Below, piece by piece: positions 1 to 64,000 of a stretch of 64,000 nucleotides of DNA (the stretch's first letter is position 1; every line of letters starts with the position of its first letter). The DNA lies in the NCBI GenBank assembly GCA_027484985.1, contig JAIXRW010000068.1, positions 62,001-126,000 on the forward strand. The letters are read 5' to 3'. Source of the stretch: Rhodobacter sp. Its GTDB lineage: Bacteria; Pseudomonadota; Alphaproteobacteria; Rhodobacterales; Rhodobacteraceae. The position numbers and the translations under genes are program-made. Below the pieces are notes generated by a model. That model ran no database searches. It saw only the letters and a list, made by a program, of their open reading frames with translations, and was not told the origin of the DNA.

Positions 1-1
1 G

Positions 2-610
2 GATGTGTTCACCGGCGTTTATGCGGCTACCGCGATTTTGGCGGCGATCGTGCAGCGCGGGGTGACGGGGCGGGGCCAGCATATCGACATGGCGCTGATG
101 GATGTGGCGGTTTCCATCATGGCGAACCAGTCGATGAATTACCTGGCGACAGGCAAGCCGCCGCGCATGATGGGCAACGCGCACCCGAACCTTGCGCCCT
201 ATGCGGTGTTTGATTGTGCGGATGGCTGGATCATTCTGGCCACCGGCAATGACGGGCAATACCGCAAGCTGTGCGGGATTCTGGGGCTGGAGGATATGGC
301 GCAGGCGCCCGAGTTCCTGACAAATGCTGACAGGATCGCCAACCGCGAGGCGATGACGGCGCGGATTACGCAAGCGACCTTGCGCTGGAAGAAGGCCGAT
401 CTGCTGGCCGCTTGCGAGGCGCAGGGGGTTCCGGCGGGGCCGATCAATGACATGGCCGAGGTGTTTGCCGACCCACAGGTGATTGCGCGGGGGATGCGGC
501 TGGATATGGGGGGCGTGCCGGGGGTGCGGTCGCCGTTTACGTTCTCGGACGCCGGATTGGCGCTGGGGCGGCCCGCGCCGAAATTGGGCGAGGATCAGGG
601 CGCGGTTTGA
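2..610 (+). CDS. CaiB/BaiF family III CoA-transferase, 3' part
   Basis: The reading frame is open from the window edge, so the N-terminus lies outside and the ATG at position 5 is probably internal. The visible 201 residues match the C-terminal half of formyl-CoA:oxalate CoA-transferase-like (family III) enzymes, with the segment around HIDMALMD, a [15 protein letters not shown] stretch and the [19 protein letters not shown] motif near the C-terminus. Such enzymes move CoA between carboxylic acids in the cytoplasm; the substrate cannot be told from sequence. The 3' end overlaps the end of the convergent lpxK by 16 bases. Confidence 0.85.
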
Positions 611-1593
611 AGGCCGAGCTTTGACAGGGCGGCGTCGAGGGCTGACCAGTCGGCCACGGCAAGGCGCACGGGGAAGGCCAACACTTTCGGGCGGAAGGCG
701 GCGGGAAGGCGCACGGCGTCTTTCTCGGTCGTTACCAGTTGCGCGCCGCGGGCTTTGGCTTCGAGTTCGAGGCGCGATAAAAGTGCGGGCGGAAAGGGCT
801 GATGGTCGGACAGCGCCACGGTTCGGATGAGGTCGGCCCCGGCGGCGCGGAGGGTGGCGAAGAATTTCGCCGGATTGCCGATGCCCGCAAAGGCGATGGC
901 GCGGGTGCCGTGCCAGTCCATCCCCATTTGCAGGGGTTTAAGCTCGCCGGTCAGGCGCGGCAGGGGCAGGTTCGGCCATTGCGCGGCGAAGCGGGATTGC
1001 GCCTCGGCTGTGCCGATGGACAGTAGAAGCTGGGCGCGGGACAGGGCGCTGACGGGTTCGCGCAAGGGGCCTGCGGGCAGGCAGCGGCCATTGCCGAAGC
1101 CGGTGGCGGCATCGACGACGATCAGGGACAGGTCTTTCTGCACGGTCGGGTTCTGGAAACCGTCATCGAGCAGGATGACGGTGGCGCCTGCCTTTTCCGC
1201 CGCTTGCACCCCTGCGGCGCGGTCTTTGGCGACCCATGTGGGGGCGAAGGCCGAGAGCAGCAGGGGTTCGTCGCCCGTGAGGGACGCTTTGTGTTTCGCC
1301 TCATTCACCCGCAGGGGGCCGGTGGCGGTGCCGCCATAGCCGCGGCTGACGATGTGGGGTTTGTGGCCACGGTCGGTCAGGCGCTGGGCAAGGGCGATGG
1401 CGGTGGGGGTTTTGCCGGTGCCGCCCGCGTTGAGGTTGCCGATGCAGAGGACGGGGACCGAGGCGCGGTAGCCCTGTTTCGCCACGCGGGCAGCGGTGGC
1501 GGCGGCATAGGCCCAGCCCAAGGGGGCCAGCAGGCGGGCGGCAAGGGCGGGGTGGTCGGGCGGGGTGAACCAGAAGGCGGGGGGGCGCATCAT
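595..1593 (-). CDS. lpxK: Tetraacyldisaccharide 4'-kinase LpxK
   Basis: A 332-residue protein of usual LpxK length. It has an N-terminal hydrophobic helix and a P-loop GGTGKTP at residues 57-63, followed by the HIVSRGYGG and DDGFQNP segments typical of the family. LpxK phosphorylates the 4' position of the lipid A disaccharide precursor at the inner membrane. The start codon overlaps the waaA stop (ATGA), so the two genes are translationally coupled. That fits their consecutive roles in Kdo-lipid A assembly. A second ATG three bases downstream is equally possible as start. Confidence 0.95.
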
Positions 1594-2783
1594 TCGCCGT
1601 CCATGATCGCGCGGATCAGCATGTGGATATGGTCGGTCACCTCGGCCCCGTCAGAGGTGACGGCCCAAGCCGCCTGTGCCAGACGCGCGGCGCGGTCGGG
1701 GGAAAGCAGGTCGCCCAAAGCCTCGGCCAGATCGGGGGCGCTGCCGACGGCGCGGGCGGCGCGGGCGGCGCCAAGGCGGCCGAAGGTGGTGCCAAAGCGC
1801 CCCGGACGCGGGCCATAGAGGATGGCTGAACCCAGGGCCGCCGCTTCGAGCGGATCGCGCAGGCAGCCCTGACCGGCAAGGCTGCCGCCCATGAAGGTGA
1901 TGGGGGCAAGGCGATACCACAGGCCGTATTCATCGGGGGTGTCGGCGATGTAAACCTCGGTTTCGGGGTCGGGTTCCTGTTCCTTGGAGCGCAGGGCGAC
2001 GGTCCAGCCTTCGGTTTCTTCCATGCGCTGGCCAAGGGGTTCGGCGCGGGCGGGATCGTCGGGGACGATGATAAGCAGCAGGCGGTGGGCAAGGCGCAGG
2101 GCGGCGCGGTGGGCGGCGATGGCGGCGGTTTCTTCCGCCTCGGGGAGGGAAGCGGCAAGCCAGACGGGGCGGGTGGCGAGCAGGCGGGCCAGCGATTCGC
2201 GTTCGGCTTCGAGATGGGGAAGGGCTGCGGATTCCTCTTCCATCTTGCCCAGAACCTCGACCGTGGAAAGCGGGGCGCCCGCCTTGCGGAAGGCACGGGC
2301 CGAGGCTTCGTCGATGGCCAGCACGTTGCGAAAGGTGGCGAGCAACCCGCGGACGAGGCCGGGATACCAGCCATCGCGTTCGCGCAGGATATAGGGGCTG
2401 CGGGCGGCGACCATCAGCAGCGGGATGCGCCGTTCGGTGGATTCGTGGATCAGGACGGGGCGCAGTTCACCTTCGGAAAACAGCGCGATTTCGGGGCGCC
2501 AATGGTCAAGGAAGGCGCGGGCTTCGGCGGGGGTGTCGGCGGGGGGCGGTTGCAGCACAAGGCCCGCGCGGGGTGCGATGTCGGCCGGACAAGTGAACAG
2601 GACGGGAAGGCCGTCATCCTCGATCAGGCGGCGGGCGAGTTCGAGCATGGAGCGGGCGATTTCGGGATTGGGCGCATGCAGCCAGACCAGCCGCCCCGCA
2701 GGGCGGGGCGGGCGTTCGGCCTGCGCCCCGGGATCGCGCCGGTTCGACAGGTTGTAGAGGGTGAGGCCAAGGGAATAGGCCAT
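1590..2783 (-). CDS. waaA: 3-deoxy-D-manno-octulosonic acid (Kdo) transferase WaaA
   Basis: A 397-residue protein. Its glycosyltransferase N-domain has the [20 protein letters not shown] region, and the C-terminal part has an [10 protein letters not shown]-type segment and the GPRPGRFG nucleotide-sugar site of Kdo transferases. It adds Kdo to the lipid A precursor at the cytoplasmic face of the inner membrane. It lies between the DUF4170 gene and lpxK in one minus-strand run, a common alphaproteobacterial arrangement. The usual VWxHAxSxGE active-site region reads [10 protein letters not shown], without the Ser-x-Gly-Glu signature. This may be a divergent, low-similarity N-domain and is worth checking. 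Confidence 0.88.
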
Positions 2784-2792
2784 GGGGCTGGG

Positions 2793-3038
2793 TTACGCGC
2801 CCAGTTCTTCGGTGGCGGACCCTGCCGCCGCTTCGTCGCGCAGGCGGTGGATATGGGCGATGTAATAGCGCATGTGGGCGTTATCGACGGTGCGCTGCGC
2901 CTCGGCCTTCCAGGCGGCGAAGGCGGTGGCGTAGTCGGGAAACATGCCGACGATGTGGATCTGGGAGACGTCCTTGAAGACGTTTTTCTGGGGCGAGACA
3001 AGTTCGCCACCAAAGACAAGGTGCAGGCGTTGGGTCAT
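2793..3038 (-). CDS. DUF4170 domain protein
   Basis: An 81-residue protein beginning MTQRLHLVFGGEL. The start is chosen at 3038 because a GGAG ribosome-binding site precedes it at good spacing. The 39 codons the open frame carries upstream are Pro/His-rich and look non-coding. The WKAEAQRTVDNAHMRYYIAHIHRLRDE region is typical of DUF4170, a small cytosolic family often found just upstream of waaA in alphaproteobacteria. Function is unknown. Position suggests a link to lipid A biosynthesis, which is inference only. Confidence 0.85.
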   Translation of the reverse strand: MTQRLHLVFGGELVSPQKNVFKDVSQIHIVGMFPDYATAFAAWKAEAQRTVDNAHMRYYIAHIHRLRDEAAAGSATEELGA

Positions 3039-3195
3039 GGAATGCTCCGAGCGAGGGCCGGGGTAACGCGGTGCAGGGTAACGGGTGCGGGGATGGGGGG
3101 GAAGGGGGCGGGGGGTGACATTGTGGCGGGGGGGGTGATGTCGATGGCACGGCACAGGCGCGTGCCTGTGCCGCGCGGTGCGGGTTCAACCATCC

Positions 3196-3275
3196 GGCCG
3201 GTGGCCCAAAGCCACCGGCCAGCGCCCGCCCCGCCATCGGCGGGCGCTTCTCGCCCGCCGGGTCGGGCGCTGGCC
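3196..3275. repeat. REP-like element of adjacent perfect hairpins
   Basis: Two perfect 10-bp stems lie back to back: GGCCGGTGGC (3196-3205) pairs with 3211-3220 over a 5-base loop, and AGCGCCCGCC (3221-3230) pairs with 3239-3248. A third segment, CGGGCGCTGGCC (3264-3275), is the complement of 3217-3228, so alternative long-range pairing is possible. There is no T-run, so it is not a standard terminator. The layout resembles bacterial REP/BIME elements. Confidence 0.7.
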
Positions 3276-3380
3276 TATGTCGTCTTTCGTGGCAGTCGGT
3301 CTTGTTGCGGCGGGGTGCTGCGGGCGGGGAAACGCGGGTCGCGTTTCCTTTTCCGCCCGACTGACACGTGTCTGGCTGTC

Positions 3381-3400
3381 ATCCCCGCGAAAGCGGGGAT
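3381..3400. repeat. Short palindrome with GAAA tetraloop
   Basis: ATCCCCGC-GAAA-GCGGGGAT forms a perfect 8-bp stem closed by a GNRA tetraloop, preceded by GTC. Near-identical hairpins of this type are known as highly dispersed intergenic repeats in many proteobacterial genomes; whether this genome carries many copies cannot be seen here. Confidence 0.65.
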
Positions 3401-3706
3401 CTGGCGGGGGTGGCAAATGCGATGAAGGCGCAAAGGCCAAGGGGCACGGCGGGGAAGCGGGGCATGGGCGTTCCGGACCGGCTGGTTGCCCTTGGCCTTG
3501 CGGGAAGCGGGGGGCGCGACAGGCACATTAACGCCACCCTGCGGATCATGCCTGTATACAAAGCCGCCCCGATCCTGTAGGGCGCAATCTGTTACGGCCC
3601 GAGACATCCGGTGCGTGGCGGCGAGGAGGCCGGCCACGCGAAGGGGAGAGAGGTGCCGGACTTTGGTGCTTCACGGGCGCGAAGACGCCCCCCTTCGGGA
3701 AAAGAC

Positions 3707-6088
3707 ATGAACGATCTGGATATTGCCGCGCCTTTGGCCGCGGCCCTTTCGGCCAAGGGCTATGAAGCCCTGACCGCCGTGCAACTTGCCGTCATCGCGC
3801 CGGAACTGGCGGGGCGCGACCTGCTGGTGTCGGCGCAAACCGGCAGCGGCAAGACCGTGGCCTTTGGCCTTGCCATGGCGGCCGAGGTGCTGGGCGGCGT
3901 GGACAAGCTGCTTTACGCCGACAAGCCGCTGGCGCTGGTCGTGGCACCGACGCGGGAACTGGCGCAGCAGGTGCAGCGCGAATTCGAATGGCTGTATGGC
4001 AGCACGGGGGCGATGATCGCATCCTGCGTGGGCGGCATGGATTACCGCACCGAAAAGCGGGCGCTGGACCGTGGCGCGCATATCGTCGTGGGCACGCCGG
4101 GGCGTTTGCGCGACCATATCGAGCGGCGGTCGCTTGACCTGTCGGGGGTCAAGGCGGTGGTGCTGGACGAGGCGGACGAGATGCTTGACCTTGGCTTTGC
4201 CGAGGATCTGGAATTCATCCTCGGGTCAGCTTCGGAAGAGCGGCGGACGATGATGTTTTCGGCCACCGTGCCGAAAGAGATCGAAAAGCTGGCGGCGACC
4301 TTCCAGCGCGATGCGCTGCGGATCGTGGCGCAGGGCGAGGCGAAGCAGCACACCGATATCGAATACCGTGCCATGTCGGTGCAGGCGCGGGACCGCGAAC
4401 ATGCGATTTTCAACGTGCTGCGGTTCTATGAGGCGCAGACCGCGATCGTGTTCTGCAAGACGCGGGTGAATGTGAACCACCTGCTGGCGCGGATGGCGAA
4501 CCGCGGTTTTCAGGCCGTGGCGCTGTCGGGCGAGCTGAGCCAGACCGAGCGGATGCATGCCTTGCAGGCGTTGCGTGACGGGCGGGCGCGGATCTGTATC
4601 GCCACCGACGTTGCGGCGCGGGGCATCGACCTGCCGGGGCTGGAGCTGGTGGTGCATGCCGACCTGCCCAGCAATTCGGAAACGCTGCTGCACCGGTCGG
4701 GGCGCACGGGGCGGGCGGGCAAGAAGGGCACGTCGGTGCTGATCGTGCCGCCGGCCGATTTCAAGAAAGCGCAGCGCCTGTTGCAGGGTGCCAAGGTTGC
4801 CGCCGAATGGGGCAAGGCCCCGTCGGCCGAAGAGGTGCAGGCCAAGGATGACGTGCGCCTGCTGGAGCACCCAGCCCTGGCCGCCGATGCGGGCGACGAG
4901 ACGGTGATGGTGACGCAGCTGCTGGAACGGTTCGGCCCCGAACAGGTGGCTGCCGGTTTCGTGCGGCTGTGGCGCGAGGGGCGGTCGGCGCCCGAGGTGC
5001 TGTCGGATGCGGTCACGCCGGTTGCCAGTGCGCCGCGCGAACGGGGCGAGTTCGGGCCGAGCGTGTGGTTCCAGCTGACAGTCGGGCATACGGGGCGGGC
5101 GGAAGCGCGCTGGCTGTTGCCCAAGGTCTGTGAAGCGGGCGGCATCACCAAGGACGGGATCGGCGCGATCCGCGTGCAGCAGGATGTGACCTTTGTGCAG
5201 ATTGCCGCCCCCGTGGCGGGGCGGTTCGCGGCATCGGTCGAGATCGAGCCCGGACTGGTGCTAAGCCGGATCGAGGGCGAACCCACGCTGGAACGGCCCG
5301 AGCGGCCCGCCTTTGGCGCGGGCAAGCCCGAGCGGCGTGCCCCCGCGCCGCGTGCGGCACGGGAAGAACGCCCCGCCCCGCGCGAGTTTGCCCCGCGCGA
5401 GGCACGGCCAAGCTATTCCGGCAAACCGCCGCGTGTGGTCGAGGATGACGGCGCGGCATGGTCGCCGGTGGATACCGCCCCGCCGGCCGAAGCGCCCGCC
5501 GAGCGGCCGCGCGCGGCCTATGGCGAGAAGAAGCCCTATGAGAAAAAGCCCTATGCGGCGCGGGATACGGCCGAGAAAAAGCCCTATGCCCCGCGTGCGG
5601 CCTATGGCGAGAAGAAACCCTATGCCCCGCGTGCCGAGGGCGAGAAAAAGCCCTATGCCCCGCGCGCGGCCTATGGCGAGAAGAAACCCTATGCCCCGCG
5701 TGACGCGGCAGGGGCCGAGGACCGCAAACCCCGCTGGAAGGCCGAAACCGGCAAATCGGCAGGGTTCAAATCGCATGGCGGGCCGGAAGGCGCGGGCCGC
5801 GCGGCGGGATCGAAAACCCATGGCGACCGGCCCTTTGCGGCCAAACCCTATGGCGAACGGTCCGAGGCTCCGGCCAAGCCGCGGGCGGAATGGGCCCCGC
5901 GGGGCGAGGGCAAACCGGCCTATCGCGGCAAGCCCGAGGGCGGCGCCGAGGCGCGGCCCTTCAAGGGCAAACCCGCCTTCGGTGGCAAGCCTGCGGGGGC
6001 CAAGCCCTTTGGCGCAAGGCCGAAACCGGCAGCGGTGCGGGCCGATGCCAAGGACACCTCGAAACGCTTCGTGCCGCCGAAGAAGTAA
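3707..6088 (+). CDS. DEAD-box ATP-dependent RNA helicase with repetitive basic C-terminus
   Basis: A 793-residue protein from the ATG at 3707 (MNDLDIAAPL). All helicase motifs are present: AQTGSGKT at 43-50, PTRELA at 81-86, DEAD at 154-157, SAT at 185-187 and HRSGRTGR at 329-336. A DbpA-type RNA-binding domain follows at about 430-540. The last 250 residues are low-complexity, rich in Lys, Pro, Ala and Arg, with tandem KKPYAPR/AAYGEKKPY units. DeaD/CsdA-like helicases remodel rRNA and mRNA, often in the cold. The tail probably adds non-specific RNA binding. It is much longer than a minimal helicase of about 450 residues. Confidence 0.93.
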   Translation: MNDLDIAAPLAAALSAKGYEALTAVQLAVIAPELAGRDLLVSAQTGSGKTVAFGLAMAAEVLGGVDKLLYADKPLALVVAPTRELAQQVQREFEWLYGSTGAMIASCVGGMDYRTEKRALDRGAHIVVGTPGRLRDHIERRSLDLSGVKAVVLDEADEMLDLGFAEDLEFILGSASEERRTMMFSATVPKEIEKLAATFQRDALRIVAQGEAKQHTDIEYRAMSVQARDREHAIFNVLRFYEAQTAIVFCKTRVNVNHLLARMANRGFQAVALSGELSQTERMHALQALRDGRARICIATDVAARGIDLPGLELVVHADLPSNSETLLHRSGRTGRAGKKGTSVLIVPPADFKKAQRLLQGAKVAAEWGKAPSAEEVQAKDDVRLLEHPALAADAGDETVMVTQLLERFGPEQVAAGFVRLWREGRSAPEVLSDAVTPVASAPRERGEFGPSVWFQLTVGHTGRAEARWLLPKVCEAGGITKDGIGAIRVQQDVTFVQIAAPVAGRFAASVEIEPGLVLSRIEGEPTLERPERPAFGAGKPERRAPAPRAAREERPAPREFAPREARPSYSGKPPRVVEDDGAAWSPVDTAPPAEAPAERPRAAYGEKKPYEKKPYAARDTAEKKPYAPRAAYGEKKPYAPRAEGEKKPYAPRAAYGEKKPYAPRDAAGAEDRKPRWKAETGKSAGFKSHGGPEGAGRAAGSKTHGDRPFAAKPYGERSEAPAKPRAEWAPRGEGKPAYRGKPEGGAEARPFKGKPAFGGKPAGAKPFGARPKPAAVRADAKDTSKRFVPPKK
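5518..5703 (+). repeat. In-gene tandem repeat encoding KKPYAPR units
   Basis: Imperfect DNA repeats built on TATGGCGAGAAGAAACCC and CCCTATGCCCCGCG encode about six copies of a GEKKPYAPR-like peptide in the helicase tail. Repeats of this kind can change copy number by slippage or recombination. Confidence 0.85.
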
Positions 6089-6107
6089 GCACGCCACAGC
6101 CTGCCCC

Positions 6108-6138
6108 AAGGGCCGTCCGGGAAACCGGGCGGCCCTTT
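6108..6138 (+). terminator. Terminator after the DEAD-box helicase
   Basis: Nineteen bases after the helicase stop, AAGGGCCGTCCGG (6108-6120) pairs with CCGGGCGGCCCTTT (6125-6138) around a GAAA loop. One A-side/T-side run flanks the stem, though the following T-tract is short. Confidence 0.75.
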
Positions 6139-6243
6139 GCCTTGCCAAACGGAGCGGCGTTCCGCCGCACGCCTTTGTCTCGCGCGCAAGGCGCGCTCGG
6201 GCGAAGAGGGGGCTTGTGCAGCCCCCGTCGCGGTTCCCGCGAC

Positions 6244-6380
6244 TCCCCCGCAGGATATTTGGGCGAATGTGAAGGAGCGGACGGTTTTGCGCTTTCACAT
6301 TCGCTCAAATATCCTCAGGGGGAAGGGGCGCGCCCTGGCGCGGCCCGTGGGGGCGGAACGCCCCCTCAGCCTTTTGCCCG
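6244..6380. repeat. Dispersed inverted repeat, copy 1
   Basis: Two 30-base arms (6244-6273 and 6294-6323) are complementary at 27 of 30 positions and carry the core AGGATATTTGGGCGAATGTG. They are followed by GCGCGGCCCGTGGG and a GGGGGCG/CGCCCCC hairpin (6349-6365) before a short T-tract. A second relative with the same order of parts lies at 33036-33180, so this is a mobile-looking or amplified intergenic element of the genome. It fills most of the 347-base gap 6089-6435, in which I see no gene. Confidence 0.8.
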
Positions 6381-6435
6381 CGCGCTTAGCGCGGGGCAAA
6401 GGGCATGGCTTGCGGCGGAACGCCGCGCGATGCGG

Positions 6436-7209
6436 TCAGAGGCGGGCGCGCAGGGCGGTGTGAAGGGCGGGGGCGGCGGCGATGAGGCCGTCGGCGCGGG
6501 GATCGGGGCGGTTGAAGCGCAGGGGGTTGCCCTTGGCATCCGACACCGTGGCGCCCGCGCGCTGGCATAGCAGGGCGCCTGCCGCGATGTCCCATTCCCA
6601 GCCCTGACGGAAGGACAGCATCCCGTCGAAGCGGCCCTGGGCCACGAGGGCGAGGCGGTAGGCGACCGAGGCGCGGAAGGCGCGTTTCAGGTCGGGCACG
6701 CCGCCGGGCCAGTGGCGGGGCGCAAGGTTGGCGGCTGGGGTCAGCAGGGTTGCCCCCGCAATGCCTGTGATGGTGCTTGCGGTGATGGGTTGGCCGTTCA
6801 GCGTGGCGGGGCCGGTGGCGGTGGCGGCGAAAAGGCGGTCGAGGGCGGGCAGGAAGACCACGCCGGCCGTCACCACCCCGCCGCGTGCGATGGCCAGTGC
6901 GTGGCTGAAACTGTCTTCGCCCGCAATGAAGGCGCGGGTGCCGTCGATCGGGTCGAGGATGAAGACATGGTCGCGTGACAGCCTGTCGGGGGTATCGGCG
7001 GTTTCTTCGGACAGCCAGCCATAGGCGGGGCGGGCGGCGCGCAGGTGCTGCTGGAGCGCGTCGTTCACGGCGATGTCGGCTTCGGTCACGGGGCCTTCTT
7101 CGCCCTTTTCCCATGTCTTTGGGTTGCGCTTCCAGTAGCGCAGGGCGATCGGGCCCGCGATGCGGGCGGCCTGGACCAGCAAGGCAAGGTCGTCGTCAGC
7201 TTCCCGCAA
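6436..7209 (-). CDS. cysQ: Inositol monophosphatase family, CysQ-like 3'(2'),5'-bisphosphate nucleotidase
   Basis: A 257-residue protein with the Li+-sensitive phosphatase fold signatures: VTEAD (41-45), SEET (67-70), the metal-binding DPIDGT at 86-91 and a WEWDIAAG block near the C-terminus. CysQ removes 3'-phosphate from PAP and so protects sulfate assimilation. A true inositol-1-phosphatase is the alternative, but the WEWDIAAG context favours CysQ. Its start overlaps the end of pmbA by 14 bases, so the two form a minus-strand operon. Confidence 0.85.
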   Translation of the reverse strand: MREADDDLALLVQAARIAGPIALRYWKRNPKTWEKGEEGPVTEADIAVNDALQQHLRAARPAYGWLSEETADTPDRLSRDHVFILDPIDGTRAFIAGEDSFSHALAIARGGVVTAGVVFLPALDRLFAATATGPATLNGQPITASTITGIAGATLLTPAANLAPRHWPGGVPDLKRAFRASVAYRLALVAQGRFDGMLSFRQGWEWDIAAGALLCQRAGATVSDAKGNPLRFNRPDPRADGLIAAAPALHTALRARL

Positions 7210-8539
7210 GGGTCATCCCGTCGATGAGGCAGGAGGGCACGCGGGTCGAGAGATGGGCGCGGGCATCGTTGGCTGGCACAAGGCGCAAGAGCATGTCGCG
7301 CAGGTTGCCCGCGATGGTACATTCGTTCACCGGATGCGAGAGGGCGCCGTTTTCGACCCAGAACCCCGCCGCGCCGCGTGAATAGTCGCCCGTGGTCGGG
7401 TTGATGGTCGAGCCGATCATCGAGGTAACGTAAAGGCCGGTGCCCATGTCGCGCAGCAGGTCGTGCAGGCTGGAGGCGCCTTGGGTCAGGTCGATATTCG
7501 TCGTGCTGGGCGAGGGGGGCGAGGAGGTGCCGCGCGAGGCGCTGGCGGTGCTGGCCATGCCCAGTTTGCGCGCGGTGCCGAGATCGAGTGTCCAGCCGGT
7601 GAGGATGCCGTTTTCCACGATGGCGCGGCGGGCGGTGGGCAGGCCTTCGGCATCGAAGGGGCGCGAGCCGCCGATGCGGGGGCGCAGCGGGTCTTCGATG
7701 ACAGACAGGGTTGCGGGCAGCACCTGACGGCCCAGCGCATCGCGCAGCCATGACGCGCCGCGCACGATGGCCGCGCCGTTGATGGCCGAAAGCAGATGGC
7801 CGATGAGCGAGGAGGCTACCCGTTCGTCAAACAGCACGGGGTAAGTGCCGGTCACGGGTTTGACGGCGCCTGCGCGGGCCAGCGCGCGTTCGGCGGCAAG
7901 GCTGCCGATGCCTGCCGCATCGGGCAGGTCGGACTGGAAGGTGCGCGATTCGCCGGCCCAGTCGCGCTCCATCTGCGTGCCGGTGCCGGTGAAGGCCACG
8001 GCCGAGAGCGAGCGCGAAGTGCGGGCATAGCCGCCCGAAAAGCCGTTGGTTGCCGCGATGTGCAGGGCGCGGGCGGAATAGCCGGCCGAGGATTCGACCT
8101 GTGTGATGCCGCCGCGCGACAGGGCGGCGGCTTCCACGGCGCGGCAATCCTGTTCGAGGGTGGCGGCATCGGGTTCGGGCGCGGGATCGGCCAGATCGAG
8201 GGCGGCGAGGTTCCAGTTGCGGGCGATGTCGGCAGGGTCGGCAAGGCCGACGGTGGGATCGTGGGGCGCTTCGCGGGCCATGGCCACGGCGCGTTCGGCC
8301 AAGGCGGCGATGGTGCGATCCGACAGGTCGGAGGCCGAGACGCAGGCCTGCTGCCCGCCGATCAGCACGCGCAGGCCGATTTCGACGGCCTCGGCCCGTT
8401 CGGCCTGTTCCAGCGCGCCCTGCCGCAGGTCGATGGAGACCGAGGTGCCCGAGACGGCCATGGCATCGGCGGCTTCGGCGCCCGCCTTTCGGGCGGCGTC
8501 GAGCAGGCGGGCGGTGAGGTCGGAAAGCTGGGCTGTCAT
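7196..8539 (-). CDS. pmbA: TldD/PmbA family protein, PmbA-like
   Basis: A 447-residue protein, start chosen at the ATG at 8539 (MTAQLSDLTARLLDAARKAG); upstream codons are Pro/Arg-rich and unlikely. The C-terminal part has GMASTASASRGTSSPPSPSTTN and the DYSRGAAGFWVENG region of PmbA/TldE proteins. TldD and PmbA form a heterodimeric protease; the zinc-binding HExxxH sits in TldD, and none is seen here, as expected for PmbA. The family matures modified peptides and degrades unfolded short peptides in the cytoplasm. Confidence 0.93.
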   Translation of the reverse strand: MTAQLSDLTARLLDAARKAGAEAADAMAVSGTSVSIDLRQGALEQAERAEAVEIGLRVLIGGQQACVSASDLSDRTIAALAERAVAMAREAPHDPTVGLADPADIARNWNLAALDLADPAPEPDAATLEQDCRAVEAAALSRGGITQVESSAGYSARALHIAATNGFSGGYARTSRSLSAVAFTGTGTQMERDWAGESRTFQSDLPDAAGIGSLAAERALARAGAVKPVTGTYPVLFDERVASSLIGHLLSAINGAAIVRGASWLRDALGRQVLPATLSVIEDPLRPRIGGSRPFDAEGLPTARRAIVENGILTGWTLDLGTARKLGMASTASASRGTSSPPSPSTTNIDLTQGASSLHDLLRDMGTGLYVTSMIGSTINPTTGDYSRGAAGFWVENGALSHPVNECTIAGNLRDMLLRLVPANDARAHLSTRVPSCLIDGMTLAGS

Positions 8540-8630
8540 GGGCTGTCCTATCGGAGGCTGCCGGAAGGGGGCTGCCGCAACGAGGTAGTCTGCCCGCGCC
8601 GCCGCTGCAAGCGGGCCAAGGAAAAGACGC

Positions 8631-8658
8631 GGCCCCCGCGGGCGGTGCCGCGGGGGCC
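8631..8658 (-). terminator. Rho-independent terminator after the DUF2125 gene
   Basis: GGCCCCCGCGG and its complement form an 11-bp GC-rich hairpin. Read on the minus strand it follows the DUF2125 stop by 17 bases and is followed by TCTTTTCC. It separates that gene from pmbA. Confidence 0.75.
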
Positions 8659-8675
8659 TGTGGCGGCAGGCGGGG

Positions 8676-10217
8676 TTATTGCAGGCGCTGGCCGTTGGCG
8701 AAGAAGCCCTTGTCCTTGAATTCGAGCGTCGAGGACAGTTCGTCATCGCCCGTGGCATTGGCGAACATCGACAGCATCATGCGAAAGCCCATCAGCTGGT
8801 CTTCGGGCACAAGGCCCATGGCGACGAGCTTGTCCATCAGGGCGTTCGAGCCGGTCAGCTTGAGGTCGATCTTGCCGGTCGGGGCGGGCATGCCCTGAAA
8901 GGTGGTAGTGTCGGTATTGTCGAAGGTGAGCGCGCCATTGCCGGTCAGTTCGGCGCCCGCGACCTTGACCTGAAGGTCGGTGATGTCGAGGCTGTTCAAT
9001 TCGCCGGGCGGGGTATCGCCCGCGGCTTCCATTGCGGCGCTGTCAAAGAGGCTGGTTTTCAGCGTGGCGGTGCCCTTGGTGTCGATCACGATGGTGGCGG
9101 GGTCGCGCGGAAGCTGTTTGCCGGGATCGAACATGTCCCATGCCGCATCGGAAACGGTGAAATCGACAAGCTTGGTCAGCAGGGCGAAATCGGCGGGTTT
9201 GTCCGACGGGGCCACGGGCATGAGGAAGTTGAAGGCGGTTTCGGCGTAGGTCAGCGCCAGTTCGGGGAAGGGCAGGTCGGGCGAGGTGATGGTGGTGGTC
9301 ACGCCTGTGCCGCTGCCGGAATATTGCAGGCGCTGGTCGTTCATGGCGAAGGACAGCGCCATGGCATCGGCCGAGCCCGCGATCTTGGTGTTGCCGGTGG
9401 CATCGGTGATGTCGATGCCATAGCTGGTCTTGCCTGCGGTAAAGCTGCCATCGGTCGCGAAGCCGGCCTTGAGGGCGGCGGCCATGTCGGCCATGGCGGC
9501 GGCATCGATCAGGATGCCGTTGGTGGTGCCGGTCAGGTTTGCCATGGTCAGATCGAAGCTGCCCGAGCTGGGACCGGCGGCGGCGCCATCGGTGCCGGGG
9601 GTGGGATCGGGGTCGCTGCCCGCGATCTTGACGGTCAGGCTGTCGGCCGAGAAGCTGGAATTGATCGGGCGCTTGTCGGTCTGGGGGCCGAAGATGTATT
9701 TGCCCGCAAGGCCGGACAGGACGGCGCTGGCGGTCACATCGACGGCGGCGGGATCAACGCCTTCGACGCCTGTGAGGGTGATGGTGGCGGTGGGGCCTGC
9801 AAAATCGTAGCTGGATTCGGTTTCGTCGCCTGCGGCGGTGATCACGAGACCGGGCTGGTCGATCTGGAGCGAGAGGGTGGTGGGATCGCCGCCAGCGGTT
9901 TCGGGCGGCAGGGTCATGGTGAAGGGGATGCTGTCGGACAGGGTGATTTCGACGGTGCCGTCGCCCTTGGCCGCGAAGCGCAGTTCCTTGATCTTGCCCG
10001 AGGCTTTGACATCGTTCTGGTCATATCCGATGGAAAGATCGGTCACGGTGAGCGTGTCGCCCTGATCATCGACATTGCCGGGGGTGAGGATCTGGCCATA
10101 GGCTTGGCTGCGGGTCAGCCAGTCCTGCCAGACCTGGGCGGGGGTGACATCGGCCGATGCCGCCTGTGCGAGGCAAAGGGCAAGCGCGGACGAGCCCGCG
10201 AGCAAACGGATAGTCAT
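8676..10217 (-). CDS. DUF2125 secreted protein
   Basis: A 513-residue protein with a clear signal peptide (MTIRLLAGSSALALCLAQAASA). The mature part is rich in Thr, Asp and Gly, with repeated beta-strand-like stretches and the phrase PAQVWQDWLTRSQAYG near the start, typical of the DUF2125 family of alphaproteobacteria. It is probably periplasmic and of unknown function. It stands alone, with a terminator behind it and the divergent SDR gene 116 bases away. Confidence 0.88.
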   Translation of the reverse strand: MTIRLLAGSSALALCLAQAASADVTPAQVWQDWLTRSQAYGQILTPGNVDDQGDTLTVTDLSIGYDQNDVKASGKIKELRFAAKGDGTVEITLSDSIPFTMTLPPETAGGDPTTLSLQIDQPGLVITAAGDETESSYDFAGPTATITLTGVEGVDPAAVDVTASAVLSGLAGKYIFGPQTDKRPINSSFSADSLTVKIAGSDPDPTPGTDGAAAGPSSGSFDLTMANLTGTTNGILIDAAAMADMAAALKAGFATDGSFTAGKTSYGIDITDATGNTKIAGSADAMALSFAMNDQRLQYSGSGTGVTTTITSPDLPFPELALTYAETAFNFLMPVAPSDKPADFALLTKLVDFTVSDAAWDMFDPGKQLPRDPATIVIDTKGTATLKTSLFDSAAMEAAGDTPPGELNSLDITDLQVKVAGAELTGNGALTFDNTDTTTFQGMPAPTGKIDLKLTGSNALMDKLVAMGLVPEDQLMGFRMMLSMFANATGDDELSSTLEFKDKGFFANGQRLQ

Positions 10218-10333
10218 GACAGACCTCGTGACTGCAAATGTATGGAAAGAGCATCCCGTGGCGATGGGGGATGGTCAAGGGAATAGCGGCGCCGTGGCGG
10301 GCCAAATCGGCGCAAAGGGCGCAAGGGGGACGG

Positions 10334-11077
10334 ATGAAGGGCAAGGTGGTTGTGATCACGGGCGCAAGCCGGGGGATTGGGGCGGCGGCGGCGCGGGAAT
10401 TCGCGGCGGCGGGGGCGAAGGTGGCGCTGCTGGCGCGGTCGGGTGACGAGATCGGCGCTTTGGCCGCGGCGATCGGGGCGGATCGGGCGCTGGCGCTGCG
10501 CTGCGATGTGGGCGATTGGGCCGCGATGGAGCGGGCCGTGGCCGATCTGTGCGACCGTTGGGGGCGAATCGACGTGCTGGTGAACAATGCGGGCGTGATC
10601 GAGCCCATCGCGCGGCTGGCCGAGGCCGATGCAGGCGATTGGGCGCAGACCATGGCGATCAACCTGTCGGGGGTGTTTCACGGCATGCGGGCGGTGCTGC
10701 CGGTGATGCGGCGGCAGGGGGCGGGGACGATCATCACCGTGTCATCGGGTGCGGCGGTGAACCCGCTGGAGGGCTGGGGTGCCTATTGCGCCAGCAAGGC
10801 CGGGGCGCTGATGCTGACACGGGTGGCGCATCTGGAAGAGGGGGCGCACGGCATCCGCGTGCTGGGCCTGTCGCCCGGGACGGTGGCCACCGACATGCAG
10901 GTGAAAATCAGGTTGAGCGGGGTGAACCCTGTCAGCCAGTTGGACCCGATGGTGCATATTCCCGCCGAATGGCCCGCCAAGGCGCTGGTCTGGATGTGCG
11001 GACCGGCGGCGGATGGGTGGCTGGGGGCGGATGTCAGTTTGCGCGATCCGGCGGTGCGGGCGGCGGTGGGGCTGTGA
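10334..11077 (+). CDS. Short-chain dehydrogenase/reductase
   Basis: A 247-residue classical SDR from MKGKVVVITG. The NAD(P)-binding TGASRGIG is at residues 9-16, followed by NNAG and the catalytic Ser with a YCASK pair. The substrate is unknown. The stop overlaps the GTG start of the enoyl-CoA hydratase-like gene (GTGA), so the pair may act on related acyl or hydroxyacyl substrates; that is inferred from coupling only. The open frame extends 32 codons upstream, but those lack SDR similarity. Confidence 0.9.
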   Translation: MKGKVVVITGASRGIGAAAAREFAAAGAKVALLARSGDEIGALAAAIGADRALALRCDVGDWAAMERAVADLCDRWGRIDVLVNNAGVIEPIARLAEADAGDWAQTMAINLSGVFHGMRAVLPVMRRQGAGTIITVSSGAAVNPLEGWGAYCASKAGALMLTRVAHLEEGAHGIRVLGLSPGTVATDMQVKIRLSGVNPVSQLDPMVHIPAEWPAKALVWMCGPAADGWLGADVSLRDPAVRAAVGL

Positions 11078-11676
11078 TTTCCGTTCGCGATGACGGGGGG
11101 CTGCGCGTTCTGGTGCTGGACCGCGCGGACAAGGCCAACGCGCTGACCGCCGCGATGCTGGCCGCCTTGGCCGATGCGGTCGGGCAGGCCGCGGCAGAGG
11201 GCGTGCCGGCGCTGGTGCTGACAGGGGCGGGGCGGGTTTTCTCGGCCGGGGCGGACCTTGGCGAGATGGGGCAGGGCTTGGGCGCTTCGCCGGTCTGGTC
11301 GCAGGCGGCGGGGGCGCTGGCGCGGTTTCCGGGCCTGACGGTGGCCGCGCTGAACGGCACGCTGGCGGGGGGCGCCTTTGGCCTTGCGCTGGCCTGCGAC
11401 CTGCGGGTCTGTGTGCCGGGGGCCGAGTTCTTTTACCCTGTCATGGCGCGGGGCTATCTGCCGCAGCGCGATGATCCCAAACGGCTGGCGGCGCTGGTCG
11501 GCCCGTCGCGGGCGCGGATGATCCTGCTGGCAGGGGCGCGGATCGGGGCCGGGGAGGCGCAGGCTTGGGGGCTGGTCGATGCCGTGGCCGAGGATGCGAT
11601 GGCGGCAGCGCGCGCCCTGTGCGGGCCTGCTCTGGCGGCAGGGGCGCATGGCGCGGCGATCAAGGCGCTGTTCTAA
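11074..11676 (+). CDS. Enoyl-CoA hydratase/isomerase (crotonase) family protein
   Basis: A 200-residue protein with a GTG start inside the SDR stop. Crotonase-fold features are visible: LTGAGRVFSAGADLGEM and the oxyanion-hole GTLAGGAFGLALACDLRV segment. It is shorter than a full crotonase of about 260 residues, lacking much of the C-terminal trimerisation region, so activity and substrate are uncertain. It converges on the HNH gene with a 4-base overlap of the ends. Confidence 0.85.
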   Translation: MISVRDDGGLRVLVLDRADKANALTAAMLAALADAVGQAAAEGVPALVLTGAGRVFSAGADLGEMGQGLGASPVWSQAAGALARFPGLTVAALNGTLAGGAFGLALACDLRVCVPGAEFFYPVMARGYLPQRDDPKRLAALVGPSRARMILLAGARIGAGEAQAWGLVDAVAEDAMAAARALCGPALAAGAHGAAIKALF

Positions 11677-11963
11677 CGCCGTTTCGGCACGCGCGAGGTG
11701 AATTCGGGCGGGCGCCTTGCGATCCAGTTCAGGAAACCGGCAAGGCGCGGGTCGGCGCGCAAGGCCGCGGGCGTGTTGAGGTGGCGGGCAAGTTCAGCTT
11801 CGGAAAAGCGGGCGTGGATTTCCTTGTGGCAGATGTGATGCAGAAGGACGGTGGGACCGCCCTTGCCGCCTTTCAGTTTCGGGACCAGATGGTGCAGGCT
11901 TTGCGGCACATCCGGCGGGATGGGGCGCAGGCAGAGCGGGCAAAGGGGCGGTTCGGGCTGCAT
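11673..11963 (-). CDS. Small HNH endonuclease-like protein
   Basis: A 96-residue protein with CPLC near the N-terminus, then HHLVPKLKGG and HHICHKEIHARF, the Cys/His layout of an HNH motif. Such stand-alone short HNH proteins are common in Rhodobacterales; the role is unknown. There is no phage or restriction context nearby, so I do not read it as part of a mobile element. Confidence 0.82.
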   Translation of the reverse strand: MQPEPPLCPLCLRPIPPDVPQSLHHLVPKLKGGKGGPTVLLHHICHKEIHARFSEAELARHLNTPAALRADPRLAGFLNWIARRPPEFTSRVPKRR

Positions 11964-11998
11964 GGGCGGATGATGGCACGCGGATGGGCGGGGGCAAG

Positions 11999-13165
11999 AT
12001 GGATGCGCTGGTGATCGGGGGCGGGCCTGCGGGGCTGATGGCGGCGGAAGAGCTGGCCCGCGCGGGGCGGCGCGTGGTGGTGGCCGAGGCCAAGCCCAGT
12101 CTGGGGCGCAAGTTCCTGATGGCGGGCAAATCGGGGTTGAACATCACCAAGGACGAGGACGGGGCGCGGTTTCTGGCTGCCTATGGCGATGGTTGGCTGG
12201 CGCCGATGCTGGCCGCGTTCGGCCCCGCGGCGGTGCAGGACTGGGCGCGCGGGCTGGGGCAAGAGGTGTTCACCGGATCGTCGGGGCGGGTGTTTCCGCG
12301 CGCGATGAAGGGGTCGCCCTTGCTGCGGGCCTGGGTGGCGCGGCTGGCGGGGCTGGGGGTCGAGGCGCGGACGCGCTGGCGCTGGACGGGGTTTCAGGGG
12401 GATGGCTTCGGGTTCGATACGCCCGGCGGGGCCGTGGTGCTGCACCCTGCGGTGACGGTGCTGGCGCTGGGCGGGGCAAGCTGGGCAAGGCTGGGGTCGG
12501 ACGGGGCATGGGTGCCGTGGCTGCGCGTGGCGGGGGTTGCTGTCGCGCCGTGGCAGCCTGCCAATATGGGTTTTCACGTGGCATGGTCGGCGCATATGGC
12601 GCGGGTGTTCGGCCAGCCGGTGAAGGGGGCCGCGCTGTGCGTGGGGGCTGTGCGCGAACGGGGCGAGTTCGTGGTGTCGCACCGCGGGCTGGAAGGGGGC
12701 GGCATCTATGCCGTCAGCCGCGCCCTGCGCGAGGGCGGGGCGCTGCGGCTGGACCTGATGCCCGATGTCGCGCTGGCCGAGCTTGGGGCGCGGCTGGCGG
12801 CGATGCGGTCGGGCGAGACGCTGGCGAACCGGTTGCGCAAACTGGGCCTTGCGCCGGTGGCGGTGGCGCTGGTGATGGAGTTCGGTCGGGGCCTGCCCGT
12901 GGCGCAGGCGGTCAAGGCGCTGCCCGTGCCGCTGGCCGGGCCGCGCCCGCTGGACGAGGCGATTTCGGTCGCGGGCGGGGTGACGCGGGCGGCGGTGACC
13001 GACGGGCTGGAATTGCGCGCGCGGCCGGGGGTGTTTGTCTGTGGCGAGATGCTGGACTGGGAGGCGCCGACGGGCGGCTATCTGCTGACCGGATGCCTTG
13101 CCACCGGGCGCTGGGCCGGGCGGGCGGCGGCGCGGGTGTCAGGCGAGCGCGGGGTCGGACAATAG
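11999..13165 (+). CDS. BaiN/RdsA-like NAD(P)/FAD-dependent oxidoreductase (TIGR03862 type)
   Basis: A 388-residue flavoprotein with an N-terminal dinucleotide fold, VIGGGPAGLMAAEELARAG, and the SLGRKFLMAGKSGLN segment diagnostic of the HI0933/YhiN group. The C-terminus has CGEMLDWEAPTGGYLLTGCLATG, the FAD-capping motif. I chose the ATG at 11999 (MDALVIGGG); an in-frame ATG at 11984 is also possible. The physiological substrate is unknown. The end overlaps the convergent GAF gene. Confidence 0.87.
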   Translation: MDALVIGGGPAGLMAAEELARAGRRVVVAEAKPSLGRKFLMAGKSGLNITKDEDGARFLAAYGDGWLAPMLAAFGPAAVQDWARGLGQEVFTGSSGRVFPRAMKGSPLLRAWVARLAGLGVEARTRWRWTGFQGDGFGFDTPGGAVVLHPAVTVLALGGASWARLGSDGAWVPWLRVAGVAVAPWQPANMGFHVAWSAHMARVFGQPVKGAALCVGAVRERGEFVVSHRGLEGGGIYAVSRALREGGALRLDLMPDVALAELGARLAAMRSGETLANRLRKLGLAPVAVALVMEFGRGLPVAQAVKALPVPLAGPRPLDEAISVAGGVTRAAVTDGLELRARPGVFVCGEMLDWEAPTGGYLLTGCLATGRWAGRAAARVSGERGVGQ

Positions 13166-13570
13166 CGCGGCTTCGGCGCCGTGGCACAGGGCCAGATAGG
13201 CCTCTAGCCGTTCGGGGGTGAAATGGCCGGTTTCGGCCAGCAGGTTCACGGTGGCCACGACCAGACCGTCGCGCCGCAGCGGGACGTTCAGCGCCGCACC
13301 AAGGCCCATGGCGGTGATCTGCGCGTGGTCGGGGAACAGGGCCTTGAACGCGGCGGGACTGTTGGCAACAAAGGGCTGCCCCGCGCGGACGCAATGGGCG
13401 AACCACGCATCGTCGGGCATGGGTTTGGTGCCATGGGCGGGATAGGCCACAGGGTCGGAGGTATAGGCGCGGCGCGTCAGGGCGGCGGCGCGGTCGATCA
13501 CCGACAGGGTAAAGAGCCGCGTGCCAAGGGCGGCGCAATCGTGATGCAGACGGAGGATCGCAGAGGTCAT
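13139..13570 (-). CDS. Single GAF-domain protein
   Basis: A 143-residue protein made of one GAF-like domain, with a GAALNVPLRRDGLVVATVNLL beta-hairpin stretch and FTPERLEAYLALCH as the last helix. Free-standing GAF proteins can bind small ligands or act as methionine sulfoxide reductases, but the Cys pattern of the latter is not seen. Function is unassigned. Its end overlaps the flavoprotein gene by 27 bases. Confidence 0.75.
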   Translation of the reverse strand: MTSAILRLHHDCAALGTRLFTLSVIDRAAALTRRAYTSDPVAYPAHGTKPMPDDAWFAHCVRAGQPFVANSPAAFKALFPDHAQITAMGLGAALNVPLRRDGLVVATVNLLAETGHFTPERLEAYLALCHGAEAALLSDPALA

Positions 13571-13577
13571 GGCGCCA

Positions 13578-14672
13578 TCAGGCCACGGGTGGGCCGGCCT
13601 GTCCAGCCGGTTCGCGCAGGCGGGCGGCCAGAAGTGTGATCAGGTCCGTGCGGGTGACAAGGCCGACAAGGCGGCCCTGTTCAAGGATTGGCACGGCCTG
13701 CTGTTGGCCATCGGACAACAGGTCGATCAGGGCGGCGGCGGTGGTGTCCGGCGCGGCGGCGCGGGCGGGGGTGATCAGGGCTGTGGCTGTGGTGGCGGGA
13801 TCGGTCAGGCCCAACAGCGCGGATTGGTCGAGCAGGCCGAGAAAGCGGCCCCCCCCGATTACGGGCAGGGTTTTGAAGCGGTGGGTGCGAAATTCCTGCG
13901 CGAGGGTGTGCAGCGGGGCATCGGGGGATGCGGTGACAAGATCGCGCGACATGATGTCGGCGGCGGTCAGGCCGCCCAGATGGCGGGCGGCGGCCTCGGT
14001 TTCGGCGGCGGTGATGACGCGGGCCAGATCCTCGACGCCGATATTCGCGGTCATCCGCAGACGGTCGAGCAGATGGGCAAGGTCGGGCGCGGCAAGGGCA
14101 AGGCGGCGTTCGGGCGCGGCATCGCGGGTGCCGTGCGGCGATGGCGCGGGCTGGCGGAAGGGATAGACGCGGCCGGTGGCGCGGTTCCACAGGATGCCGG
14201 TGGCCACCAGCAGCGCTGAACCGGCGGCGACGGGGGTGATGGCAAAGGCCAGCGCGGGCGGCTGCGGGCCATGGGCAGCGATCACGGTGGCCAGCGCCAC
14301 CGCCCCGGCGGGCGGGTGAAAGGACCGCGTGGCCCCCATCGCCGCAATGGCCAGCGCCACGGCCAGCGGCGCCGCGACCAGCGGGCTTGCGACAAGCGCG
14401 ACGGTGCCAAGCGCGGCAAGCGCGGCCAGCGTGTTGCCCGCAACCACGCTGTAGGGCTGGGCCAAGGGGCTGTTCGGCACGACAAAGATCAGGAAGGCCG
14501 AGGCCCCGAAGGGCGCGATCAGCGCAAGATGCGCCAGCCCGCCGCCCGACAGCACCGATAGGGCGATGTCGCAGACCAGCAGGCCAAGCCCCGCCCCGAT
14601 TGCGGCGCGCAACACCTCGGGCGCGTGGGGGGCGGCCATGACGGGGCCGAATTTGGCAAATATCGCGGGCAT
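13578..14672 (-). CDS. HPP family membrane protein with CBS domain pair
   Basis: A 364-residue protein from the ATG at 14672. Residues about 20-150 hold four hydrophobic segments with the FHPPAGAVAL motif that names the HPP family. The C-terminal half has two CBS repeats: around IMSRDLVTASPDAPLHTL, then LIDLLSDGQQQAVPILEQGRLVGLVTRTDLI. HPP-CBS proteins are inner-membrane; some members take part in nitrite transport, and CBS pairs usually bind adenosyl ligands. No nitrogen genes are adjacent, so the substrate is open. Confidence 0.87.
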   Translation of the reverse strand: MPAIFAKFGPVMAAPHAPEVLRAAIGAGLGLLVCDIALSVLSGGGLAHLALIAPFGASAFLIFVVPNSPLAQPYSVVAGNTLAALAALGTVALVASPLVAAPLAVALAIAAMGATRSFHPPAGAVALATVIAAHGPQPPALAFAITPVAAGSALLVATGILWNRATGRVYPFRQPAPSPHGTRDAAPERRLALAAPDLAHLLDRLRMTANIGVEDLARVITAAETEAAARHLGGLTAADIMSRDLVTASPDAPLHTLAQEFRTHRFKTLPVIGGGRFLGLLDQSALLGLTDPATTATALITPARAAAPDTTAAALIDLLSDGQQQAVPILEQGRLVGLVTRTDLITLLAARLREPAGQAGPPVA

Positions 14673-14767
14673 GGTATCGGTCCTGTCTGGCGTTCCGGCA
14701 GGTTTACCGGTCCGCCCCGGCAATGGCGAGGGCGCGGGTGCAAGGCGCCGCCTTCGGGCGGGGGGCG

Positions 14768-14792
14768 GCAGATTTTTCGGAGAAAAATCTGC
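14768..14792. repeat. AT-rich perfect hairpin, family B copy 1
   Basis: GCAGATTTTTC (14768-14778) pairs perfectly with 14782-14792 around a 3-base loop, in the gap between holA and the HPP gene. Similar (G)AAAAATCTTC palindromes occur at 31787-31831 and 40498-40552. It may terminate holA, but the same family also lies between co-directional genes. Confidence 0.75.
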
Positions 14793-14800
14793 GCGGGTGG

Positions 14801-15823
14801 TCAGCGGCGCTGGGCCAGCATGGCAAGGCGCAGAAGCGCGCGTTCCATCAGCGCCATCGCCGGCGCGCGCGACGCCGAGCGCAGCGTCAGGTCGGTTTCG
14901 ACAAGGATGGCGATGGCATCTTCCAGCTTGCGGGCGCCCCAGTTGCCGGCCTGGCGCTGCATCGCTTCGCGCGATTTGTAGGGCACGCCGCGGGCGCGGG
15001 CGATCCCCGAGGCAAGGCCTGCCGGATCGGTGACGGCGGTATGCAGGGCGCGGAAATGGCGCATCGCCGCGATGCACAGGGTGACGGCGCCGGTGCCCTG
15101 ACCTTCGAGCCTGCGAAACAGGGGGGCGATGTCGTGGTGGCGGCCTTCGGCGGTGATCATCACAAGGTCATCAACCTCGGCCTCGATGGTGGCGGGGGCG
15201 AGGGCGGCGACTTCGGCGGGGGTCAGGGGCGCGGGGTCGCGGTATTTGTAAAGCGCGATCTTGTCGAGTGTCTGGCGGAAATCGCCGGGATCAAGGCTGC
15301 GCGACAGGGCGGTGAGGTCGGCCATCGCCTCGCGGTCTATGGAGGTCAGACCGGCCTTGGCCAGTGCGGCCTCGATCTCCTCGCGCGTGGGGGGATCGTC
15401 GTAAAGGCCCGCGCAATAGGCGGCGGGATGTTTTTCGAACAGGGATTTCAGGCTGGATTTTCCGGTCAGGTTGCCCGCTGTCACCACGATCTGCGCGTCG
15501 CCGGGGCGCCAGTCGGACAGGGCCGCGGTCAGTGTGGCGGTCAGCGTGTCGGTCGCATCCTCGACAAAGGCGACGCGGGGGCCGGGGAAGAAGCCCTGCG
15601 ATTTGATGGCATCGACCAGAAGCGTGGCATCCTTGCGCAGGTCGGCGGCGGGGATGCGGGTCAGGCGCATTTCAGCCTCGCCTTGCGGGCCGATCAGGGC
15701 GGCGATGACCTCTTGCCGTTTGAGGGCCACGCGCATGGCATCGGCGCCAAAGATCAGCAGGCCCGTCTTGGCAGGGTCGGGTTTGGCGAAATAGCGGCTG
15801 GCCTCGGCCCCGCGCAGGATCAT
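14801..15823 (-). CDS. holA: DNA polymerase III delta subunit HolA
   Basis: A 340-residue protein starting [17 protein letters not shown]. The alphaproteobacterial delta signature GLLIFGADAMRV, the VVTAGNLTGKSSLKSLFE segment and the C-terminal clamp-loader helices are visible. Delta opens the beta clamp within the clamp loader. The start overlaps the lptE stop as ATGA. Co-expression of lptE and holA is widely conserved, also in enterobacteria. An upstream open frame of 38 codons is rejected because it lies inside lptE. Confidence 0.93.
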   Translation of the reverse strand: MILRGAEASRYFAKPDPAKTGLLIFGADAMRVALKRQEVIAALIGPQGEAEMRLTRIPAADLRKDATLLVDAIKSQGFFPGPRVAFVEDATDTLTATLTAALSDWRPGDAQIVVTAGNLTGKSSLKSLFEKHPAAYCAGLYDDPPTREEIEAALAKAGLTSIDREAMADLTALSRSLDPGDFRQTLDKIALYKYRDPAPLTPAEVAALAPATIEAEVDDLVMITAEGRHHDIAPLFRRLEGQGTGAVTLCIAAMRHFRALHTAVTDPAGLASGIARARGVPYKSREAMQRQAGNWGARKLEDAIAILVETDLTLRSASRAPAMALMERALLRLAMLAQRR

Positions 15824-16302
15824 GTCAGGCGGGCCAGAAGGGCGGTGACGATATCGTCGGCCAAAAGCTGCATCAGCCGTTCCGAGGCGGCTTCTTCCGC
15901 GGCGATGCCTGCCACGGTCGAGCCTGTGGCCGACCACGAGGTGAAATCGCGCACCATGCCCTTGGCCAGCACGGCGCGGGTGGCGCGGTCGGTCAGGGTA
16001 TAGGTGGCATTGCCCCGCAGGGTGTAGCGCGTGATTTCGTTGCCATTCACATAGCCGCCTTTTTCGACGGTGGTGGTGACGCTGTAGCCAAGGTCATAGG
16101 CGGCGGTTCCGGTGGCCCCGAGCCGGTTTTGCAGCGCGGTGACAAGCTGGAAATCGGCGCGGCTGACGGGGGTGGCAACCGAGACGCGGCCCTGCAAGCG
16201 CGTGCCTGCGCCATTCGGGCCGTAAACGGGGGTGAAGCCGCAGCCTGCAAGGGGCAGGGCTGCGAGCAGGGTCAGGAACTGGCGGCGGTCAGGCAACGAC
16301 AT
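15820..16302 (-). CDS. lptE: LPS-assembly lipoprotein LptE
   Basis: A 160-residue outer-membrane lipoprotein with an RR-containing signal sequence and lipobox LAGC, followed by GFTPVYG, the typical first mature residues of LptE. It plugs the LptD barrel and takes part in LPS insertion. It overlaps leuS by 14 bases upstream and holA by 4 bases downstream. Confidence 0.92.
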
Positions 16303-18844
16303 TGATGATGCGCCCCGGGACGACGATGATCTTCTTCACGGGTGCCCCCGCGAGGAATTTGATCACAGCTTCGTCTGCGAGGGCGATCTTTTCAACCTCG
16401 GTCGCTGGCATATCGGCCGGAACGGTGATTTCGGCGCGGCGTTTGCCGTTGATCTGGATGGGCAGGGTGACGGAATCGTCAACCAGCAGGGCGGGGTCGG
16501 CCTTTGGCCACGGGGCCTGCGCCACAAGCCCCGCACCGCCGAGGGTGGACCACACCTCTTCGGCCAGATGCGGGGTCATGGGCTGCATAAGCTGCGCCAT
16601 GGTCAGCATGGCGTTGCGTTTGGCGGCAGCGCCTGCGCCCGAACGGGCCAGCGTGTTGGTGAATTCATACAGTTTGGCGATGGCCTTGTTGAAGGCAAAG
16701 CCTTCGATGCCGCGGGTGACTTCGTCCACCGCCTTGGCCGTGGCTTTGGCAAGGGCGGCGTCTTCGGCGGGGTTCGGGGCCGTGTCTGCCGTGGTCAGGT
16801 CATGGGCGATGCGCCAGACACGCGACAGGTGTTTATGCGCGGCTTCGGCCCCCGATGCCGTCCATTCCACATCGCGTTCGGGCGGGCTGTCGGACATGAC
16901 GAACCAGCGGGCGGTATCGGCCCCGAAGGATGCGATGATGTTCATCGGATCGACGACGTTTTTCTTGGATTTCGACATCTTGGCCGAGGGGATCACCTCG
17001 ACCACCGTGCCGTTGCGCAATGTCGCGCCGGATTCGCTGCGGATGATGTCTTCGGGAAGGTGATAGACGGGGCGGCCGTTGGCATCGGTAGTCTTGTAGA
17101 TTTCGTGCGTGACCATGCCTTGGGTGAAGAGCGCGTTGAACGGCTCAATCGCCTTGGCGGGCAGGTGGCCGGTTTTCTGCATCGCGCGGGCGAAGAAGCG
17201 GGAATAGAGCAGGTGCAGGATCGCGTGTTCGATGCCGCCGATATACTGGTCAACGTTCATCCAGTAGGCGGCGTCTTCGGCCACGGTGGGGGTGGTGGCG
17301 CGGGGTGCGGTGAAGCGGGCGTAATACCACGAGCTGTCCACAAAGGTGTCCATCGTGTCCGTTTCGCGCCGTGCGGGGGCGCCGCATTTCGGGCAGGTGC
17401 AATCGCGCCATGTCGGGTGACGGTCGAGCGGGTTGCCGGGGATGTCGAAGGTCACATCGTCGGGCAGGCGGACGGGCAGGTTGGCCTTTGATTCCGCGAC
17501 CACGCCGCAGGTGGCGCAATGGACGACCGGAATCGGGCAGCCCCAATAGCGCTGGCGGGAAATGCCCCAGTCGCGCAGGCGGAATTTGGTGACGCCGGTG
17601 CCGTAGCCGTGGGATTCGGCATGGGCGATGGCGGCGGCGATGGCCTCTTCGCCCGTCTGGGTCTCATTGCCTGCAAAGGCGCGGATGTAGCGGACGCGTT
17701 CCGATTTCATCGGGACGAAGGCTTCGGTCAGGGTTGCCTCGGCCCCGCCTTCGGCGGTGAATACGGGCTTGATGGGCAGGGCGTATTTGGTGGCAAAGTC
17801 GAAATCGCGCTGGTCATGGGCGGGGCAGCCGAAGATGGCGCCGGTGCCGTAATCCATCAGGATGAAGTTGGCGATCCAGACGGGCAGTTCCCATGCGGGG
17901 TCAAGCGGGTGCTTGACGCGGATGCCGGTGTCAAAGCCGATCTTTTCGGCGGTTTCGATTTCTTCCGCGCTGGTGCCACCCTTGCGACATTCGGCGACGA
18001 AGGCCGCGACCTTGGGGTCGGATTCCAGCGCCTTGGCAAGGGGATGGTCGGCCGAGATGGCGGCGAAAGAGGCGCCCATCAGCGTGTCGGGGCGGGTGGT
18101 GTAAACCTCGAGCGTGTCGAAGCCTGCGGGGGCGTTCACGGTTTTGAAGGCGAATTGCAGGCCGCGGGATTTTCCGATCCAGTTCGCCTGCATCAGGCGC
18201 ACCTTTTCGGGCCAGTCTTTCAGCGTATCGAGCGCGTCGAGCAGTTCTTCGGAATAGTCGGAAATCTTGAAGAACCATTGCGTCAGTTCGCGGCGTTCGA
18301 CCAAAGCGCCCGAGCGCCAGCCGCGACCGTCGATCACCTGTTCGTTGGCAAGCACGGTCATATCGACCGGATCCCAGTTCACCACGGCGTTCTTGCGGTA
18401 AACAAGGCCCGCTTCCATCATGTCGATGAACATGGCCTGCTGCTGGCCGTAATATTCGGGGTCGCAGGTGGCAAATTCACGCGACCAGTCGATCGACAGG
18501 CCCAAGGGTTTCATCTGGGCGCGCATGTCGGCGATGTTGCCATAGGTCCAGTCCTTGGGGTGGCCGCCGCGTTCCATGGCCGCGTTTTCGGCGGGCATGC
18601 CGAAGGCATCCCAGCCCATCGGGTGCAGGACCGAGAAGCCGCTGGCCGCTTTGTAGCGGGCGACCACATCGCCCATCGTGTAGTTGCGGACATGGCCCAT
18701 ATGGATGCGCCCCGACGGGTAGGGGAACATTTCCAGCACGTAGTATTTCGGCTTGGCCGGATCGCGCCGTGCGGTGAAGGTGCCGGCGGCATCCCATGCG
18801 GCCTGCCATTTCGGTTCGGTCTGGCTTGGTTCGTAGCGCGACAT
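16289..18844 (-). CDS. leuS: Leucyl-tRNA synthetase
   Basis: A class I synthetase of 851 residues, starting [14 protein letters not shown] at the ATG at 18844; a TTG one codon upstream is in frame but less likely. The HIGH-type motif is HMGH in [17 protein letters not shown], and KMSKS is intact in [14 protein letters not shown] zinc-like [24 protein letters not shown] block and the CP1 editing domain are present. It charges tRNA-Leu in the cytoplasm. It is first in the leuS-lptE-holA overlap chain. Confidence 0.97.
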
Positions 18845-19092
18845 CAACTGTTCCCCGGCGTATCCTGCGGGCGCGGTTATAGGAAGCAGGTGCGCCGAGG
18901 TCCAGTGAGTAGCGTGTCAGCGCGGGGTGTCGCGCCGGACGGTGACGCCATTGCCCGAGACGACGCCCAGCCGGTTGCCGCCGCCGGTGATGACCAGCCG
19001 CAGGGTGATGATGTTGATTGCGCAAAGACGCCTTTGGCTTTGCGTTGGGGCAACGGCTGGGGGCGGGGATGGTTCCCGCCACGACTGCCAGA
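18845..19092. other. Gap between DUF3576 gene and leuS
   Basis: No gene with good support. On the minus strand one frame ends in about 30 residues of protein-like sequence (INIITLRLVITGGG, then GNRLGVVSGNGVTV) ending at a TGA near 18918, without a usable start. A CGCAAAG-GCG-CCTTTGGCTTTGCG imperfect palindrome lies at 19021-19045. Confidence 0.5.
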
Positions 19093-19629
19093 TCAGAGCT
19101 TGCTGTCCTGGATGCGCAGTTGGCGGGCGCGGGTCAGGATGGCGTCTTCCACCGCGCGCACGGTTTCGGGCGCGACGGCGCCGCCGCCACGTGACTGGAG
19201 CGCCACCTTGAGGCTGCGGGCATCGAGCGCGGGGTCTTGCACATAGATCGTGGCGCGATAGGCGCGGCTGCCGCCGGGGGGCGTGCCGTAGCCGGTGACG
19301 ATGACGCCGGTGAAGGGATCGACCGATTCGACGGGCAGGAAATCAAGCACGTCGAGCGAGGCGTTCCAGAGATACTTGTTCACTTCGACGGTGGTGTTGG
19401 GATCGGCGGAATTGCTGAACAAATCCCAGATGGTCGAGCGGTTGGTGGCTTCGCCGCTGGCGCGGGCAAGGGCGGCGCGCTGGGCATCGGCGCGGGCTTT
19501 CTGATCCTGCTGGGCGGCGGATGATGCGCCGCCGCTGCGGAAGATGCCGCCGAAACCGTTGCCACAACCCGCCAGAGCCAGAAGGACGCCGCCGACGAGA
19601 GCCAGACGAGCCACGCGATGCAGGACCAT
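19093..19629 (-). CDS. DUF3576 lipoprotein
   Basis: A 178-residue protein starting MVLHRVARLALVGG, with signal sequence and lipobox LAGC. The conserved DUF3576 core reads STIWDLFSN, then NKYLWNASLDVLDFLP and VDPFTGVIVTGYG. It is predicted to be an envelope lipoprotein of unknown function. It sits upstream of leuS, the usual place in Rhodobacterales, close to the LPS-assembly gene lptE. The open frame extends 63 codons upstream, but a lipoprotein signal fixes this start. Confidence 0.9.
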   Translation of the reverse strand: MVLHRVARLALVGGVLLALAGCGNGFGGIFRSGGASSAAQQDQKARADAQRAALARASGEATNRSTIWDLFSNSADPNTTVEVNKYLWNASLDVLDFLPVESVDPFTGVIVTGYGTPPGGSRAYRATIYVQDPALDARSLKVALQSRGGGAVAPETVRAVEDAILTRARQLRIQDSKL

Positions 19630-19858
19630 TCCTACCCCCTTTGCCAATGGGGGTTGTCTAGCCCAGCCGCCCCGGCCTGCCAAGGCTTTTCCCGGATCGC
19701 GGCGCGACTGCGATTCGGCAGGGCCGGGCGGGGCGGGGGTGGCCGGGGTGGTATGGCGGGTCTGGGGCCTGCTTCTTCCATGGCGTGCGGCAATGGCCGG
19801 AAGGCGGGTTTTTGTCACCCGAGAGCGGACCGAAAATCACCCTTCGATAGCAGCGCGA

Positions 19859-19889
19859 GGGGGTGACTGTGGCCGAGTTGCACCACGGT
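19859..19889 (+). promoter_or_regulatory. Porin upstream element, copy 1
   Basis: GGGGGTGACTGTGGCCG followed by AGTTGCACCACGGT. It contains GTGG-N10-CCAC (19869-19886) and ends 121 bases before the porin ATG. The same block occurs before porin 2, and a shorter form before porin 3, at nearly constant distance. That conservation between otherwise diverged leaders suggests an operator or activator site. Confidence 0.7.
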
Positions 19890-19920
19890 CCGTTGCGTTA
19901 AGAATTGTTAAGATGGCGGC

Positions 19921-19951
19921 GTTGCAAACGAATTTGGCAAGAAAGATGAAC
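19921..19951 (+). promoter_or_regulatory. Conserved porin promoter/leader block, copy 1
   Basis: GTTGCAA followed after 17 bases by GATGAAC; aligned without gaps to the block before porin 2 (21072-21102). TTGCAA could be a -35 hexamer and the AT-rich AAGAAAGAT the region of the -10, but no transcription start is visible from sequence. Confidence 0.5.
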
Positions 19952-20006
19952 GTTACATACCCGCCTCGGGTTCCATGGGTCGGGTCCAACAGACTTTGAG
20001 GGAAAC

Positions 20007-20861
20007 ATGAAAAAAATTCTTCTTGCGACGACCGTTCTGGTTGGCACCGCTGGCTTCGCTGCTGCTGAAGTTTCGCTGTCGGGCGACGGCCGCATGGGCG
20101 TGATTTCGGAAAGCGGCGGCGATGTGCAGCTGACCTCGCGCGCTCGTGTCAAGTTCACGATGTCGGGCGAGTCGGACAATGGTCTGGCGTTCGGCGCTTC
20201 GTTCCGTGGCGACAATGCTGGCAATGCCGCAAGCGGCACCGCTGGTTCGGTTTCGCTGTCGGGCGCTTTCGGCAAGATCGAAATGGGCGACACCGGCAAC
20301 GCCGCTGACGCGCTGGTCGGCCAAGTTTCGGGCGTTGGCCTGACCGGTCTGGGCGACCACAACGAAATCACCTGGCTGGACAAGGACCTGACCGGCGCGA
20401 TGTATTCGTACAGCACCGGCGGCCTGACCTTTGGTGCAGGCACCGGCCAGCTGGACGGCGACCTCGAGTTCGCTTCGGTTGCAGTGAAGTACGCTACTGA
20501 CGCTTACAGCGTTGCGCTGGGCTACGAAACCAACAGCGAATACGACAGCCAGATCTCGGCCCTCGTGTCGGCAACGATGTCGGGCGCTACTGTCAAGCTG
20601 AAGCTGGCGCAGGCCACCGACTACGACAGCGAGTATGCCCTGTCGGTTGACTACGGCATTGCCGAAGGCACCACGGTCACCGCGTTCCTGACGGACGGCT
20701 ACCACGACAACGCTGACGAATTCACCGGCACCAGCTATGGCGTTGGCGTCAGCCATGATCTGGGTGGCGGTGCCACGCTGGTTGGCGGCTACGTTGTTGG
20801 CCAGGACAATGGCGAGCAGGAAGATGGCTCGTTCGATTTCGGCGTGTCGTTCGCGTTCTGA
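20007..20861 (+). CDS. Outer-membrane porin 1
   Basis: A 284-residue porin with signal peptide MKKILLATTVLVGTAGFAAA. The mature start is EVSLSGDGRMGV and the C-terminus is SFDFGVSFAF, ending in the Phe that BamA recognises. Alternating polar/apolar beta strands run throughout, as in the Rhodobacter 16-strand porin. It forms trimeric water-filled channels in the outer membrane. It is the most diverged of three tandem paralogues, with many Asp/Glu in its loops. Codon use is more biased than in neighbours, as for a highly expressed gene. Confidence 0.93.
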   Translation: MKKILLATTVLVGTAGFAAAEVSLSGDGRMGVISESGGDVQLTSRARVKFTMSGESDNGLAFGASFRGDNAGNAASGTAGSVSLSGAFGKIEMGDTGNAADALVGQVSGVGLTGLGDHNEITWLDKDLTGAMYSYSTGGLTFGAGTGQLDGDLEFASVAVKYATDAYSVALGYETNSEYDSQISALVSATMSGATVKLKLAQATDYDSEYALSVDYGIAEGTTVTAFLTDGYHDNADEFTGTSYGVGVSHDLGGGATLVGGYVVGQDNGEQEDGSFDFGVSFAF

Positions 20862-20883
20862 TCCAACGGATCGGTTACGACGG

Positions 20884-20917
20884 AAAGAGCGGGCCTTGTG
20901 CCCGCTCTTTTTGTTTT
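20884..20917 (+). terminator. Terminator of porin 1
   Basis: AGAGCGGGC and GCCCGCTCT form a 9-bp stem over a short loop, followed by TTTTTGTTTT. Confidence 0.92.
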
Positions 20918-21010
20918 CCGGGCTTGGTGGGGGTCAGGCAGGACTGACCCGAAGTTATGAGAATACATCATAGCGTATGGGTGTCTTATCCCCTTGGTTC
21001 AGGGTTTTGG

Positions 21011-21040
21011 GGGGTGACTGTGGCCGCGTTGCACCACGGT
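21011..21040 (+). promoter_or_regulatory. Porin upstream element, copy 2
   Basis: GGGGTGACTGTGGCCG then CGTTGCACCACGGT, identical to copy 1 but for one base in the shared core. GTGG-N10-CCAC spans 21020-21037, 120 bases before the porin 2 ATG. The conserved leader block GTTGCAA-N17-GATTAAC follows at 21072-21102. Confidence 0.7.
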
Positions 21041-21156
21041 TTGTGACATTAACGTCATTTAACGAGGTGGCGTTGCAATCGACTGCGGTAATAAAGATTA
21101 ACCCCCCATACCGAGCCCGGGATCACCGGGATCGGGGTAAGAAAAATGAGGACGAT

Positions 21157-22038
21157 ATGAAGAACATCCTGCTTGCGACCACCATGCTGGTTGCCACCGC
21201 CGGCGTTGCTGCTGCCGAAGTCAAAGTGTCGGGCGATGCCCGTATGGGCGTTGTCGGCTACGATGGCGAAGTGGCGTTCAACAGCCGCGCCCGCGTTTCG
21301 TTCGGCCTGTCGGGCGAAAGCGATGGCGGTCTGGCATTCGGCGGTTCGTTCCGCGCTGACAATGCCGGCAACGCTTCGTCGGGCACTGCGGGTTCGGTGT
21401 TCATTTCGGGCGCGTTCGGCAAGCTGGAAATGGGCGACGTCGATGGCGCCGCGCAGGCTGCGACCGGCAACGTGGCTGGCGTGGGCTTTACCGGTCTTGG
21501 CGACCTGAACGAGTCGGCCTTTATCGGCGCTGGCGGTGTGTTTGACGGCTTTACCGGCACCACCGACCCGACGGCGCTGTATTCGTACACCTCGGGCGCG
21601 GTCACCGGCTATGCGTCGGTCACCAACCCGGGCAACAACGAAGACGCGATGGCGCTGGGTGTGAAGTACACGACCGACGCCTTCACCCTGGGTCTGGGCT
21701 ATGAATCGCTGGACTACTACCTGGGCCCGGTTACGCATATCGTCGTGAAGGGTTCGACCACGGTTGGCGGCGTGAACCTTCAGGCCCTGTACGGCCAGCT
21801 GAAAGCGAACTCGGAAACGAATTCGCAATACGCCGTTTCGGCCAGCTATGCGGTGGATGCCGTCAACATGACCGCGTTCTATGCCGACGATTCGGCCATT
21901 GGCCCGTTCGGCGCCGAAGGCTATGGCCTTGGCGCGACCTATGATCTGGGCGGCGGCGCATCGCTGGCCGGTGGCATCGCCCACGAGAAAGCGTCGGACA
22001 CGACCGCCTATGACCTTGGCGTGAACTTCTCGTTCTGA
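21157..22038 (+). CDS. Outer-membrane porin 2
   Basis: A 293-residue porin; signal peptide MKNILLATTMLVATAGVAAA, mature EVKVSGDARMGVVG, C-terminal YDLGVNFSF. The start is the ATG at 21157, preceded by GAGGA at suitable spacing; the 60 upstream in-frame codons are leader. It is closer to porin 3 than to porin 1, sharing SGTAGSVFISGAFGKLEMGDVDGAAQ and DPTALYSYTSGA-type strands. It is an outer-membrane general-diffusion channel, probably trimeric. Confidence 0.93.
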   Translation: MKNILLATTMLVATAGVAAAEVKVSGDARMGVVGYDGEVAFNSRARVSFGLSGESDGGLAFGGSFRADNAGNASSGTAGSVFISGAFGKLEMGDVDGAAQAATGNVAGVGFTGLGDLNESAFIGAGGVFDGFTGTTDPTALYSYTSGAVTGYASVTNPGNNEDAMALGVKYTTDAFTLGLGYESLDYYLGPVTHIVVKGSTTVGGVNLQALYGQLKANSETNSQYAVSASYAVDAVNMTAFYADDSAIGPFGAEGYGLGATYDLGGGASLAGGIAHEKASDTTAYDLGVNFSF

Positions 22039-22056
22039 TCGACGGGTTACGGAACG

Positions 22057-22090
22057 GAAAAGAGCGGGCTTCGGCCCGCTCTTTTTTCTT
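22057..22090 (+). terminator. Terminator of porin 2
   Basis: AGAGCGGGC (22061-22069), TTCG-type loop, GCCCGCTCT (22074-22082) and a T-run. Confidence 0.93.
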
Positions 22091-22109
22091 ATGCGCCGGG
22101 GGATTTGCC

Positions 22110-23261
22110 ATGGATTTCACCAAACCCGAAGCCTTTGAGGTGATGCGAAAGCTGCGCCGGCACGAGGCGAGCGCCTTTCTGATGGCGGTGGCGGCGCTGG
22201 AACACGGATTGGAGGTGACCTTTTACCTGTCGCAGGCCGAGGCGGGGACGCGGCAATCGCTGTTTCCCGACCAGTTTGACACGCCGGTGTTCTATGCCGT
22301 GTCGAACGGGCGCAAGCGGCATTTCTTTCACGCCACCTTGGCCGATACGGCCAGCCGTTCGACGGCGGATGTGACGCGCGACAAGGTGGCGACCAAGGCG
22401 CTGTTACACCGCAAGAATATTGATACCGCCGTGGGCGGGGCGGTTTCGGCGCGCAAGCCGCAGTTGCTGTTCGATCTGGCGCGGGCCGGGGTGCAACGCT
22501 TTGTGCTGAAACCGGTGACAGGATCGCTGGGCAATGGGGCGCAGCTGGACCAGACGCCGCAACAGGCGGCCGAGGTGCTGCGGATGAACCCGACGGTGGA
22601 TTATGTGATCGAGCAGCATATCCGCGGGCGGGAACACCGTGTTTATGTGGTGGATGACCGCGTGGTCGCCGCCTATGGCTATGTGCCGCCCTATGTGACC
22701 GGGGACGGGACGACCACGCTGCGCGCGCTTTATGCCCGGCATCAGGCCGAGCGGGCGGGCAACCCCTTTGTCGTGGACCGCAAGCCGCCGATGGCCGAGA
22801 TCGACCTTGCGCTGCTGATGCAGAAGCTGGACTGGGACGCGGTGCCCGAAGCGGGGCGCGAGGTTCGGCTTTCGACCACGCCTTTTCCCGACGCGCAGGG
22901 CGAGTTCCATGTCTGCACCGACACCATGCCCGACCGGCTGCGGCAGATCGCGCTGCAAGCGGCCAAGGCGGTGGCGTCGCGCAACTGTGCCATCGACATC
23001 ATGGTCAGCCATCAGGGCAACCCCTATGTGCTTGAGGTCAACATCAAGCCGATGATCGGGACGCATTGCTTCCCGTTTCCCGGGAGCGGGTGGAACCTGG
23101 ATGTGCCGGTTGCCATTCTGCACAGCCATTTCCGGCTGCGGCCCGAGTCGCGGCGCGGGCTGGCGGCGCTGGACCATGATGCGCTTTGGCGCGAATTGAT
23201 GCGCGACGGCAGGGCCGGGGGCGGGGTGGCTGCGGCGCGCTTTGCCCGTTTCGAGGACTGA
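22110..23261 (+). CDS. ATP-grasp ligase related to cyanophycin synthetase/GshF ATP-grasp domains
   Basis: A 383-residue protein. ATP-grasp features are visible in order: DKVATKALLHRKNI (lid entry helix), FVLKPVTGSLGNGAQL (glycine-rich loop), VIEQHIRGREHRVYVVDDRVVAAYGY, PYVTGDGTTTLRAL (a phrase shared with cyanophycin synthetase and glutathione-synthesising fusions) and the metal-binding CAIDIM then YVLEVNIKPMIG. It should form an amide bond from a carboxylate via acylphosphate in the cytoplasm. The substrate is unknown. It lies alone between two porin genes, 72 bases after a terminator, with no obvious partner. Confidence 0.85.
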   Translation: MDFTKPEAFEVMRKLRRHEASAFLMAVAALEHGLEVTFYLSQAEAGTRQSLFPDQFDTPVFYAVSNGRKRHFFHATLADTASRSTADVTRDKVATKALLHRKNIDTAVGGAVSARKPQLLFDLARAGVQRFVLKPVTGSLGNGAQLDQTPQQAAEVLRMNPTVDYVIEQHIRGREHRVYVVDDRVVAAYGYVPPYVTGDGTTTLRALYARHQAERAGNPFVVDRKPPMAEIDLALLMQKLDWDAVPEAGREVRLSTTPFPDAQGEFHVCTDTMPDRLRQIALQAAKAVASRNCAIDIMVSHQGNPYVLEVNIKPMIGTHCFPFPGSGWNLDVPVAILHSHFRLRPESRRGLAALDHDALWRELMRDGRAGGGVAAARFARFED

Positions 23262-23387
23262 CGGCTGCCGCCGATTGCGGGCGGGGCAGGATGCCCGATG
23301 GGCGGCGCGGGGCGGGACCGGGGGTGCATTTGCCAAAGGTTTCCGTTTGCCCTTAGGGGGTTGCGCGGGAAGTGGCAGAGTCAAAAG

Positions 23388-23430
23388 GTGGTGCAGCGTT
23401 ACACTTTGGTGTGGCGATGTTGCACCACGG
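23388..23430 (+). promoter_or_regulatory. Porin upstream element, copy 3
   Basis: GTGG-N10-CCAC occurs again at 23411-23428 within GTGTGGCGATGTTGCACCACGG, 105 bases before the porin 3 ATG. Here an extra GTGGTGCA (23388-23395), the exact complement of TGCACCAC, adds an inverted half-site about 25 bases upstream. Confidence 0.65.
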
Positions 23431-23532
23431 GGCGCCGTTTTGCACCGAAAGACAACCTTGGGGTTCACCCTGAGGGCAAACGCGGATTACTTTGCCAGCC
23501 ATCGGAGATATTTAGCCGTAAGGAGAGTTCCT

Positions 23533-24378
23533 ATGAAAAAGTTCCTGCTCGCGTCGACCGTGCTTGTCGCCGGCGCCGCTGCTGCACATGCTGAAGTGAC
23601 CCTGTCGGGCGACGGCCGTATGGGCGTTGTCAGCACCGATGGCGACCTGTCGTTCAACAGCCGCGCCCGCGTGAAGTTCTCGCTGGCTGGCGAAACCGAC
23701 GGCGGCCTGGCGTTCGGCGGTTCGTTCCGCGCTGACAACGCTGTCGGCGCTTCGTCGGGCACCGCTGGTTCGGTGTTCATCTCGGGCGCTTTCGGCAAGC
23801 TGGAAATGGGTGACGTCGATGGCGCTGCCCAGAACGCGACCGGCCACGTTGCTGGCGTTGGCTACACCGGCCTTGGCGACCTGAACGAGTCGACCTTCAT
23901 CAGCGCTGGCGCTGGCACCCAGGACCCGACCGCCCTGTATTCGTACTCGTCGGGCGCCTTCACCGGCTACCTGTCGGTCACCAACCCGGCGAACGCCGTG
24001 GGCGCGCAGTCGATCGGTGCGAAATACGCCACCGACACCTTCACCGTTGGTCTGGGCTATGAAGACAACGGCGCTGGCACCAAGCACACCGTCGTGAAGG
24101 GCACCACCACGTTCTCGGGCGTGTCGCTGCAGGCTCTGTATGGCAAGGCTTCGGGCACCATCTCGGGCGCCCAGTTCGCTGTTTCGGCCGGTTACACCGT
24201 GTCGGGCATCGCTGCCACCGCCTTCTACACCGACGATTTGGAACTCGGCGGCGCTGAGGCCTATGGTCTGGGTGGTTCGTACGACCTCGGCGGCGGCGCT
24301 GCCGTTGCTGGCGGTATCGTCCAGAACGTGACCGCCGACACCATGAACTACGACCTCGGCGTGACCTTCTCGTTCTGA
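23533..24378 (+). CDS. Outer-membrane porin 3
   Basis: A 281-residue porin; signal peptide MKKFLLASTVLVAGAAAAHA, mature EVTLSGDGRMGVVSTDGD, C-terminal YDLGVTFSF. The ATG at 23533 follows AAGGAGAG at good spacing. It is a close paralogue of porin 2. Codon use is strongly biased towards GCT/GTT/ACC, consistent with high expression. It probably forms a trimeric outer-membrane channel. Each porin has its own promoter element and terminator, so they can be expressed independently. Confidence 0.93.
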   Translation: MKKFLLASTVLVAGAAAAHAEVTLSGDGRMGVVSTDGDLSFNSRARVKFSLAGETDGGLAFGGSFRADNAVGASSGTAGSVFISGAFGKLEMGDVDGAAQNATGHVAGVGYTGLGDLNESTFISAGAGTQDPTALYSYSSGAFTGYLSVTNPANAVGAQSIGAKYATDTFTVGLGYEDNGAGTKHTVVKGTTTFSGVSLQALYGKASGTISGAQFAVSAGYTVSGIAATAFYTDDLELGGAEAYGLGGSYDLGGGAAVAGGIVQNVTADTMNYDLGVTFSF

Positions 24379-24397
24379 TCTTTCAGAACCTGATTGT

Positions 24398-24426
24398 GAA
24401 AGGGCGGGCCTTGGCCCGCCCTTTTG
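24398..24426 (+). terminator. Terminator of porin 3
   Basis: AAGGGCGGGCC (24400-24410), TT, GGCCCGCCCTTTT (24413-24425). Confidence 0.9.
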
Positions 24427-24500
24427 CATTTCGCGCCCTGCGGGGCGTGGCATCGCCGCGCGGCCGCGCTATGTTCGCGGCAGGTTTGGCGGGGGATGGC

Positions 24501-25157
24501 ATGGCGCTTTCGGACATATCGACACGGATCGCGGCGGCAGAGCGGGCAGCGGGGCGCAATGCGGGGGCGGTGCGGCTGATCGCGGTGTCAAAGGTGCAGC
24601 CGCTGGAGCGGGTCGAGGCGGTGCTTGAGGGCGGGCATCGTCTGTTCGGGGAAAACTATGTGCAGGAAGCGGCGGGCAAATGGCCCGACCTGCGGGCGCG
24701 GTTCGGCGCGGTGGCGGTGCATATGATCGGGCCGTTGCAGACGAACAAGGCCAAGGTCGCGGTCGAGCTGTTCGATGCGATCCATACGGTGGACCGCCCG
24801 TCACTGGCCGAAAAGCTGGCACGGCTGGCGCAGGATCGGGGGCGCTGCCCCGAATTGTTCGTGCAGGTGAATACGGGGGCCGAGCCGCAGAAGGCGGGCG
24901 TGCTGCCCGATGATCTGGATGCGTTTCTGGCAACCTGCCGTGGCATGGACCTGCCCGTTCAGGGGCTGATGTGTATTCCGCCCGAGGGCGAGGATTCGGC
25001 GCCGCATTTCGCCATGCTGGCTGGAATGGCCGCGCGGAACGGGATTTCAGGCCTGTCGATGGGCATGAGCGGCGATTTCGAGGCCGCGATTGCGGCGGGT
25101 GCCACCCATGTGCGGGTGGGTTCGGCCATTTTCGGCGCGCGGACCTATGCTAGCTGA
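24501..25157 (+). CDS. YggS family pyridoxal-phosphate homeostasis protein
   Basis: A 218-residue protein, start MALSDISTRIAAAERAAG at 24501 preceded by GGGGGA. Family marks: LIAVSKVQPLERV with the PLP lysine, FGENYVQEA, HMIGPLQTNK, LFVQVNTG and GLSMGMSGDFEAAIAAGATHVRVGSAIFG. YggS/PLPBP binds PLP without a known catalytic reaction and keeps vitamin B6 and amino acid pools in balance. It converges on the amylosucrase gene with an 8-base overlap. Confidence 0.95.
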   Translation: MALSDISTRIAAAERAAGRNAGAVRLIAVSKVQPLERVEAVLEGGHRLFGENYVQEAAGKWPDLRARFGAVAVHMIGPLQTNKAKVAVELFDAIHTVDRPSLAEKLARLAQDRGRCPELFVQVNTGAEPQKAGVLPDDLDAFLATCRGMDLPVQGLMCIPPEGEDSAPHFAMLAGMAARNGISGLSMGMSGDFEAAIAAGATHVRVGSAIFGARTYAS

Positions 25158-27036
25158 TCCATGCGCGGGCAAAGGGGGGCAGGGCGATCTGGCCATCATG
25201 CACCGCGACGGGGTGGTCTGACAGTTCGTCATGCAGGTTGCGGATGCCCTGCGCCAGTAGCCAGCCCACAGGCAGGTTTACCCAGCTTTCGGAAAAGTTG
25301 AACAGGCACAACAGGTTGCCCGTGGGCGTTTCGCGCGTGAAGGCAAAGATGCGGGGGCTGTCGCAGGGGATGATGCGGGTGGCGTTGCCCGCATGCAGGG
25401 CGGCGGTGGCGCGACGGCGGTGCAGGATGTGGCGGGTGCCCGCAAAGACGCGGGCGGCGGGGCTGTCGCCGCCATGGCGGGTTTCGGCCAGTGCCCAATC
25501 CATGCGGGGGCGGTGAATCCAGCGGCTGTCATGCGCGTGTTCGGGCACGGCCAGATAGCTGCGGTCGTTTAGCAGGGCCAATTCGTCGCCCATATAGACC
25601 AGCGGGATGCCGCCAAAGGCCGCGATCATCGCATGGCCCATGAGGATACGGTTCACGGCGTGGTCGATGGCAGTGGCATCGCCGCTTTCGAGCGCCGATT
25701 CCAGCCCGGCAAGCGAGGCGAAACTGCCGGAAATGCGTTTGTCGCCCGTGGCTTCGTTATGCTGGAACAAGGCCCCGCGCGAGAAGGAACCGGGGAAGGA
25801 GCCTTCGTAGAAATCGGACAGATAGGCGCGGTGGGCGGGGCCGGACAGGCCAAGCGCGCCTGCATCCTCGTCTGTCACTGCCCAGCCGATATCGTCATGG
25901 CAGCGGATATAGGTGGCATAGGTCGCGTTGGTCAGTTTCGGCGGGAAGTGGGTGGCAAGCACGTGCGACATCAACCGCGTGTCGCGGGTGGCAAGGGCTG
26001 ACCAGAACTGCACCATCAGGCTGTTGTGATAGGCCAGATTCCCCTCGCGCCCGTCATGCTGCCCGCGGCCGAGATAGGGCAGCATTTCGGCGGGGGCGAC
26101 GATGGCTTCGGCCAAGTGGATCGTGGCGGGGGCACTGATGCGGGATGCGGCGCGCAGGGCCTGAAGGATCATGTGAACCTCGGGTTCCGACTGGCAGCGG
26201 GTGCCCATGCGTTTCCACATGAAGGCCACGGCATCAAGGCGCAGGATGCTGGCCCCGCGATTGGCGAGGGCGAGCATGATGTCGGTGATTTCAAGGAAAA
26301 CCCAAGGGTTGGCCCAGTTCAGATCCCACTGGTGTTCGTTGAAGGTGGTCCAGACCCATTTGCCGAATTCGGGGTAATGGGTGAAATTGCCGGGGGCGTT
26401 GTCGGGAAACACCTCGACCAGCGATTGTTCATACCGCTTTGGAAGCGTGTCATCGTCGAACATCAGGTAGTAATCCTGATATTTCGCATCGCCCTTGGCG
26501 GCCTTTTTCGCCCAGGCGTGTTCCTTGGCGGTGTGGTTCAGCACAAGGTCGATGCAGAGCGAGATGCCGTTTTCGCGGAAGGTGCGGGCGGCGGCTTCGA
26601 AATCATCCATCGTGCCATAGGCGGGGTTGATGGCGCGGTAATCCATCACCGAATAGCCGCCGTCAGAATCGCCGGGGCGGGGTTTCAGGCAGGGCATGAA
26701 GTGGACGTAAGTGACGCCAAGGTCTTTCAGATAGTCCAGTTTTTCCAATACCTTGGGGATCGTTCCGGCGAAGCGGTCGATATAGAACACATAGCCCGCC
26801 ATATCGGGGCGCAGGAACCAGTCGGGTTCCAGATCGCGCTGGAGATCAAGGCGTTTGAGATCGGCCGGCCGCGCCTTCCATGCCTTTTGCAGGCTGGCCA
26901 GCAGGGCGGCGCGGAAATCGGCGTAATCGGGGCGGGTGCCGTAAAGCGCATCGAGCATGGGCCACAGGTCGGGCGCAGAGCGTGCCAGACGCAATGCGAA
27001 GATGTCGTCATCCGTGACGGACGGCGCTTTGGCCAT
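25150..27036 (-). CDS. Amylosucrase (GH13 subfamily 4)
   Basis: A 628-residue GH13 enzyme, the length of known amylosucrases. Catalytic regions: DLVLNH around 163-168, nucleophile Asp268 in ILRLDAVAFMWK, acid/base Glu310 in IHLAEAIVAP and transition-state His380-Asp381 in YIRCHDDIGW. The order and surrounding text (TDEDAGALGLSG, GGIPLVYMGDELALLND, DSRWIHRPRMD) fit amylosucrase rather than trehalose synthase. It makes an alpha-1,4-glucan from sucrose and releases fructose. No signal peptide is seen, so a cytoplasmic place is likely. The ATG at 27036 follows GGGAGGGT. Confidence 0.88.
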   Translation of the reverse strand: MAKAPSVTDDDIFALRLARSAPDLWPMLDALYGTRPDYADFRAALLASLQKAWKARPADLKRLDLQRDLEPDWFLRPDMAGYVFYIDRFAGTIPKVLEKLDYLKDLGVTYVHFMPCLKPRPGDSDGGYSVMDYRAINPAYGTMDDFEAAARTFRENGISLCIDLVLNHTAKEHAWAKKAAKGDAKYQDYYLMFDDDTLPKRYEQSLVEVFPDNAPGNFTHYPEFGKWVWTTFNEHQWDLNWANPWVFLEITDIMLALANRGASILRLDAVAFMWKRMGTRCQSEPEVHMILQALRAASRISAPATIHLAEAIVAPAEMLPYLGRGQHDGREGNLAYHNSLMVQFWSALATRDTRLMSHVLATHFPPKLTNATYATYIRCHDDIGWAVTDEDAGALGLSGPAHRAYLSDFYEGSFPGSFSRGALFQHNEATGDKRISGSFASLAGLESALESGDATAIDHAVNRILMGHAMIAAFGGIPLVYMGDELALLNDRSYLAVPEHAHDSRWIHRPRMDWALAETRHGGDSPAARVFAGTRHILHRRRATAALHAGNATRIIPCDSPRIFAFTRETPTGNLLCLFNFSESWVNLPVGWLLAQGIRNLHDELSDHPVAVHDGQIALPPFARAWIS

Positions 27037-27093
27037 GGCTGGACCCTCCCCTTTTGGGGGAACATAAGGCTTCCAAAGCGTTTTGAAAAGCGG

Positions 27094-27597
27094 TCAGGGG
27101 CGGATGATGAGGCGGGTTTCGTGGCGGATGCGGTTTGCGATCCAAAGCAGGTCGGATTGGCCAAAGGCCACGCAGCCCGCCGTGCCGTGGCGGGGGCGGC
27201 GCCATGTGTGCACGAAGATGGCCGAGCCGTGGCCGGGCGTGGCGTAGGGCCAGTTCCAGTCGGTCAGCAGGATCAGGTCATACATGGGGTCGGGTCGCGT
27301 CAGCCGTTCGTGGCTGTAGTCATGCGGGGCGCGGACCATCAGGTTGTAATCGGGGTCGCGCGGATCGTCTGACCACAGGTCGCACGGGCCGAAGGGAAGC
27401 GCCCAGTCGGGCAATTGCCGGGGTGACAGGCGGTCGGGGCGGTAGAGCATGCCGACAAAACGGTGCGTGCCGAGCGGGGTTTTGCCATCGCCTTCGCGCT
27501 TGGCGTTGGTGGTGCCGTTCTTGCCGATGGAACAGGGGAAGGTGCGGCCCATGAAGCGCGCGCCCCATCGGGTGACGACAAGGTCGGACGGTTTCAC
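27094..27597 (-). CDS. L,D-transpeptidase family protein (YkuD-like)
   Basis: A 167-residue protein with a GTG start that overlaps the ribA stop (GTGA). The catalytic motif is HTWRRPRHGTAGCVAF, giving His130 and Cys142. GDGKTPLGTHRF is the typical substrate-side loop. There is no obvious signal peptide, as for the short YkuD-only group of alphaproteobacteria, so its cell location is unclear. It may act on peptidoglycan cross-links. Confidence 0.87.
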   Translation of the reverse strand: MKPSDLVVTRWGARFMGRTFPCSIGKNGTTNAKREGDGKTPLGTHRFVGMLYRPDRLSPRQLPDWALPFGPCDLWSDDPRDPDYNLMVRAPHDYSHERLTRPDPMYDLILLTDWNWPYATPGHGSAIFVHTWRRPRHGTAGCVAFGQSDLLWIANRIRHETRLIIRP

Positions 27598-28682
27598 AGC
27601 AGGTGCCCCGATTTCGCGGCCTTGGTGGCCAGATAGGCGGCGTTCTGTGCGGTCTGGCCCACCTGAAGCGGCACACGTTCGGTGACGGTCAGCCCGCAGC
27701 TTTCCATCATAGCGATCTTGCGCGGGTTGTTCGTCAGCAGGCGGACGGCGGAAAAGCCCATCTGCCGCAGGATGGATGCACCAAGGCGGAAGTCACGCTC
27801 GTCATCCTCGAAACCCAGACGGTGGTTTGCCTCGACCGTATCGAACCCTTGGTCCTGCAGGGAATAGGCGCGCATCTTGTTGGCAAGGCCGATGCCGCGC
27901 CCTTCCTGATTGAGGTAAAGCAGCACGCCCGCCCCTGCCGCGCCCATCTGGGCGAGGGCGGCGTTGAGTTGCGGGCCGCAATCGCATTTCAGGCTGCCCA
28001 GCACATCGCCGGTGAAACAGGCGGAATGGAGGCGGGCCAGCACGGGGGCGCTGCGGTCGGGGCGGCCGATTTCGATGGCGTAATGTTCGGTTCCGCCGTC
28101 TTCGGGGCGGAAGATGTGCAGGCGGCCTGCCTGTGCGGCCTGCATCGGCAGGCGGGCATGGATCACATCGTGCAGGGGCGAGGAACGGGCCAGTTCTGGC
28201 AGGATGTCGGCCAAGGGCAGCAGGGTGAGGTGGTGTTCGTCGGCAAGGGCAAGGCCCGAGGGGATGGCGACCAGCAGCGCGGCGGGCAGAAGCTGCGCGG
28301 ATTTCACCAGGTGCAGGGCGGCGCGGTGCAGCGTGGCCGTGCCATCGCGCAACGACCGCAGCGGCCCCTTCATCGGCACGCGCAGATCATCGGCGGGGTC
28401 GGCCAGGGCGCGCAGCCAGCCGGTGCCCGCGTCATCGGGAACGGCGATGCGGGCCAGATCGCCGTCATAGGCGCGGGCCTTGAGCGTTTCGGCGCGGCGC
28501 GCGGTGAGGGCGAGTTCCAGCGGGCCGAGCGCGCGCAGGGCAGACAGACGGTCGGCGGTGAGGGGTTCGATGGCGGTGCAGAGCATGGCCTGCCCTTCGC
28601 CCGTCAGCACCACGGGAACGCCCATGCGCAAATCACCCCGCGCACGGGCAAGGCGTTCGATGATGGTGGGTTGCAGCGGCAT
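27594..28682 (-). CDS. ribA: GTP cyclohydrolase II RibA with N-terminal extension
   Basis: A 362-residue protein from the ATG at 28682, chosen for the AGGAGA seven bases upstream. The C-terminal ~200 residues are GTP cyclohydrolase II: zinc ligands in CFTGDVLGSLKCDCGPQL, YLNQEGRGIGLANKMRAY and NHRLGF. The N-terminal ~150 residues are not a recognisable dihydroxybutanone-phosphate synthase; this extended RibA type is usual in Rhodobacterales. The enzyme opens GTP in the first step of riboflavin synthesis. No FMN riboswitch is visible upstream. Confidence 0.93.
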   Translation of the reverse strand: MPLQPTIIERLARARGDLRMGVPVVLTGEGQAMLCTAIEPLTADRLSALRALGPLELALTARRAETLKARAYDGDLARIAVPDDAGTGWLRALADPADDLRVPMKGPLRSLRDGTATLHRAALHLVKSAQLLPAALLVAIPSGLALADEHHLTLLPLADILPELARSSPLHDVIHARLPMQAAQAGRLHIFRPEDGGTEHYAIEIGRPDRSAPVLARLHSACFTGDVLGSLKCDCGPQLNAALAQMGAAGAGVLLYLNQEGRGIGLANKMRAYSLQDQGFDTVEANHRLGFEDDERDFRLGASILRQMGFSAVRLLTNNPRKIAMMESCGLTVTERVPLQVGQTAQNAAYLATKAAKSGHLL

Positions 28683-28834
28683 CAGGGGTTCTCCTGCCCG
28701 CATATCTAGGCGGCGGCGCGGGAAATTGAAACATAGCGCCGCCCTGCGACACGTCCGCGTGAGGGTTTTGTTGCATATCTTGCCGCAAAAGCGAGGCGGG
28801 CGCATGTGTTGGCCAACCCAAAAGGGAGGTTCAC

Positions 28835-29521
28835 ATGGCCACGCTGCGGAAGATCCTGCTTGTCGATGATGATGACGACCTGCGCGAGGCGCTGAGCGAG
28901 CAGTTGGTGATGACCGAGGATTTCGACGTGTTCGAGGCGCGCACCGGTGCCGAGGGCATGGAGAAGGCAAAAGCCGGGCTTTACGATCTGGTGATTCTGG
29001 ATGTCGGCCTGCCCGATACGGACGGGCGCGAATTGTGCCGCCGGATGCGGAAACAGGGCGTGAAATGCCCCGTGCTGATGCTGACGGGCCATGATTCGGA
29101 CGCGGACACGATTTTGGGGCTGGATGCGGGCGCGAATGACTATGTGACCAAGCCCTTCAAGTTTCCGGTCCTGTTGGCGCGGATCAGGGCGCAATTGCGC
29201 CAGCATGAACAATCGGAAGATGCCGTGTTCCAGCTGGGGCCCTATACGTTCAAGCCCGCGCAGAAGATGCTGGTGGACGAGAAGGAAAAGAAAATCAGAT
29301 TGACCGAGAAGGAAACCAATATCTTGAAGTTCCTGTATCGGGCGCAACAATCTGTGGTTGCCCGTGACGTGCTGTTGCATGAGGTTTGGGGGTATAATGC
29401 GGGGGTCACGACCCATACGCTGGAAACCCATATCTACCGGTTGCGGCAGAAGATCGAACCCGATCCGTCAAACGCGCGTTTGCTGGTTACCGAAAGCGGC
29501 GGATACAGATTGGTGGCCTGA
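28835..29521 (+). CDS. cenR: OmpR-family response regulator, CenR-like
   Basis: A 228-residue regulator with strong AGGGAGG ribosome-binding site. Receiver: acidic cluster at 11-15, phospho-acceptor Asp56 in VILDVGLPDTDG, Thr84 and Lys106 in VTKPF. The DNA-binding winged helix has EVWGYNAGVTTHTLETHIYRLRQKI. The VWGYNAGVTTHTLETH text is that of CenR, an essential envelope regulator in Caulobacter and Rhodobacter. No kinase gene is adjacent. The gene diverges from ribA and is followed by sRNA-like units. Confidence 0.85.
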   Translation: MATLRKILLVDDDDDLREALSEQLVMTEDFDVFEARTGAEGMEKAKAGLYDLVILDVGLPDTDGRELCRRMRKQGVKCPVLMLTGHDSDADTILGLDAGANDYVTKPFKFPVLLARIRAQLRQHEQSEDAVFQLGPYTFKPAQKMLVDEKEKKIRLTEKETNILKFLYRAQQSVVARDVLLHEVWGYNAGVTTHTLETHIYRLRQKIEPDPSNARLLVTESGGYRLVA

Positions 29522-29559
29522 GGCCTTATTGTTGCCGGAATCGATGCCTATATAGGGAT

Positions 29560-29653
29560 CAGACGTTGCAGAGAGTTCCCCTTGCCGTGTCGGGGTTATG
29601 ACACGGCACCCTCCCTGTTGGAACTGGCCGGGCTTTGTGCCCGGCCTTTTTTT
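29560..29653 (+). ncRNA. Candidate small RNA 1 (C-rich linker plus terminator)
   Basis: A 9-bp hairpin TGCCGTGTC/GACACGGCA (29583-29608) is followed by an unpaired CCCTCCCTGTTGGAACT and a terminator GGCCGGGC/GCCCGGCC (29626-29646) with seven T. A TTGTTG-N16-TATAGG pair (about 29530-29557) could be its promoter. The CCUCCC segment can pair with Shine-Dalgarno sequences, as in other alphaproteobacterial sRNAs with anti-SD motifs. It may instead be the 3' UTR and terminator of the CenR-like gene. Confidence 0.55.
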
Positions 29654-29689
29654 CATTACATCCACAGGTAGACTTTGGGCTGGGTCGGC

Positions 29690-29785
29690 ATCCGTTTTTG
29701 TTAATCGATTTGATACGAATCCGTGGTAAACAAGGGCTTCCTCCCTGTTGGACTTGGCCCGGGCCTGCGTGCCCGGGCTTTTTTT
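29690..29785 (+). ncRNA. Candidate small RNA 2, tandem relative of candidate 1
   Basis: CTTCCTCCCTGTTGGA (29737-29752) followed by the terminator GCCCGGGC (29757-29764)/GCCCGGGC (29771-29778) and seven T. The C-rich stretch and terminator layout repeat those of the first unit 125 bases upstream. The 5' end is not defined. Confidence 0.5.
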
Positions 29786-29855
29786 GCCCAAGGCGGGGTT
29801 TGCGCGGGGCGCGGCTGTGCTAGGACGGGGCGCGACTGACCGGAGACAACGCGCC

Positions 29856-30641
29856 ATGTTCACCCTTGCCACCTGGAACATCAATTCCGTCCGCCTGCGC
29901 GAGGGGCTGGTGGCGCGGCTGATGGCCGAAGAGGTGCCGGATGTGCTGTGCTTGCAGGAATGCAAAAGCCCGGTCGAGAAGATCCCGGTCGAGGCCTTTC
30001 GGGCGCTGGGCTACACGCACATGGTTGCGCGGGGGCAGAAGGGGTATAACGGGGTTGCCATCATCTCGAAGCTGCCGCTGGAGGAGGTGGGGGCGCGGGA
30101 TTTCGCCACGCTGGGCCATGCGCGGCATGTGGCGGCGCGGTTGCCGAACGGGGTGGTGATTCACAATTGCTATGTTCCGGCAGGGGGTGATATTCCCGAC
30201 CGCGCCGAAAACGAGAAATTCGGGCAGAAGCTGGATTTCCTGACCGAGATGCGGGACCATTTCCATGCCGAGCGGCCCGAGCGGTCAATTCTGGTGGGTG
30301 ACCTGAACATCGCGCCGCGCGAGGATGATGTGTGGTCGCACAAGCAGCTTTTGAAGATCGTGAGCCATACGCCGATCGAGGTCGAGCATCTGGGGCAGGT
30401 GCAGGATGCGGGGGCTTGGGTCGATATCACGCGGCAGGATATTCCGCAGGGGTTGCTTTATTCGTGGTGGTCTTACCGGTCGGCCGATTGGGACGCGGCC
30501 GACAAGGGGCGGCGGCTGGACCATATCTGGGCGACGCCCGATATTGCCGGGGCAGCGCATGGCAGCCGCATCCTGCGCCCCTGCCGCGGCTGGGAGCAGC
30601 CGAGCGACCATGTGCCGGTCTTTGCCAGCTTTGATCTGTGA
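29856..30641 (+). CDS. xth: Exodeoxyribonuclease III
   Basis: A 261-residue endonuclease/exonuclease/phosphatase-fold enzyme, starting MFTLATWNINSVRLR at 29856. Active-site text: LQECK, YNGVAIISK, NCYVPAGGD, LVGDLNIAPREDDVW and the C-terminal RRLDHIWATPD and SDHVPVF. It cuts 5' of abasic sites and trims 3' ends in base-excision repair. It stands alone, after the two terminator units. Confidence 0.95.
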   Translation: MFTLATWNINSVRLREGLVARLMAEEVPDVLCLQECKSPVEKIPVEAFRALGYTHMVARGQKGYNGVAIISKLPLEEVGARDFATLGHARHVAARLPNGVVIHNCYVPAGGDIPDRAENEKFGQKLDFLTEMRDHFHAERPERSILVGDLNIAPREDDVWSHKQLLKIVSHTPIEVEHLGQVQDAGAWVDITRQDIPQGLLYSWWSYRSADWDAADKGRRLDHIWATPDIAGAAHGSRILRPCRGWEQPSDHVPVFASFDL

Positions 30642-30727
30642 TGCCGTTCGGTAAGGCCAGTTGGTGACGGGGCTTTAACCTGTCGGCCAATCTGCTAGTC
30701 GTTTCCGCCAAAGACGGAGAGCAACCG

Positions 30728-31777
30728 ATGACGCATCTGTGGGTAAGGGCCGAGCAGCGCCCCAACGAGGAACGTGTGGGCCTGACGCCCGAGGGGGCGG
30801 CGGCGCTGGTCAAGGCGGGGATCAGGGTATCGGTCGAACGGTCGTCGGTGCGGGCGATTCCGATTGACGGGTATCAGGCGGCGGGATGCGAGATCGTGGC
30901 CGAAAACCTGTGGCCCGAGGCGCCTGCCGATGCGATCATCTTCGGGCTGAAGGAACTGCCCGAGGATGGCACGCCGCTTCGGCACCGCCACATCATGTTC
31001 GGCCATGCCTATAAGGGCCAGCCTGCGGGGCGCGAACTGCTGAGGCGGTTTAAGGCGGGCGGGGGCACGCTTTATGATCTGGAATATCTGGTCGATGGAA
31101 GCGGGCGGCGGGTGGCGGCCTTTGGCTATTGGGCCGGGTTTGCGGGGGCGGCGGTCAGCCTGAAGGTCTGGGCGGCGCAGCAGCGGGGGGCGATTGCGGG
31201 GGCGGTGGCGAAATATCCCGGCCGTGCGGCGCTGATTGCCGATCTGGACCGGGAACTGGCGGGGATGGGGCGGCCTGCGGCAATTGTCATCGGGGCCTTG
31301 GGCCGCGTGGGCACGGGGGCATCTGACCTGTGCGCGCAGATGGGTGTTGCGGTGACCAAGTGGGATATGGCCGAAACCGCCAGCGGCGGGCCGTTTCCGC
31401 AAGTGTTGCAGCACGAGATTTTCCTGAACTGTATTCTTGCGCGGCCGGGCTGCCCCGTGTTTGTTCCGGCAAGTGCCAAGACGGATGCGCGGAAACTGAC
31501 GGTGATCGGCGATATCGCCTGCGATCCGACCTCGGATTTCTCGCCCATCAAGGTGTATGACCGCGCGACCGACTGGGATGCGCCCGCGCTGCGGGTGGCC
31601 GCCAATCCGCCGCTCGACGTGACCGCGATCGACAACCTGCCGTCGCTGCTGCCGGTGGAATCGTCGCAGGATTATGCGGCGCAGTTGCTGCCGAGCCTGC
31701 TGACGCTGGGCGATCTGGACGCGGGGGTCTGGGGGCGGGCGAAGGTGGAATACGACCGCCATATCGCCACGCTGTGA
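30728..31777 (+). CDS. Saccharopine dehydrogenase (NAD+, L-lysine-forming type)
   Basis: A 349-residue enzyme related to fungal LYS1 and alanine dehydrogenase-fold proteins: MTHLWVRAEQRPNEERVGLTPEGAAALVKAG and the VIGALGRVGTGASDLC dinucleotide fold, with HIMFGHAYKGQ as a conserved block. It interconverts saccharopine with lysine and 2-oxoglutarate. It is followed after 89 bases by a second saccharopine dehydrogenase, so the pair probably runs lysine breakdown by the saccharopine route in the cytoplasm. Confidence 0.9.
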   Translation: MTHLWVRAEQRPNEERVGLTPEGAAALVKAGIRVSVERSSVRAIPIDGYQAAGCEIVAENLWPEAPADAIIFGLKELPEDGTPLRHRHIMFGHAYKGQPAGRELLRRFKAGGGTLYDLEYLVDGSGRRVAAFGYWAGFAGAAVSLKVWAAQQRGAIAGAVAKYPGRAALIADLDRELAGMGRPAAIVIGALGRVGTGASDLCAQMGVAVTKWDMAETASGGPFPQVLQHEIFLNCILARPGCPVFVPASAKTDARKLTVIGDIACDPTSDFSPIKVYDRATDWDAPALRVAANPPLDVTAIDNLPSLLPVESSQDYAAQLLPSLLTLGDLDAGVWGRAKVEYDRHIATL

Positions 31778-31786
31778 CGGAAAAAG

Positions 31787-31831
31787 GCAAATTCCTTCGA
31801 AGGAATTTGCAAAAAATCTTCGAAGATTTTT
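31787..31831. repeat. Two perfect palindromes, family B copy 2
   Basis: GCAAATTCCTTC and its complement form a 24-base perfect palindrome (31787-31810), directly followed by the 20-base palindrome AAAAATCTTCGAAGATTTTT (31812-31831). They sit between the two saccharopine dehydrogenase genes. Confidence 0.85.
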
Positions 31832-31866
31832 GCGGGGCACGCGGCCCCGACGGGAGGGGCGAGAAC

Positions 31867-33009
31867 ATGACGATTCATTGGTGCGGCACGGGGCTTTCGT
31901 CGGTGCCGGGGCTGCGGCGGCTGATCGCGGGCGGGCACAAGGTGGTGGTGTGGAACCGCACCGTGGAAAAGGCGCGGGACGCGGTGGGCGACCTGACGCA
32001 GGATATCCGCGCCTATAGCCTTGATGCGCTGGCTGCGGCGTTGCAGGCCGGGGATGTGGCGATTTCCATGCTGCCCGCCGACCAGCATGTGGGGATTGCA
32101 AAGGTCTGTCTGGAAAAGGGCGCGCATTTCGCATCGTCGAGCTATATCGCGCCCGAGATGCGGGCGCTGGACGCCGAGTTCCGCGCCAAGGGGTTGGCGA
32201 GCGTCAACGAGGTGGGGCTGGACCCCGGCATCGACCATCTGATGGCGCATGATCTGGTGGCGCGGTATCGGGCCTCAGGCGCCTGTCACCCTGACAACGT
32301 GCTGTCTTTCACCTCGTACTGCGGGGGGGTGCCGAAGATTGCCAATGATTTCAAATACAAGTTCAGCTGGTCGCCGCTGGGCGTGCTCAAGGCGCTGCGG
32401 TCGCCGTCACGGTCGCTGAAGAATTTCGCAGAGTTCAGGGTGAACCGCCCTTGGGATGCGATCACGCCCTACAAGGCGGCGCTGCCGGTGCCCGAGAATT
32501 TCGAGGTTTATCCGAACCGCGACAGCTATCCCTTCATGCAGGATTACCGGTTCGATCCGGCGTGGAAGGTGAAGGATTTCGTGCGTGGCACGATCCGGCT
32601 GGAAGGCTGGGCCGAGGCATGGGCGCCGGTGTTCCGCGAGATCGAGACGCTGGAAGGGCCCGCGGGCGATGCGCGGCTGGCCGAGATGGCGGCCGAGTTC
32701 TGGGCGAAAAACTCTTATGACGCGGGCGAACCTGACCGAGTGGTGCTGTTCGTCAGCCTGAAGGCCGAGCGGGACGGGGCGACCGTCTGGCACGAGGAAT
32801 GGTCGATGGATGCCTGGGGCGACGATGCGGGCACCGCGATGGCGCGGCTGGTGTCGGTTCCGGTGTCGCTGGCTGTGGAATCGGTGCTGTCGGGCGAGCT
32901 GGGGGCGGGTGTGCATGCCGCACCGCATGACCCCGCATTGATCACCAAATGGATGGAGCGCATCAAGGGGCTGGCGCAATATCTGGAGCGGGTGGACCAT
33001 CTGGCCTGA
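31867..33009 (+). CDS. Saccharopine dehydrogenase family protein (L-glutamate-forming type)
   Basis: A 380-residue protein starting MTIHWCGTGLSSVPGLRRLIAGG, a Rossmann-fold start, with NRTVEKARDAVGDL after it. SSYIAPEMRALDAEF, NEVGLDPGIDHLMAHDL and FTSYCGGVP are the conserved blocks of LYS9-type enzymes. It would release glutamate and aminoadipate semialdehyde from saccharopine, the next step after the upstream gene. The in-frame extension upstream of 31867 runs through palindromic repeats and is not coding. Confidence 0.9.
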   Translation: MTIHWCGTGLSSVPGLRRLIAGGHKVVVWNRTVEKARDAVGDLTQDIRAYSLDALAAALQAGDVAISMLPADQHVGIAKVCLEKGAHFASSSYIAPEMRALDAEFRAKGLASVNEVGLDPGIDHLMAHDLVARYRASGACHPDNVLSFTSYCGGVPKIANDFKYKFSWSPLGVLKALRSPSRSLKNFAEFRVNRPWDAITPYKAALPVPENFEVYPNRDSYPFMQDYRFDPAWKVKDFVRGTIRLEGWAEAWAPVFREIETLEGPAGDARLAEMAAEFWAKNSYDAGEPDRVVLFVSLKAERDGATVWHEEWSMDAWGDDAGTAMARLVSVPVSLAVESVLSGELGAGVHAAPHDPALITKWMERIKGLAQYLERVDHLA

Positions 33010-33035
33010 GGGCAGAGCGGGGGCCGGCCCCCGCG

Positions 33036-33180
33036 CCCCCGGAGTATTTGGGCAAAGGTGAAGGGGCAGGCGTTAACCTTAACGGGGTGTTTGCAGCTTC
33101 ATCCTTGTGAAAATACTCTCGGGGGGAGGGGCGCGGAACGCGGCCCGTGGGGGGCAGAAGGCCCCCCTTCTTTTTGCCGG
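33036..33180. repeat. Dispersed inverted repeat, copy 2
   Basis: CCCCCGGAGTATTTGGGCAA (from 33036) pairs imperfectly with 33097-33126, then GGCGCGGAACGCGGCCCGTGG and a GGGGGG/CCCCCC hairpin (33149-33167) with TTCTTTTT. The same succession of parts is seen in copy 1 at 6244-6380. The spacer holds a CGTTAA-CC-TTAACG inverted repeat (33071-33084). The gap 33010-33283 has no gene. Confidence 0.78.
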
Positions 33181-33283
33181 TCTGTCACAGGCTTGTCGGG
33201 TGACAGGAGGGGCGTTTCTTCGCTAGGATCGGGCTGGACCCGGGGGCGCACAATCCGGGCCGGGAAAGAGGCGGGATTGCGCG

Positions 33284-34993
33284 ATGTCGGGTGGCATTTG
33301 GCACAGGCTTGAGAACCGGCTTGCCATAGGGCGGGCGCGGCGGATGCGGGCGGCGACGGGGTTCGCCTCGGTTCCGGAACCCAAGAGCATCGGGCTGTTC
33401 GCGCGCGGCAAGCAGCTGGTCGCGGGGAATTTCCAGTATGGCGGGCGGCTGATCGAAGCGAAGGGCGCGTCGATCTGGGATGTGGCCGCGCGCGAGGGGT
33501 TTGGCGCCGAGGCGCAGGGGTTTGGCTGGCTGGACGATCTGGCCGCCGTGGGGGACGGCGCGGCGCGCAAATGCGCGCAGGACTGGACCTTTCAATGGAT
33601 TGCCGCACAGGGGCAGGGGCGCGGGGCGGGTTGGACGCCCGACCTGACCGGGCGGCGCGTGATCCGCTGGGTGAACCATTCGGTATTGTTGTTGCAGGGG
33701 CAGGGGCGGGCGGCGCAGGAGGCCTATTTCCGCTGTCTGACCACGCAGGTGGCCTATCTGGCGCGGCAGGGGCGCAAGGCCGCGCCAGGGCTGCCGCGAT
33801 TCGAGGCGCTGGCGGGGCTGGTGGTGGCCGGGCTGGCGCTGGAGGGGATTGACGCGGGGCCATTGGCCGAGGGGGTGGCGGCGCTGGCCCGCGATTGCCA
33901 GCGCGAGGTGGATGCCGAAGGCGGGGTCGCGACGCGCAACCCCGAGGACCTGCTCGAGGTGTTCACGCTGCTGATCTGGGCGGCGATGGCGCTGGTCGAG
34001 GCGGGGCGCGCGGTGCCGGACGACATGGCGGCGGCGATTGCGCGCATTGCGCCGACGCTGCGGGCGCTGCGCCATGCCGATGGCGGGTTGGCGCGGTTCC
34101 ATGGCGGGGCGCGCGGGGCCGAGGGGCGGCTGGACATGGCGCTTGCGGCATCGGGGGTGCGGGTGGGGCCTTTGCCCGCGCTGGCGATGGGATATGCGCG
34201 GTTTGCGGCGGGGCGGACCACGGTTCTGGTGGATGTGGCGCCGCCCCCCGGTGGCCGGGCGGGGGTGGGGGCGCATGCCTCGACGCTGGCCTTCGAGCTG
34301 ACATCGGGGCGGCGGGCGCTGGTGGTGAATTGCGGATCGGGGCGGGCCTTCGGGCCGGATTGGGAATTGGCGGGGCGGGCGACGGCATCGCATTCGACGG
34401 TGTCGCTGGAGGGCGTGTCGTCATCGCGGATCGGGCGCGAGGGACGCGATCTGACCGAGCGGGCGGGCGTGACGGGGCCGCAGATGGCGCAGGACGGGGC
34501 GGGGCAGCATCTGTCGGTATCGCATACGGGTTGGGCGGTGACGCATGGGCTGGTGCATGGGCGGGTGTTGACGCTGGACGCATCGGGGCGGCGGCTGACG
34601 GGGACCGACACGCTGGAGGCGGTGACGCCGGGCGAGCGCAAGCGGCTGGCGCAGGTAATGGCGGCGCGGCCCGAGGGTGTGCCGTTCTGTCTGCGGTTCC
34701 ATCTGCATCCCGAGGTGGATGCGCGGGTCGATCTGGGCGGGACGGCGGTTTCGCTTGCGCTCAAGAGTGGCGAGATCTGGGTGTTCCGGCATGACGGGCG
34801 GGGCAAGCTGGGGCTGGAACCTTCGGTCTATCTGGAAAAAGGGCGTTTGCAGCCACGGCCTGCACAGCAAATCGTCCTTTCGGGGGTTGCGGGGGCCGGT
34901 GACACGCGGATCGGCTGGACCTTGGCCAAGGCACAGGATACTCCGCTGGCCATCCGCGATCTGGACCGCGAGGAGATGCCGGTTCCGGTTTGA
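33284..34993 (+). CDS. Heparinase II/III-like family protein
   Basis: A 569-residue protein with an alpha-helical N-terminal half (GFGWLDDLAAVGDGAARKCAQDW, VNHSVLLLQGQG) and a C-terminal beta-sandwich part with AHASTLAFELTSGRRALVVNCGSG and ASHSTVSLEG, the heparinase II/III-like layout. In Rhodobacterales this gene commonly precedes purH. The polysaccharide substrate is unknown. No signal peptide is clear. It lies 27 bases before purH and could share its transcript. Confidence 0.88.
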   Translation: MSGGIWHRLENRLAIGRARRMRAATGFASVPEPKSIGLFARGKQLVAGNFQYGGRLIEAKGASIWDVAAREGFGAEAQGFGWLDDLAAVGDGAARKCAQDWTFQWIAAQGQGRGAGWTPDLTGRRVIRWVNHSVLLLQGQGRAAQEAYFRCLTTQVAYLARQGRKAAPGLPRFEALAGLVVAGLALEGIDAGPLAEGVAALARDCQREVDAEGGVATRNPEDLLEVFTLLIWAAMALVEAGRAVPDDMAAAIARIAPTLRALRHADGGLARFHGGARGAEGRLDMALAASGVRVGPLPALAMGYARFAAGRTTVLVDVAPPPGGRAGVGAHASTLAFELTSGRRALVVNCGSGRAFGPDWELAGRATASHSTVSLEGVSSSRIGREGRDLTERAGVTGPQMAQDGAGQHLSVSHTGWAVTHGLVHGRVLTLDASGRRLTGTDTLEAVTPGERKRLAQVMAARPEGVPFCLRFHLHPEVDARVDLGGTAVSLALKSGEIWVFRHDGRGKLGLEPSVYLEKGRLQPRPAQQIVLSGVAGAGDTRIGWTLAKAQDTPLAIRDLDREEMPVPV

Positions 34994-35020
34994 GTGCTGT
35001 CATTGCAGGAGGCCTGAGCC

Positions 35021-36607
35021 ATGCCAAACCTTGTTCCCGTCGGTCGTGCGCTGATTTCGGTATCTGACAAGACGGGGCTTTTGGACCTGGCGCGGGCGCT
35101 GGCGGCGCGGGGGGTCGAGCTGATCTCGACCGGTGGCACGTCGGGCATGTTGCGCGCGGCGGGGCTGGCGGTGCGGGATGTGTCGGATGTGACCGGTTTC
35201 CCCGAGATGATGGACGGGCGGGTCAAGACGCTGCACCCGAATGTGCATGGCGCGCTGCTCGCCTTGCGGGATGATGACGAGCATCTGCTGGCGATGGCCG
35301 CGCACGGGATCGAGCCGATCGATCTGCTGATCGTGAACCTGTATCCGTTCGAGGAGACGGTGGCGAAGGGGGCGGATCACGTGACCTGCATCGAGAATAT
35401 CGATATCGGCGGGCCTGCGATGATACGGGCGGCGTCGAAGAACCACCGTTTTGTCACGGTGCTGACGGACCCTGCCGATTACCAGCATCTGCTGGACCAG
35501 TTGGCCGCGCATGACGGGGCCACCACAATGGCGTTCCGGCAGAAGATGGCGCTGGCGGCTTATGGCAAGACGGCGGCCTATGATGCGGCGGTGTCGCACT
35601 GGCTGGCGGGCGAGATCGGGGAAAAGGCGCCGCGCTATCGGTCTTTTGCCGGAAAGCTGGCGCAGGGGTTGCGTTATGGCGAGAACCCGCATCAGGGCGC
35701 GGCCTTCTATGTGGACGGATCAAAGCGCGAGGGGGTGGCGACGGCGCGGCAGTGGCAGGGCAAGGAATTGTCCTATAACAACATCAACGATACGGACGCG
35801 GCCTTTGAACTGGTGGCCGAGTTCGCGGGCGATGCGCCGGCCTGTGCGATCATCAAGCATGCGAACCCCTGTGGCGTGGCGGTGGGGGCAACCTTGGCCG
35901 AGGCCTATGCGCGGGCCTATGATTGCGACCGCACCAGCGCCTTTGGGGGCATTGTGGCGCTGAACGCTCCGCTGGATGCGGCGACTGCCGAGAAGATTGT
36001 CGAGATCTTCACCGAGGTTGTCATTGCGCCGGGGGCGAGTGACGAGGCACGGGCGATTTTTGCGGGCAAGAAGAATTTGCGGTTGCTGACCACGGGTGGC
36101 CTGCCCGATGCGCGGGCGGCGGGCACGGCGTTTCGGCAGGTGGCGGGCGGGTTTCTGGTGCAGGACCGTGACGCGGGGGCGCTGAACCTGCGCGACCTGA
36201 AGGTGGTGACCAAGCGCGCGCCGACCGATGCCGAGATGGCCGACCTGATGTTCGCGTGGAAGGTGGCCAAGCACGTGAAGTCGAATGCCATCATCTATGT
36301 CAAGGACGGGGCCACGGTGGGTGTGGGTGCAGGCCAGATGAGCCGGATCGACAGCACCCGCATCGCGGCGCGCAAGTCGCAGGACATGGCCGAGGCGCTG
36401 GGGTTGGCCGCGCCGTTGACGCGGGGGTCTGTCGTGGCGTCGGACGCGTTCTTTCCCTTTGCAGACGGTTTGGTTGCGGCGGCAGAGGCGGGGGCGACGG
36501 CGATCATCCAGCCCGGCGGTTCCATGCGCGATGACGAGGTGATCGCGGCGGCGGATGCGGCGGGGCTGGCGATGGTGTTTACCGGAATGCGGCATTTCCG
36601 GCATTGA
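35021..36607 (+). CDS. purH: Bifunctional AICAR transformylase/IMP cyclohydrolase
   Basis: A 528-residue enzyme of normal PurH length with an AGGAGG ribosome-binding site. The MGS-like cyclohydrolase domain begins [19 protein letters not shown] with [10 protein letters not shown]. The transformylase domain carries [21 protein letters not shown] and [11 protein letters not shown]. It does the last two steps of IMP synthesis in the cytoplasm. lspA begins 15 bases downstream. Confidence 0.97.
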
Positions 36608-36621
36608 ACGGGGGCAAGGCG

Positions 36622-37155
36622 ATGCGTTTGGCGGGCGTGGTGGCAGGCGGGACATTCCTGCTGGATCAGGCGACGAAGCTGGCCGTGGTTCACGGGTTGA
36701 ACCTGATCGAGCGCGGCGGGATCGACGTGCTGTCGCCCTATCTTTCGTTCCGCATGGCGTGGAATCAGGGAATCAATTTCGGGCTGTTCGCCCATGATGC
36801 CGATGTGATGCGCTGGGTCTTGATTGCCGTGGCGCTGGCGATTTCGGGCTGGGTCTGGCTTTGGGTGCGGCGCGAGGCGGCCGGACCCCGCGCCGAGATT
36901 GCCGCGGGGCTGCTGATCGGCGGGGCGCTGGGCAATGTGGTGGACCGCGTGATTTATGGGGCGGTGGCCGATTTTCTGAACATGTCCTGCTGCGGGATCG
37001 AGAATCCCTATGCGTTCAACGTGGCGGATGTGGCGATCTTTGCCGGCGCGCTGGGGTTGGTTCTGTTTTCCGGTCCGCCCCCGACAGACCGCAAGGCCGC
37101 CCGTGGAAAGCTGCGTGACAGGTTGCGGCGGGGGACGGGGCGGAAAGACCCGTGA
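36622..37155 (+). CDS. lspA: Lipoprotein signal peptidase LspA
   Basis: A 177-residue polytopic inner-membrane protein, start at the ATG at 36622 behind a GGGGGCAAGG stretch; a TTG at 36604 overlapping the purH stop is an alternative. DQATK in the first helix, [16 protein letters not shown] with the first catalytic Asp and FNVADVAI with the second are all present. It cuts prolipoproteins before the lipidated Cys. Its end overlaps the open frame of the DUF3035 lipoprotein gene. Confidence 0.95.
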
Positions 37156-37208
37156 CGCGCCCCGCCGGATGGGTTAAGACGGGGCACCAAGGCGGGACGG
37201 AGGCGAAA

Positions 37209-37745
37209 ATGCAGGCAGCACGGGGGGTTTTCATGGTCGCGCTGGCGGCTGTGCTGACGCTTTCGGCCTGTGGAAAGGCCGACAAGGCACCGTCGCTGAT
37301 GAACCTGCGGTCGGCATCGCAGGGGCCGGACGAGTTTGGCATCCTGCCGCCCAAGGCGCTGGCCCTGCCCCAGGACCTGACGGCGCTGCCCGAACCGACA
37401 CCCGGTGGTGCCAACCTGACCGACCCAACGCCCGAAGCCGATGCAATTGCCGCGCTGGGCGGGGCCTTGCGCGATGCGGGCGGGATTCCGGCAGGGGATG
37501 GCGGGCTTTACGGCTATGCCGGGCGCTATGGCGTGACGGGCGACATTCGCCAGACGCTGGCCGAGGAAGACCTTGCCTGGCGGCGCAAGAATGACGGGCG
37601 GCTGCTGGAACGCATCCTGAACGTCAACGTCTATTTCAAGGCCTATGAGCGGATGGCGCTGGACCAGCAGGCTGAACTGTGGCGCTGGCGCAAGGCGGGG
37701 GCGCGCACGCCTTCGGCCCCGCCGCCCAAGGCTGGCGAGAAGTAA
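37209..37745 (+). CDS. DUF3035 lipoprotein
   Basis: A 178-residue protein from the ATG at 37209, giving MQAARGVFMVALAAVLTLSACGK with lipobox LSAC. The mature part has PDEFGILPPKALALPQDLTALPEP, typical of DUF3035. It is an envelope lipoprotein of unknown function located right behind lspA, the enzyme that would process it. The M16 peptidase pair follows. Confidence 0.87.
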   Translation: MQAARGVFMVALAAVLTLSACGKADKAPSLMNLRSASQGPDEFGILPPKALALPQDLTALPEPTPGGANLTDPTPEADAIAALGGALRDAGGIPAGDGGLYGYAGRYGVTGDIRQTLAEEDLAWRRKNDGRLLERILNVNVYFKAYERMALDQQAELWRWRKAGARTPSAPPPKAGEK

Positions 37746-37831
37746 GCGCCGGTCACAAGCGCGTTGGGGCGGGTTGATCCTGCCCGCCGCGCGGCGCACC
37801 TTGGCCGCGACAGAGCGGGAGGATCGCGCAG

Positions 37832-39178
37832 ATGGTCAGAAGCGTCAGGGTTGCGTTTGCGGCGCTGTTGGGCATGGGGCTGCACTGGCAGGCGGTTTGG
37901 GCCGATGATGTGACCAGCTTTACCCTGCCCAACGGGCTGGAGGCGGTGGTGATCGAGGATCACCGCGCGCCGGTTGTGGTGCATATGGTGTGGTACCGCG
38001 TCGGCGCCGCGGATGAGGCGCCCGGAAAATCGGGGATCGCGCATTTTCTGGAACATCTGATGTTCAAGGGCACCAAGACGGTGGCGCCGGGCGAGTTTTC
38101 CGACACGGTCGAGGCGCAGGGCGGCAATGACAACGCCTTTACCAGTTGGGATTACACCGCCTATTACCAGCGCGTGGCGGCCGACCGGCTGGGGCTGATG
38201 ATGAAGCTGGAAGCCGACCGGATGGAAAACTTGCAGCTGACCGATGATGTGGTGCTGCCCGAGCGGGATGTGATCATCGAAGAACGCAACCAGCGCACCG
38301 ATACCAGCCCCGGCGCGTTGCTGAGCGAACAGATGCGGGCGGCCTTGTACCAGAACAGCCCGTATGGCGTTCCGATCATTGGCTGGAAGCACGAGATGCA
38401 GGCGCTGACCAAGGAAGACGCGATTGCCTATTACAAGGCGCATTACGCGCCCAATAACGCGATTCTGGTGGTGGCGGGCGATGTGACGCCCGATCAGGTC
38501 AAGGCGCTGGCCGCGCAGTATTACGGCCCGCTGAAGCCCGCGCCCGGGCTTGGGCCGCGTGAACGGCCGCAAGAGCCGCCGCAGCGGGCCGAGCGGCGGA
38601 TCAGCTTTGCCGATGCGCGGGTGTCAGAGCCCTATTTCACCCGCATCTATCTGGCGCCCGAGCGTGATGCGGGCGACCAGAAAAAGGCGGCTGCGCTGAC
38701 CATTCTGGCCGAATTGCTGGGCGGGAACGGGCAAACATCGGTCCTGCCGCGGGCGTTGCAATATGGCGATGCGCCCAAGGCCACCTATACGGGGGCGATG
38801 TATGATGGCAGTTCGCTGGATGACACGACCTTTACGCTGGTGGCCGTGCCGGTGCCGGGCGTAACGCTTGAGGCGCTGGAGGCCGAGGTGGACAAGGTGC
38901 TGGCGCAGTTCCTGAAAGACGGGCCCGACCCAAAGGCGTTCGAACGGATCAAGACCCAGATCAGAGCAGCCGACATTTATGCCCGCGATGACAGCGAAGG
39001 CATGGCGCAGCGCTATGGCGAAGGGTTGGCGACGGGGCTGACGGTCGCGGATATCAAGGCATGGCCCGATGTGCTGGCCGCCGTGACCATTGACGATGTC
39101 AAGGCCGTGGCGGCCGAGGTGCTGGACCGCCGACAGGCCGTGACCGGATATCTGCAAACCGATGAGGCCGCGCAATGA
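37832..39178 (+). CDS. M16 family zinc peptidase, active subunit
   Basis: A 448-residue protein with a signal peptide ending near AVWA and the inverted zinc motif HFLEH (His71, Glu74, His75), followed by ERDVIIEERNQR holding the third ligand region. It is about half of a full pitrilysin, so it needs a partner. The next gene, overlapping by 4 bases, encodes an M16 protein without the zinc motif, and the two probably form a heterodimeric periplasmic peptidase. Confidence 0.94.
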   Translation: MVRSVRVAFAALLGMGLHWQAVWADDVTSFTLPNGLEAVVIEDHRAPVVVHMVWYRVGAADEAPGKSGIAHFLEHLMFKGTKTVAPGEFSDTVEAQGGNDNAFTSWDYTAYYQRVAADRLGLMMKLEADRMENLQLTDDVVLPERDVIIEERNQRTDTSPGALLSEQMRAALYQNSPYGVPIIGWKHEMQALTKEDAIAYYKAHYAPNNAILVVAGDVTPDQVKALAAQYYGPLKPAPGLGPRERPQEPPQRAERRISFADARVSEPYFTRIYLAPERDAGDQKKAAALTILAELLGGNGQTSVLPRALQYGDAPKATYTGAMYDGSSLDDTTFTLVAVPVPGVTLEALEAEVDKVLAQFLKDGPDPKAFERIKTQIRAADIYARDDSEGMAQRYGEGLATGLTVADIKAWPDVLAAVTIDDVKAVAAEVLDRRQAVTGYLQTDEAAQ

Positions 39179-40494
39179 GCATGATCCGTTTCCTTTCGGC
39201 CCTTGCGGTTGCCGTGACGCTGGCGCTTCCGGCGCGGGCGGCGGTGGATATTCAGGAAGTCACCTCGCCCGGCGGGATCAAGGCGTGGCTGGTCGAGGAC
39301 CACAACATTCCCTTTACCGCGCTTGAGGTGCGGTTTCGCGGGGGAAGCAGCGTCGAGCCGATGGACAAGCGCGGGGCGGTGAACCTGATGACCGCCCTGA
39401 TCGAGGAAGGCACGGGCGACATGGATTCGGTCGCCTTTGCCGAGGCGCGGGATGCGCTGGCGGCTTCGTTCAGTTTCAGTTCGGATCAGGATACGGTTTC
39501 GGTTTCGGCGCAGTTCCTGACCGAGAACCGCGACAAGGCTGTCGATCTGCTGCGGCAGGCGATCACCGCGCCGCGCCTTGACGCCGATGCGATCGAACGG
39601 GTGCGGGGGCAGGTGCTGTCGAACCTGCGGTCTAGCGCGAAAGACCCCGGCGATATGGCGGGCAAAGAGTTCAACCGGCAGGCTTTTGGCGACCACCCCT
39701 ACGCCACCGCGCCCGAGGGGACGGAAGAGAGTGTGACAGCCCTGACGCGCGATGACCTGCTGGCCGCGCACAAGGCGACGATTGCGCGGGACCGGCTGTA
39801 TGTGGCGGCGGCGGGGGATATTTCGGCTGCCGATCTGGGCCGGATGCTGGATCAGCTGTTCGGTGGTTTGCCCGAAACGGGGGCGCCCTTGGCGGGGCGG
39901 GCGCCATTCAACCTGACCGGCGGGACGACGGTGATCGACTATCCGGGGCCGCAATCGGTGGTGCTGTGGGGCGAGCAGGGGATGAAGCGGGACGATCCCG
40001 ATTTCTTTGCCGCCACGATCCTGAACGAGGTTCTGGGCGGATCGCGCTTTTCGGCGCGGTTGATGACGGAAGTGCGCGAAAAGCGCGGGCTGACCTATGG
40101 CATCGGCACGTCGCTTGCGGCCTATGACGGGGCCGAGGTCTTGGCGGGGCAGTCGCAAATTCCTAATGCCAAGGTCAAGGATGCGATCGAGGTGATCAAG
40201 GCCGAATGGGCCAAGCTGGGGCGCGCGGGGATCACTGCCGCGGAACTGGCGGCGACCAAGACCTATCTGACGGGCGCCTATCCGTTGCGCTTCGACGGGA
40301 ACGGGCCTTTGGCCACGATCATGGTCAACATGCAGTTGATCGGCTTGCCGAGCGATTACCCCAAGACGCGGAACGACAAGGTGAATGCCGTGACGCTGGA
40401 GGATGCGAACCGCGTGGCCAAAGCGCTGTTCGTGCCCGAAAACCTGCGGTTCATCGTGGTCGGGCAGCCAGAGGGCGTGGCATCTTCGGACTGA
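39175..40494 (+). CDS. M16 family protein, inactive partner subunit
   Basis: A 439-residue secreted protein (signal MSMIRFLSALAVAVTLALPARA). At the place of HxxEH it reads AVNLMTALIEEG, so it cannot bind zinc in the usual way. It keeps the substrate-binding REKRGLTYGIGTS segment with the Arg/Tyr pair typical of beta-type subunits. The ATGA overlap with the active M16 gene supports a heterodimer. Confidence 0.93.
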   Translation: MSMIRFLSALAVAVTLALPARAAVDIQEVTSPGGIKAWLVEDHNIPFTALEVRFRGGSSVEPMDKRGAVNLMTALIEEGTGDMDSVAFAEARDALAASFSFSSDQDTVSVSAQFLTENRDKAVDLLRQAITAPRLDADAIERVRGQVLSNLRSSAKDPGDMAGKEFNRQAFGDHPYATAPEGTEESVTALTRDDLLAAHKATIARDRLYVAAAGDISAADLGRMLDQLFGGLPETGAPLAGRAPFNLTGGTTVIDYPGPQSVVLWGEQGMKRDDPDFFAATILNEVLGGSRFSARLMTEVREKRGLTYGIGTSLAAYDGAEVLAGQSQIPNAKVKDAIEVIKAEWAKLGRAGITAAELAATKTYLTGAYPLRFDGNGPLATIMVNMQLIGLPSDYPKTRNDKVNAVTLEDANRVAKALFVPENLRFIVVGQPEGVASSD

Positions 40495-40497
40495 GAC

Positions 40498-40552
40498 GAA
40501 GAATTTTCGGCGAAAATTCTTCGGGTGAAAAATCTTCGGATGAAGATTTTTC
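40498..40552. repeat. Two perfect hairpins, family B copy 3
   Basis: GAAGAATTTTC pairs with 40512-40522 over a 3-base loop, and GAAAAATCTTC (40527-40537) with 40542-40552 over a 4-base loop. They start just after the M16 stop and precede mutL by about 50 bases. Confidence 0.85.
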
Positions 40553-40603
40553 GCGGGTGCGAATCTGTGGCCCGCAGAGCTTGGGGGTGCTACATATGGG
40601 TGC

Positions 40604-42448
40604 ATGAACGCAGTTGAACCCAAGATATCAGCACGTCCCGTCATCCGACAGCTGGACGAGGCCGCGGTCAACCGCATCGCCGCGGGCGAGGTGGTAGAGC
40701 GCCCCGCCTCGGCCGTGAAGGAGTTGGTCGAGAATGCGCTGGATGCGGGCGCCACGCGGATTGCGGTGGATTATGCCGACGGCGGTAAAACGCTGATCCG
40801 CGTGACCGATGACGGTTGCGGCATGACGGGCGATGATCTGCCGCTGGCGCTATCGCGTCATGCCACGTCAAAGATCGACGGGTCGGATTTGCTGAACATC
40901 CATTCCTTCGGCTTTCGGGGCGAGGCGCTGCCTTCGCTGGGGTCGGTCGGGCGGTTGACCATCACATCCCGCGTGGCGGGGGGAGAGGCGGCAACGATTA
41001 CGGTGGCGGGCGGGCGGATGGGGCCGGTGCGGCCTGCGGCTCTGACCAAGGGGACGGTCGTGGAATTGCGCGACCTGTTCTATGCCACGCCCGCGCGGCT
41101 GAAATTCCTGCGGTCGGACCGCGCCGAGGCGACGGCGATTGCCGATGTGGTGCGGCGGCTGGCCTTGGCCGAACCCGCGGTCGGGTTCACCCTGCGCGAT
41201 ATGGGCGAGGGCGGCGAGGGGCGTGTGGTGTTTCGCGCCGATGCGGGGAATGGCGATTTCTTCGATGCGCTGGCCGCGCGCGTGGGCGGTGTGCTGGGGG
41301 CCGAGTTCATCGACAACGCGCTGCGGGTGGATGTGGAACGCGAGGGGTTGCGGCTGACGGGATATGCCGCGCTGCCCACCTATTCGCGCGGGTCTTCGGT
41401 GCAGCAATTCGTGTTCGTCAACGGGCGGCCCGTGCTGGACCGGATGCTGCTGGGCGCGCTGCGGGTGGCCTATTTCGATTTTCTGAGCCGCGACCGCCAC
41501 CCTGCGGCGGTGCTGAATGTGGAATGCGACCCCGAACGGGTCGATGTGAACGTGCACCCCGCCAAGGCCGAGGTGCGGTTCCGCGAGCCGGATGCGGTGC
41601 GGTCTTTGCTGATTACGGGGTTGCGGACGGTGCTGTCGGGCGGGGCGCATCGCGCCAGTTCGACGGTGGCCGGTGCCACGCTTGCCGCGTTCACCGCGCC
41701 GCAGGGGGTTGCGCGGGTTTACCAGATGGACCGGCCTTCGGGTGCGGCGCTGGGCCGCAGTTTTGCCTTTCAGGCGCCTGATCCGGTGCAGGGCGGCTTG
41801 GGCGGGTTTGCCGAAGAAGCCTCGGCCCGGATCGAGCCTGTGGCAGAGGTGGGCGAGGCGTTGGAGGCGCGGCCCTTGGGCGCGGCGCGGGCGCAGGTGC
41901 ACGAGAATTACATCATCGCCCAGACCGCGCGGGGAATGGTGATCGTCGATCAGCACGCGGCGCATGAGCGGCTGGTTTACGAACGGCTGAAGCGGCAGAT
42001 GGCCGAGGCGGGCGTGGTGGCGCAGGCGCTGCTGATCCCCGAGATTGTCGAATTGTCGGCGAATGATGCCGCGCGGTTGCTGGAATTCGCGGGCGAGTTG
42101 CGGCGCTTTGGCCTTGGAATCGAACCCTTTGGCGGCGGGGCGGTGGCGGTGCGCGAAGTTCCGGCCATTCTGGGAACGGTGTCGGCGGCGGCGCTGCTGC
42201 GTGATGTGCTGGACGAATTGGCCGATCTGGGCACAAGCCAGCTGGTGCAGGCCAAGATCGAAGCGGTGCTAAGCCGGATGGCCTGCCACGGTTCGGTGCG
42301 GTCGGGGCGGCAGATGCGGGCCGAGGAGATGAACGCCCTGCTGCGCGAGATGGAGGCCACGCCCCATTCGGGCCAGTGCAACCACGGGCGGCCAACTTAT
42401 GTTGAACTTCAACTGGCCGATATCGAGCGGCTGTTCGGACGCAGATGA
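40604..42448 (+). CDS. mutL: DNA mismatch repair protein MutL
   Basis: A 614-residue GHKL ATPase. ATP-site motifs ELVENALDAGATRI, DDGCGM and FGFRGEALPSLGSV are intact. The C-terminal half carries the endonuclease metal motif DQHAAHERLVYERL starting at Asp449, then ACHGSVRSGRQM and QCNHGRPTYVEL, so this is a nicking-type MutL, as expected where mutH is absent. It coordinates repair after MutS. Its stop overlaps the rmuC start. Confidence 0.97.
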   Translation: MNAVEPKISARPVIRQLDEAAVNRIAAGEVVERPASAVKELVENALDAGATRIAVDYADGGKTLIRVTDDGCGMTGDDLPLALSRHATSKIDGSDLLNIHSFGFRGEALPSLGSVGRLTITSRVAGGEAATITVAGGRMGPVRPAALTKGTVVELRDLFYATPARLKFLRSDRAEATAIADVVRRLALAEPAVGFTLRDMGEGGEGRVVFRADAGNGDFFDALAARVGGVLGAEFIDNALRVDVEREGLRLTGYAALPTYSRGSSVQQFVFVNGRPVLDRMLLGALRVAYFDFLSRDRHPAAVLNVECDPERVDVNVHPAKAEVRFREPDAVRSLLITGLRTVLSGGAHRASSTVAGATLAAFTAPQGVARVYQMDRPSGAALGRSFAFQAPDPVQGGLGGFAEEASARIEPVAEVGEALEARPLGAARAQVHENYIIAQTARGMVIVDQHAAHERLVYERLKRQMAEAGVVAQALLIPEIVELSANDAARLLEFAGELRRFGLGIEPFGGGAVAVREVPAILGTVSAAALLRDVLDELADLGTSQLVQAKIEAVLSRMACHGSVRSGRQMRAEEMNALLREMEATPHSGQCNHGRPTYVELQLADIERLFGRR

Positions 42449-43602
42449 TTACGATCGCCGGAATGACCTATGCCTGGACCGATCCCGTGGTGCTGGGCGC
42501 CGTGGCGGGGCTGGTGCTGCTGCTGCTGTTGGCGCTGATCCTGCGCGTGGTGATGCGGTCGGCACGGATGGCCGAACCCGTGCTGCGCGAGGTGACGTGG
42601 CTGGCGGACCGTGTGCAAAGCCTGTCGGACGGGCAAGAACGGCTGGCAGGCGGTCTGCACCATGTATCCGAGGCGCAGGCGGTTAGCCAGTCGGCCATGC
42701 TGAAGCTGATGGAGCAGCGGCTGGCCGAGGTGCAGCGCAACATGATCGAGAACCTGCAAGGCACCAGCACGCGCACGGCGCGGTCTTTGGGCGAATTGCA
42801 GCAGCGGCTGGAAACCATCGACAAGGCACAGGCCAATATCGAAAAGCTGTCGGGCAATGTGCTGAGTTTGCAGGATATTCTGTCGAACAAGCAGACGCGG
42901 GGCGCGTTTGGCGAGATACAGTTGCATGACATTGTGTTGAAGGCGCTGCCTTCGGACAGTTTCACCATGCAGGCCACGCTGTCGAACGGGCGGCGAGCGG
43001 ATTGTCTGGTGCATCTGCCCAAGCCGCCGGGGCCGATTGCGATTGATGCCAAGTTTCCGCTTGAAGCCTACGAGATGCTGCGGAGGGCCGAGACGCCGCA
43101 GGCCAAGGCCGAGGCCGAGCGGGCGTTTCGCGGGGCGGTGCGCGTGCATATCCGCGCGATTGCCGAGCGGTATATCATCGAAGGGGAAACTGCGGACGGG
43201 GCGCTGATGTTCCTGCCTTCGGAAGCGGTTTATGCGGAATTGCACGCCAATTTCCCCGATGTGGTGCGCGAAGGGTTTGCGGTGAAGGTGTGGATCGTGT
43301 CGCCCACCACCTGCATGGCCACGCTGAACACGATGCGCGCCGTGCTGAAGGATGCGCGGATGCGCGAACAGGCGGGGGCGATCCGCAAGGAGCTGGCGCT
43401 GCTTTATGGCGATGTCGAGCGGTTGGGAACGCGGGTCGAAAACCTTGACCGGCATTTCGGGCAGGCGGCGAAGGATATCGAGGAAATCAAGATTTCCACC
43501 GAAAAGGCGACCAAGCGGGCGCGGCGGCTGGACAATTTCGACTTTGAGGAATTGGGGGCGCAGGCGGGTGCGCCCCTGATCGGGCCAAGCGTGGCCGAAT
43601 AG
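42445..43602 (+). CDS. rmuC: DNA recombination protein RmuC
   Basis: A 385-residue protein with an N-terminal membrane helix (VVLGAVAGLVLLLLLALILRVVM), a coiled coil at about 50-140 and the RmuC domain with RGAFGEIQLHDIVLKALP, DAKFPLEAYEML and VWIVSPTTCMATLNTM. RmuC limits inversions at repeats; the mechanism is not settled. ATGA overlap with mutL suggests coupled expression. It is the last core gene before the secretion locus. Confidence 0.95.
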   Translation: MITIAGMTYAWTDPVVLGAVAGLVLLLLLALILRVVMRSARMAEPVLREVTWLADRVQSLSDGQERLAGGLHHVSEAQAVSQSAMLKLMEQRLAEVQRNMIENLQGTSTRTARSLGELQQRLETIDKAQANIEKLSGNVLSLQDILSNKQTRGAFGEIQLHDIVLKALPSDSFTMQATLSNGRRADCLVHLPKPPGPIAIDAKFPLEAYEMLRRAETPQAKAEAERAFRGAVRVHIRAIAERYIIEGETADGALMFLPSEAVYAELHANFPDVVREGFAVKVWIVSPTTCMATLNTMRAVLKDARMREQAGAIRKELALLYGDVERLGTRVENLDRHFGQAAKDIEEIKISTEKATKRARRLDNFDFEELGAQAGAPLIGPSVAE

Positions 43603-43654
43603 GGTAAAGCCGCATCATGGCGGCATCGGCGCGGTTGTGACCGGTGACGGAAGG

Positions 43655-44044
43655 TCAGGCACGCAACAGGGCGGCGAGGGCGGTCTGCACCTCGTCATCA
43701 AGATCGGATTCCTGTGACAGAAGGTCGGCGGCGGCGCGCAGGGCGGCGGCGGCGCGGGGGGTGGCGCGGGCGGCAAGACCGGCAAAGCGCGCGCGGGCGG
43801 CAAGGCGGGCGTTGCGGATTGCGCCGGGTTCGCCCAGTTCGGGCGAGATCCGGTCGGGCACCACGAAACCGGCGAGGCGTTCTTCCAGCGTTTCGCGGCG
43901 CAGGATCGCATCAAGCGCGCGCTGTTCGGGCACGAAGGGCAGGCGCACCATCTGGCCGGTAGGCAGGTGCGCCTCGTCGCTGTTGCGCCAGCGGGTGATA
44001 TCGGCAAGGCCGGAATTCAGCGGGCCGATGCGACCGCTTTGCAT
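43655..44044 (-). CDS. sctX: SctX-like type III secretion protein
   Basis: A 129-residue protein, close to YscX (122). The N-terminal half has HLPTGQMVRLPFVPEQRALD, and the end reads AAALRAAADLLSQESDLDDEVQTALAALL, matching in layout the YscX C-terminus (AAAALLKCQQDDDRLLQIIL). YscX is a small exported component that works with YscY at the export gate SctV. Here it follows SctD and a TPR gene instead of sctW. The identification rests on short similarity plus context. Confidence 0.6.
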   Translation of the reverse strand: MQSGRIGPLNSGLADITRWRNSDEAHLPTGQMVRLPFVPEQRALDAILRRETLEERLAGFVVPDRISPELGEPGAIRNARLAARARFAGLAARATPRAAAALRAAADLLSQESDLDDEVQTALAALLRA

Positions 44045-44047
44045 GGT

Positions 44048-44665
44048 CTAGCCCCCGAACTGCTGGGTCAGCAGGACATGCTGGGTAAAGTGGAGGATGC
44101 CGCGCAGGGCGGGCACGCCGCGGGCGGACAGGGCCGCGCTGGCCAGCGCCTTGCGGCCTGCATCGCCATCGCCGCGCTGGAAGGCGAGATAGCCGCGCAG
44201 GGCCAGCACGGCGGGATGGGGTTTGCCCGTGGGCTGGACAAGGGCAAGGACGGCATCCGCCTCGGCGCTGCGGGTGAGCGAGGCGAGGCAAAGCGCCATC
44301 TGGTACAGGGCGGCGGGGTCGATCGGGTCTGCCGATGTGACCATGGCCATGAGCAGGGCGCCCAGCGCCTCGGGCAGGCGGCCGGCGGCCAGTTCGTCCT
44401 GCGGGGCGGGCGCGGCGAGCGAGGGGCATCCGGCGGCCTGGGGCAGGGTGGCAAGGGTGGCAAGGGGGCCGAGCGGCAGGCTGAGCGCGCCGCTGGCCAG
44501 AGCGGCGGCGGCAAGGGCCGCGCGGGCCTGTTCGGGCGGGGCGCCCTGCGGCAGGGGCGGAACGGTGAGCGTGATCGCAAGCGCGGGCATCGCCGTGCCG
44601 TCGATCTGACGGGGCAGAAGTTCGAGCGCGACGCTGGCGCCATTGAGCTGAGAGGTGCGGCCCAT
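44048..44665 (-). CDS. TPR-type protein of the secretion locus, possible SctY
   Basis: A 205-residue protein with start at 44665 overlapping the sctD stop (ATGA). The N-terminal half is Ala/Pro/Leu-rich. The C-terminal ~100 residues look like two to three TPR-type helix pairs (LYQMALCLASLTRSAEADAVLALVQ, AVLALRGYLAFQRGDGDAGRKAL). The place just before the SctX-like gene suggests the YscY chaperone role. YscY is only 114 residues, so the extra N-terminal domain is unusual. It could instead be an unrelated locus-specific protein. Confidence 0.5.
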   Translation of the reverse strand: MGRTSQLNGASVALELLPRQIDGTAMPALAITLTVPPLPQGAPPEQARAALAAAALASGALSLPLGPLATLATLPQAAGCPSLAAPAPQDELAAGRLPEALGALLMAMVTSADPIDPAALYQMALCLASLTRSAEADAVLALVQPTGKPHPAVLALRGYLAFQRGDGDAGRKALASAALSARGVPALRGILHFTQHVLLTQQFGG

Positions 44666-47454
44666 CACTTTCCTTTGCAATCGGGCGTGGCGCAGGCATC
44701 GACCACCCGCCAGCCCAGATCGGGGCCGAAGGTCTGGATGCGGGTGCCATCGGCCGTTCGGACGAGGATGCCGAGATCGCCGATGGCGGTCAACCGGCTG
44801 GTGATATCGGGGGCTGCACCTTCGCGCAGTTTGCGGCCATCGCGCAGTTCGATATAGCGGTCGCCTTCCAGACTGGCGCCGACAACGGGCAGGTCGGACC
44901 GCGGCACGTTGCGGAACAGGAATTCGACGAAATCGGGATTGCGCGCGGTTTCGGCAAGGAAGGTCGAGCTGTTGCCCACCATCTGGCCGAAATCGGTGCG
45001 GGTGCGGTCAAGGCAGGCGCGGACGCGGGCAGGGGACAGGGCGGTTTCCATGATCACATCGCGCAAATCGGGGGCGATGGTGGTGATATCGCTTTCGCTG
45101 GACAGGCTGAGCGAGTCGAGCAGCAACAGCGCGGCTGGCAGCATTTCGGGCGTAAGTTTGCCGCCTGTCCAGCATGTCACGGGTTCATCGACCGGATAGG
45201 GCAGCGCCGATAGCGGGCGCGGCAGGCGCATCAGCGTGCGGCCCATTTGCAGCTGTTCGTGCTGCATCGAGACAAGGGCGAGGAGATTGGGCGAAATCGC
45301 GGCCTTGACGGCGGGCGCCGTGGCGCCCGTCGGGGCCATGACGGCATCGGCCTCGGCCATCATGCGGTCAAGGCCGGCGGATTCGCCGCCGGGCAGGGAA
45401 AAGAAGGGCAGGCCCTGTTTGCTGGTGCCTTCGGGTTCGGCAGCGGGCAAAAGCGCGGGCGCTTCGGTTGCCGCCGCTGCGCTGGCCGCAGGCTGGGGTG
45501 GGGCATCGGGCGCGGTGCTGGCGATGGCGGGTGCCACGGGGGGGGTGGCATCGGCCGCATCGGCCTGCGCGGGTGCGGGCTGGGCCGGGGTTTCGGCATC
45601 GGCAACGGTTTGCGTCACGGCAGTCTGCGTGGGCGCGGGTTGGGCGGGCGCGGGGTCAGTTGCGGCGGGCCGTGTTGGTTCGGGCTGGGGCGCGATTGCG
45701 GCGGTTTGGGCCGGTTGCGGCGCGGTGGCTTGCGCGGCAGCGGGCTGGTCGGCGGCGGGTTGCGGGGCCGGGGCCGGGGCCTGTGCGGCGGCGGGGGCGG
45801 CCAGCAGGATCGGGGCGCCCGCAAGCGGGGTTGCGGCAACGGGGGCCGCGCCAAGCGGGGCTGTGGCCTGTGCGGTGGCAGAAGGCGCTGCGGGCCGCGC
45901 GAGGGCATCGCGCATCTGGGCGGCCAGTTCATCAAGCGTGCCGATCGCGCCGATGCCGGGGATCACAACCTCGACCCGCTGGACGCCATCGCTGCCCGAG
46001 GCGGTGCTTTGCATCTGGCCGCCAAGGGCCGACATGATCTGTTGTAGCAGCGCAGCATCGGGCATCCGGCCCTGCGCGATGGTGTCGGACAGGCTGCGGT
46101 AAAGTTCGGGGCGTTCGCGCGCCAGCTGGTCAAGGGCCGCGGCAAGGTTGGGCGGAATGGCGGGCCGCACCGGTGCGGCGGCGGCACCGCTGGGGACGGG
46201 CTGGCCGGTGGGGGGGCCCGCAAACAGCGACCGCGCGTCAATCTCGTTCGGGGCCGTCAGGGTTTCGGGGGCGACCACGCGGCCGGTTTCGGCGGCGGCG
46301 GCAGGGCCCGAGCCGATGATGACGGGGGCCGTATCGGAGGCGGCGGGCTGGTCGAGCGTCACAAAGGAACGCAGCGGGATTTCGGCGGCGAAGCGGCGCG
46401 AATAGGCACCGATCAGGCCGACCCAGTTATCGACCTTGTCGCGGGGGACGATGCCGGTCGCTTCGACGACCAGACCGTCGAGCCGGAAGATCACAAGGTT
46501 GCCAAGACCGGCATCGCGGGCGATGCCGCGCAGATCGGACAGGATTTCATCGGCGGTCCGCATCTCGGATTTGACGGAGGCGAGGCCGAAAACGCCGGTG
46601 CGGATGCTGTCTGTCAGGCGGGCGGCGGCGGCGGGGTCAAGCACGGTGCCGCGCAGGGTAAGGTTGCCCGCATCGTCGAGCGCGAAGGTGGCGGGCACTT
46701 TCATGCTGTCGATGGTGCCCGCCACATCGGCGCGCAGGTTTTCGCGCACAAAGACCCGCAGCGCGCCGGGCAGGCCCGAGGCATCGAAAGCGTTCTGGAT
46801 GGCGCGGCGTTCGACCTGATCTTCGACATAGCCTTCGATCGACAGCGTTCCGTCGGCGCGTTCGTCGATTTTCACGCCCGAGGCGAAGGGCATGGCGGCA
46901 AGGGCGGCGCGCAGGTCGGTCATGGCGGCGGCGGTCGCCTCGGCCCCGCCGCGCTGGGCGGCATCGCCGCCATTGCCGCCCAGCATGGTCACAAGCGCCA
47001 AAAGGGCGACAGCCCCGCCCGCCGCATAGATAACGCGGCGCGGCAGGGCGGCGAAGGTGCGGCCGGCAAGGCCGAAATCGGCCGGTTTGCGGGGTTTCTG
47101 CGCCGGTGTGGCGGGCACAAGGCTGGACCAGTTCGCGCCGCTGCCCGCGATGACGAATTTCGACAGGCCGGCCGAGACGGCATCCATCTGGGCGATTTCG
47201 TGCCAAGTGTCATCGTCGCGTGCGACCGACAGGCCCGAAGCGGTTGAAAAATCGCCCTGCATCGCGCGGATTTCGATCTTGCCGTCGCGCAGGCGGACCC
47301 GTCCGTGCAGCGGTTGCAGCGAGACGTCGAGAAGCTGGATGTCGGCATCATCGCCCGAACCGAAGGAATAGGTGCCGTCGGATAGCGTAACCTCGGCCCC
47401 GAACTGGTTGCCGCTGAGCACCTTGAGGATGTTGTCGCCCTGCGCGTCTGCCAT
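44665..47454 (-). CDS. sctD: SctD inner-membrane ring protein with long linker and extra C-terminal domain
   Basis: A 929-residue protein, over twice the size of YscD (about 420). Order of parts: cytoplasmic FHA-like domain (about 8-105), one membrane helix at 141-159, periplasmic ring-building BON-like repeats (KIDERADGTLSIEGYVED; TFALDDAGNLTLRGTVLD), then a ~300-residue Ala/Pro/Gln-rich linker, and a C-terminal ~200-residue globular domain with CWTGGKLTPEML, RACLDRTRTDFGQMVGNSS and a Cys pair at ACATPDC. SctD forms the outer inner-membrane ring with SctJ. Long SctD forms are known in Chlamydia, but this tail is of unknown type. Confidence 0.85.
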   Translation of the reverse strand: MADAQGDNILKVLSGNQFGAEVTLSDGTYSFGSGDDADIQLLDVSLQPLHGRVRLRDGKIEIRAMQGDFSTASGLSVARDDDTWHEIAQMDAVSAGLSKFVIAGSGANWSSLVPATPAQKPRKPADFGLAGRTFAALPRRVIYAAGGAVALLALVTMLGGNGGDAAQRGGAEATAAAMTDLRAALAAMPFASGVKIDERADGTLSIEGYVEDQVERRAIQNAFDASGLPGALRVFVRENLRADVAGTIDSMKVPATFALDDAGNLTLRGTVLDPAAAARLTDSIRTGVFGLASVKSEMRTADEILSDLRGIARDAGLGNLVIFRLDGLVVEATGIVPRDKVDNWVGLIGAYSRRFAAEIPLRSFVTLDQPAASDTAPVIIGSGPAAAAETGRVVAPETLTAPNEIDARSLFAGPPTGQPVPSGAAAAPVRPAIPPNLAAALDQLARERPELYRSLSDTIAQGRMPDAALLQQIMSALGGQMQSTASGSDGVQRVEVVIPGIGAIGTLDELAAQMRDALARPAAPSATAQATAPLGAAPVAATPLAGAPILLAAPAAAQAPAPAPQPAADQPAAAQATAPQPAQTAAIAPQPEPTRPAATDPAPAQPAPTQTAVTQTVADAETPAQPAPAQADAADATPPVAPAIASTAPDAPPQPAASAAAATEAPALLPAAEPEGTSKQGLPFFSLPGGESAGLDRMMAEADAVMAPTGATAPAVKAAISPNLLALVSMQHEQLQMGRTLMRLPRPLSALPYPVDEPVTCWTGGKLTPEMLPAALLLLDSLSLSSESDITTIAPDLRDVIMETALSPARVRACLDRTRTDFGQMVGNSSTFLAETARNPDFVEFLFRNVPRSDLPVVGASLEGDRYIELRDGRKLREGAAPDITSRLTAIGDLGILVRTADGTRIQTFGPDLGWRVVDACATPDCKGK

Positions 47455-47739
47455 TCGCCGTTCTGCCCCGTTCCATCCGTGTGCCGGACCTTGCCATCCG
47501 CAGGCCGGGCTGGCCGGGCTGCGGGGTGCGGTCGTTTGGCAGTGCCACACAGACCTTTGCCGCGAATGTAGCGGTTGGGCGTGGCATGGAACGTGTCAAA
47601 CGGCACTCTGGCCGGGGCTGTTTCGTGGTGTGGTCCAAGCGGTGCGGGGGCCGTTTCCGGTGCGGGGGCGGCGCTACAGGCATTGGGGTGGCGACCAAAG
47701 GCGTGTCGCCCCTGATAAGAGAGTCGAGCGGGGACGGAC
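47455..47739. promoter_or_regulatory. Divergent sctD/sctC promoter region
   Basis: A 285-bp gap between two divergently read secretion genes, GC-rich, without a gene. It does not contain the GGGTATCG motif found at the two other divergent T3SS gaps. Confidence 0.5.
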
Positions 47740-50121
47740 ATGGTTTGGATGATCAAGCGGCCTGAGCATAGAGCGCGGGTGCGCGACATGTGGCATGCGT
47801 GGCCGCGCAGGGTGATGGCGCTGGTCGCGGTGGCCGCGTTCGGGTTCGTCTCGGCCTGTGATGATGCCAGCGGTCCGCAGGTTTCGGCCCCGCGCAAGGC
47901 GCTGGTGGTGGTGCGCGATCCCGAAACGAAGGCCGAGCTGATCACCACGGCGAAAGAGGCGCAGAAGATCAATTTCTTCTCGAAGGAAAACCTGCGTGCG
48001 ACCACGTTTTCGGGCAATGCCAACCCGCGGCTGGCGGGCGACACGTCGCGCGACCCGACGGGGTTCATCGACACGCGGGCGGCCAACCAGATGCCCGGCG
48101 GGATCGATTCCAACCGGGGCGAATACTATGCCGAGGTGGGCGGGCGCGGCGTGGTGATCGAGCCCATTCCCCCCACCCGCGTGCTGGGCGGCGAGTGGCA
48201 GGGGCCGATGGATGGCGGGACGGTCACGCTTGAATTCAACAACGAGCCGCTGACTTCGGTGGTGCAGCGGGTGCTGGGGGGGATTCTTGGCGTCAATTAC
48301 AACATGGGCAACGGGCTTGAAGGCAGCGTGACCTTCCGGTCTGAGGAAAGCTTTACCAAGCGGCAGGTGATCGAGGTGCTGGCCGATATTCTGGCCCGCA
48401 ACGGATATCTGATCCAGTATTTCAACGGCGTCTATCACATCGGCCGCCCCGAGGAATTGCAGACGCTGACCGGAATCAGAAGCGCGTCGTCCAGTTCGGG
48501 CGAGGAGACCAAGGTGCTGCGGCTGCGGCGCAAGGCGCCGGACAATCTGGCCGATATCGTCAATTCCATCCTGCCGCCGGGGACGACCGTGGCGCTGGTC
48601 GATGAAGGCAACGGGGTGATGCTGAACGGCGATCCGGGGCAGTTCGATTCGGTCGAAGGGCTGGTGAATACGCTGATGGGCGACAACCAGCTTGGCTATA
48701 TGGCCATTCTGCCGCTGCGGCGCGCCCCGCCCGAGGCGGTGACGGCGCTGCTGTCGCAGGTGTATGAAAAGCGGCTGAACGAGCTGATTCTGGTGCCGGT
48801 CGAGACGGTGCCGGGGATTCTGGTGATGGCATCGCAGCCTTCGTTGATCAAGGAAGTGCAGGCGCTGGTGCGGCAGTTCGATGTCGAGAACCGCGATACG
48901 CCCAAGGTGCGGATGATCCAGTTGCGGTATCTGAACCCGTCCGACCTTGCCTCGCAGTTGAACCGGCTGGTGGATTCCACCTCGGTCGGGGCGGGGCCGA
49001 CGGCGAAACTGTCGGACAGCCAGCTTTCCAACGTGGTTTCGGCGGCCATCGACCGTGCCAATCCGGCGGGGGCACAGGCGCCGCGCCCGTCCTTGCCGCA
49101 GACCACGACGAATGCCGATGGCGAAGGCAATATCGCCATACCACCTTCGCGGTTCATCAATACCACGCGGGGCGGAGAGGCGGCGGGCGGGCAGGCGGGC
49201 GCGGGCGGGCAGGCGGGCGGACAGCAACAGCAGCGCGCCGCAGCGAGCGAGGGCATTACCTTTAGCGCCGATGACCGCAACCGCGCGCTATTGGTGCGGT
49301 CCACCTTTGCCGAGTTCCAGCATATTCAAGAGGTGGTCAAAACGCTGGACGTGCCGCTTTCGCAAGTGGCGATCGAGGCGACCATCGTGGAAGTGGATAT
49401 CAATGACGCGCTGCAATTCGGCGTGCAGGCCTTTTTGCAATCAAGCGGCATCACCGTGCGGTCGTCGGACACGACGGGGGCCGCTTCGCCCGGGGGCGGC
49501 GGTTTTGCGGGCAAGTTCAGCACCACGGCGGGCGGCGCCAGCATCGATATGGTGATTTCGGCGCTGCAAAGCGTGACGAATGTGCGCGTGATCTCGTCGC
49601 CCTATCTGACGGTGGTGGATGGCGGAACATCGCGCCTGTCGGTGGGGGACCAGATCCCCTATACCGTGGCGTCGCAAACATCGAATTCCAACGGCACTGT
49701 CACGGTGACGGAAGAAACCGACGTGCGCGATGTCGGCGTGATCCTGAGCGTGACGCCACGGGTCAGCCCGGATAACTCGGTCCTGCTTGAGGTGACGCAG
49801 GAAGTGTCGTCGGCGCGCAGTGTGGAAACGGCGGCGGGCACCGATCCGGTGATCGCGCAGCGCAGCATCACCAGCCAGATCGTGGTGCAATCGGGGGCGT
49901 CGGTGCTGCTGGGCGGGTTGATCCAGGAGCGGACCGAGACGACCGAGAACGGTATTCCGGTGGTGCGGCGGATTCCGGTGCTGGGCAATGCCTTCAACCG
50001 CAAGAAGGACACGCAGACGCGCAGCGAATTGCTGGTGATGATCACGCCGCGGGTATCGCGCACGGATGAACAGATGCAGGACATCACCCGCAGGCTGCGG
50101 CTGGAGATCGGCGCGAACTAG
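47740..50121 (+). CDS. sctC: SctC secretin, GspD-like, predicted lipoprotein
   Basis: A 793-residue secretin. The signal region ends in lipobox VSAC with Cys40. A secretin STN/N0-like domain is at about 160-245 (TVTLEFNNEPLTSVVQRVLGG), then N1/N2 modules (LRLRRKAPDNLADIVNSILP; MIQLRYLNPSDLASQLNRLV), a Gly/Gln-rich loop (AGGQAGAGGQAGGQQQQ) and the barrel domain with VRVISSPYLTVVDGG and VLLGGLIQERTETTENGIPVVRRIPVLG. The barrel text is of the type II GspD kind. Context assigns it to the injectisome outer-membrane ring; no other gsp genes are here. Confidence 0.88.
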   Translation: MVWMIKRPEHRARVRDMWHAWPRRVMALVAVAAFGFVSACDDASGPQVSAPRKALVVVRDPETKAELITTAKEAQKINFFSKENLRATTFSGNANPRLAGDTSRDPTGFIDTRAANQMPGGIDSNRGEYYAEVGGRGVVIEPIPPTRVLGGEWQGPMDGGTVTLEFNNEPLTSVVQRVLGGILGVNYNMGNGLEGSVTFRSEESFTKRQVIEVLADILARNGYLIQYFNGVYHIGRPEELQTLTGIRSASSSSGEETKVLRLRRKAPDNLADIVNSILPPGTTVALVDEGNGVMLNGDPGQFDSVEGLVNTLMGDNQLGYMAILPLRRAPPEAVTALLSQVYEKRLNELILVPVETVPGILVMASQPSLIKEVQALVRQFDVENRDTPKVRMIQLRYLNPSDLASQLNRLVDSTSVGAGPTAKLSDSQLSNVVSAAIDRANPAGAQAPRPSLPQTTTNADGEGNIAIPPSRFINTTRGGEAAGGQAGAGGQAGGQQQQRAAASEGITFSADDRNRALLVRSTFAEFQHIQEVVKTLDVPLSQVAIEATIVEVDINDALQFGVQAFLQSSGITVRSSDTTGAASPGGGGFAGKFSTTAGGASIDMVISALQSVTNVRVISSPYLTVVDGGTSRLSVGDQIPYTVASQTSNSNGTVTVTEETDVRDVGVILSVTPRVSPDNSVLLEVTQEVSSARSVETAAGTDPVIAQRSITSQIVVQSGASVLLGGLIQERTETTENGIPVVRRIPVLGNAFNRKKDTQTRSELLVMITPRVSRTDEQMQDITRRLRLEIGAN

Positions 50122-50134
50122 CGGGGGCCGGTGG

Positions 50135-50956
50135 TCAGGGCGTTGCGGCGCCCTGACGCAGGATTTCATAGAAGGCGTCGAAATAGGCGTTGACCGTGGA
50201 CTGTTCGCCCACCGCGTGGCCCATCAGGATGGGCAGGTAGAACAGCATGATCAGCATGGCGATGGCGCTTTTGATCGGCATGGCCAGAATGAACACCTGC
50301 ACCTGCGGGGCAAAGCGGCTGACAAGGGCCAGCGCAAATTCGGCCAGGAACATGATGATGACGATGGGCGCCGACAGCAGCACGCACAGCATCATGCCGC
50401 GGTCGAGCACGGCAAAGATCAGGGCGGGGAAGCTGGCATCACCGATGGGCAGCAGGGCGCGGACGGGCCAGAGGCTGTAGCTGTTGTAGATCAGCCCGAG
50501 CAGGGTAAGAAACCCGCCGAGCGTGAAGAAATAGGTCACGAAAGCCTGCGAGAACAGGATGCCAAGGGGCGATGCCTCGTGCCCTTGCAGCGGGTCGATG
50601 GACGAGGCGATGGCGGTGCCGCGCTGGTTGTCGATCAATGTGCCCGCGCTTTGCACCGCCCAGAACATCCAGAACACCAGATAGCCAAGGATGAAGCCAA
50701 GGGCGAATTCCTTGACGAAATACAGCATGAACAGCGGCAGGCTGCCGGCGAACACCGCCGCATCGGGGCGCAAAAGCGGGACAAGCGGCATGCACAGCAC
50801 AAGGATCGCCACGTTGCGGGCAAGGCGGGGCATGACCGTCGGGCTGAGAAGCTGGCTGGCGACGATGAAGGCGTAGAAACGCGGAAGCGCCATCAGATAG
50901 GCCATCAGATGGTCTTTCATCACCTCGTACAGCGAAAGGATACCGGCGTAATTCAT
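50135..50956 (-). CDS. sctT: SctT export-apparatus protein (YscT/FliR family)
   Basis: A 273-residue polytopic protein starting MNYAGILSLYEVMKDHLMAYLMALPRFYAF. Six or so hydrophobic segments, the KEFALGFILGYLVFWMFWAVQSAGTLIDNQRG block and GHEASPLGILFSQAF define the SctT/FliR family. With SctR and SctS it forms the export gate core in the inner membrane. It is isolated from sctR/S/U here, flanked by sctC (convergent) and sctW (divergent). Confidence 0.93.
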   Translation of the reverse strand: MNYAGILSLYEVMKDHLMAYLMALPRFYAFIVASQLLSPTVMPRLARNVAILVLCMPLVPLLRPDAAVFAGSLPLFMLYFVKEFALGFILGYLVFWMFWAVQSAGTLIDNQRGTAIASSIDPLQGHEASPLGILFSQAFVTYFFTLGGFLTLLGLIYNSYSLWPVRALLPIGDASFPALIFAVLDRGMMLCVLLSAPIVIIMFLAEFALALVSRFAPQVQVFILAMPIKSAIAMLIMLFYLPILMGHAVGEQSTVNAYFDAFYEILRQGAATP

Positions 50957-51107
50957 GCCCGCAGATTGGGGCAGGTGCGGGCGGGCTGGCAAGGGCGGCG
51001 GCGGCACGGGCGGGGGTTTCGCCTTTTGCGGGTATCGTTTGTCACCTGCGCCGGGCGTGCAGTTGGTAGGGTTGGGCCAGTCCGGCGCTGTTGCGGGGGA
51101 ATGGCAG
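50957..51107. promoter_or_regulatory. Divergent sctT/sctW promoter region with shared motif
   Basis: A 22-base sequence GGGTATCGTTTGTCACCTGC plus GC at 51030-51051 matches 19 of 22 bases of 62860-62881 in the sctV/sctG gap. It lies 57 bases before the sctW start and 74 bases from the sctT start, so it could serve either direction. Confidence 0.6.
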
Positions 51108-52307
51108 ATGAGCATCAGCTCTTCACAGGAAGTGATCCGCACCCAGATTGCGGTGAACAATTCGACCTCGGTCGTGGGCAACGAGATCATGGCCAATGCC
51201 ATGGGCAAGGATGTTCGCACCAATGAATCGGTTCAGGTGGCACCCGACCAGTCTGACCTGACCGACGCGCTGGAAGAGCTGGGCATGGGCGTGGCCCATC
51301 GCGGCAAGCCGGATGTGGAAAAGATGAAGGCGCGGCGCGGCGCGGCCACGGATGTGGACGCGCTGTCGCGCATCCTTGACTATCTTGACCAGTTGCCCGG
51401 CATGCCGAGCGAGGACAAGTACAAGCAGCTTGTGGACAAGTTGCAGAAGTTTCAGGACATGTCGCTTTCGGGCGGCGGCAGTGGCGGTGACAGCCAGATC
51501 ACCGCGGATGACCTGCGAAAGCTGCTGGCCGATTATGACGGCGATGTCACGCATCAGGCCGTTGCGCTAGAGCGGTTGCGGCAGGATGCGATGGCCACGG
51601 GCGCAGCACCCGCCGTTCTGGCCGCGATTGACCAGTTGCGGAGCGAATTCGCCTCGCCCGAGACGCTGCGCGACATTCGCGCGGGGCTGGCGGCGGGGCG
51701 CGAGGCGCATCAGATGGGCGACCGTTTCGGCGCCGATCCGGGGGCCTATCGCGAAAGCTATCGCGAATTGCTGCGCGACCCGCAGCCGCGGCTGGGATCG
51801 GTGTTCGATTCGCTGCGGAAGTTCAGCCTGACCGAGAAGTTCGACGATGTGATCGACTCGTTCCTCAAGGTGGCGGGGAACGATCTGGCCTCGGCGGGGC
51901 CATCGGTCGATCCGGTGCAGCTGGGATCGGTGATGACCGAGTTGAGCAAGCTCAAGAACCTGCGGACGGTGCTGAAGGCATCGGAAGACACGGTGATCAA
52001 GCTGGACCGCACCTATCCGCCGCCCGAGGGGCGCGCGCGGCCGAGCGGGGAAGAGATCGCATCGCGCCTGTTGCATTTCAGCGGGATGACGCTGCCCACA
52101 TTCAGCGATGCAAACGCCCTGTTGCGCGGGTTCGAGGGCGAGGCGCCCGAAGTGCCGGTGCTGGTGGTGAACCTGCTGCGCGGCCAGCATGCCGCGCTGC
52201 CCGATACGGTGCTGCCGTCGGTCACGGCGCATGAACAGCAATCGCGCTTGCTGATGAACCTGTCTGACCGCGTGGTCGAAACCGAAGAAAAGGCGTTTGG
52301 CGGGTAG
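51108..52307 (+). CDS. sctW: SctW gatekeeper (YopN/MxiC family, TyeA-like end)
   Basis: A 399-residue protein from the ATG at 51108 (MSISSSQEVIRTQI). The N-terminus is Ser/Thr/Asn-rich like a secretion signal. A helical body follows (LEELGMGVAHRGKPDVEKMKARRGAATDVDALSRILDYL), and the last ~90 residues resemble TyeA, ending LLMNLSDRVVETEEKAF. Its length fits YopN plus TyeA in one chain. SctW holds back effector secretion until host contact and orders translocator export. Confidence 0.85.
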   Translation: MSISSSQEVIRTQIAVNNSTSVVGNEIMANAMGKDVRTNESVQVAPDQSDLTDALEELGMGVAHRGKPDVEKMKARRGAATDVDALSRILDYLDQLPGMPSEDKYKQLVDKLQKFQDMSLSGGGSGGDSQITADDLRKLLADYDGDVTHQAVALERLRQDAMATGAAPAVLAAIDQLRSEFASPETLRDIRAGLAAGREAHQMGDRFGADPGAYRESYRELLRDPQPRLGSVFDSLRKFSLTEKFDDVIDSFLKVAGNDLASAGPSVDPVQLGSVMTELSKLKNLRTVLKASEDTVIKLDRTYPPPEGRARPSGEEIASRLLHFSGMTLPTFSDANALLRGFEGEAPEVPVLVVNLLRGQHAALPDTVLPSVTAHEQQSRLLMNLSDRVVETEEKAFGG

Positions 52308-52309
52308 CG

Positions 52310-52690
52310 ATGGCACAGCTTGGACATGCGGCGAAGGCCACGGTTTCGCAATTCGCCGGAACGCTGGGACTGCCCGCGCGCGAAAATGCCGATGGCAGTT
52401 TCGGTTTCGATTTTTCCGAAACCGGACGGCTTTCGGTGACGCGGGACGAGGCGGGCAATGCGGTGCTGGTTTCGGTGACGCGGCGCACGGTGCTGGACGG
52501 GGTGGTGCCGCTAGCGCGGCTGGCGGCGGTGGCGGGGCCCTTGCCGGACGGCCGGATGATTCAGGCGGGGATCACGGCGACGGATCAGCCCGTGCTGGTG
52601 ATCGCCATCGAGGAAGACCGGTTCGATCTGCCGATGCTGGACCGGTCGTTGAACGACCTGCGGCAGGTTTACGAAAGCCTTGGCTTCTAG
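52310..52690 (+). CDS. Class I T3SS chaperone (CesT/SycN-like)
   Basis: A 126-residue protein two bases after sctW. Acidic and of alpha-beta build, with an N-terminal helix (ATVSQFAGTLGLPARENADGS), beta strands (SFGFDFSETGRLSVTRDEAGNAVLVSV) and a C-terminal helix (MLDRSLNDLRQVYESL), the CesT-fold order. The gene position behind sctW and the length (SycN is 123) suggest the chaperone of SctW. No partner YscB-like gene is adjacent, so it may be a homodimer. Confidence 0.78.
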   Translation: MAQLGHAAKATVSQFAGTLGLPARENADGSFGFDFSETGRLSVTRDEAGNAVLVSVTRRTVLDGVVPLARLAAVAGPLPDGRMIQAGITATDQPVLVIAIEEDRFDLPMLDRSLNDLRQVYESLGF

Positions 52691-52782
52691 GGGCTGTGCT
52701 TTACGGCACTCGGGGCGGGGTGCGGACCGGTTAGGGTTGAACGGACAGGCGCGCATTCGCGCCGGGATGAAGCGGGGGGCAG

Positions 52783-53334
52783 ATGTCCGGTATCATTGAC
52801 ATGTTGTCGAAACCAGGCGCGGACGAGGCGGTTCAGTCAGCGATGACGCAGGCCTTCGAGGCGCTGAAGGCGACCGGGGTGGCACAGGATCCGCGGGTTC
52901 TGGCGGCGATGGACGGGCTGACGCCGGCACAGGCGATCGGGCTGACACGCGAACAGTTGCAGGTGATCTATACGCTGGGCTACCGCAAGTTTCTGGCGGG
53001 CGATTACGCGGCGGCGCAGGATGTGTTCACCTATCTGGTGGGCGTCGATCCGCTGCACACGCCCAATATCTATATGGCCGGAATGGTGCTGTTCGCCCAA
53101 GGCCACCACGCTGTGGCGGCGGATATGTTCCTGATGTTCCTTGCGCTCGATGCGACCAATCCGGTCGGCTACCTCCGGCTGGGCGATTGCTGGTTGGCCG
53201 GGGGCGAGCGGGACCGCGCGGTCGAGGCCTATAAACTGGCCGTGGCGGAATGTGCCAACGGCCATGGCGACGCGCAGACGACCGACGAGGCGAAACAGCG
53301 GCTGGCCATGGCAACACAGGAGATGAAGGCATGA
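52783..53334 (+). CDS. Class II translocator chaperone (LcrH/SycD/SctB-E chaperone)
   Basis: A 183-residue protein with three TPRs at about 60-165. LYTLGYRKFLAGDYAAAQDVFTYLVGVDPLHTPNIYMAGMVLFAQGHHAVAADMF and LRLGDCWLAGGERDRAVEAYKLA are the SycD text almost throughout. It binds the hydrophobic translocators before export. Its stop overlaps the sctE start (ATGA), and sctE and sctB follow, exactly the lcrH-yopB-yopD order of Yersinia. A GGCGCG-CATTC-GCGCC hairpin (52748-52763) lies just upstream. Confidence 0.92.
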   Translation: MSGIIDMLSKPGADEAVQSAMTQAFEALKATGVAQDPRVLAAMDGLTPAQAIGLTREQLQVIYTLGYRKFLAGDYAAAQDVFTYLVGVDPLHTPNIYMAGMVLFAQGHHAVAADMFLMFLALDATNPVGYLRLGDCWLAGGERDRAVEAYKLAVAECANGHGDAQTTDEAKQRLAMATQEMKA

Positions 53335-54341
53335 CGACGGTCACTTCGCGCACCGATATAACGACCCAGCCGCAGATCCAGAATGACCAGACGGCCGATG
53401 TGGGCGCCGTTGTCGCGCCAAAGACGGGGCAGGTTTCGCCGGGGTTGATGGGCAATTACACCTTGCCGCCCGCCATGAAGGAAAAGCTGGACAGGCTGAT
53501 CGACATGACGCGCACCATGGCCCCGCCCGAGCCCGGTTCGGATTTCGAGGTGTTGCTGGCGCAGGTGGTTTCGACGCTGAAGGAAGTGACAGGCAAGGCC
53601 GAACAAAGCCGCGCCGATAACGAGATGGCGTCGAAAAAGCTGCAAATTCAGGAAAATCAGGCCAAGATCGAAGAGTCGAAGAAAAAGCTGGACGAGGCCG
53701 AGGCCAAGAAAAATTCCAGCAACATCTTCGACATCCTCAAAATGGTGTTCGAGGCGCTGGCCGCCATCGCGCAGATGGTGCTGGGGGCTGTGTTGTCGAT
53801 CCTTGGCGGCGCGGGCGGAATGCTGATCGCAACCGGTGCGATCATGCTGGCGATGATGATCAACAACGCCGTGGCCAAGGCCAATGACGGGGCGGGTATC
53901 CTTGGGTCGATCGTCAAGGCGGCGGGGGGTGACGACAAGGCGGTTGCCGCGGCGGACGGGGTGTTCATGGCCGCGATGATCGTGGGGTTGATCGTGACCA
54001 TTGCAAAGAACCCTGTCGGGAACATGAAGGAACTGATGGGCGCCTTTGCCGCCATGGCGGTGAAGGTTTCACAAGCCGCCCTCGCGGCAACGGATGCCGG
54101 GATGCAGGTTGGCAGCGCCGGTATGAAGTTTGAAGCGGCGAAAGCCACTGAATCTGCAAAGAAAAGTCAGGCCGACAGCAAAGAGATCGAGGCGCTGATG
54201 CAGCAGCTGGACGACATGATCGACATGGCGCTGACGCTGCTGATGCAGGTGAACCAGAACGTGAACCAGATGATGGATAGCTTTGCCCAGATGCTGAACG
54301 ACGCGGGCGATACGATGTCGAACACCAAATTCGCGGGCTAG
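53331..54341 (+). CDS. sctE: SctE major translocator (YopB/IpaB-like)
   Basis: A 336-residue protein. A Thr/Gln-rich secretion-signal-like N-terminus, a heptad-like coiled coil at about 88-128 (SRADNEMASKKLQIQENQAK), a long hydrophobic region at 139-180 (LAAIAQMVLGAVLSILGGAG; MLIATGAIMLAMMINNAV) and a second one at 210-226, then amphipathic helices, the layout of YopB/IpaB pore formers. It inserts in the host membrane with SctB. Its presence implies a eukaryotic-cell target. Confidence 0.88.
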   Translation: MTTVTSRTDITTQPQIQNDQTADVGAVVAPKTGQVSPGLMGNYTLPPAMKEKLDRLIDMTRTMAPPEPGSDFEVLLAQVVSTLKEVTGKAEQSRADNEMASKKLQIQENQAKIEESKKKLDEAEAKKNSSNIFDILKMVFEALAAIAQMVLGAVLSILGGAGGMLIATGAIMLAMMINNAVAKANDGAGILGSIVKAAGGDDKAVAAADGVFMAAMIVGLIVTIAKNPVGNMKELMGAFAAMAVKVSQAALAATDAGMQVGSAGMKFEAAKATESAKKSQADSKEIEALMQQLDDMIDMALTLLMQVNQNVNQMMDSFAQMLNDAGDTMSNTKFAG

Positions 54342-54368
54342 TCCCCGCCCGAGCCAAGAGGACGTATC

Positions 54369-55352
54369 ATGAGCGATCTGACGATCAAGAACCCGACCTA
54401 CACCTCCGGCAGCTATGACAGTGGCAAGGCCGATTCGACCGATAGCACAAAGAAAATCCAGGATACCGGCAGCGGTGTGGGTGGCACGAATACGGGTGGC
54501 AGCGTGCTGCCGCCCACCACCAAGTCGGGGATACCCACGATTCCCCTGAGCAGTCTGTTTTCGCCGCCGACGAATACGGGGCTATCGGCAAACCGGCTGA
54601 GTTCGGTCGGGAGTTCCGAGCTTGAACAGGCCAAGGAGGCGCTGACCAAGCTGATCAAAAGCCTGCGCGACCCCGATGAACTGGCCGCGCTGATGATCGA
54701 GATGAGCGGCTTGCAACGGCAGGCGGCGCTGGACCAGCGTCTGGCGGCGCGCGACACGGCCAAGGCCGAGATGAAGGGGCAGGCGGCCGAAACGCGCGAG
54801 GCGGCGACCAAGGAAATGGCCGCAGCGGTGGTGTCACTGGTGCTTTCGGTCGTGACGGCGGCGGTTTCGTTGATCGGGGCGGCAAAGATCGGCAAGGAAG
54901 CGGCGGGCGGGTTCAAGGCGGCCAAGGAATCGGCCGATCTTGGCAAGCAGGCTGACAACCTGAAAAACATCATGAAGGAAGTCAGCGATCCGAAATTGCT
55001 GAGCGAGTTGTCGGGCACGCTGTCCGAGCTGAAATCGATGTCAAAGATTTCGGAAGCCACCTCGCGCCTTGCCAATAGCACGGCCGATCAGCTGATGCAG
55101 ATTACCAATGCCGTGACCACGGTGGTCAGGGGGATCAGCGAGGCGATCGAAGGGTCGCTGCGCGCTTCGGCCAAGATGGACGAGGCGGAAGGGCAGGACA
55201 TGGCGGCCGAGGCCGAAGATACCAAGGCCGATGCCGACCAGTTGAAGGCCTTTATGGATTCGGTCGATGACCTGCTGCGGTCGGCCCTGGAGTTCATCCA
55301 GAAGATGAACGATGCCGAGGTCGAGCTGATGGCCTCGGCGTCGCGGCTGTAA
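54369..55352 (+). CDS. sctB: SctB minor translocator (YopD/IpaC-like)
   Basis: A 327-residue protein with a Ser/Thr/Gly-rich N-terminal ~75 residues, one hydrophobic segment at 151-170 (AAAVVSLVLSVVTAAVSLIG) and amphipathic C-terminal helices rich in Asp, Lys and Ala. One membrane segment, secretion-signal-like start and the gene order after SycD and SctE define SctB. An AAGAGG ribosome-binding site precedes the ATG. Low sequence identity with known YopD is expected. Confidence 0.85.
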   Translation: MSDLTIKNPTYTSGSYDSGKADSTDSTKKIQDTGSGVGGTNTGGSVLPPTTKSGIPTIPLSSLFSPPTNTGLSANRLSSVGSSELEQAKEALTKLIKSLRDPDELAALMIEMSGLQRQAALDQRLAARDTAKAEMKGQAAETREAATKEMAAAVVSLVLSVVTAAVSLIGAAKIGKEAAGGFKAAKESADLGKQADNLKNIMKEVSDPKLLSELSGTLSELKSMSKISEATSRLANSTADQLMQITNAVTTVVRGISEAIEGSLRASAKMDEAEGQDMAAEAEDTKADADQLKAFMDSVDDLLRSALEFIQKMNDAEVELMASASRL

Positions 55353-55364
55353 GGGGCGCGGGGC

Positions 55365-55904
55365 GTGGCGGCCGATCTGCGGCGGGTTCTTGACCATCTG
55401 TTCGGCGGGCTTGGGCTTGGCCCCGCGCCTGCCGATCCGGCCGAGAGCGAGAGTTTCGAGCTGGATGACGCGGTGTGCACCGTGGCGCGGGCGCCAAGCG
55501 GGACGGAAATTACCCTGTCGATCGGGGTGGGCAGTTTGCAGCAAGACCCGCATGCCGCGACGGATCGGCTGCGGCGGTTGCTGCGGTTGACGCTGGGGCT
55601 GTCGATGGTGAACCGCGCGGCGCTGGTGGTCGATGACGCGCCGGATGAACAGCGCCTGCGGGCGATGCAGTCGGGCAGCGGCAGGCCGCTGGCGTTTCGG
55701 GCGGTGGCGCTGATCCGCAACGACCGGCGGCAAGAGGTATTCGCCGCGTTGCAGGATGTGGTGCAGATCCGGACGCTGGCCCTGCCGCATCTGGCGGCGG
55801 CGGGCGGGGCGCGCGGCGATTGGCCAACGCCCGACCCGATGGCGGGGCGGGGCCGCGCCGATGATGGCGACGGGTTGGGGGCATTCGTGATCTTCCAGCC
55901 CTGA
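55365..55904 (+). CDS. CesT-like class I chaperone, second
   Basis: A 179-residue protein with GTG start 10 bases after sctB. The first ~135 residues have a CesT-like order: an N-terminal helix (LRRVLDHLFGGLGL), strands around DAVCTVARAPSGTEITLSIG and a helix pair at LRRLLRLTLGLSMVNRAALVVDD. The end is Gly/Asp-rich and likely unstructured. It may serve a translocator or an effector. The assignment rests on fold-like pattern and place only. Confidence 0.55.
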   Translation: MAADLRRVLDHLFGGLGLGPAPADPAESESFELDDAVCTVARAPSGTEITLSIGVGSLQQDPHAATDRLRRLLRLTLGLSMVNRAALVVDDAPDEQRLRAMQSGSGRPLAFRAVALIRNDRRQEVFAALQDVVQIRTLALPHLAAAGGARGDWPTPDPMAGRGRADDGDGLGAFVIFQP

Positions 55905-55938
55905 GGGGCGGGAGGGACGGAAACAGGGGACGGACAGG

Positions 55939-56427
55939 ATGCAAGGCAAACGAATGGCGGCGCTGCAAGCCGAGGTTATGGAACTGCTGGTCGAGCGGCC
56001 GGTGGTCGAGAAGCTGGGCCTGAAGCGCGAGGATCTGTATGGCGCGGCGCTGGCCTCGGCCGAGGCTTTGCAGGCGGGTGACCATGAGCGGGCGTTCAAC
56101 GGCTTTTGCCATCTGGTGATGCTGGACCCGATGAACCCTGCCTATCACCATGGTCTGGCCGAGGTGGCGCTGGAACTGGGGCATTATCCGTTGGCGCTGC
56201 AAAGCGCATCGGTGATCGTGGCCAGCACACCGCGCCGCCCCGAAGGCTATTTCCTATCGGCACGGGCCTGTCTGGGGCTGGGCGAGCCGGAACTGGCGCT
56301 GGAGGATCTGGGGCAGGTCGAGACCTTGGGCCGCGAGGTGGGACAGCCGGCGCTGGTGGCTGCGGCGCAGAAGTTGCGGGTGCTGATTGGCGGGGCGGGC
56401 ACCCCGGGGGGCGCGGCGGCGCAATGA
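55939..56427 (+). CDS. LcrH/SycD-like TPR chaperone, second
   Basis: A 162-residue protein with the SycD-like run LYGAALASAEALQAGDHERAFNGFCHLVMLDPMNPAYHHGLAEVALELGHYPLALQSASVIV, two to three TPRs. A second class II chaperone in one translocon operon may mean that SctE and SctB each have their own. Its stop overlaps the next gene (ATGA). Confidence 0.78.
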   Translation: MQGKRMAALQAEVMELLVERPVVEKLGLKREDLYGAALASAEALQAGDHERAFNGFCHLVMLDPMNPAYHHGLAEVALELGHYPLALQSASVIVASTPRRPEGYFLSARACLGLGEPELALEDLGQVETLGREVGQPALVAAAQKLRVLIGGAGTPGGAAAQ

Positions 56428-56978
56428 CGGCCTCGCTTTTGGCGCGCAGGATGATGGAGGGTCTGTCCGACACGGGGCGGGCGGAACTGGGCGAAACCTT
56501 GGCCGAACTGTCGCAGGGCGGACATGCCGATCTGGTGGCGGTGTTTCGCGGATTGCTGGATGGCAAAGAAATGGGTGCCGCGCTGGGCCTGCCCGAGGGG
56601 ACGGCGCAGCTTTTGTATGCGCAGGCGCATGTGCGGTTCAATGGCGGGCATGTGACCGATGCGCTGGCGCTGTTTCAGGCGCTGACGGTGCTGTCGCCGG
56701 GGGTGAAGGACCATTGGCTGGGCCTTGGCATCTGCCTGCGGCTGACCGATGCGCTGGCGACGGCGCGGCTGGCTTTTGCGACGGCGCGCGAGATTGCGCC
56801 GGATTGTCCTGCGGTGATGTATCATCAGGCTGAGCTGGATTTGGCCGAGGGGCGGCTGGCCGAGGCTGCCGCGCTGATGCGCGCCTTTGCCGCGCTGCCC
56901 GAGACGGGGCTGAAAACCCGTATGGCGGCCGAGGCGCAGCGGCTGGTTGCGGCACTTGCGGCGCGAGGCGCGGGTTGA
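56424..56978 (+). CDS. TPR protein of the secretion locus
   Basis: A 184-residue helical protein with TPR-like pairs at about 55-165 (AQLLYAQAHVRFNGGHVTDALALFQALTVLSPGVKDHWLGLGICL; MYHQAELDLAEGRLAEAAALMRAF). It is coupled at both ends by 4-base overlaps with its neighbours. It could be a further chaperone, perhaps for the Ala-rich protein encoded next. No specific Sct name can be given. Confidence 0.65.
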   Translation: MTASLLARRMMEGLSDTGRAELGETLAELSQGGHADLVAVFRGLLDGKEMGAALGLPEGTAQLLYAQAHVRFNGGHVTDALALFQALTVLSPGVKDHWLGLGICLRLTDALATARLAFATAREIAPDCPAVMYHQAELDLAEGRLAEAAALMRAFAALPETGLKTRMAAEAQRLVAALAARGAG

Positions 56979-58741
56979 GCGGGGGCGGCGGCGGCGGGGT
57001 TGGCGGGGTCTTTGACCTGCTGCGCAGTGCTGCGGCTGCCGAGATTGCGAAATCATTCGGGGTCTGGGATTTGCCCCCGCTTGAGGCTGCGGCGCGGTCG
57101 GCGGCGCCTACTGCGGCGGCGGCCCCGCAAGCAGCGGCTGCGGCGGCCGGTTGGCCCGAGGCGGGTGCCCTGCCGTTGGCGGGCGATCCGCAGCCTGCGG
57201 CGTTGCGCGGGCCGCCCAGCCTGATGGCAGGGCTTGCGCCGCCGCGTGCGCTGTTGGCCACGTTGTCGGCGGGTGTGCCCGAGGCGATGGCCCAGATCGT
57301 GCCGCAAGCCGGGCAGGGCAGTGGGTCTGGCGCAGGCGGGGCGGTTCTGCGCGGTGCTTTGGTCGCGCCGTCGGATGCGCAGGCGGCGCCGGTGGGGCCC
57401 CTTGTGGCTGAGGCAACGCCCGGTGCGGTGCGGGCGGTGGTAGCGCGGCCCGTGGCGGGGCCGGTGCCGGATGTGGCCGGTGCGACGGCGCGGGTGGATA
57501 TGGGTGCGCCGGTTGCTGGCGGTGCGGTTGCGGCGGGGCCACGAGAGGCGGCGGCGGAACGGCCGCCTGCCGCGCCGGTGGCCGAGGGTGCGGTGCCTGC
57601 CGGTGTGATGCGGCCGGCAGGGGGCGCTAACACCGCGCCGATGCCCGTCGCGTCACCGCCTGCGGTGGCCGAGCCGATGGTGGCGGCGGAACCGAAGGGT
57701 GCTGCGGGACAGGGCGGCCTTGGGCAGCGGGGGGCCTTGGGCTTGGCCGCGCCGGTGGCGGGCGTGTCGCCTGACGGGGCGCAGGGTGGCCAAACGGTTG
57801 AAGGGGGTGCGGCAGCGCGCGCGGGTGTGCCTGTTGCGGCGATGCCGCCGTCTGTTTCGGGGGCGTCTGTTCCGGCGGTGCCCGCCATTGCCTTGCCCGA
57901 GGGTGCGGTGACGGCAGGATCGGGGGCTGTGGTGGTGCCAGCGGCGGCCATGGCCGAGGGATTGGCCGCGCAAGGCGGGGCGGTTGTGGCGGGCAGGCCG
58001 GTGTTGCCGGATGGCGGCGCACGAGCGGCAGGGCAGGTGGCACGCGCGGATGTGGCGCAAGCGCCAGACCAGACTGCGCCAGACCTGACCGCGCCAGAGC
58101 GGGCGGCGGCGGGGACCGATGCGCCGCGTGGCGGGCCTGCGCCTGCGCGGGGCGACACGCGCGAACTGGCGCCGGTTGCCATGCTGACGGCGGGGGAATT
58201 GCCCGCGCTGCGGTCGGCCACGGGGGCCGAGCGGGGCATGGCCGCGCCGCAGGCATTGACGGCGGCCTTGGCCGTTGCGCTGGCCGAGGCGCAGGGCGGG
58301 GGCGGATTTCCCTTGACCACGGGCGCGCAGGGGGCGGCGGCGTCATTGGTGATTTTCAACGCCGCCATGATCCCGCAATGGCCGCCCGCCTTGCGGCTGG
58401 ATCAGGCGGTGACGGATCAGGCGGTCAGGGCGGCGGGTGCGGACCTGGCGGGTATGAACCCCGAAGAGGCGGCGGAATATCTGGCCAAGATGGCGGCGGC
58501 CTTCGGGTTTTTGCTGACGGTGAAGAAGCGGCTGGCAAAGACGGTGCAGGAAGAGAAAGACCTGTTGCTGGGCTTGTTCTCGTTCCTTGGTGTGGCCTTC
58601 GATACCCTGACACGCGGGTTGCAGATGGCCTTTGACCTGACGGCCGAACAGCGGGAATTGTTGGAAGAATTGGTGTTGCGCGATGAAACCGGGCGGCGCC
58701 CGCCCCGCGGCGGGCGGGGGCGCGAGCGGTTAAAGCTGTAG
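56975..58741 (+). CDS. Ala/Pro/Gly-rich low-complexity protein with helical C-terminus, candidate secreted substrate
   Basis: A 588-residue protein with a TTG start inside the preceding stop (TTGA). About 460 residues are Ala-, Val-, Pro- and Gly-rich without fold-like pattern. The last ~120 residues change to a structured helical domain (MNPEEAAEYLAKMAAAFGFLLTVKKRLAKTVQEEKDLLLGLFSFLGVAFDTLTRGLQMAFDL). Long disordered part plus C-terminal domain would suit a needle-length ruler (SctP) or an exported effector; neither is shown. A TTG start is rare, and a later start is possible. Confidence 0.6.
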   Translation: MSGGGGGGVGGVFDLLRSAAAAEIAKSFGVWDLPPLEAAARSAAPTAAAAPQAAAAAAGWPEAGALPLAGDPQPAALRGPPSLMAGLAPPRALLATLSAGVPEAMAQIVPQAGQGSGSGAGGAVLRGALVAPSDAQAAPVGPLVAEATPGAVRAVVARPVAGPVPDVAGATARVDMGAPVAGGAVAAGPREAAAERPPAAPVAEGAVPAGVMRPAGGANTAPMPVASPPAVAEPMVAAEPKGAAGQGGLGQRGALGLAAPVAGVSPDGAQGGQTVEGGAAARAGVPVAAMPPSVSGASVPAVPAIALPEGAVTAGSGAVVVPAAAMAEGLAAQGGAVVAGRPVLPDGGARAAGQVARADVAQAPDQTAPDLTAPERAAAGTDAPRGGPAPARGDTRELAPVAMLTAGELPALRSATGAERGMAAPQALTAALAVALAEAQGGGGFPLTTGAQGAAASLVIFNAAMIPQWPPALRLDQAVTDQAVRAAGADLAGMNPEEAAEYLAKMAAAFGFLLTVKKRLAKTVQEEKDLLLGLFSFLGVAFDTLTRGLQMAFDLTAEQRELLEELVLRDETGRRPPRGGRGRERLKL

Positions 58742-59410
58742 CCGCAGGCGGCGATACAGGCCGCGCAGCAGCCAGACCGACAGCGCGAAAGCCGACAGGT
58801 TCAGCACAAGGACAAGGCCGCGCCACAGGTGGGCAAGGGTGGCGGATATGCCCCCCGCTTCGCCGGTTCCGCCATCGGCCGCCTGACCGGGGCCTTGGGT
58901 AAGAAGGCGCAGCAGGGCGGGGCGGAACGCCTCGGGTCCGGTGGCGCGGGGCAGGGACAGGAAGGCGGTGGAAAAGCCCGAACCCGCGCCTTCGGGCGGC
59001 GCGCGCAGGGCATCGGGCACGGTCAGTTCTTGCAGCGCGCTGCCGTTCTGGCGGGCGGTTTCCACCACAAGCGCGTGGTGGCGGGGCGAAAAGACGAAGG
59101 CGAGGCTGCGGGCAGGCCACGGGCCGCGATGCTGCGCCAGCGGGCGCGGGCCCTGCGGGGTGACGATCTTCGCCCCGCTGGCGGTAAGTTCGACCAACAG
59201 CACGGCAGGATCGGGGTTCAGGCGCAGGTAAAGCAGGTCGCTTTGCGCATGGCCCGACAGCGGGATGGCGGGCTGTGCCAGAACCTGCACGGGGGCGGGC
59301 GGGCGCCCCTGAAGCGTGCCGATGGCGACAAGAAGGATCACAAGCACGGTGACGAGATTGGCGCCAAGATCGGCCATGACCGCATCGATGCCGCCGCTGC
59401 CGTCATCCAT
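58730..59410 (-). CDS. ExbD/TolR-like protein 2 with additional C-terminal membrane helix
   Basis: A 226-residue protein from the ATG at 59410. N-terminal helix at 15-33 (LGANLVTVLVILLVAIGTLQ) preceded by Asp14, a periplasmic part of ~160 residues and a second hydrophobic helix at 196-216. The N-terminus follows ExbD/TolR/MotB form, with an acidic residue at the mouth of a single helix, but the C-terminal helix is not usual for that family. Its start overlaps the preceding gene by 8 bases. It is last of the four-gene sctV operon. Confidence 0.6.
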   Translation of the reverse strand: MDDGSGGIDAVMADLGANLVTVLVILLVAIGTLQGRPPAPVQVLAQPAIPLSGHAQSDLLYLRLNPDPAVLLVELTASGAKIVTPQGPRPLAQHRGPWPARSLAFVFSPRHHALVVETARQNGSALQELTVPDALRAPPEGAGSGFSTAFLSLPRATGPEAFRPALLRLLTQGPGQAADGGTGEAGGISATLAHLWRGLVLVLNLSAFALSVWLLRGLYRRLRLQL

Positions 59411-59891
59411 TGCAGGACAGGCCTGTGGGCGTGAAGCGCGGCGACAGGCAGGGCGCGGCAAGCCGGATGCGGCTGTAGCCGGTCAGTCCGGCCTGTGCCA
59501 GTGCGGTGTCGATCAGAAAGGCGCTGTCGGTGGCATCGGCGGTGATGATGACGGTCGGATTGCCGGGCCGGGCCGCCCAGTCGCGCAGGGCTGCGCCCAG
59601 CAGCGCATCGGTGGGCAGGGTCAGCGGGGCCGCGCCGGGACTGACAAGATCGACCCCGCCCGCGCGGGCGATGGCAAGGCGCAGCCCGCTTTGCGTGGCG
59701 GCGGCGATCAGGGCGCGGCCGGTTTCGGCGGTGGCGGCGCGGGTCTGTTCGGCAAGGGCGTGTTGCAGGTTCTGCGACAGAAGGCAGATCAGCACGATCA
59801 GGATGGCCGAAAGGCCGAAGAACAGGTCCGAGGCGGCGGTGCCGGCGCCGCCGTCACCCGCATCGTCGGCGGGGTCAGCCGGTGCGGTCAT
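59403..59891 (-). CDS. ExbD/TolR-like proton-channel subunit
   Basis: A 162-residue protein: Asp22 at the start of one membrane helix (LFFGLSAILIVLICLLSQ), then a coiled linker and a small periplasmic domain whose end, TVIITADATDSAFLIDTALAQAGLTGYSRIRLA, has the ExbD/TolR strand-helix-strand text. In that family the Asp carries protons and the domain touches the partner or cell wall. It overlaps the ExbB-like gene by 17 bases. Confidence 0.72.
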   Translation of the reverse strand: MTAPADPADDAGDGGAGTAASDLFFGLSAILIVLICLLSQNLQHALAEQTRAATAETGRALIAAATQSGLRLAIARAGGVDLVSPGAAPLTLPTDALLGAALRDWAARPGNPTVIITADATDSAFLIDTALAQAGLTGYSRIRLAAPCLSPRFTPTGLSCNG

Positions 59892-60651
59892 CGCGGTCGG
59901 CCAGCAGGGTCAGCAGGAAGCCCGTCGCAGCCGAAAAGACAAGGCCGATCAGCGTGGTTTCAAAGGCGGTGGACAGGCCGCGCAGGACCGGATCGAGCGC
60001 CGCGCCGTTTCGCCCCCCGGGGGTGAACAGGTCGGGCAGGCTGGCCAGCGCCTCGATGATGCCCGCGATGGTGCCCAGAAAGCCCAACAGCGGCAAAAGC
60101 GCGATCAGGGCGCGGATCAGGCGCTGGCGGCGGGGCGGCAGCGCGGTGGTGGCGGCATCGGCAAGGGCGACAAGGACCACGCAGAAGGCAAGGAAGATGA
60201 CAAAGTGGTAGGGCGTGGCAAGGCACAACCGCGCTGCGGCGGGCGCGGCCAGATGCAGGCCGGTGCCAAGGCAGCCCGACAGCGCAGCCCCAAAGGGCAA
60301 CAGCGCCAGCGTGCTGGCCTGCCGTTCGGGCAGCAGCGGCATCAGCGACATGCCCGCCGCAAGGCTGGCCGCGACAAAGGGCCAAAGCGCAAAGGCGCCG
60401 ATCTGCGCCCCGCCGCCCGACATCAGCAGGGTCGCCACCACAAGCGGCCAGAAGGCCGCGACCATCCGCGCCACGGGGCCAAGGCGGGGCAGCCGGTCGG
60501 ACAGCAGGAACAGAAGGCATGCCGCCACCGGCGCGCCCGCAAGGTTGCGCAACGGGCCTGCCCAAGGTGCATCGGGGCCAAGAAGCGCAAGGCCCGTGGC
60601 GTAAAGCACCGCCGCGACAAAGGATAACAGCGCCGCCGCCCGTGGGGTCAT
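59875..60651 (-). CDS. MotA/TolQ/ExbB-type channel protein coupled to SctV
   Basis: A 258-residue polytopic protein. The C-terminal third has the proton-channel signature PLLGFLGTIAGIIEALASL (187-205) and LSTAFETTLIGLVFSAATGFL (226-246), as in MotA/TolQ/ExbB. The N-terminal part has about four further hydrophobic segments, more than TolQ has in total. The start overlaps the sctV stop as ATGA. With the two ExbD-like partners it should form an inner-membrane ion channel. Such proteins are not known parts of the injectisome. Confidence 0.78.
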   Translation of the reverse strand: MTPRAAALLSFVAAVLYATGLALLGPDAPWAGPLRNLAGAPVAACLLFLLSDRLPRLGPVARMVAAFWPLVVATLLMSGGGAQIGAFALWPFVAASLAAGMSLMPLLPERQASTLALLPFGAALSGCLGTGLHLAAPAAARLCLATPYHFVIFLAFCVVLVALADAATTALPPRRQRLIRALIALLPLLGFLGTIAGIIEALASLPDLFTPGGRNGAALDPVLRGLSTAFETTLIGLVFSAATGFLLTLLADRDDRTG

Positions 60652-62756
60652 CGTATCTCGATCCGTTCGAGGGGCTGGACGTTCACCTGTGCGGTCAGTT
60701 CCTGAAAGGACAGCACGGCAAGATCGGGAAATTCGCGTTCCACGATCTTGCGGAAGAAGCGGCGGATGTCCATCGGGGCAAGCACCACGGGTTTCATGGC
60801 GTGGCGGCTAAGGTCACCGATCGTGGCGCGCAGCGCGGCGATCAGCTTGCGGTGCGATTCGGGAGAGAGCGCGAGGTAGGAGGCGCCGCTGGTCTGGCGC
60901 ACGGCGCCGCGGATTTCATCTTCGACCGTCTTGGACAGAAGATAGGCCGACAGCACGCTTTGCCCGCCCGAGAATTTGTGCGTGATGTAGCGGTTCAGCG
61001 CCGAGCGGACATGTTCGGTCAGCAGGATCGGGTCTTTTTCGCGCTGGCCCCATTCCACGAGGGCTTCGAGGATGGTGCGCATGTCGCGGATCGAGATGTC
61101 TTCGGTGACCATGCGTTGCAGGACATCGGCGATGGTGATGACGGGCAGGGTGCGCGTCACCTCGCGCACGAGTTCGGCGAAATTCGCCTCCATCTGCTTC
61201 ATCAGATACATGGTTTCCTGCACGCCGATAAACTCGCCCGCGTGGGATTTCAGCGTGTGGGCCAGATGGTAGGTGAGCATGGAGGGCAGGGTGAAGGTCT
61301 GGATGCCCGCGTTGCGCAGCACCGCTTCGTGTTTGAACGGAACCCAGAGCGAGGGGACGTTGGGCAGAAAATCCTCGCCGCGTTCATAGGGGATCTGGAA
61401 CATGTCGAGGTTCTGTTCCGTTTCGCGCACCAGAAGAAAGCCGGGGCGGGCGGTGCCGACGGCCACGGGAATTTCGTTGACGAGGATGCGGTACTGGTCT
61501 TTTTCCAGCGTGTCGTTCAGGCGCAGATGAACGCCGGGGAAGGGCACGCCGAGATCGAAGTAAAGCGCGCGGCGGACCTTTGCCACCTCGGCATCCAGAC
61601 GCTTGGGCTGGATATAGGTGCGGACGCTGGACGAGATATCGACGATCAGCGGCACTGTCAGGGCAAAGGTGACGGGGTCCACCTTTTCGACGGGTTCATC
61701 GGCATTGGCGGGAAAGCTGGGCATTGACAGGGCGGGCGCGGTGGCGGCCGCAAGCGCGGGCATGGTGCGGCTTTCGGCATCGTCGGCCACGGCGCGGCGG
61801 CGGCGCTGGATGTGCCAGCCGCCAAGGCCCACGATGGCCGCAAGGATGAGGAAGGTAAGGGTCGGAAAACCGGGCACGACGGCAAAGCCGAGCAGGATGA
61901 CGGCCGAAATCATCAGCGCCTTTGGTTCGTTCATCAGCTGGGCGCCGATATCGGTGCCAAGGTCGTCATCCTTGCCCGAACTGATGCGGGTGACGATGAA
62001 ACCGGCGGTGATCGAGACGAACAGCGCGGGGATCTGGCTGACCAGACCGTCACCGATGGTGAGCAGGGCGTAGATATTGATCGCCTCGTTCGTGGTCATG
62101 CCGTGCTGGGTGGTGCCGACGATGATACCGCCGATGAGGTTGACGAAGATGATGATGATCGAGGCGATGGCGTCGCCCTTGACGAATTTCATCGCCCCGT
62201 CCATCGAGCCGTAAAGCTGGCTTTCCTTTTCCAGCTTGGCGCGGCGGGCCTTGGCGGTGTCGAGGTCGATCAGGCCTGCGCGCATGTCGCTGTCGATCGA
62301 CATCTGTTTGCCGGGCATGGCGTCAAGCGAGAAGCGGGCCGACACTTCGGCCACGCGTTCCGACCCCTTGGTGATGACGATGAAGTTCACGATGGTCAGG
62401 ATAAGAAAGACGATCATCCCGACGACAAGGTTGCCCGCGATCACGAAGTTGCCGAAGGTTTCGACGATATGGCCCGCATCGGCCTGCAACAGGATCAGGC
62501 GGGTGGTGGTGATCGACAGCGCAAGGCGGAACAGCGTGGTCAGCAGCAGGATCGACGGAAAGGCCGAAAAGGCCACGATGTCGTTCAGATAGATCGCCGC
62601 CATCAGCAGGATCGCCGCAAGGCACAGGTTGATGGCAATCAGCACATCGACCAGTGCCGTGGGCAGCGGCATGATCATCATGAACACGATACAGATGAGC
62701 AGAAGTGCAAGCACGAGGTCTTGCCGCTTTGACATCTTGGTCAGGAATGCTTGCAC
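60648..62756 (-). CDS. sctV: SctV export gate protein (LcrD/FlhA family)
   Basis: A 702-residue protein if started at the GTG at 62756 (then QAFLTKMSKRQDLVLALLLI), the length of YscV (704). An upstream TTG at 62828 and an ATG at 62735 are alternatives. The first half has about eight membrane helices with FSAFPSILLLTTLFRLALSI, VVFL-type LILTIVNFIVITKGSERVAEVSARFSLDAMPGKQMSIDSD and KGDAIASIIIIFVNLIGG. The cytoplasmic C-domain has the family blocks through VLAPMDIRRFFRKIVEREF. It forms the nonameric gate that receives substrates. The T3SS context favours SctV over FlhA. Confidence 0.95.
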   Translation of the reverse strand: MQAFLTKMSKRQDLVLALLLICIVFMMIMPLPTALVDVLIAINLCLAAILLMAAIYLNDIVAFSAFPSILLLTTLFRLALSITTTRLILLQADAGHIVETFGNFVIAGNLVVGMIVFLILTIVNFIVITKGSERVAEVSARFSLDAMPGKQMSIDSDMRAGLIDLDTAKARRAKLEKESQLYGSMDGAMKFVKGDAIASIIIIFVNLIGGIIVGTTQHGMTTNEAINIYALLTIGDGLVSQIPALFVSITAGFIVTRISSGKDDDLGTDIGAQLMNEPKALMISAVILLGFAVVPGFPTLTFLILAAIVGLGGWHIQRRRRAVADDAESRTMPALAAATAPALSMPSFPANADEPVEKVDPVTFALTVPLIVDISSSVRTYIQPKRLDAEVAKVRRALYFDLGVPFPGVHLRLNDTLEKDQYRILVNEIPVAVGTARPGFLLVRETEQNLDMFQIPYERGEDFLPNVPSLWVPFKHEAVLRNAGIQTFTLPSMLTYHLAHTLKSHAGEFIGVQETMYLMKQMEANFAELVREVTRTLPVITIADVLQRMVTEDISIRDMRTILEALVEWGQREKDPILLTEHVRSALNRYITHKFSGGQSVLSAYLLSKTVEDEIRGAVRQTSGASYLALSPESHRKLIAALRATIGDLSRHAMKPVVLAPMDIRRFFRKIVEREFPDLAVLSFQELTAQVNVQPLERIEIR

Positions 62757-62944
62757 GCGTGAAATCCCTTGTCCTTCCGGAATGACCGGAACCCGCGGGC
62801 GCAGGGGTGCCGCCGCAGGCCGTGTCAACTGTCAGCATGGCGGTTTGTGGCGCGTTCGGGGGTATCGGTTATCACATGCGCGCGGGCCAGGCTGTGCCAG
62901 AAACGGGAAGAACAGGTGCAGGGAGCGCGGTTTTGGGGTTTTCG
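62757..62944. promoter_or_regulatory. Divergent sctV/sctG promoter region with shared motif
   Basis: GGGTATCGGTTATCACATGC plus GC at 62860-62881 matches the motif at 51030-51051. It is 64 bases before the sctG-like start and 104 from the sctV start. Because the motif covers the ATG at 62876, a start of the sctG-like gene there is unlikely. Confidence 0.6.
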
Positions 62945-63292
62945 GTGGCGTCAGATGACATCCGGCTGATGGCCGAGATCGGCTTTGCGGGAATCGGTCG
63001 TGGCCGTTTGGCCGAGGCTGCCGCGATTTTCACCGCGATCCAGGCCCTGCGCCCCGAGGCCGAGGCGGGCCATGTGGGTGCTGCGCTGGCCGAACTGGCG
63101 GCGGGGCGGCCGGGGCCTGCGGGCGATATCCTGCGCGCCGCGCCGCAGACCGAGGCGGTGCTGGCCTTTCGGGCGCTGGTGCATGCCCGTGCGGGCGACC
63201 GGCGGCTGAGCGAGGAAATTCTGGTCGATCTGGGGTTCATGCGGGCCGAGGGGCCGGTGATCGAGATCGCGAAGGCGGCCGTTTCGGCCTGA
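62945..63292 (+). CDS. sctG: YscG/HrpB1-like small TPR protein (SctG)
   Basis: A 115-residue protein from a GTG at 62945, the same length as YscG. The sequence is helical and TPR-like: LMAEIGFAGIGRGRLAEAAAIFTAIQAL, HVGAALAELAAGRPGPAGDIL, LAFRALVHARAGDRRLSEEILVDL. YscG is the chaperone of needle subunit SctF. The order sctG-sctI-sctJ follows yscG-(H)-I-J of Yersinia, which supports the name. The open frame runs further upstream, but the regulatory motif and lack of a fold there speak for the later start. Confidence 0.65.
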   Translation: MASDDIRLMAEIGFAGIGRGRLAEAAAIFTAIQALRPEAEAGHVGAALAELAAGRPGPAGDILRAAPQTEAVLAFRALVHARAGDRRLSEEILVDLGFMRAEGPVIEIAKAAVSA

Positions 63293-63300
63293 TGGGTCTG

Positions 63301-63318
63301 CCGGGCCATGATGCCCGG
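63301..63318 (+). repeat. Small hairpin before sctI
   Basis: CCGGGC-CATGAT-GCCCGG lies in the 57-base gap between the sctG-like gene and sctI. There is no T-run, so it is more likely an mRNA-stability or attenuation structure than a terminator. Confidence 0.55.
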
Positions 63319-63349
63319 TGGTGGTGGTGACGGGTACGGAGGGTAGAAG

Positions 63350-63859
63350 ATGAGCATCTCGCCGACGACAGGCGCACAGGTCTGGAGTGCGTTGGATACC
63401 GGGCAGGTCGGCAATGTGCCGTTGCAGCCCGCGACGGGCGAGATCGACCGTTTCCAGCAGGCGCTGGAACGGGCGGGCATGATCGAGCGTCCTGCCCAGA
63501 TTGACCCGCCGGTGCGGGTGGCCGAGCTGGGCAATGCCGCAACCGCCACCGACGCGCAGACGCCCGCCGATGCGGCCAATGCCGCCAATCGCGCGGTTCA
63601 AGGGCTAGAGCTGAGCACCGATGCCGAAACGGCCGGGCCCGGCACGGCCATTCTGGAAGGGCTGGGCAAGCTGCGCGGCATCTTTGATGCCGAACTGGGC
63701 ACGATCAACCGCGCATCGGGCAACACCAATGCCTTCGACACGCTGGGATTGCTGGATTTGCAGGCCAAGATGGTTGAGTTTTCGCTGGTCGTGGATGTGA
63801 CGTCAAAGCTGGCGGGGAAATCGACACAGGCGCTTGACAGCCTGATGAAAGGGCAGTGA
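63350..63859 (+). CDS. sctI: SctI inner rod protein
   Basis: A 169-residue protein. The conserved C-terminal block LLDLQAKMVEFSLVVDVTSKLAGKSTQALDSLMKGQ matches the YscI/PrgJ form, which ends in LVSKAVQAVDTLTRGQ in Yersinia. The N-terminal ~90 residues are polar and variable. The inner rod connects SctR/S/T with the needle. The stop is followed after 6 bases by sctJ. Confidence 0.9.
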   Translation: MSISPTTGAQVWSALDTGQVGNVPLQPATGEIDRFQQALERAGMIERPAQIDPPVRVAELGNAATATDAQTPADAANAANRAVQGLELSTDAETAGPGTAILEGLGKLRGIFDAELGTINRASGNTNAFDTLGLLDLQAKMVEFSLVVDVTSKLAGKSTQALDSLMKGQ

Positions 63860-63865
63860 TCCGCC

Positions 63866-64000
63866 GTGCGCCTGTTCCTGACCGGCCCTGTGCGCCGCGC
63901 CGTGCTTTTGTCGTGCCTGCTGGTTCTGGCCGCGTGCAAGACCGAGATCTATTCCAACCTGCCCGAGCGTGAAGCCAACGAGATGATGAGTGTCCTGCTG
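63866..64000 (+). CDS. sctJ: SctJ inner-ring lipoprotein, 5' part
   Basis: The frame from the GTG at 63866 gives 45 residues, with signal sequence, lipobox LAAC and then KTEIYSNLPEREANEMMSVLL, the conserved first mature residues of SctJ (YSGLPEREANEM-type). It forms the inner-membrane ring with SctD. The rest of the gene lies beyond the right edge. Confidence 0.93.
   Translation, partial: MRLFLTGPVRRAVLLSCLLVLAACKTEIYSNLPEREANEMMSVLL

What the first reader, a model, noticed from the sequence alone, without database searches (positions are those of the whole stretch)
58730..62756. ExbB/ExbD-type ion-channel cassette translationally coupled to the T3SS export gate SctV
Behind sctV, three genes follow with overlaps of 4, 17 and 8 bases. 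They encode a polytopic protein with the MotA/TolQ/ExbB signature at residues 187-246 and two single-Asp N-terminal-helix proteins of ExbD/TolR kind. Known injectisomes use the proton motive force through SctV itself and have no dedicated channel. The coupling suggests that this locus has added a TolQR/MotAB-like motor or proton channel to drive export, turn the gate or brace the envelope. The two unlike ExbD-type subunits, and the second one's extra C-terminal helix, are also unusual.
Basis: partly seen in the sequence, partly recalled or inferred. Interest (0 to 1): 0.92.

Follow-up and report, generated by a model that had tools for sequence, protein, structure and literature searches.

The report
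Proton-motor genes in a secretion syringe
A group of alphaproteobacteria carries, built into the gene cluster of its protein-injection machine, three genes that look like a proton-driven membrane motor of the kind that normally energises the outer membrane, which suggests a version of this machine with its own added engine.

The parts
60648..62756 (-). sctV, export gate of the T3SS
   Evidence: TIGR01399 929 bits (cut-off 692), PF00771
59875..60651 (-). A: MotA/TolQ/ExbB-family channel protein, about 8 predicted helices, of which the last two carry the signature
   Evidence: PF01618 36.6 bits; TolQ is the best PDB sequence match to the five-row profile, E=0.0025, positions 187-251; hydropathy
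59403..59891 (-). B: small subunit, N-terminal helix with invariant Asp22, TolR/ExbD-like predicted periplasmic domain, two invariant Cys
58730..59410 (-). C: small subunit, N-terminal helix with invariant Asp14 and Asn18, periplasmic domain, second C-terminal helix with a basic tail
   Evidence: alignments, hydropathy; model pLDDT 70 without a clear fold match
44665..47454 (-). sctD, enlarged (929 aa from ATG at 47454): YscD part, Ala/Pro-rich linker, extra conserved C-terminal domain
   Evidence: TIGR02500 79.7 bits (cut-off 86) over residues 41-373 of the 961-aa ORF; alignment of five; start codon
47740..50121 (+). sctC, GspD-like secretin (start uncertain)
   Evidence: TIGR02517 309.8 bits (cut-off 351) against TIGR02516 YscC 110 bits (cut-off 238)
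50135..51223 (-). sctT (start uncertain)
   Evidence: tblastn with Rhizobium gallicum SctT, 39% over 241 aa
56975..58741 (+). Ala/Pro-rich 588-aa protein, convergent with C and overlapping its end by 12 bases; SctP-like is only my guess
   Evidence: ORF; C-terminal region conserved in G009, G015 and G368; no Pfam or NCBIfam match
63350..63859 (+). sctI, in the divergent gene run that continues past the window with sctJ, L, N, Q, R, S
   Evidence: PF17001 44 bits, TIGR02497 28 bits, both over cut-off

Best explanation
A, B and C form a proton-driven inner-membrane motor of the TolQR/ExbBD kind that is a fixed part of one subtype of T3SS. A would be the multimeric (by analogy pentameric) channel wall. 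The Asp-bearing helices of B and C would sit in its pore (by analogy one of each, the 5:2 arrangement). Proton flow would move the periplasmic domains of B and C. I think the work is done on the periplasmic and outer-membrane side of the machine: on peptidoglycan, or on the envelope-spanning SctD/secretin part, to assemble, stabilise or open it. Shown here: the genes, their conservation and co-inheritance, A's family, B's predicted fold, the invariant pore residues. Inferred: complex formation, stoichiometry, proton conduction, target.
For: A passes the PF01618 cut-off in the window and in G933 (29.2 bits). In 6 of 6 copies PLLGF, GT and TTL of the two pore helices of A and the Asp of B and C are invariant. 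B's model matches TolR best in PDB (Foldseek E 0.05, so moderate). The cassette lies directly behind sctV in 6 of 6 close systems; five of them form one side of a branch on a 31-row SctV tree. The same systems have an enlarged SctD: open frames of 876-1179 aa in 5 of 5, and the extra C-terminal domain in 6 of 6, against open frames of 303-689 aa in the 19 of 22 cassette-less genomes where SctD was found. A GspD-like secretin lies beside SctD in 5 of 5 located. By hydropathy A has only short loops in 5 of 6 copies, unlike a flagellar stator. SctV keeps its charged residues. Tol-Pal is reported as needed for T3SS function in EHEC (passage citing Hirakawa 2020 in PMC12204202).
Against: No experiment. 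B and C have no significant sequence match to ExbD. C's fold is unresolved, and in G933 C is a 108-aa protein without the middle domain. SctD has no Ser-x-His-x-Leu-x-Ser motif of TonB/TolA in its membrane segment (alignment), so it is not shown to be an arm that the motor pulls. In G933 no relative of the window's SctC was found in the 20 kb fetched around sctD, and the extra SctD domain reads in another frame than the N-terminal part. A in G933 has a longer loop, about 75 residues, before the pore helices. Eleven of 18 cassette-less genomes also lack a YscC-type secretin over the cut-off, so an unusual secretin alone is not special to the cassette.
Confidence: 0.5

Rival explanations
1. Export-gate booster: the channel feeds protons or torque directly to SctV or the sorting platform to power export.
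For: Overlap of 4 bases between sctV and A in 4 of 6 copies (11 bases in G933, a 19-base gap in G183). Flagellar stators do act on a cytoplasmic ring (recalled).
Against: By hydropathy A lacks a cytoplasmic domain in 5 of 6 copies. SctV keeps 19 of 19 charged residues of positions 1-330 that are invariant in 22 other sequences, and only one change is specific to the cassette clade, N for Q at 124. Gene coupling alone does not show contact.
Confidence: 0.17
2. Peptidoglycan anchor or clamp: B and C bind peptidoglycan in a PMF-gated way, as MotB and TolR do, and hold the basal body or let it through, with no force on the secretin.
For: B's best fold match is TolR; a passage of PMC9389320 speaks of TolR-like peptidoglycan-binding domains in AglQ/S.
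Against: No peptidoglycan-binding domain found by Pfam in B (6 of 6 tested) or C (2 of 6 tested); C in G933 has no such domain left.
Confidence: 0.2
3. Ion channel used as a sensor: a stripped-down relative that no longer does mechanical work but gates ions on host contact.
For: Short loops of A, two unlike small subunits, and C reduced to 108 aa in G933.
Against: Invariant pore Thr and Asp in 6 of 6 copies point to a working proton path of the usual kind.
Confidence: 0.08
4. Bystander: an envelope motor unrelated to secretion that happens to sit in the operon.
For: Similar three-gene modules exist in G425 and G022, away from any T3SS that I saw.
Against: Same place behind sctV in 6 of 6 systems of two families; not detected near 26 other loci; the genome's one PF02472 match lies on another contig.
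Confidence: 0.05

Closest known systems
TolQR(A) and ExbBD(-TonB)
   Same: Channel protein of the same Pfam family; TolQ is the best PDB sequence match to A; TolR the best fold match to B; Asp at the small subunit's helix
   Different: A has about six predicted helices before the two pore helices and hardly any cytoplasmic part in 5 of 6 copies; two unlike small subunits, neither matching PF02472; C has a second helix; linked to a T3SS
AglRQS, gliding motor of Myxococcus
   Same: One MotA/TolQ-type gene with two TolR-type genes (PMC3169522 and PMC9389320, passages)
   Different: AglQ and AglS match PF02472 strongly (6.7e-18 and 3.1e-15 as printed in PMC3169522); B and C do not match it
GldLM/PorLM of type IX secretion
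   Same: A PMF motor that powers a protein secretion system (PMC9389320, passages)
   Different: GldM has a long periplasmic shaft; B and C are short; a different secretion system
Ysc-type T3SS (Yersinia, Aeromonas, Photobacterium, some rhizobia)
   Same: SctV 53-55% identical and the same core genes
   Different: In the three loci read (Rhizobium gallicum, Mesorhizobium loti, Photobacterium damselae) sctV is followed by sctD or an lcrR-type gene, and no A, B or C relative was detected
T3SS of Chlamydiae
   Same: Reported to have a T2SS-like secretin (PMC3459982, passages)
   Different: No motor genes are mentioned for it in the passages read
Uncharacterised three-gene modules in G425 (L190) and G022 (L191)
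   Same: A-like gene passing PF01618, then two genes with an Asp at an N-terminal hydrophobic stretch, same order
   Different: No T3SS seen beside them; in G425 a vWA-like and a TPR-like protein, both below cut-off, are neighbours

Membership tests
MotA/TolQ/ExbB (PF01618), for A | Match above the Pfam cut-off | tested here: met
   36.6 bits against 22.9; G933 29.2 bits; the other four A proteins were not scanned
MotA/TolQ/ExbB (PF01618), for A | Two pore helices with PLLGxxGT-type and TT motifs (motifs recalled) | tested here: met
   PLLGF, GT and TTL invariant in 6 of 6; aligned with TolQ's pore helices
MotA/TolQ/ExbB (PF01618), for A | Cytoplasmic domain before the pore helices, as in MotA, TolQ and ExbB (partly recalled; PMC12505986 passages) | tested here: not met
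   Hydropathy: 12-16 residues in 5 of 5 tested; G933, the sixth, has about 75 residues. A is placed in the family by its profile match, as a reduced form
ExbD/TolR (PF02472), for B and C | Match to the Pfam profile | tested here: not met
   No PF02472 hit at E<=10 for B (5 of 5 tested) and C (2 of 2 tested); none at E<=1 for B of G933; hhalign against 22 ExbD sequences 0.1% and 0.9% probability, reversed controls 0.3-0.6%
ExbD/TolR (PF02472), for B and C | Asp at the N-terminal helix | tested here: met
   Asp22 of B and Asp14 of C invariant in 6 of 6
ExbD/TolR fold, for B | Periplasmic domain of the TolR/ExbD fold | tested here: met
ExbD/TolR fold, for C | Periplasmic domain of the TolR/ExbD fold | tested here: inconclusive
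5:2 rotary motor | Five large and two small subunits, proton-driven rotation | not testable with these tools
   Only single-chain models could be made
AglRQS | Two small subunits matching PF02472 | tested here: not met
Zorya ZorAB | ZorA above its curated cut-off with ZorB beside it | tested here: not met
   NCBIfam ZorA models 10-14 bits against cut-offs of 500 and 700; PADLOC ZorA models 6-25 bits over the C-terminal part of A; B and C no hit in either
Injectisome T3SS | Core genes sctC D J N Q R S T U V F I and translocators | tested here: met
   All found in the window or L023; SctD, SctC, SctQ and SctF are below their NCBIfam cut-offs, and R, S, T, U rest on tblastn with Rhizobium proteins
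Ysc-type T3SS | YscC-type secretin | tested here: not met
   TIGR02516 110 bits, cut-off 238
T2SS secretin GspD | TIGR02517 above the cut-off | tested here: not met
   309.8 against 351.35: GspD-like, not filed as GspD
TonB/TolA transducer, for SctD | SHLS motif in the membrane helix | tested here: not met
   Not seen in the membrane segment of 5 of 5 aligned SctD (by eye); motif as given in PMC12204202

The most novel reading that the evidence does not exclude
A T3SS subtype with its own rotary proton motor: an asymmetric A5-B-C unit pulls or twists on the enlarged SctD, or on peptidoglycan, to assemble or open a borrowed GspD-like secretin. This would be a hybrid of injectisome and Ton/Tol-type outer-membrane energisation, put together once by recruiting an uncharacterised three-gene motor module.
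Probability: 0.3. Interest if true: 0.93.

Novelty: new variant of a known kind. Interest (0 to 1): 0.82.

Why it matters
The known drives of an injectisome are the ATPase SctN and the PMF used at the export gate (recalled). A conserved, dedicated motor of the Tol/Ton family in a T3SS would give a natural system in which PMF use by the gate and PMF use by the envelope can be told apart by simple gene removals. It would also add to the 5:2 motor family a motor with two unlike small subunits, one of them with a second membrane helix, and give a further case of a T3SS with an exchanged secretin.

Tried and rejected
Profile-profile comparison of B and C with ExbD (22 sequences) gave 0.1% and 0.9% probability, near the reversed controls of 0.3-0.6%; B against C gave 3.2%, with the two Asp in register. 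PHROGs gave nothing of use. Plasmid records gave no relative of A (E<=1e-3) or C (E<=1e-2), viral contigs none of A. The single genome-contig scan returned only Tabrizicola sp. TH137 and a Rhodobacter MAG, whose contig lengths equal those of G009:C35 and G015:C8. The extra SctD domain has no Pfam match (5 of 5 tested, E<=10) and no credible PDB sequence match; I thought of the T2SS GspC/GspB/PilP domain by eye but could not support it. SctD as a TonB-like arm: the layout (one helix, Ala/Pro-rich linker, globular end) fits, the SHLS motif is missing. In the fold searches neither Foldseek (first 50 of 590 rows shown) nor VIA-align gave C a match standing above unrelated folds; that does not make its fold new. 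One search, a first script, printed no hits because the files were named otherwise; one search repeated it.

Limits: the 26 cassette-less loci were scanned with one motif and with the A, B and C profiles within the fetched stretch only (6-20 kb in all, less at contig ends), not with a general MotA profile, so a very unlike channel could be missed. Three of the 26 (G188b, G167, G218) hold a protein below the SctV cut-off that may not be SctV, and two of the 26 come from one genome (G188). Genome draws overlap and are not summed. Only the best-ranked matches were listed. For G183 (L066) I used a C start one codon late; with ATG at 3076 the B/C overlap is 11, not 8.
Full report
What is there. The four genes lie on the minus strand: sctV 60648-62756, A 59875-60651, B 59403-59891, C 58730-59410, with overlaps of 4, 17 and 8 bases. 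SctV passes the SctV model with 929 bits (cut-off 692). A passes Pfam MotA_ExbB with 36.6 bits (cut-off 22.9) over residues 173-250. B and C have no ExbD match at E up to 10. The rest of the T3SS is there: sctX, D, C, W, SycN-like and LcrH-like chaperones, SseC-like and SctB translocators in the window, sctT, sctI, then sctJ, K (by position only), L, N, O (weak FliJ match), Q and F in L023 and R, S and U by tblastn. SctD, SctC, SctQ and SctF score below their NCBIfam cut-offs.

Conservation. Among 61 genomes searched with the A protein, three have a full-length match, the window's own, G009 and G015; seven others match the pore region only, at 8.3e-4 or better. In 394 genomes of the family (393 genera) the five-row A profile gives five matches at E<=1e-12. 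Three are full-length and next to sctV (G000, G368, G183); two are matches to the pore region in modules without a T3SS beside them (G425, G022). In 398 genomes of the phylum it gives two, G000 and G933; in 240 of the class only G000. G933, of another family, also has A, B and C behind sctV, overlapping by 11, 11 and 4 bases. Of the 19 genomes of the genus, the three with a close SctV are the three with the cassette.

Who lacks it. Around 26 other loci (13 from Rhodobacteraceae, 10 from other families of the class, 3 plasmid loci) no ORF matched the A, B or C profile at E<=0.5 or the PLLGxxGT-type motif. Three of the 13 (G188b, G167, G218) are below the SctV cut-off. The SctV-type proteins of these 26 are at most 56% identical to the window's. 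On a tree of 31 proteins the five cassette systems then known are one side of one branch, support 100/100; that tree has long branches among the cassette-less rows. G933 was found later and is not in it; its SctV is 68-71% identical to the five and at most 56% to the others listed.

Residues. In six of six A proteins PLLGF, GT and TTL of the two pore helices are invariant; in B, Asp22 and two Cys; in C, Asp14, Ala17 and Asn18, among others. The Glu at position 231 of A, invariant in five, is Gln in G933. A, B and C diverge quickly (53, 50 and 46% between window and G009, against 90% for SctV), as do other parts of this T3SS such as sctK (46%), sctQ (45%) and the translocators (40 and 52%).

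Anatomy. Hydropathy gives eight helices for A in four of five copies and seven in G368 (L055), with short loops; the stretch before the pore helices is 12-16 residues. MotA, TolQ and ExbB have a cytoplasmic domain there (partly recalled; two- and three-helix cytoplasmic domains of the non-flagellar ones are named in passages of PMC12505986). G933 has about 75 residues there. C has an N-terminal and a C-terminal helix and a short basic tail in five of five; G183 (L066) shows one more, weak hydrophobic stretch, and B of G368 shows two. In G933 the middle of C is missing.

Companions. In one search (23 genomes) the five cassette systems have SctD open frames of 876-1179 aa (stop to stop; the window's protein is 929 aa). 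Of 18 cassette-less genomes 17 have a match, in frames of 303-689 aa. In one search G933 has a frame of 885 aa; of four cassette-less genomes two have 313 and 330 aa and two no match. The extra C-terminal domain of SctD is found in six of six cassette systems and in none of 30 cassette-less stretches, but only 5 of these 30 held an SctD that BLAST recognised with the window's N-terminal part. In G933 the extra domain lies in another frame than the N-terminal part. The linker of the window's SctD is rich in Ala (88) and Pro (49) over 296 residues. The secretin beside SctD is GspD-like in the window (309.8 bits to GspD, 110 to YscC), and its relatives in the four other Rhodobacteraceae systems are 48-75% identical. 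Of 18 cassette-less genomes seven have a YscC-type secretin over the cut-off and eleven do not, so an unusual secretin is not unique to the cassette systems.

SctV itself. In an alignment of 28 sequences (27 of the 31 tree rows plus G933; G188b, G218, G167 and G767 dropped) 19 charged residues of positions 1-330 are invariant in the 22 without the cassette, and all 19 are kept in the cassette systems (G183 lacks data for the first four). One change is specific to the cassette clade, N for Q at 124. SctV therefore does not look like a gate that has lost its own use of the PMF.

Origin. In G425 and G022 an A-like gene (PF01618 38.3 and 37.4 bits) is followed by two genes with an Asp at an N-terminal hydrophobic stretch (by eye). 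Neither genome has an SctV over the cut-off, and I saw none among the ORFs listed around them. I infer that such a module was recruited by the T3SS.

Mechanism. The parts list is that of a TolQR/ExbBD-like motor. Lack of a cytoplasmic domain in most copies argues against a stator acting on the sorting platform. Co-inheritance with a changed SctD and secretin points to the periplasm and outer membrane. The missing SHLS motif in SctD's helix argues against a plain TonB-type arm. Tol-Pal is reported to be needed for T3SS function in EHEC (passage in PMC12204202), so an envelope motor that helps a T3SS is not far-fetched.

Literature. Searches of the held open-access library for 'type III secretion' with ExbD and Rhodobacter, with TolQ and SctV, with Rhodobacteraceae and sctV, with Tabrizicola, for 'injectisome' with ExbB, and three wider ones listed no paper whose title or shown abstract describes a T3SS with its own motor; two searches showed only 20 of 70 and 15 of 818. 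I read passages, not whole papers, of PMC3459982, PMC9389320, PMC12505986, PMC12204202 and PMC3169522. PMC9389320, on 5:2 motors, has no occurrence of 'type III'. Most subscription papers and all bioRxiv preprints are outside that library.

Noticed in passing
window 47740-50121: The T3SS secretin is GspD-like rather than YscC-like; the genome's only other yscC match is a 480-aa frame on another contig.
   Followed up: partly
window 44665-47454: SctD is 929 aa, with an Ala/Pro-rich linker and a conserved C-terminal domain for which I found no known relative.
   Followed up: partly
L023:10408-12204 and L023:12207-13805: Two neighbouring proteins of 598 and 532 aa, some 2 kb before sctU, without Pfam match, have relatives in the four other Rhodobacteraceae cassette systems.
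   Followed up: no
L190:7943-9746 and L191:7756-9562: Three-gene modules (MotA/ExbB-type gene plus two Asp-helix proteins) with no T3SS seen beside them; in L190 near a vWA-like and a TPR-like protein (below cut-off). Function unknown.
   Followed up: partly
L195:9956-12610: In G933 the N-terminal part of SctD and its extra C-terminal domain lie in different frames.
   Followed up: no
L023:6763-7488: A Crp/Fnr-like regulator (by eye, no family search) sits inside the T3SS locus; relatives are 55-79% identical in three other cassette systems.
   Followed up: no
L014 (G000:C62:9856-11865) and G000:C41:8492-10510, outside the window: The genome has two further FHIPEP-type proteins below the SctV cut-off, probably FlhA of two flagellar systems.
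   Followed up: no
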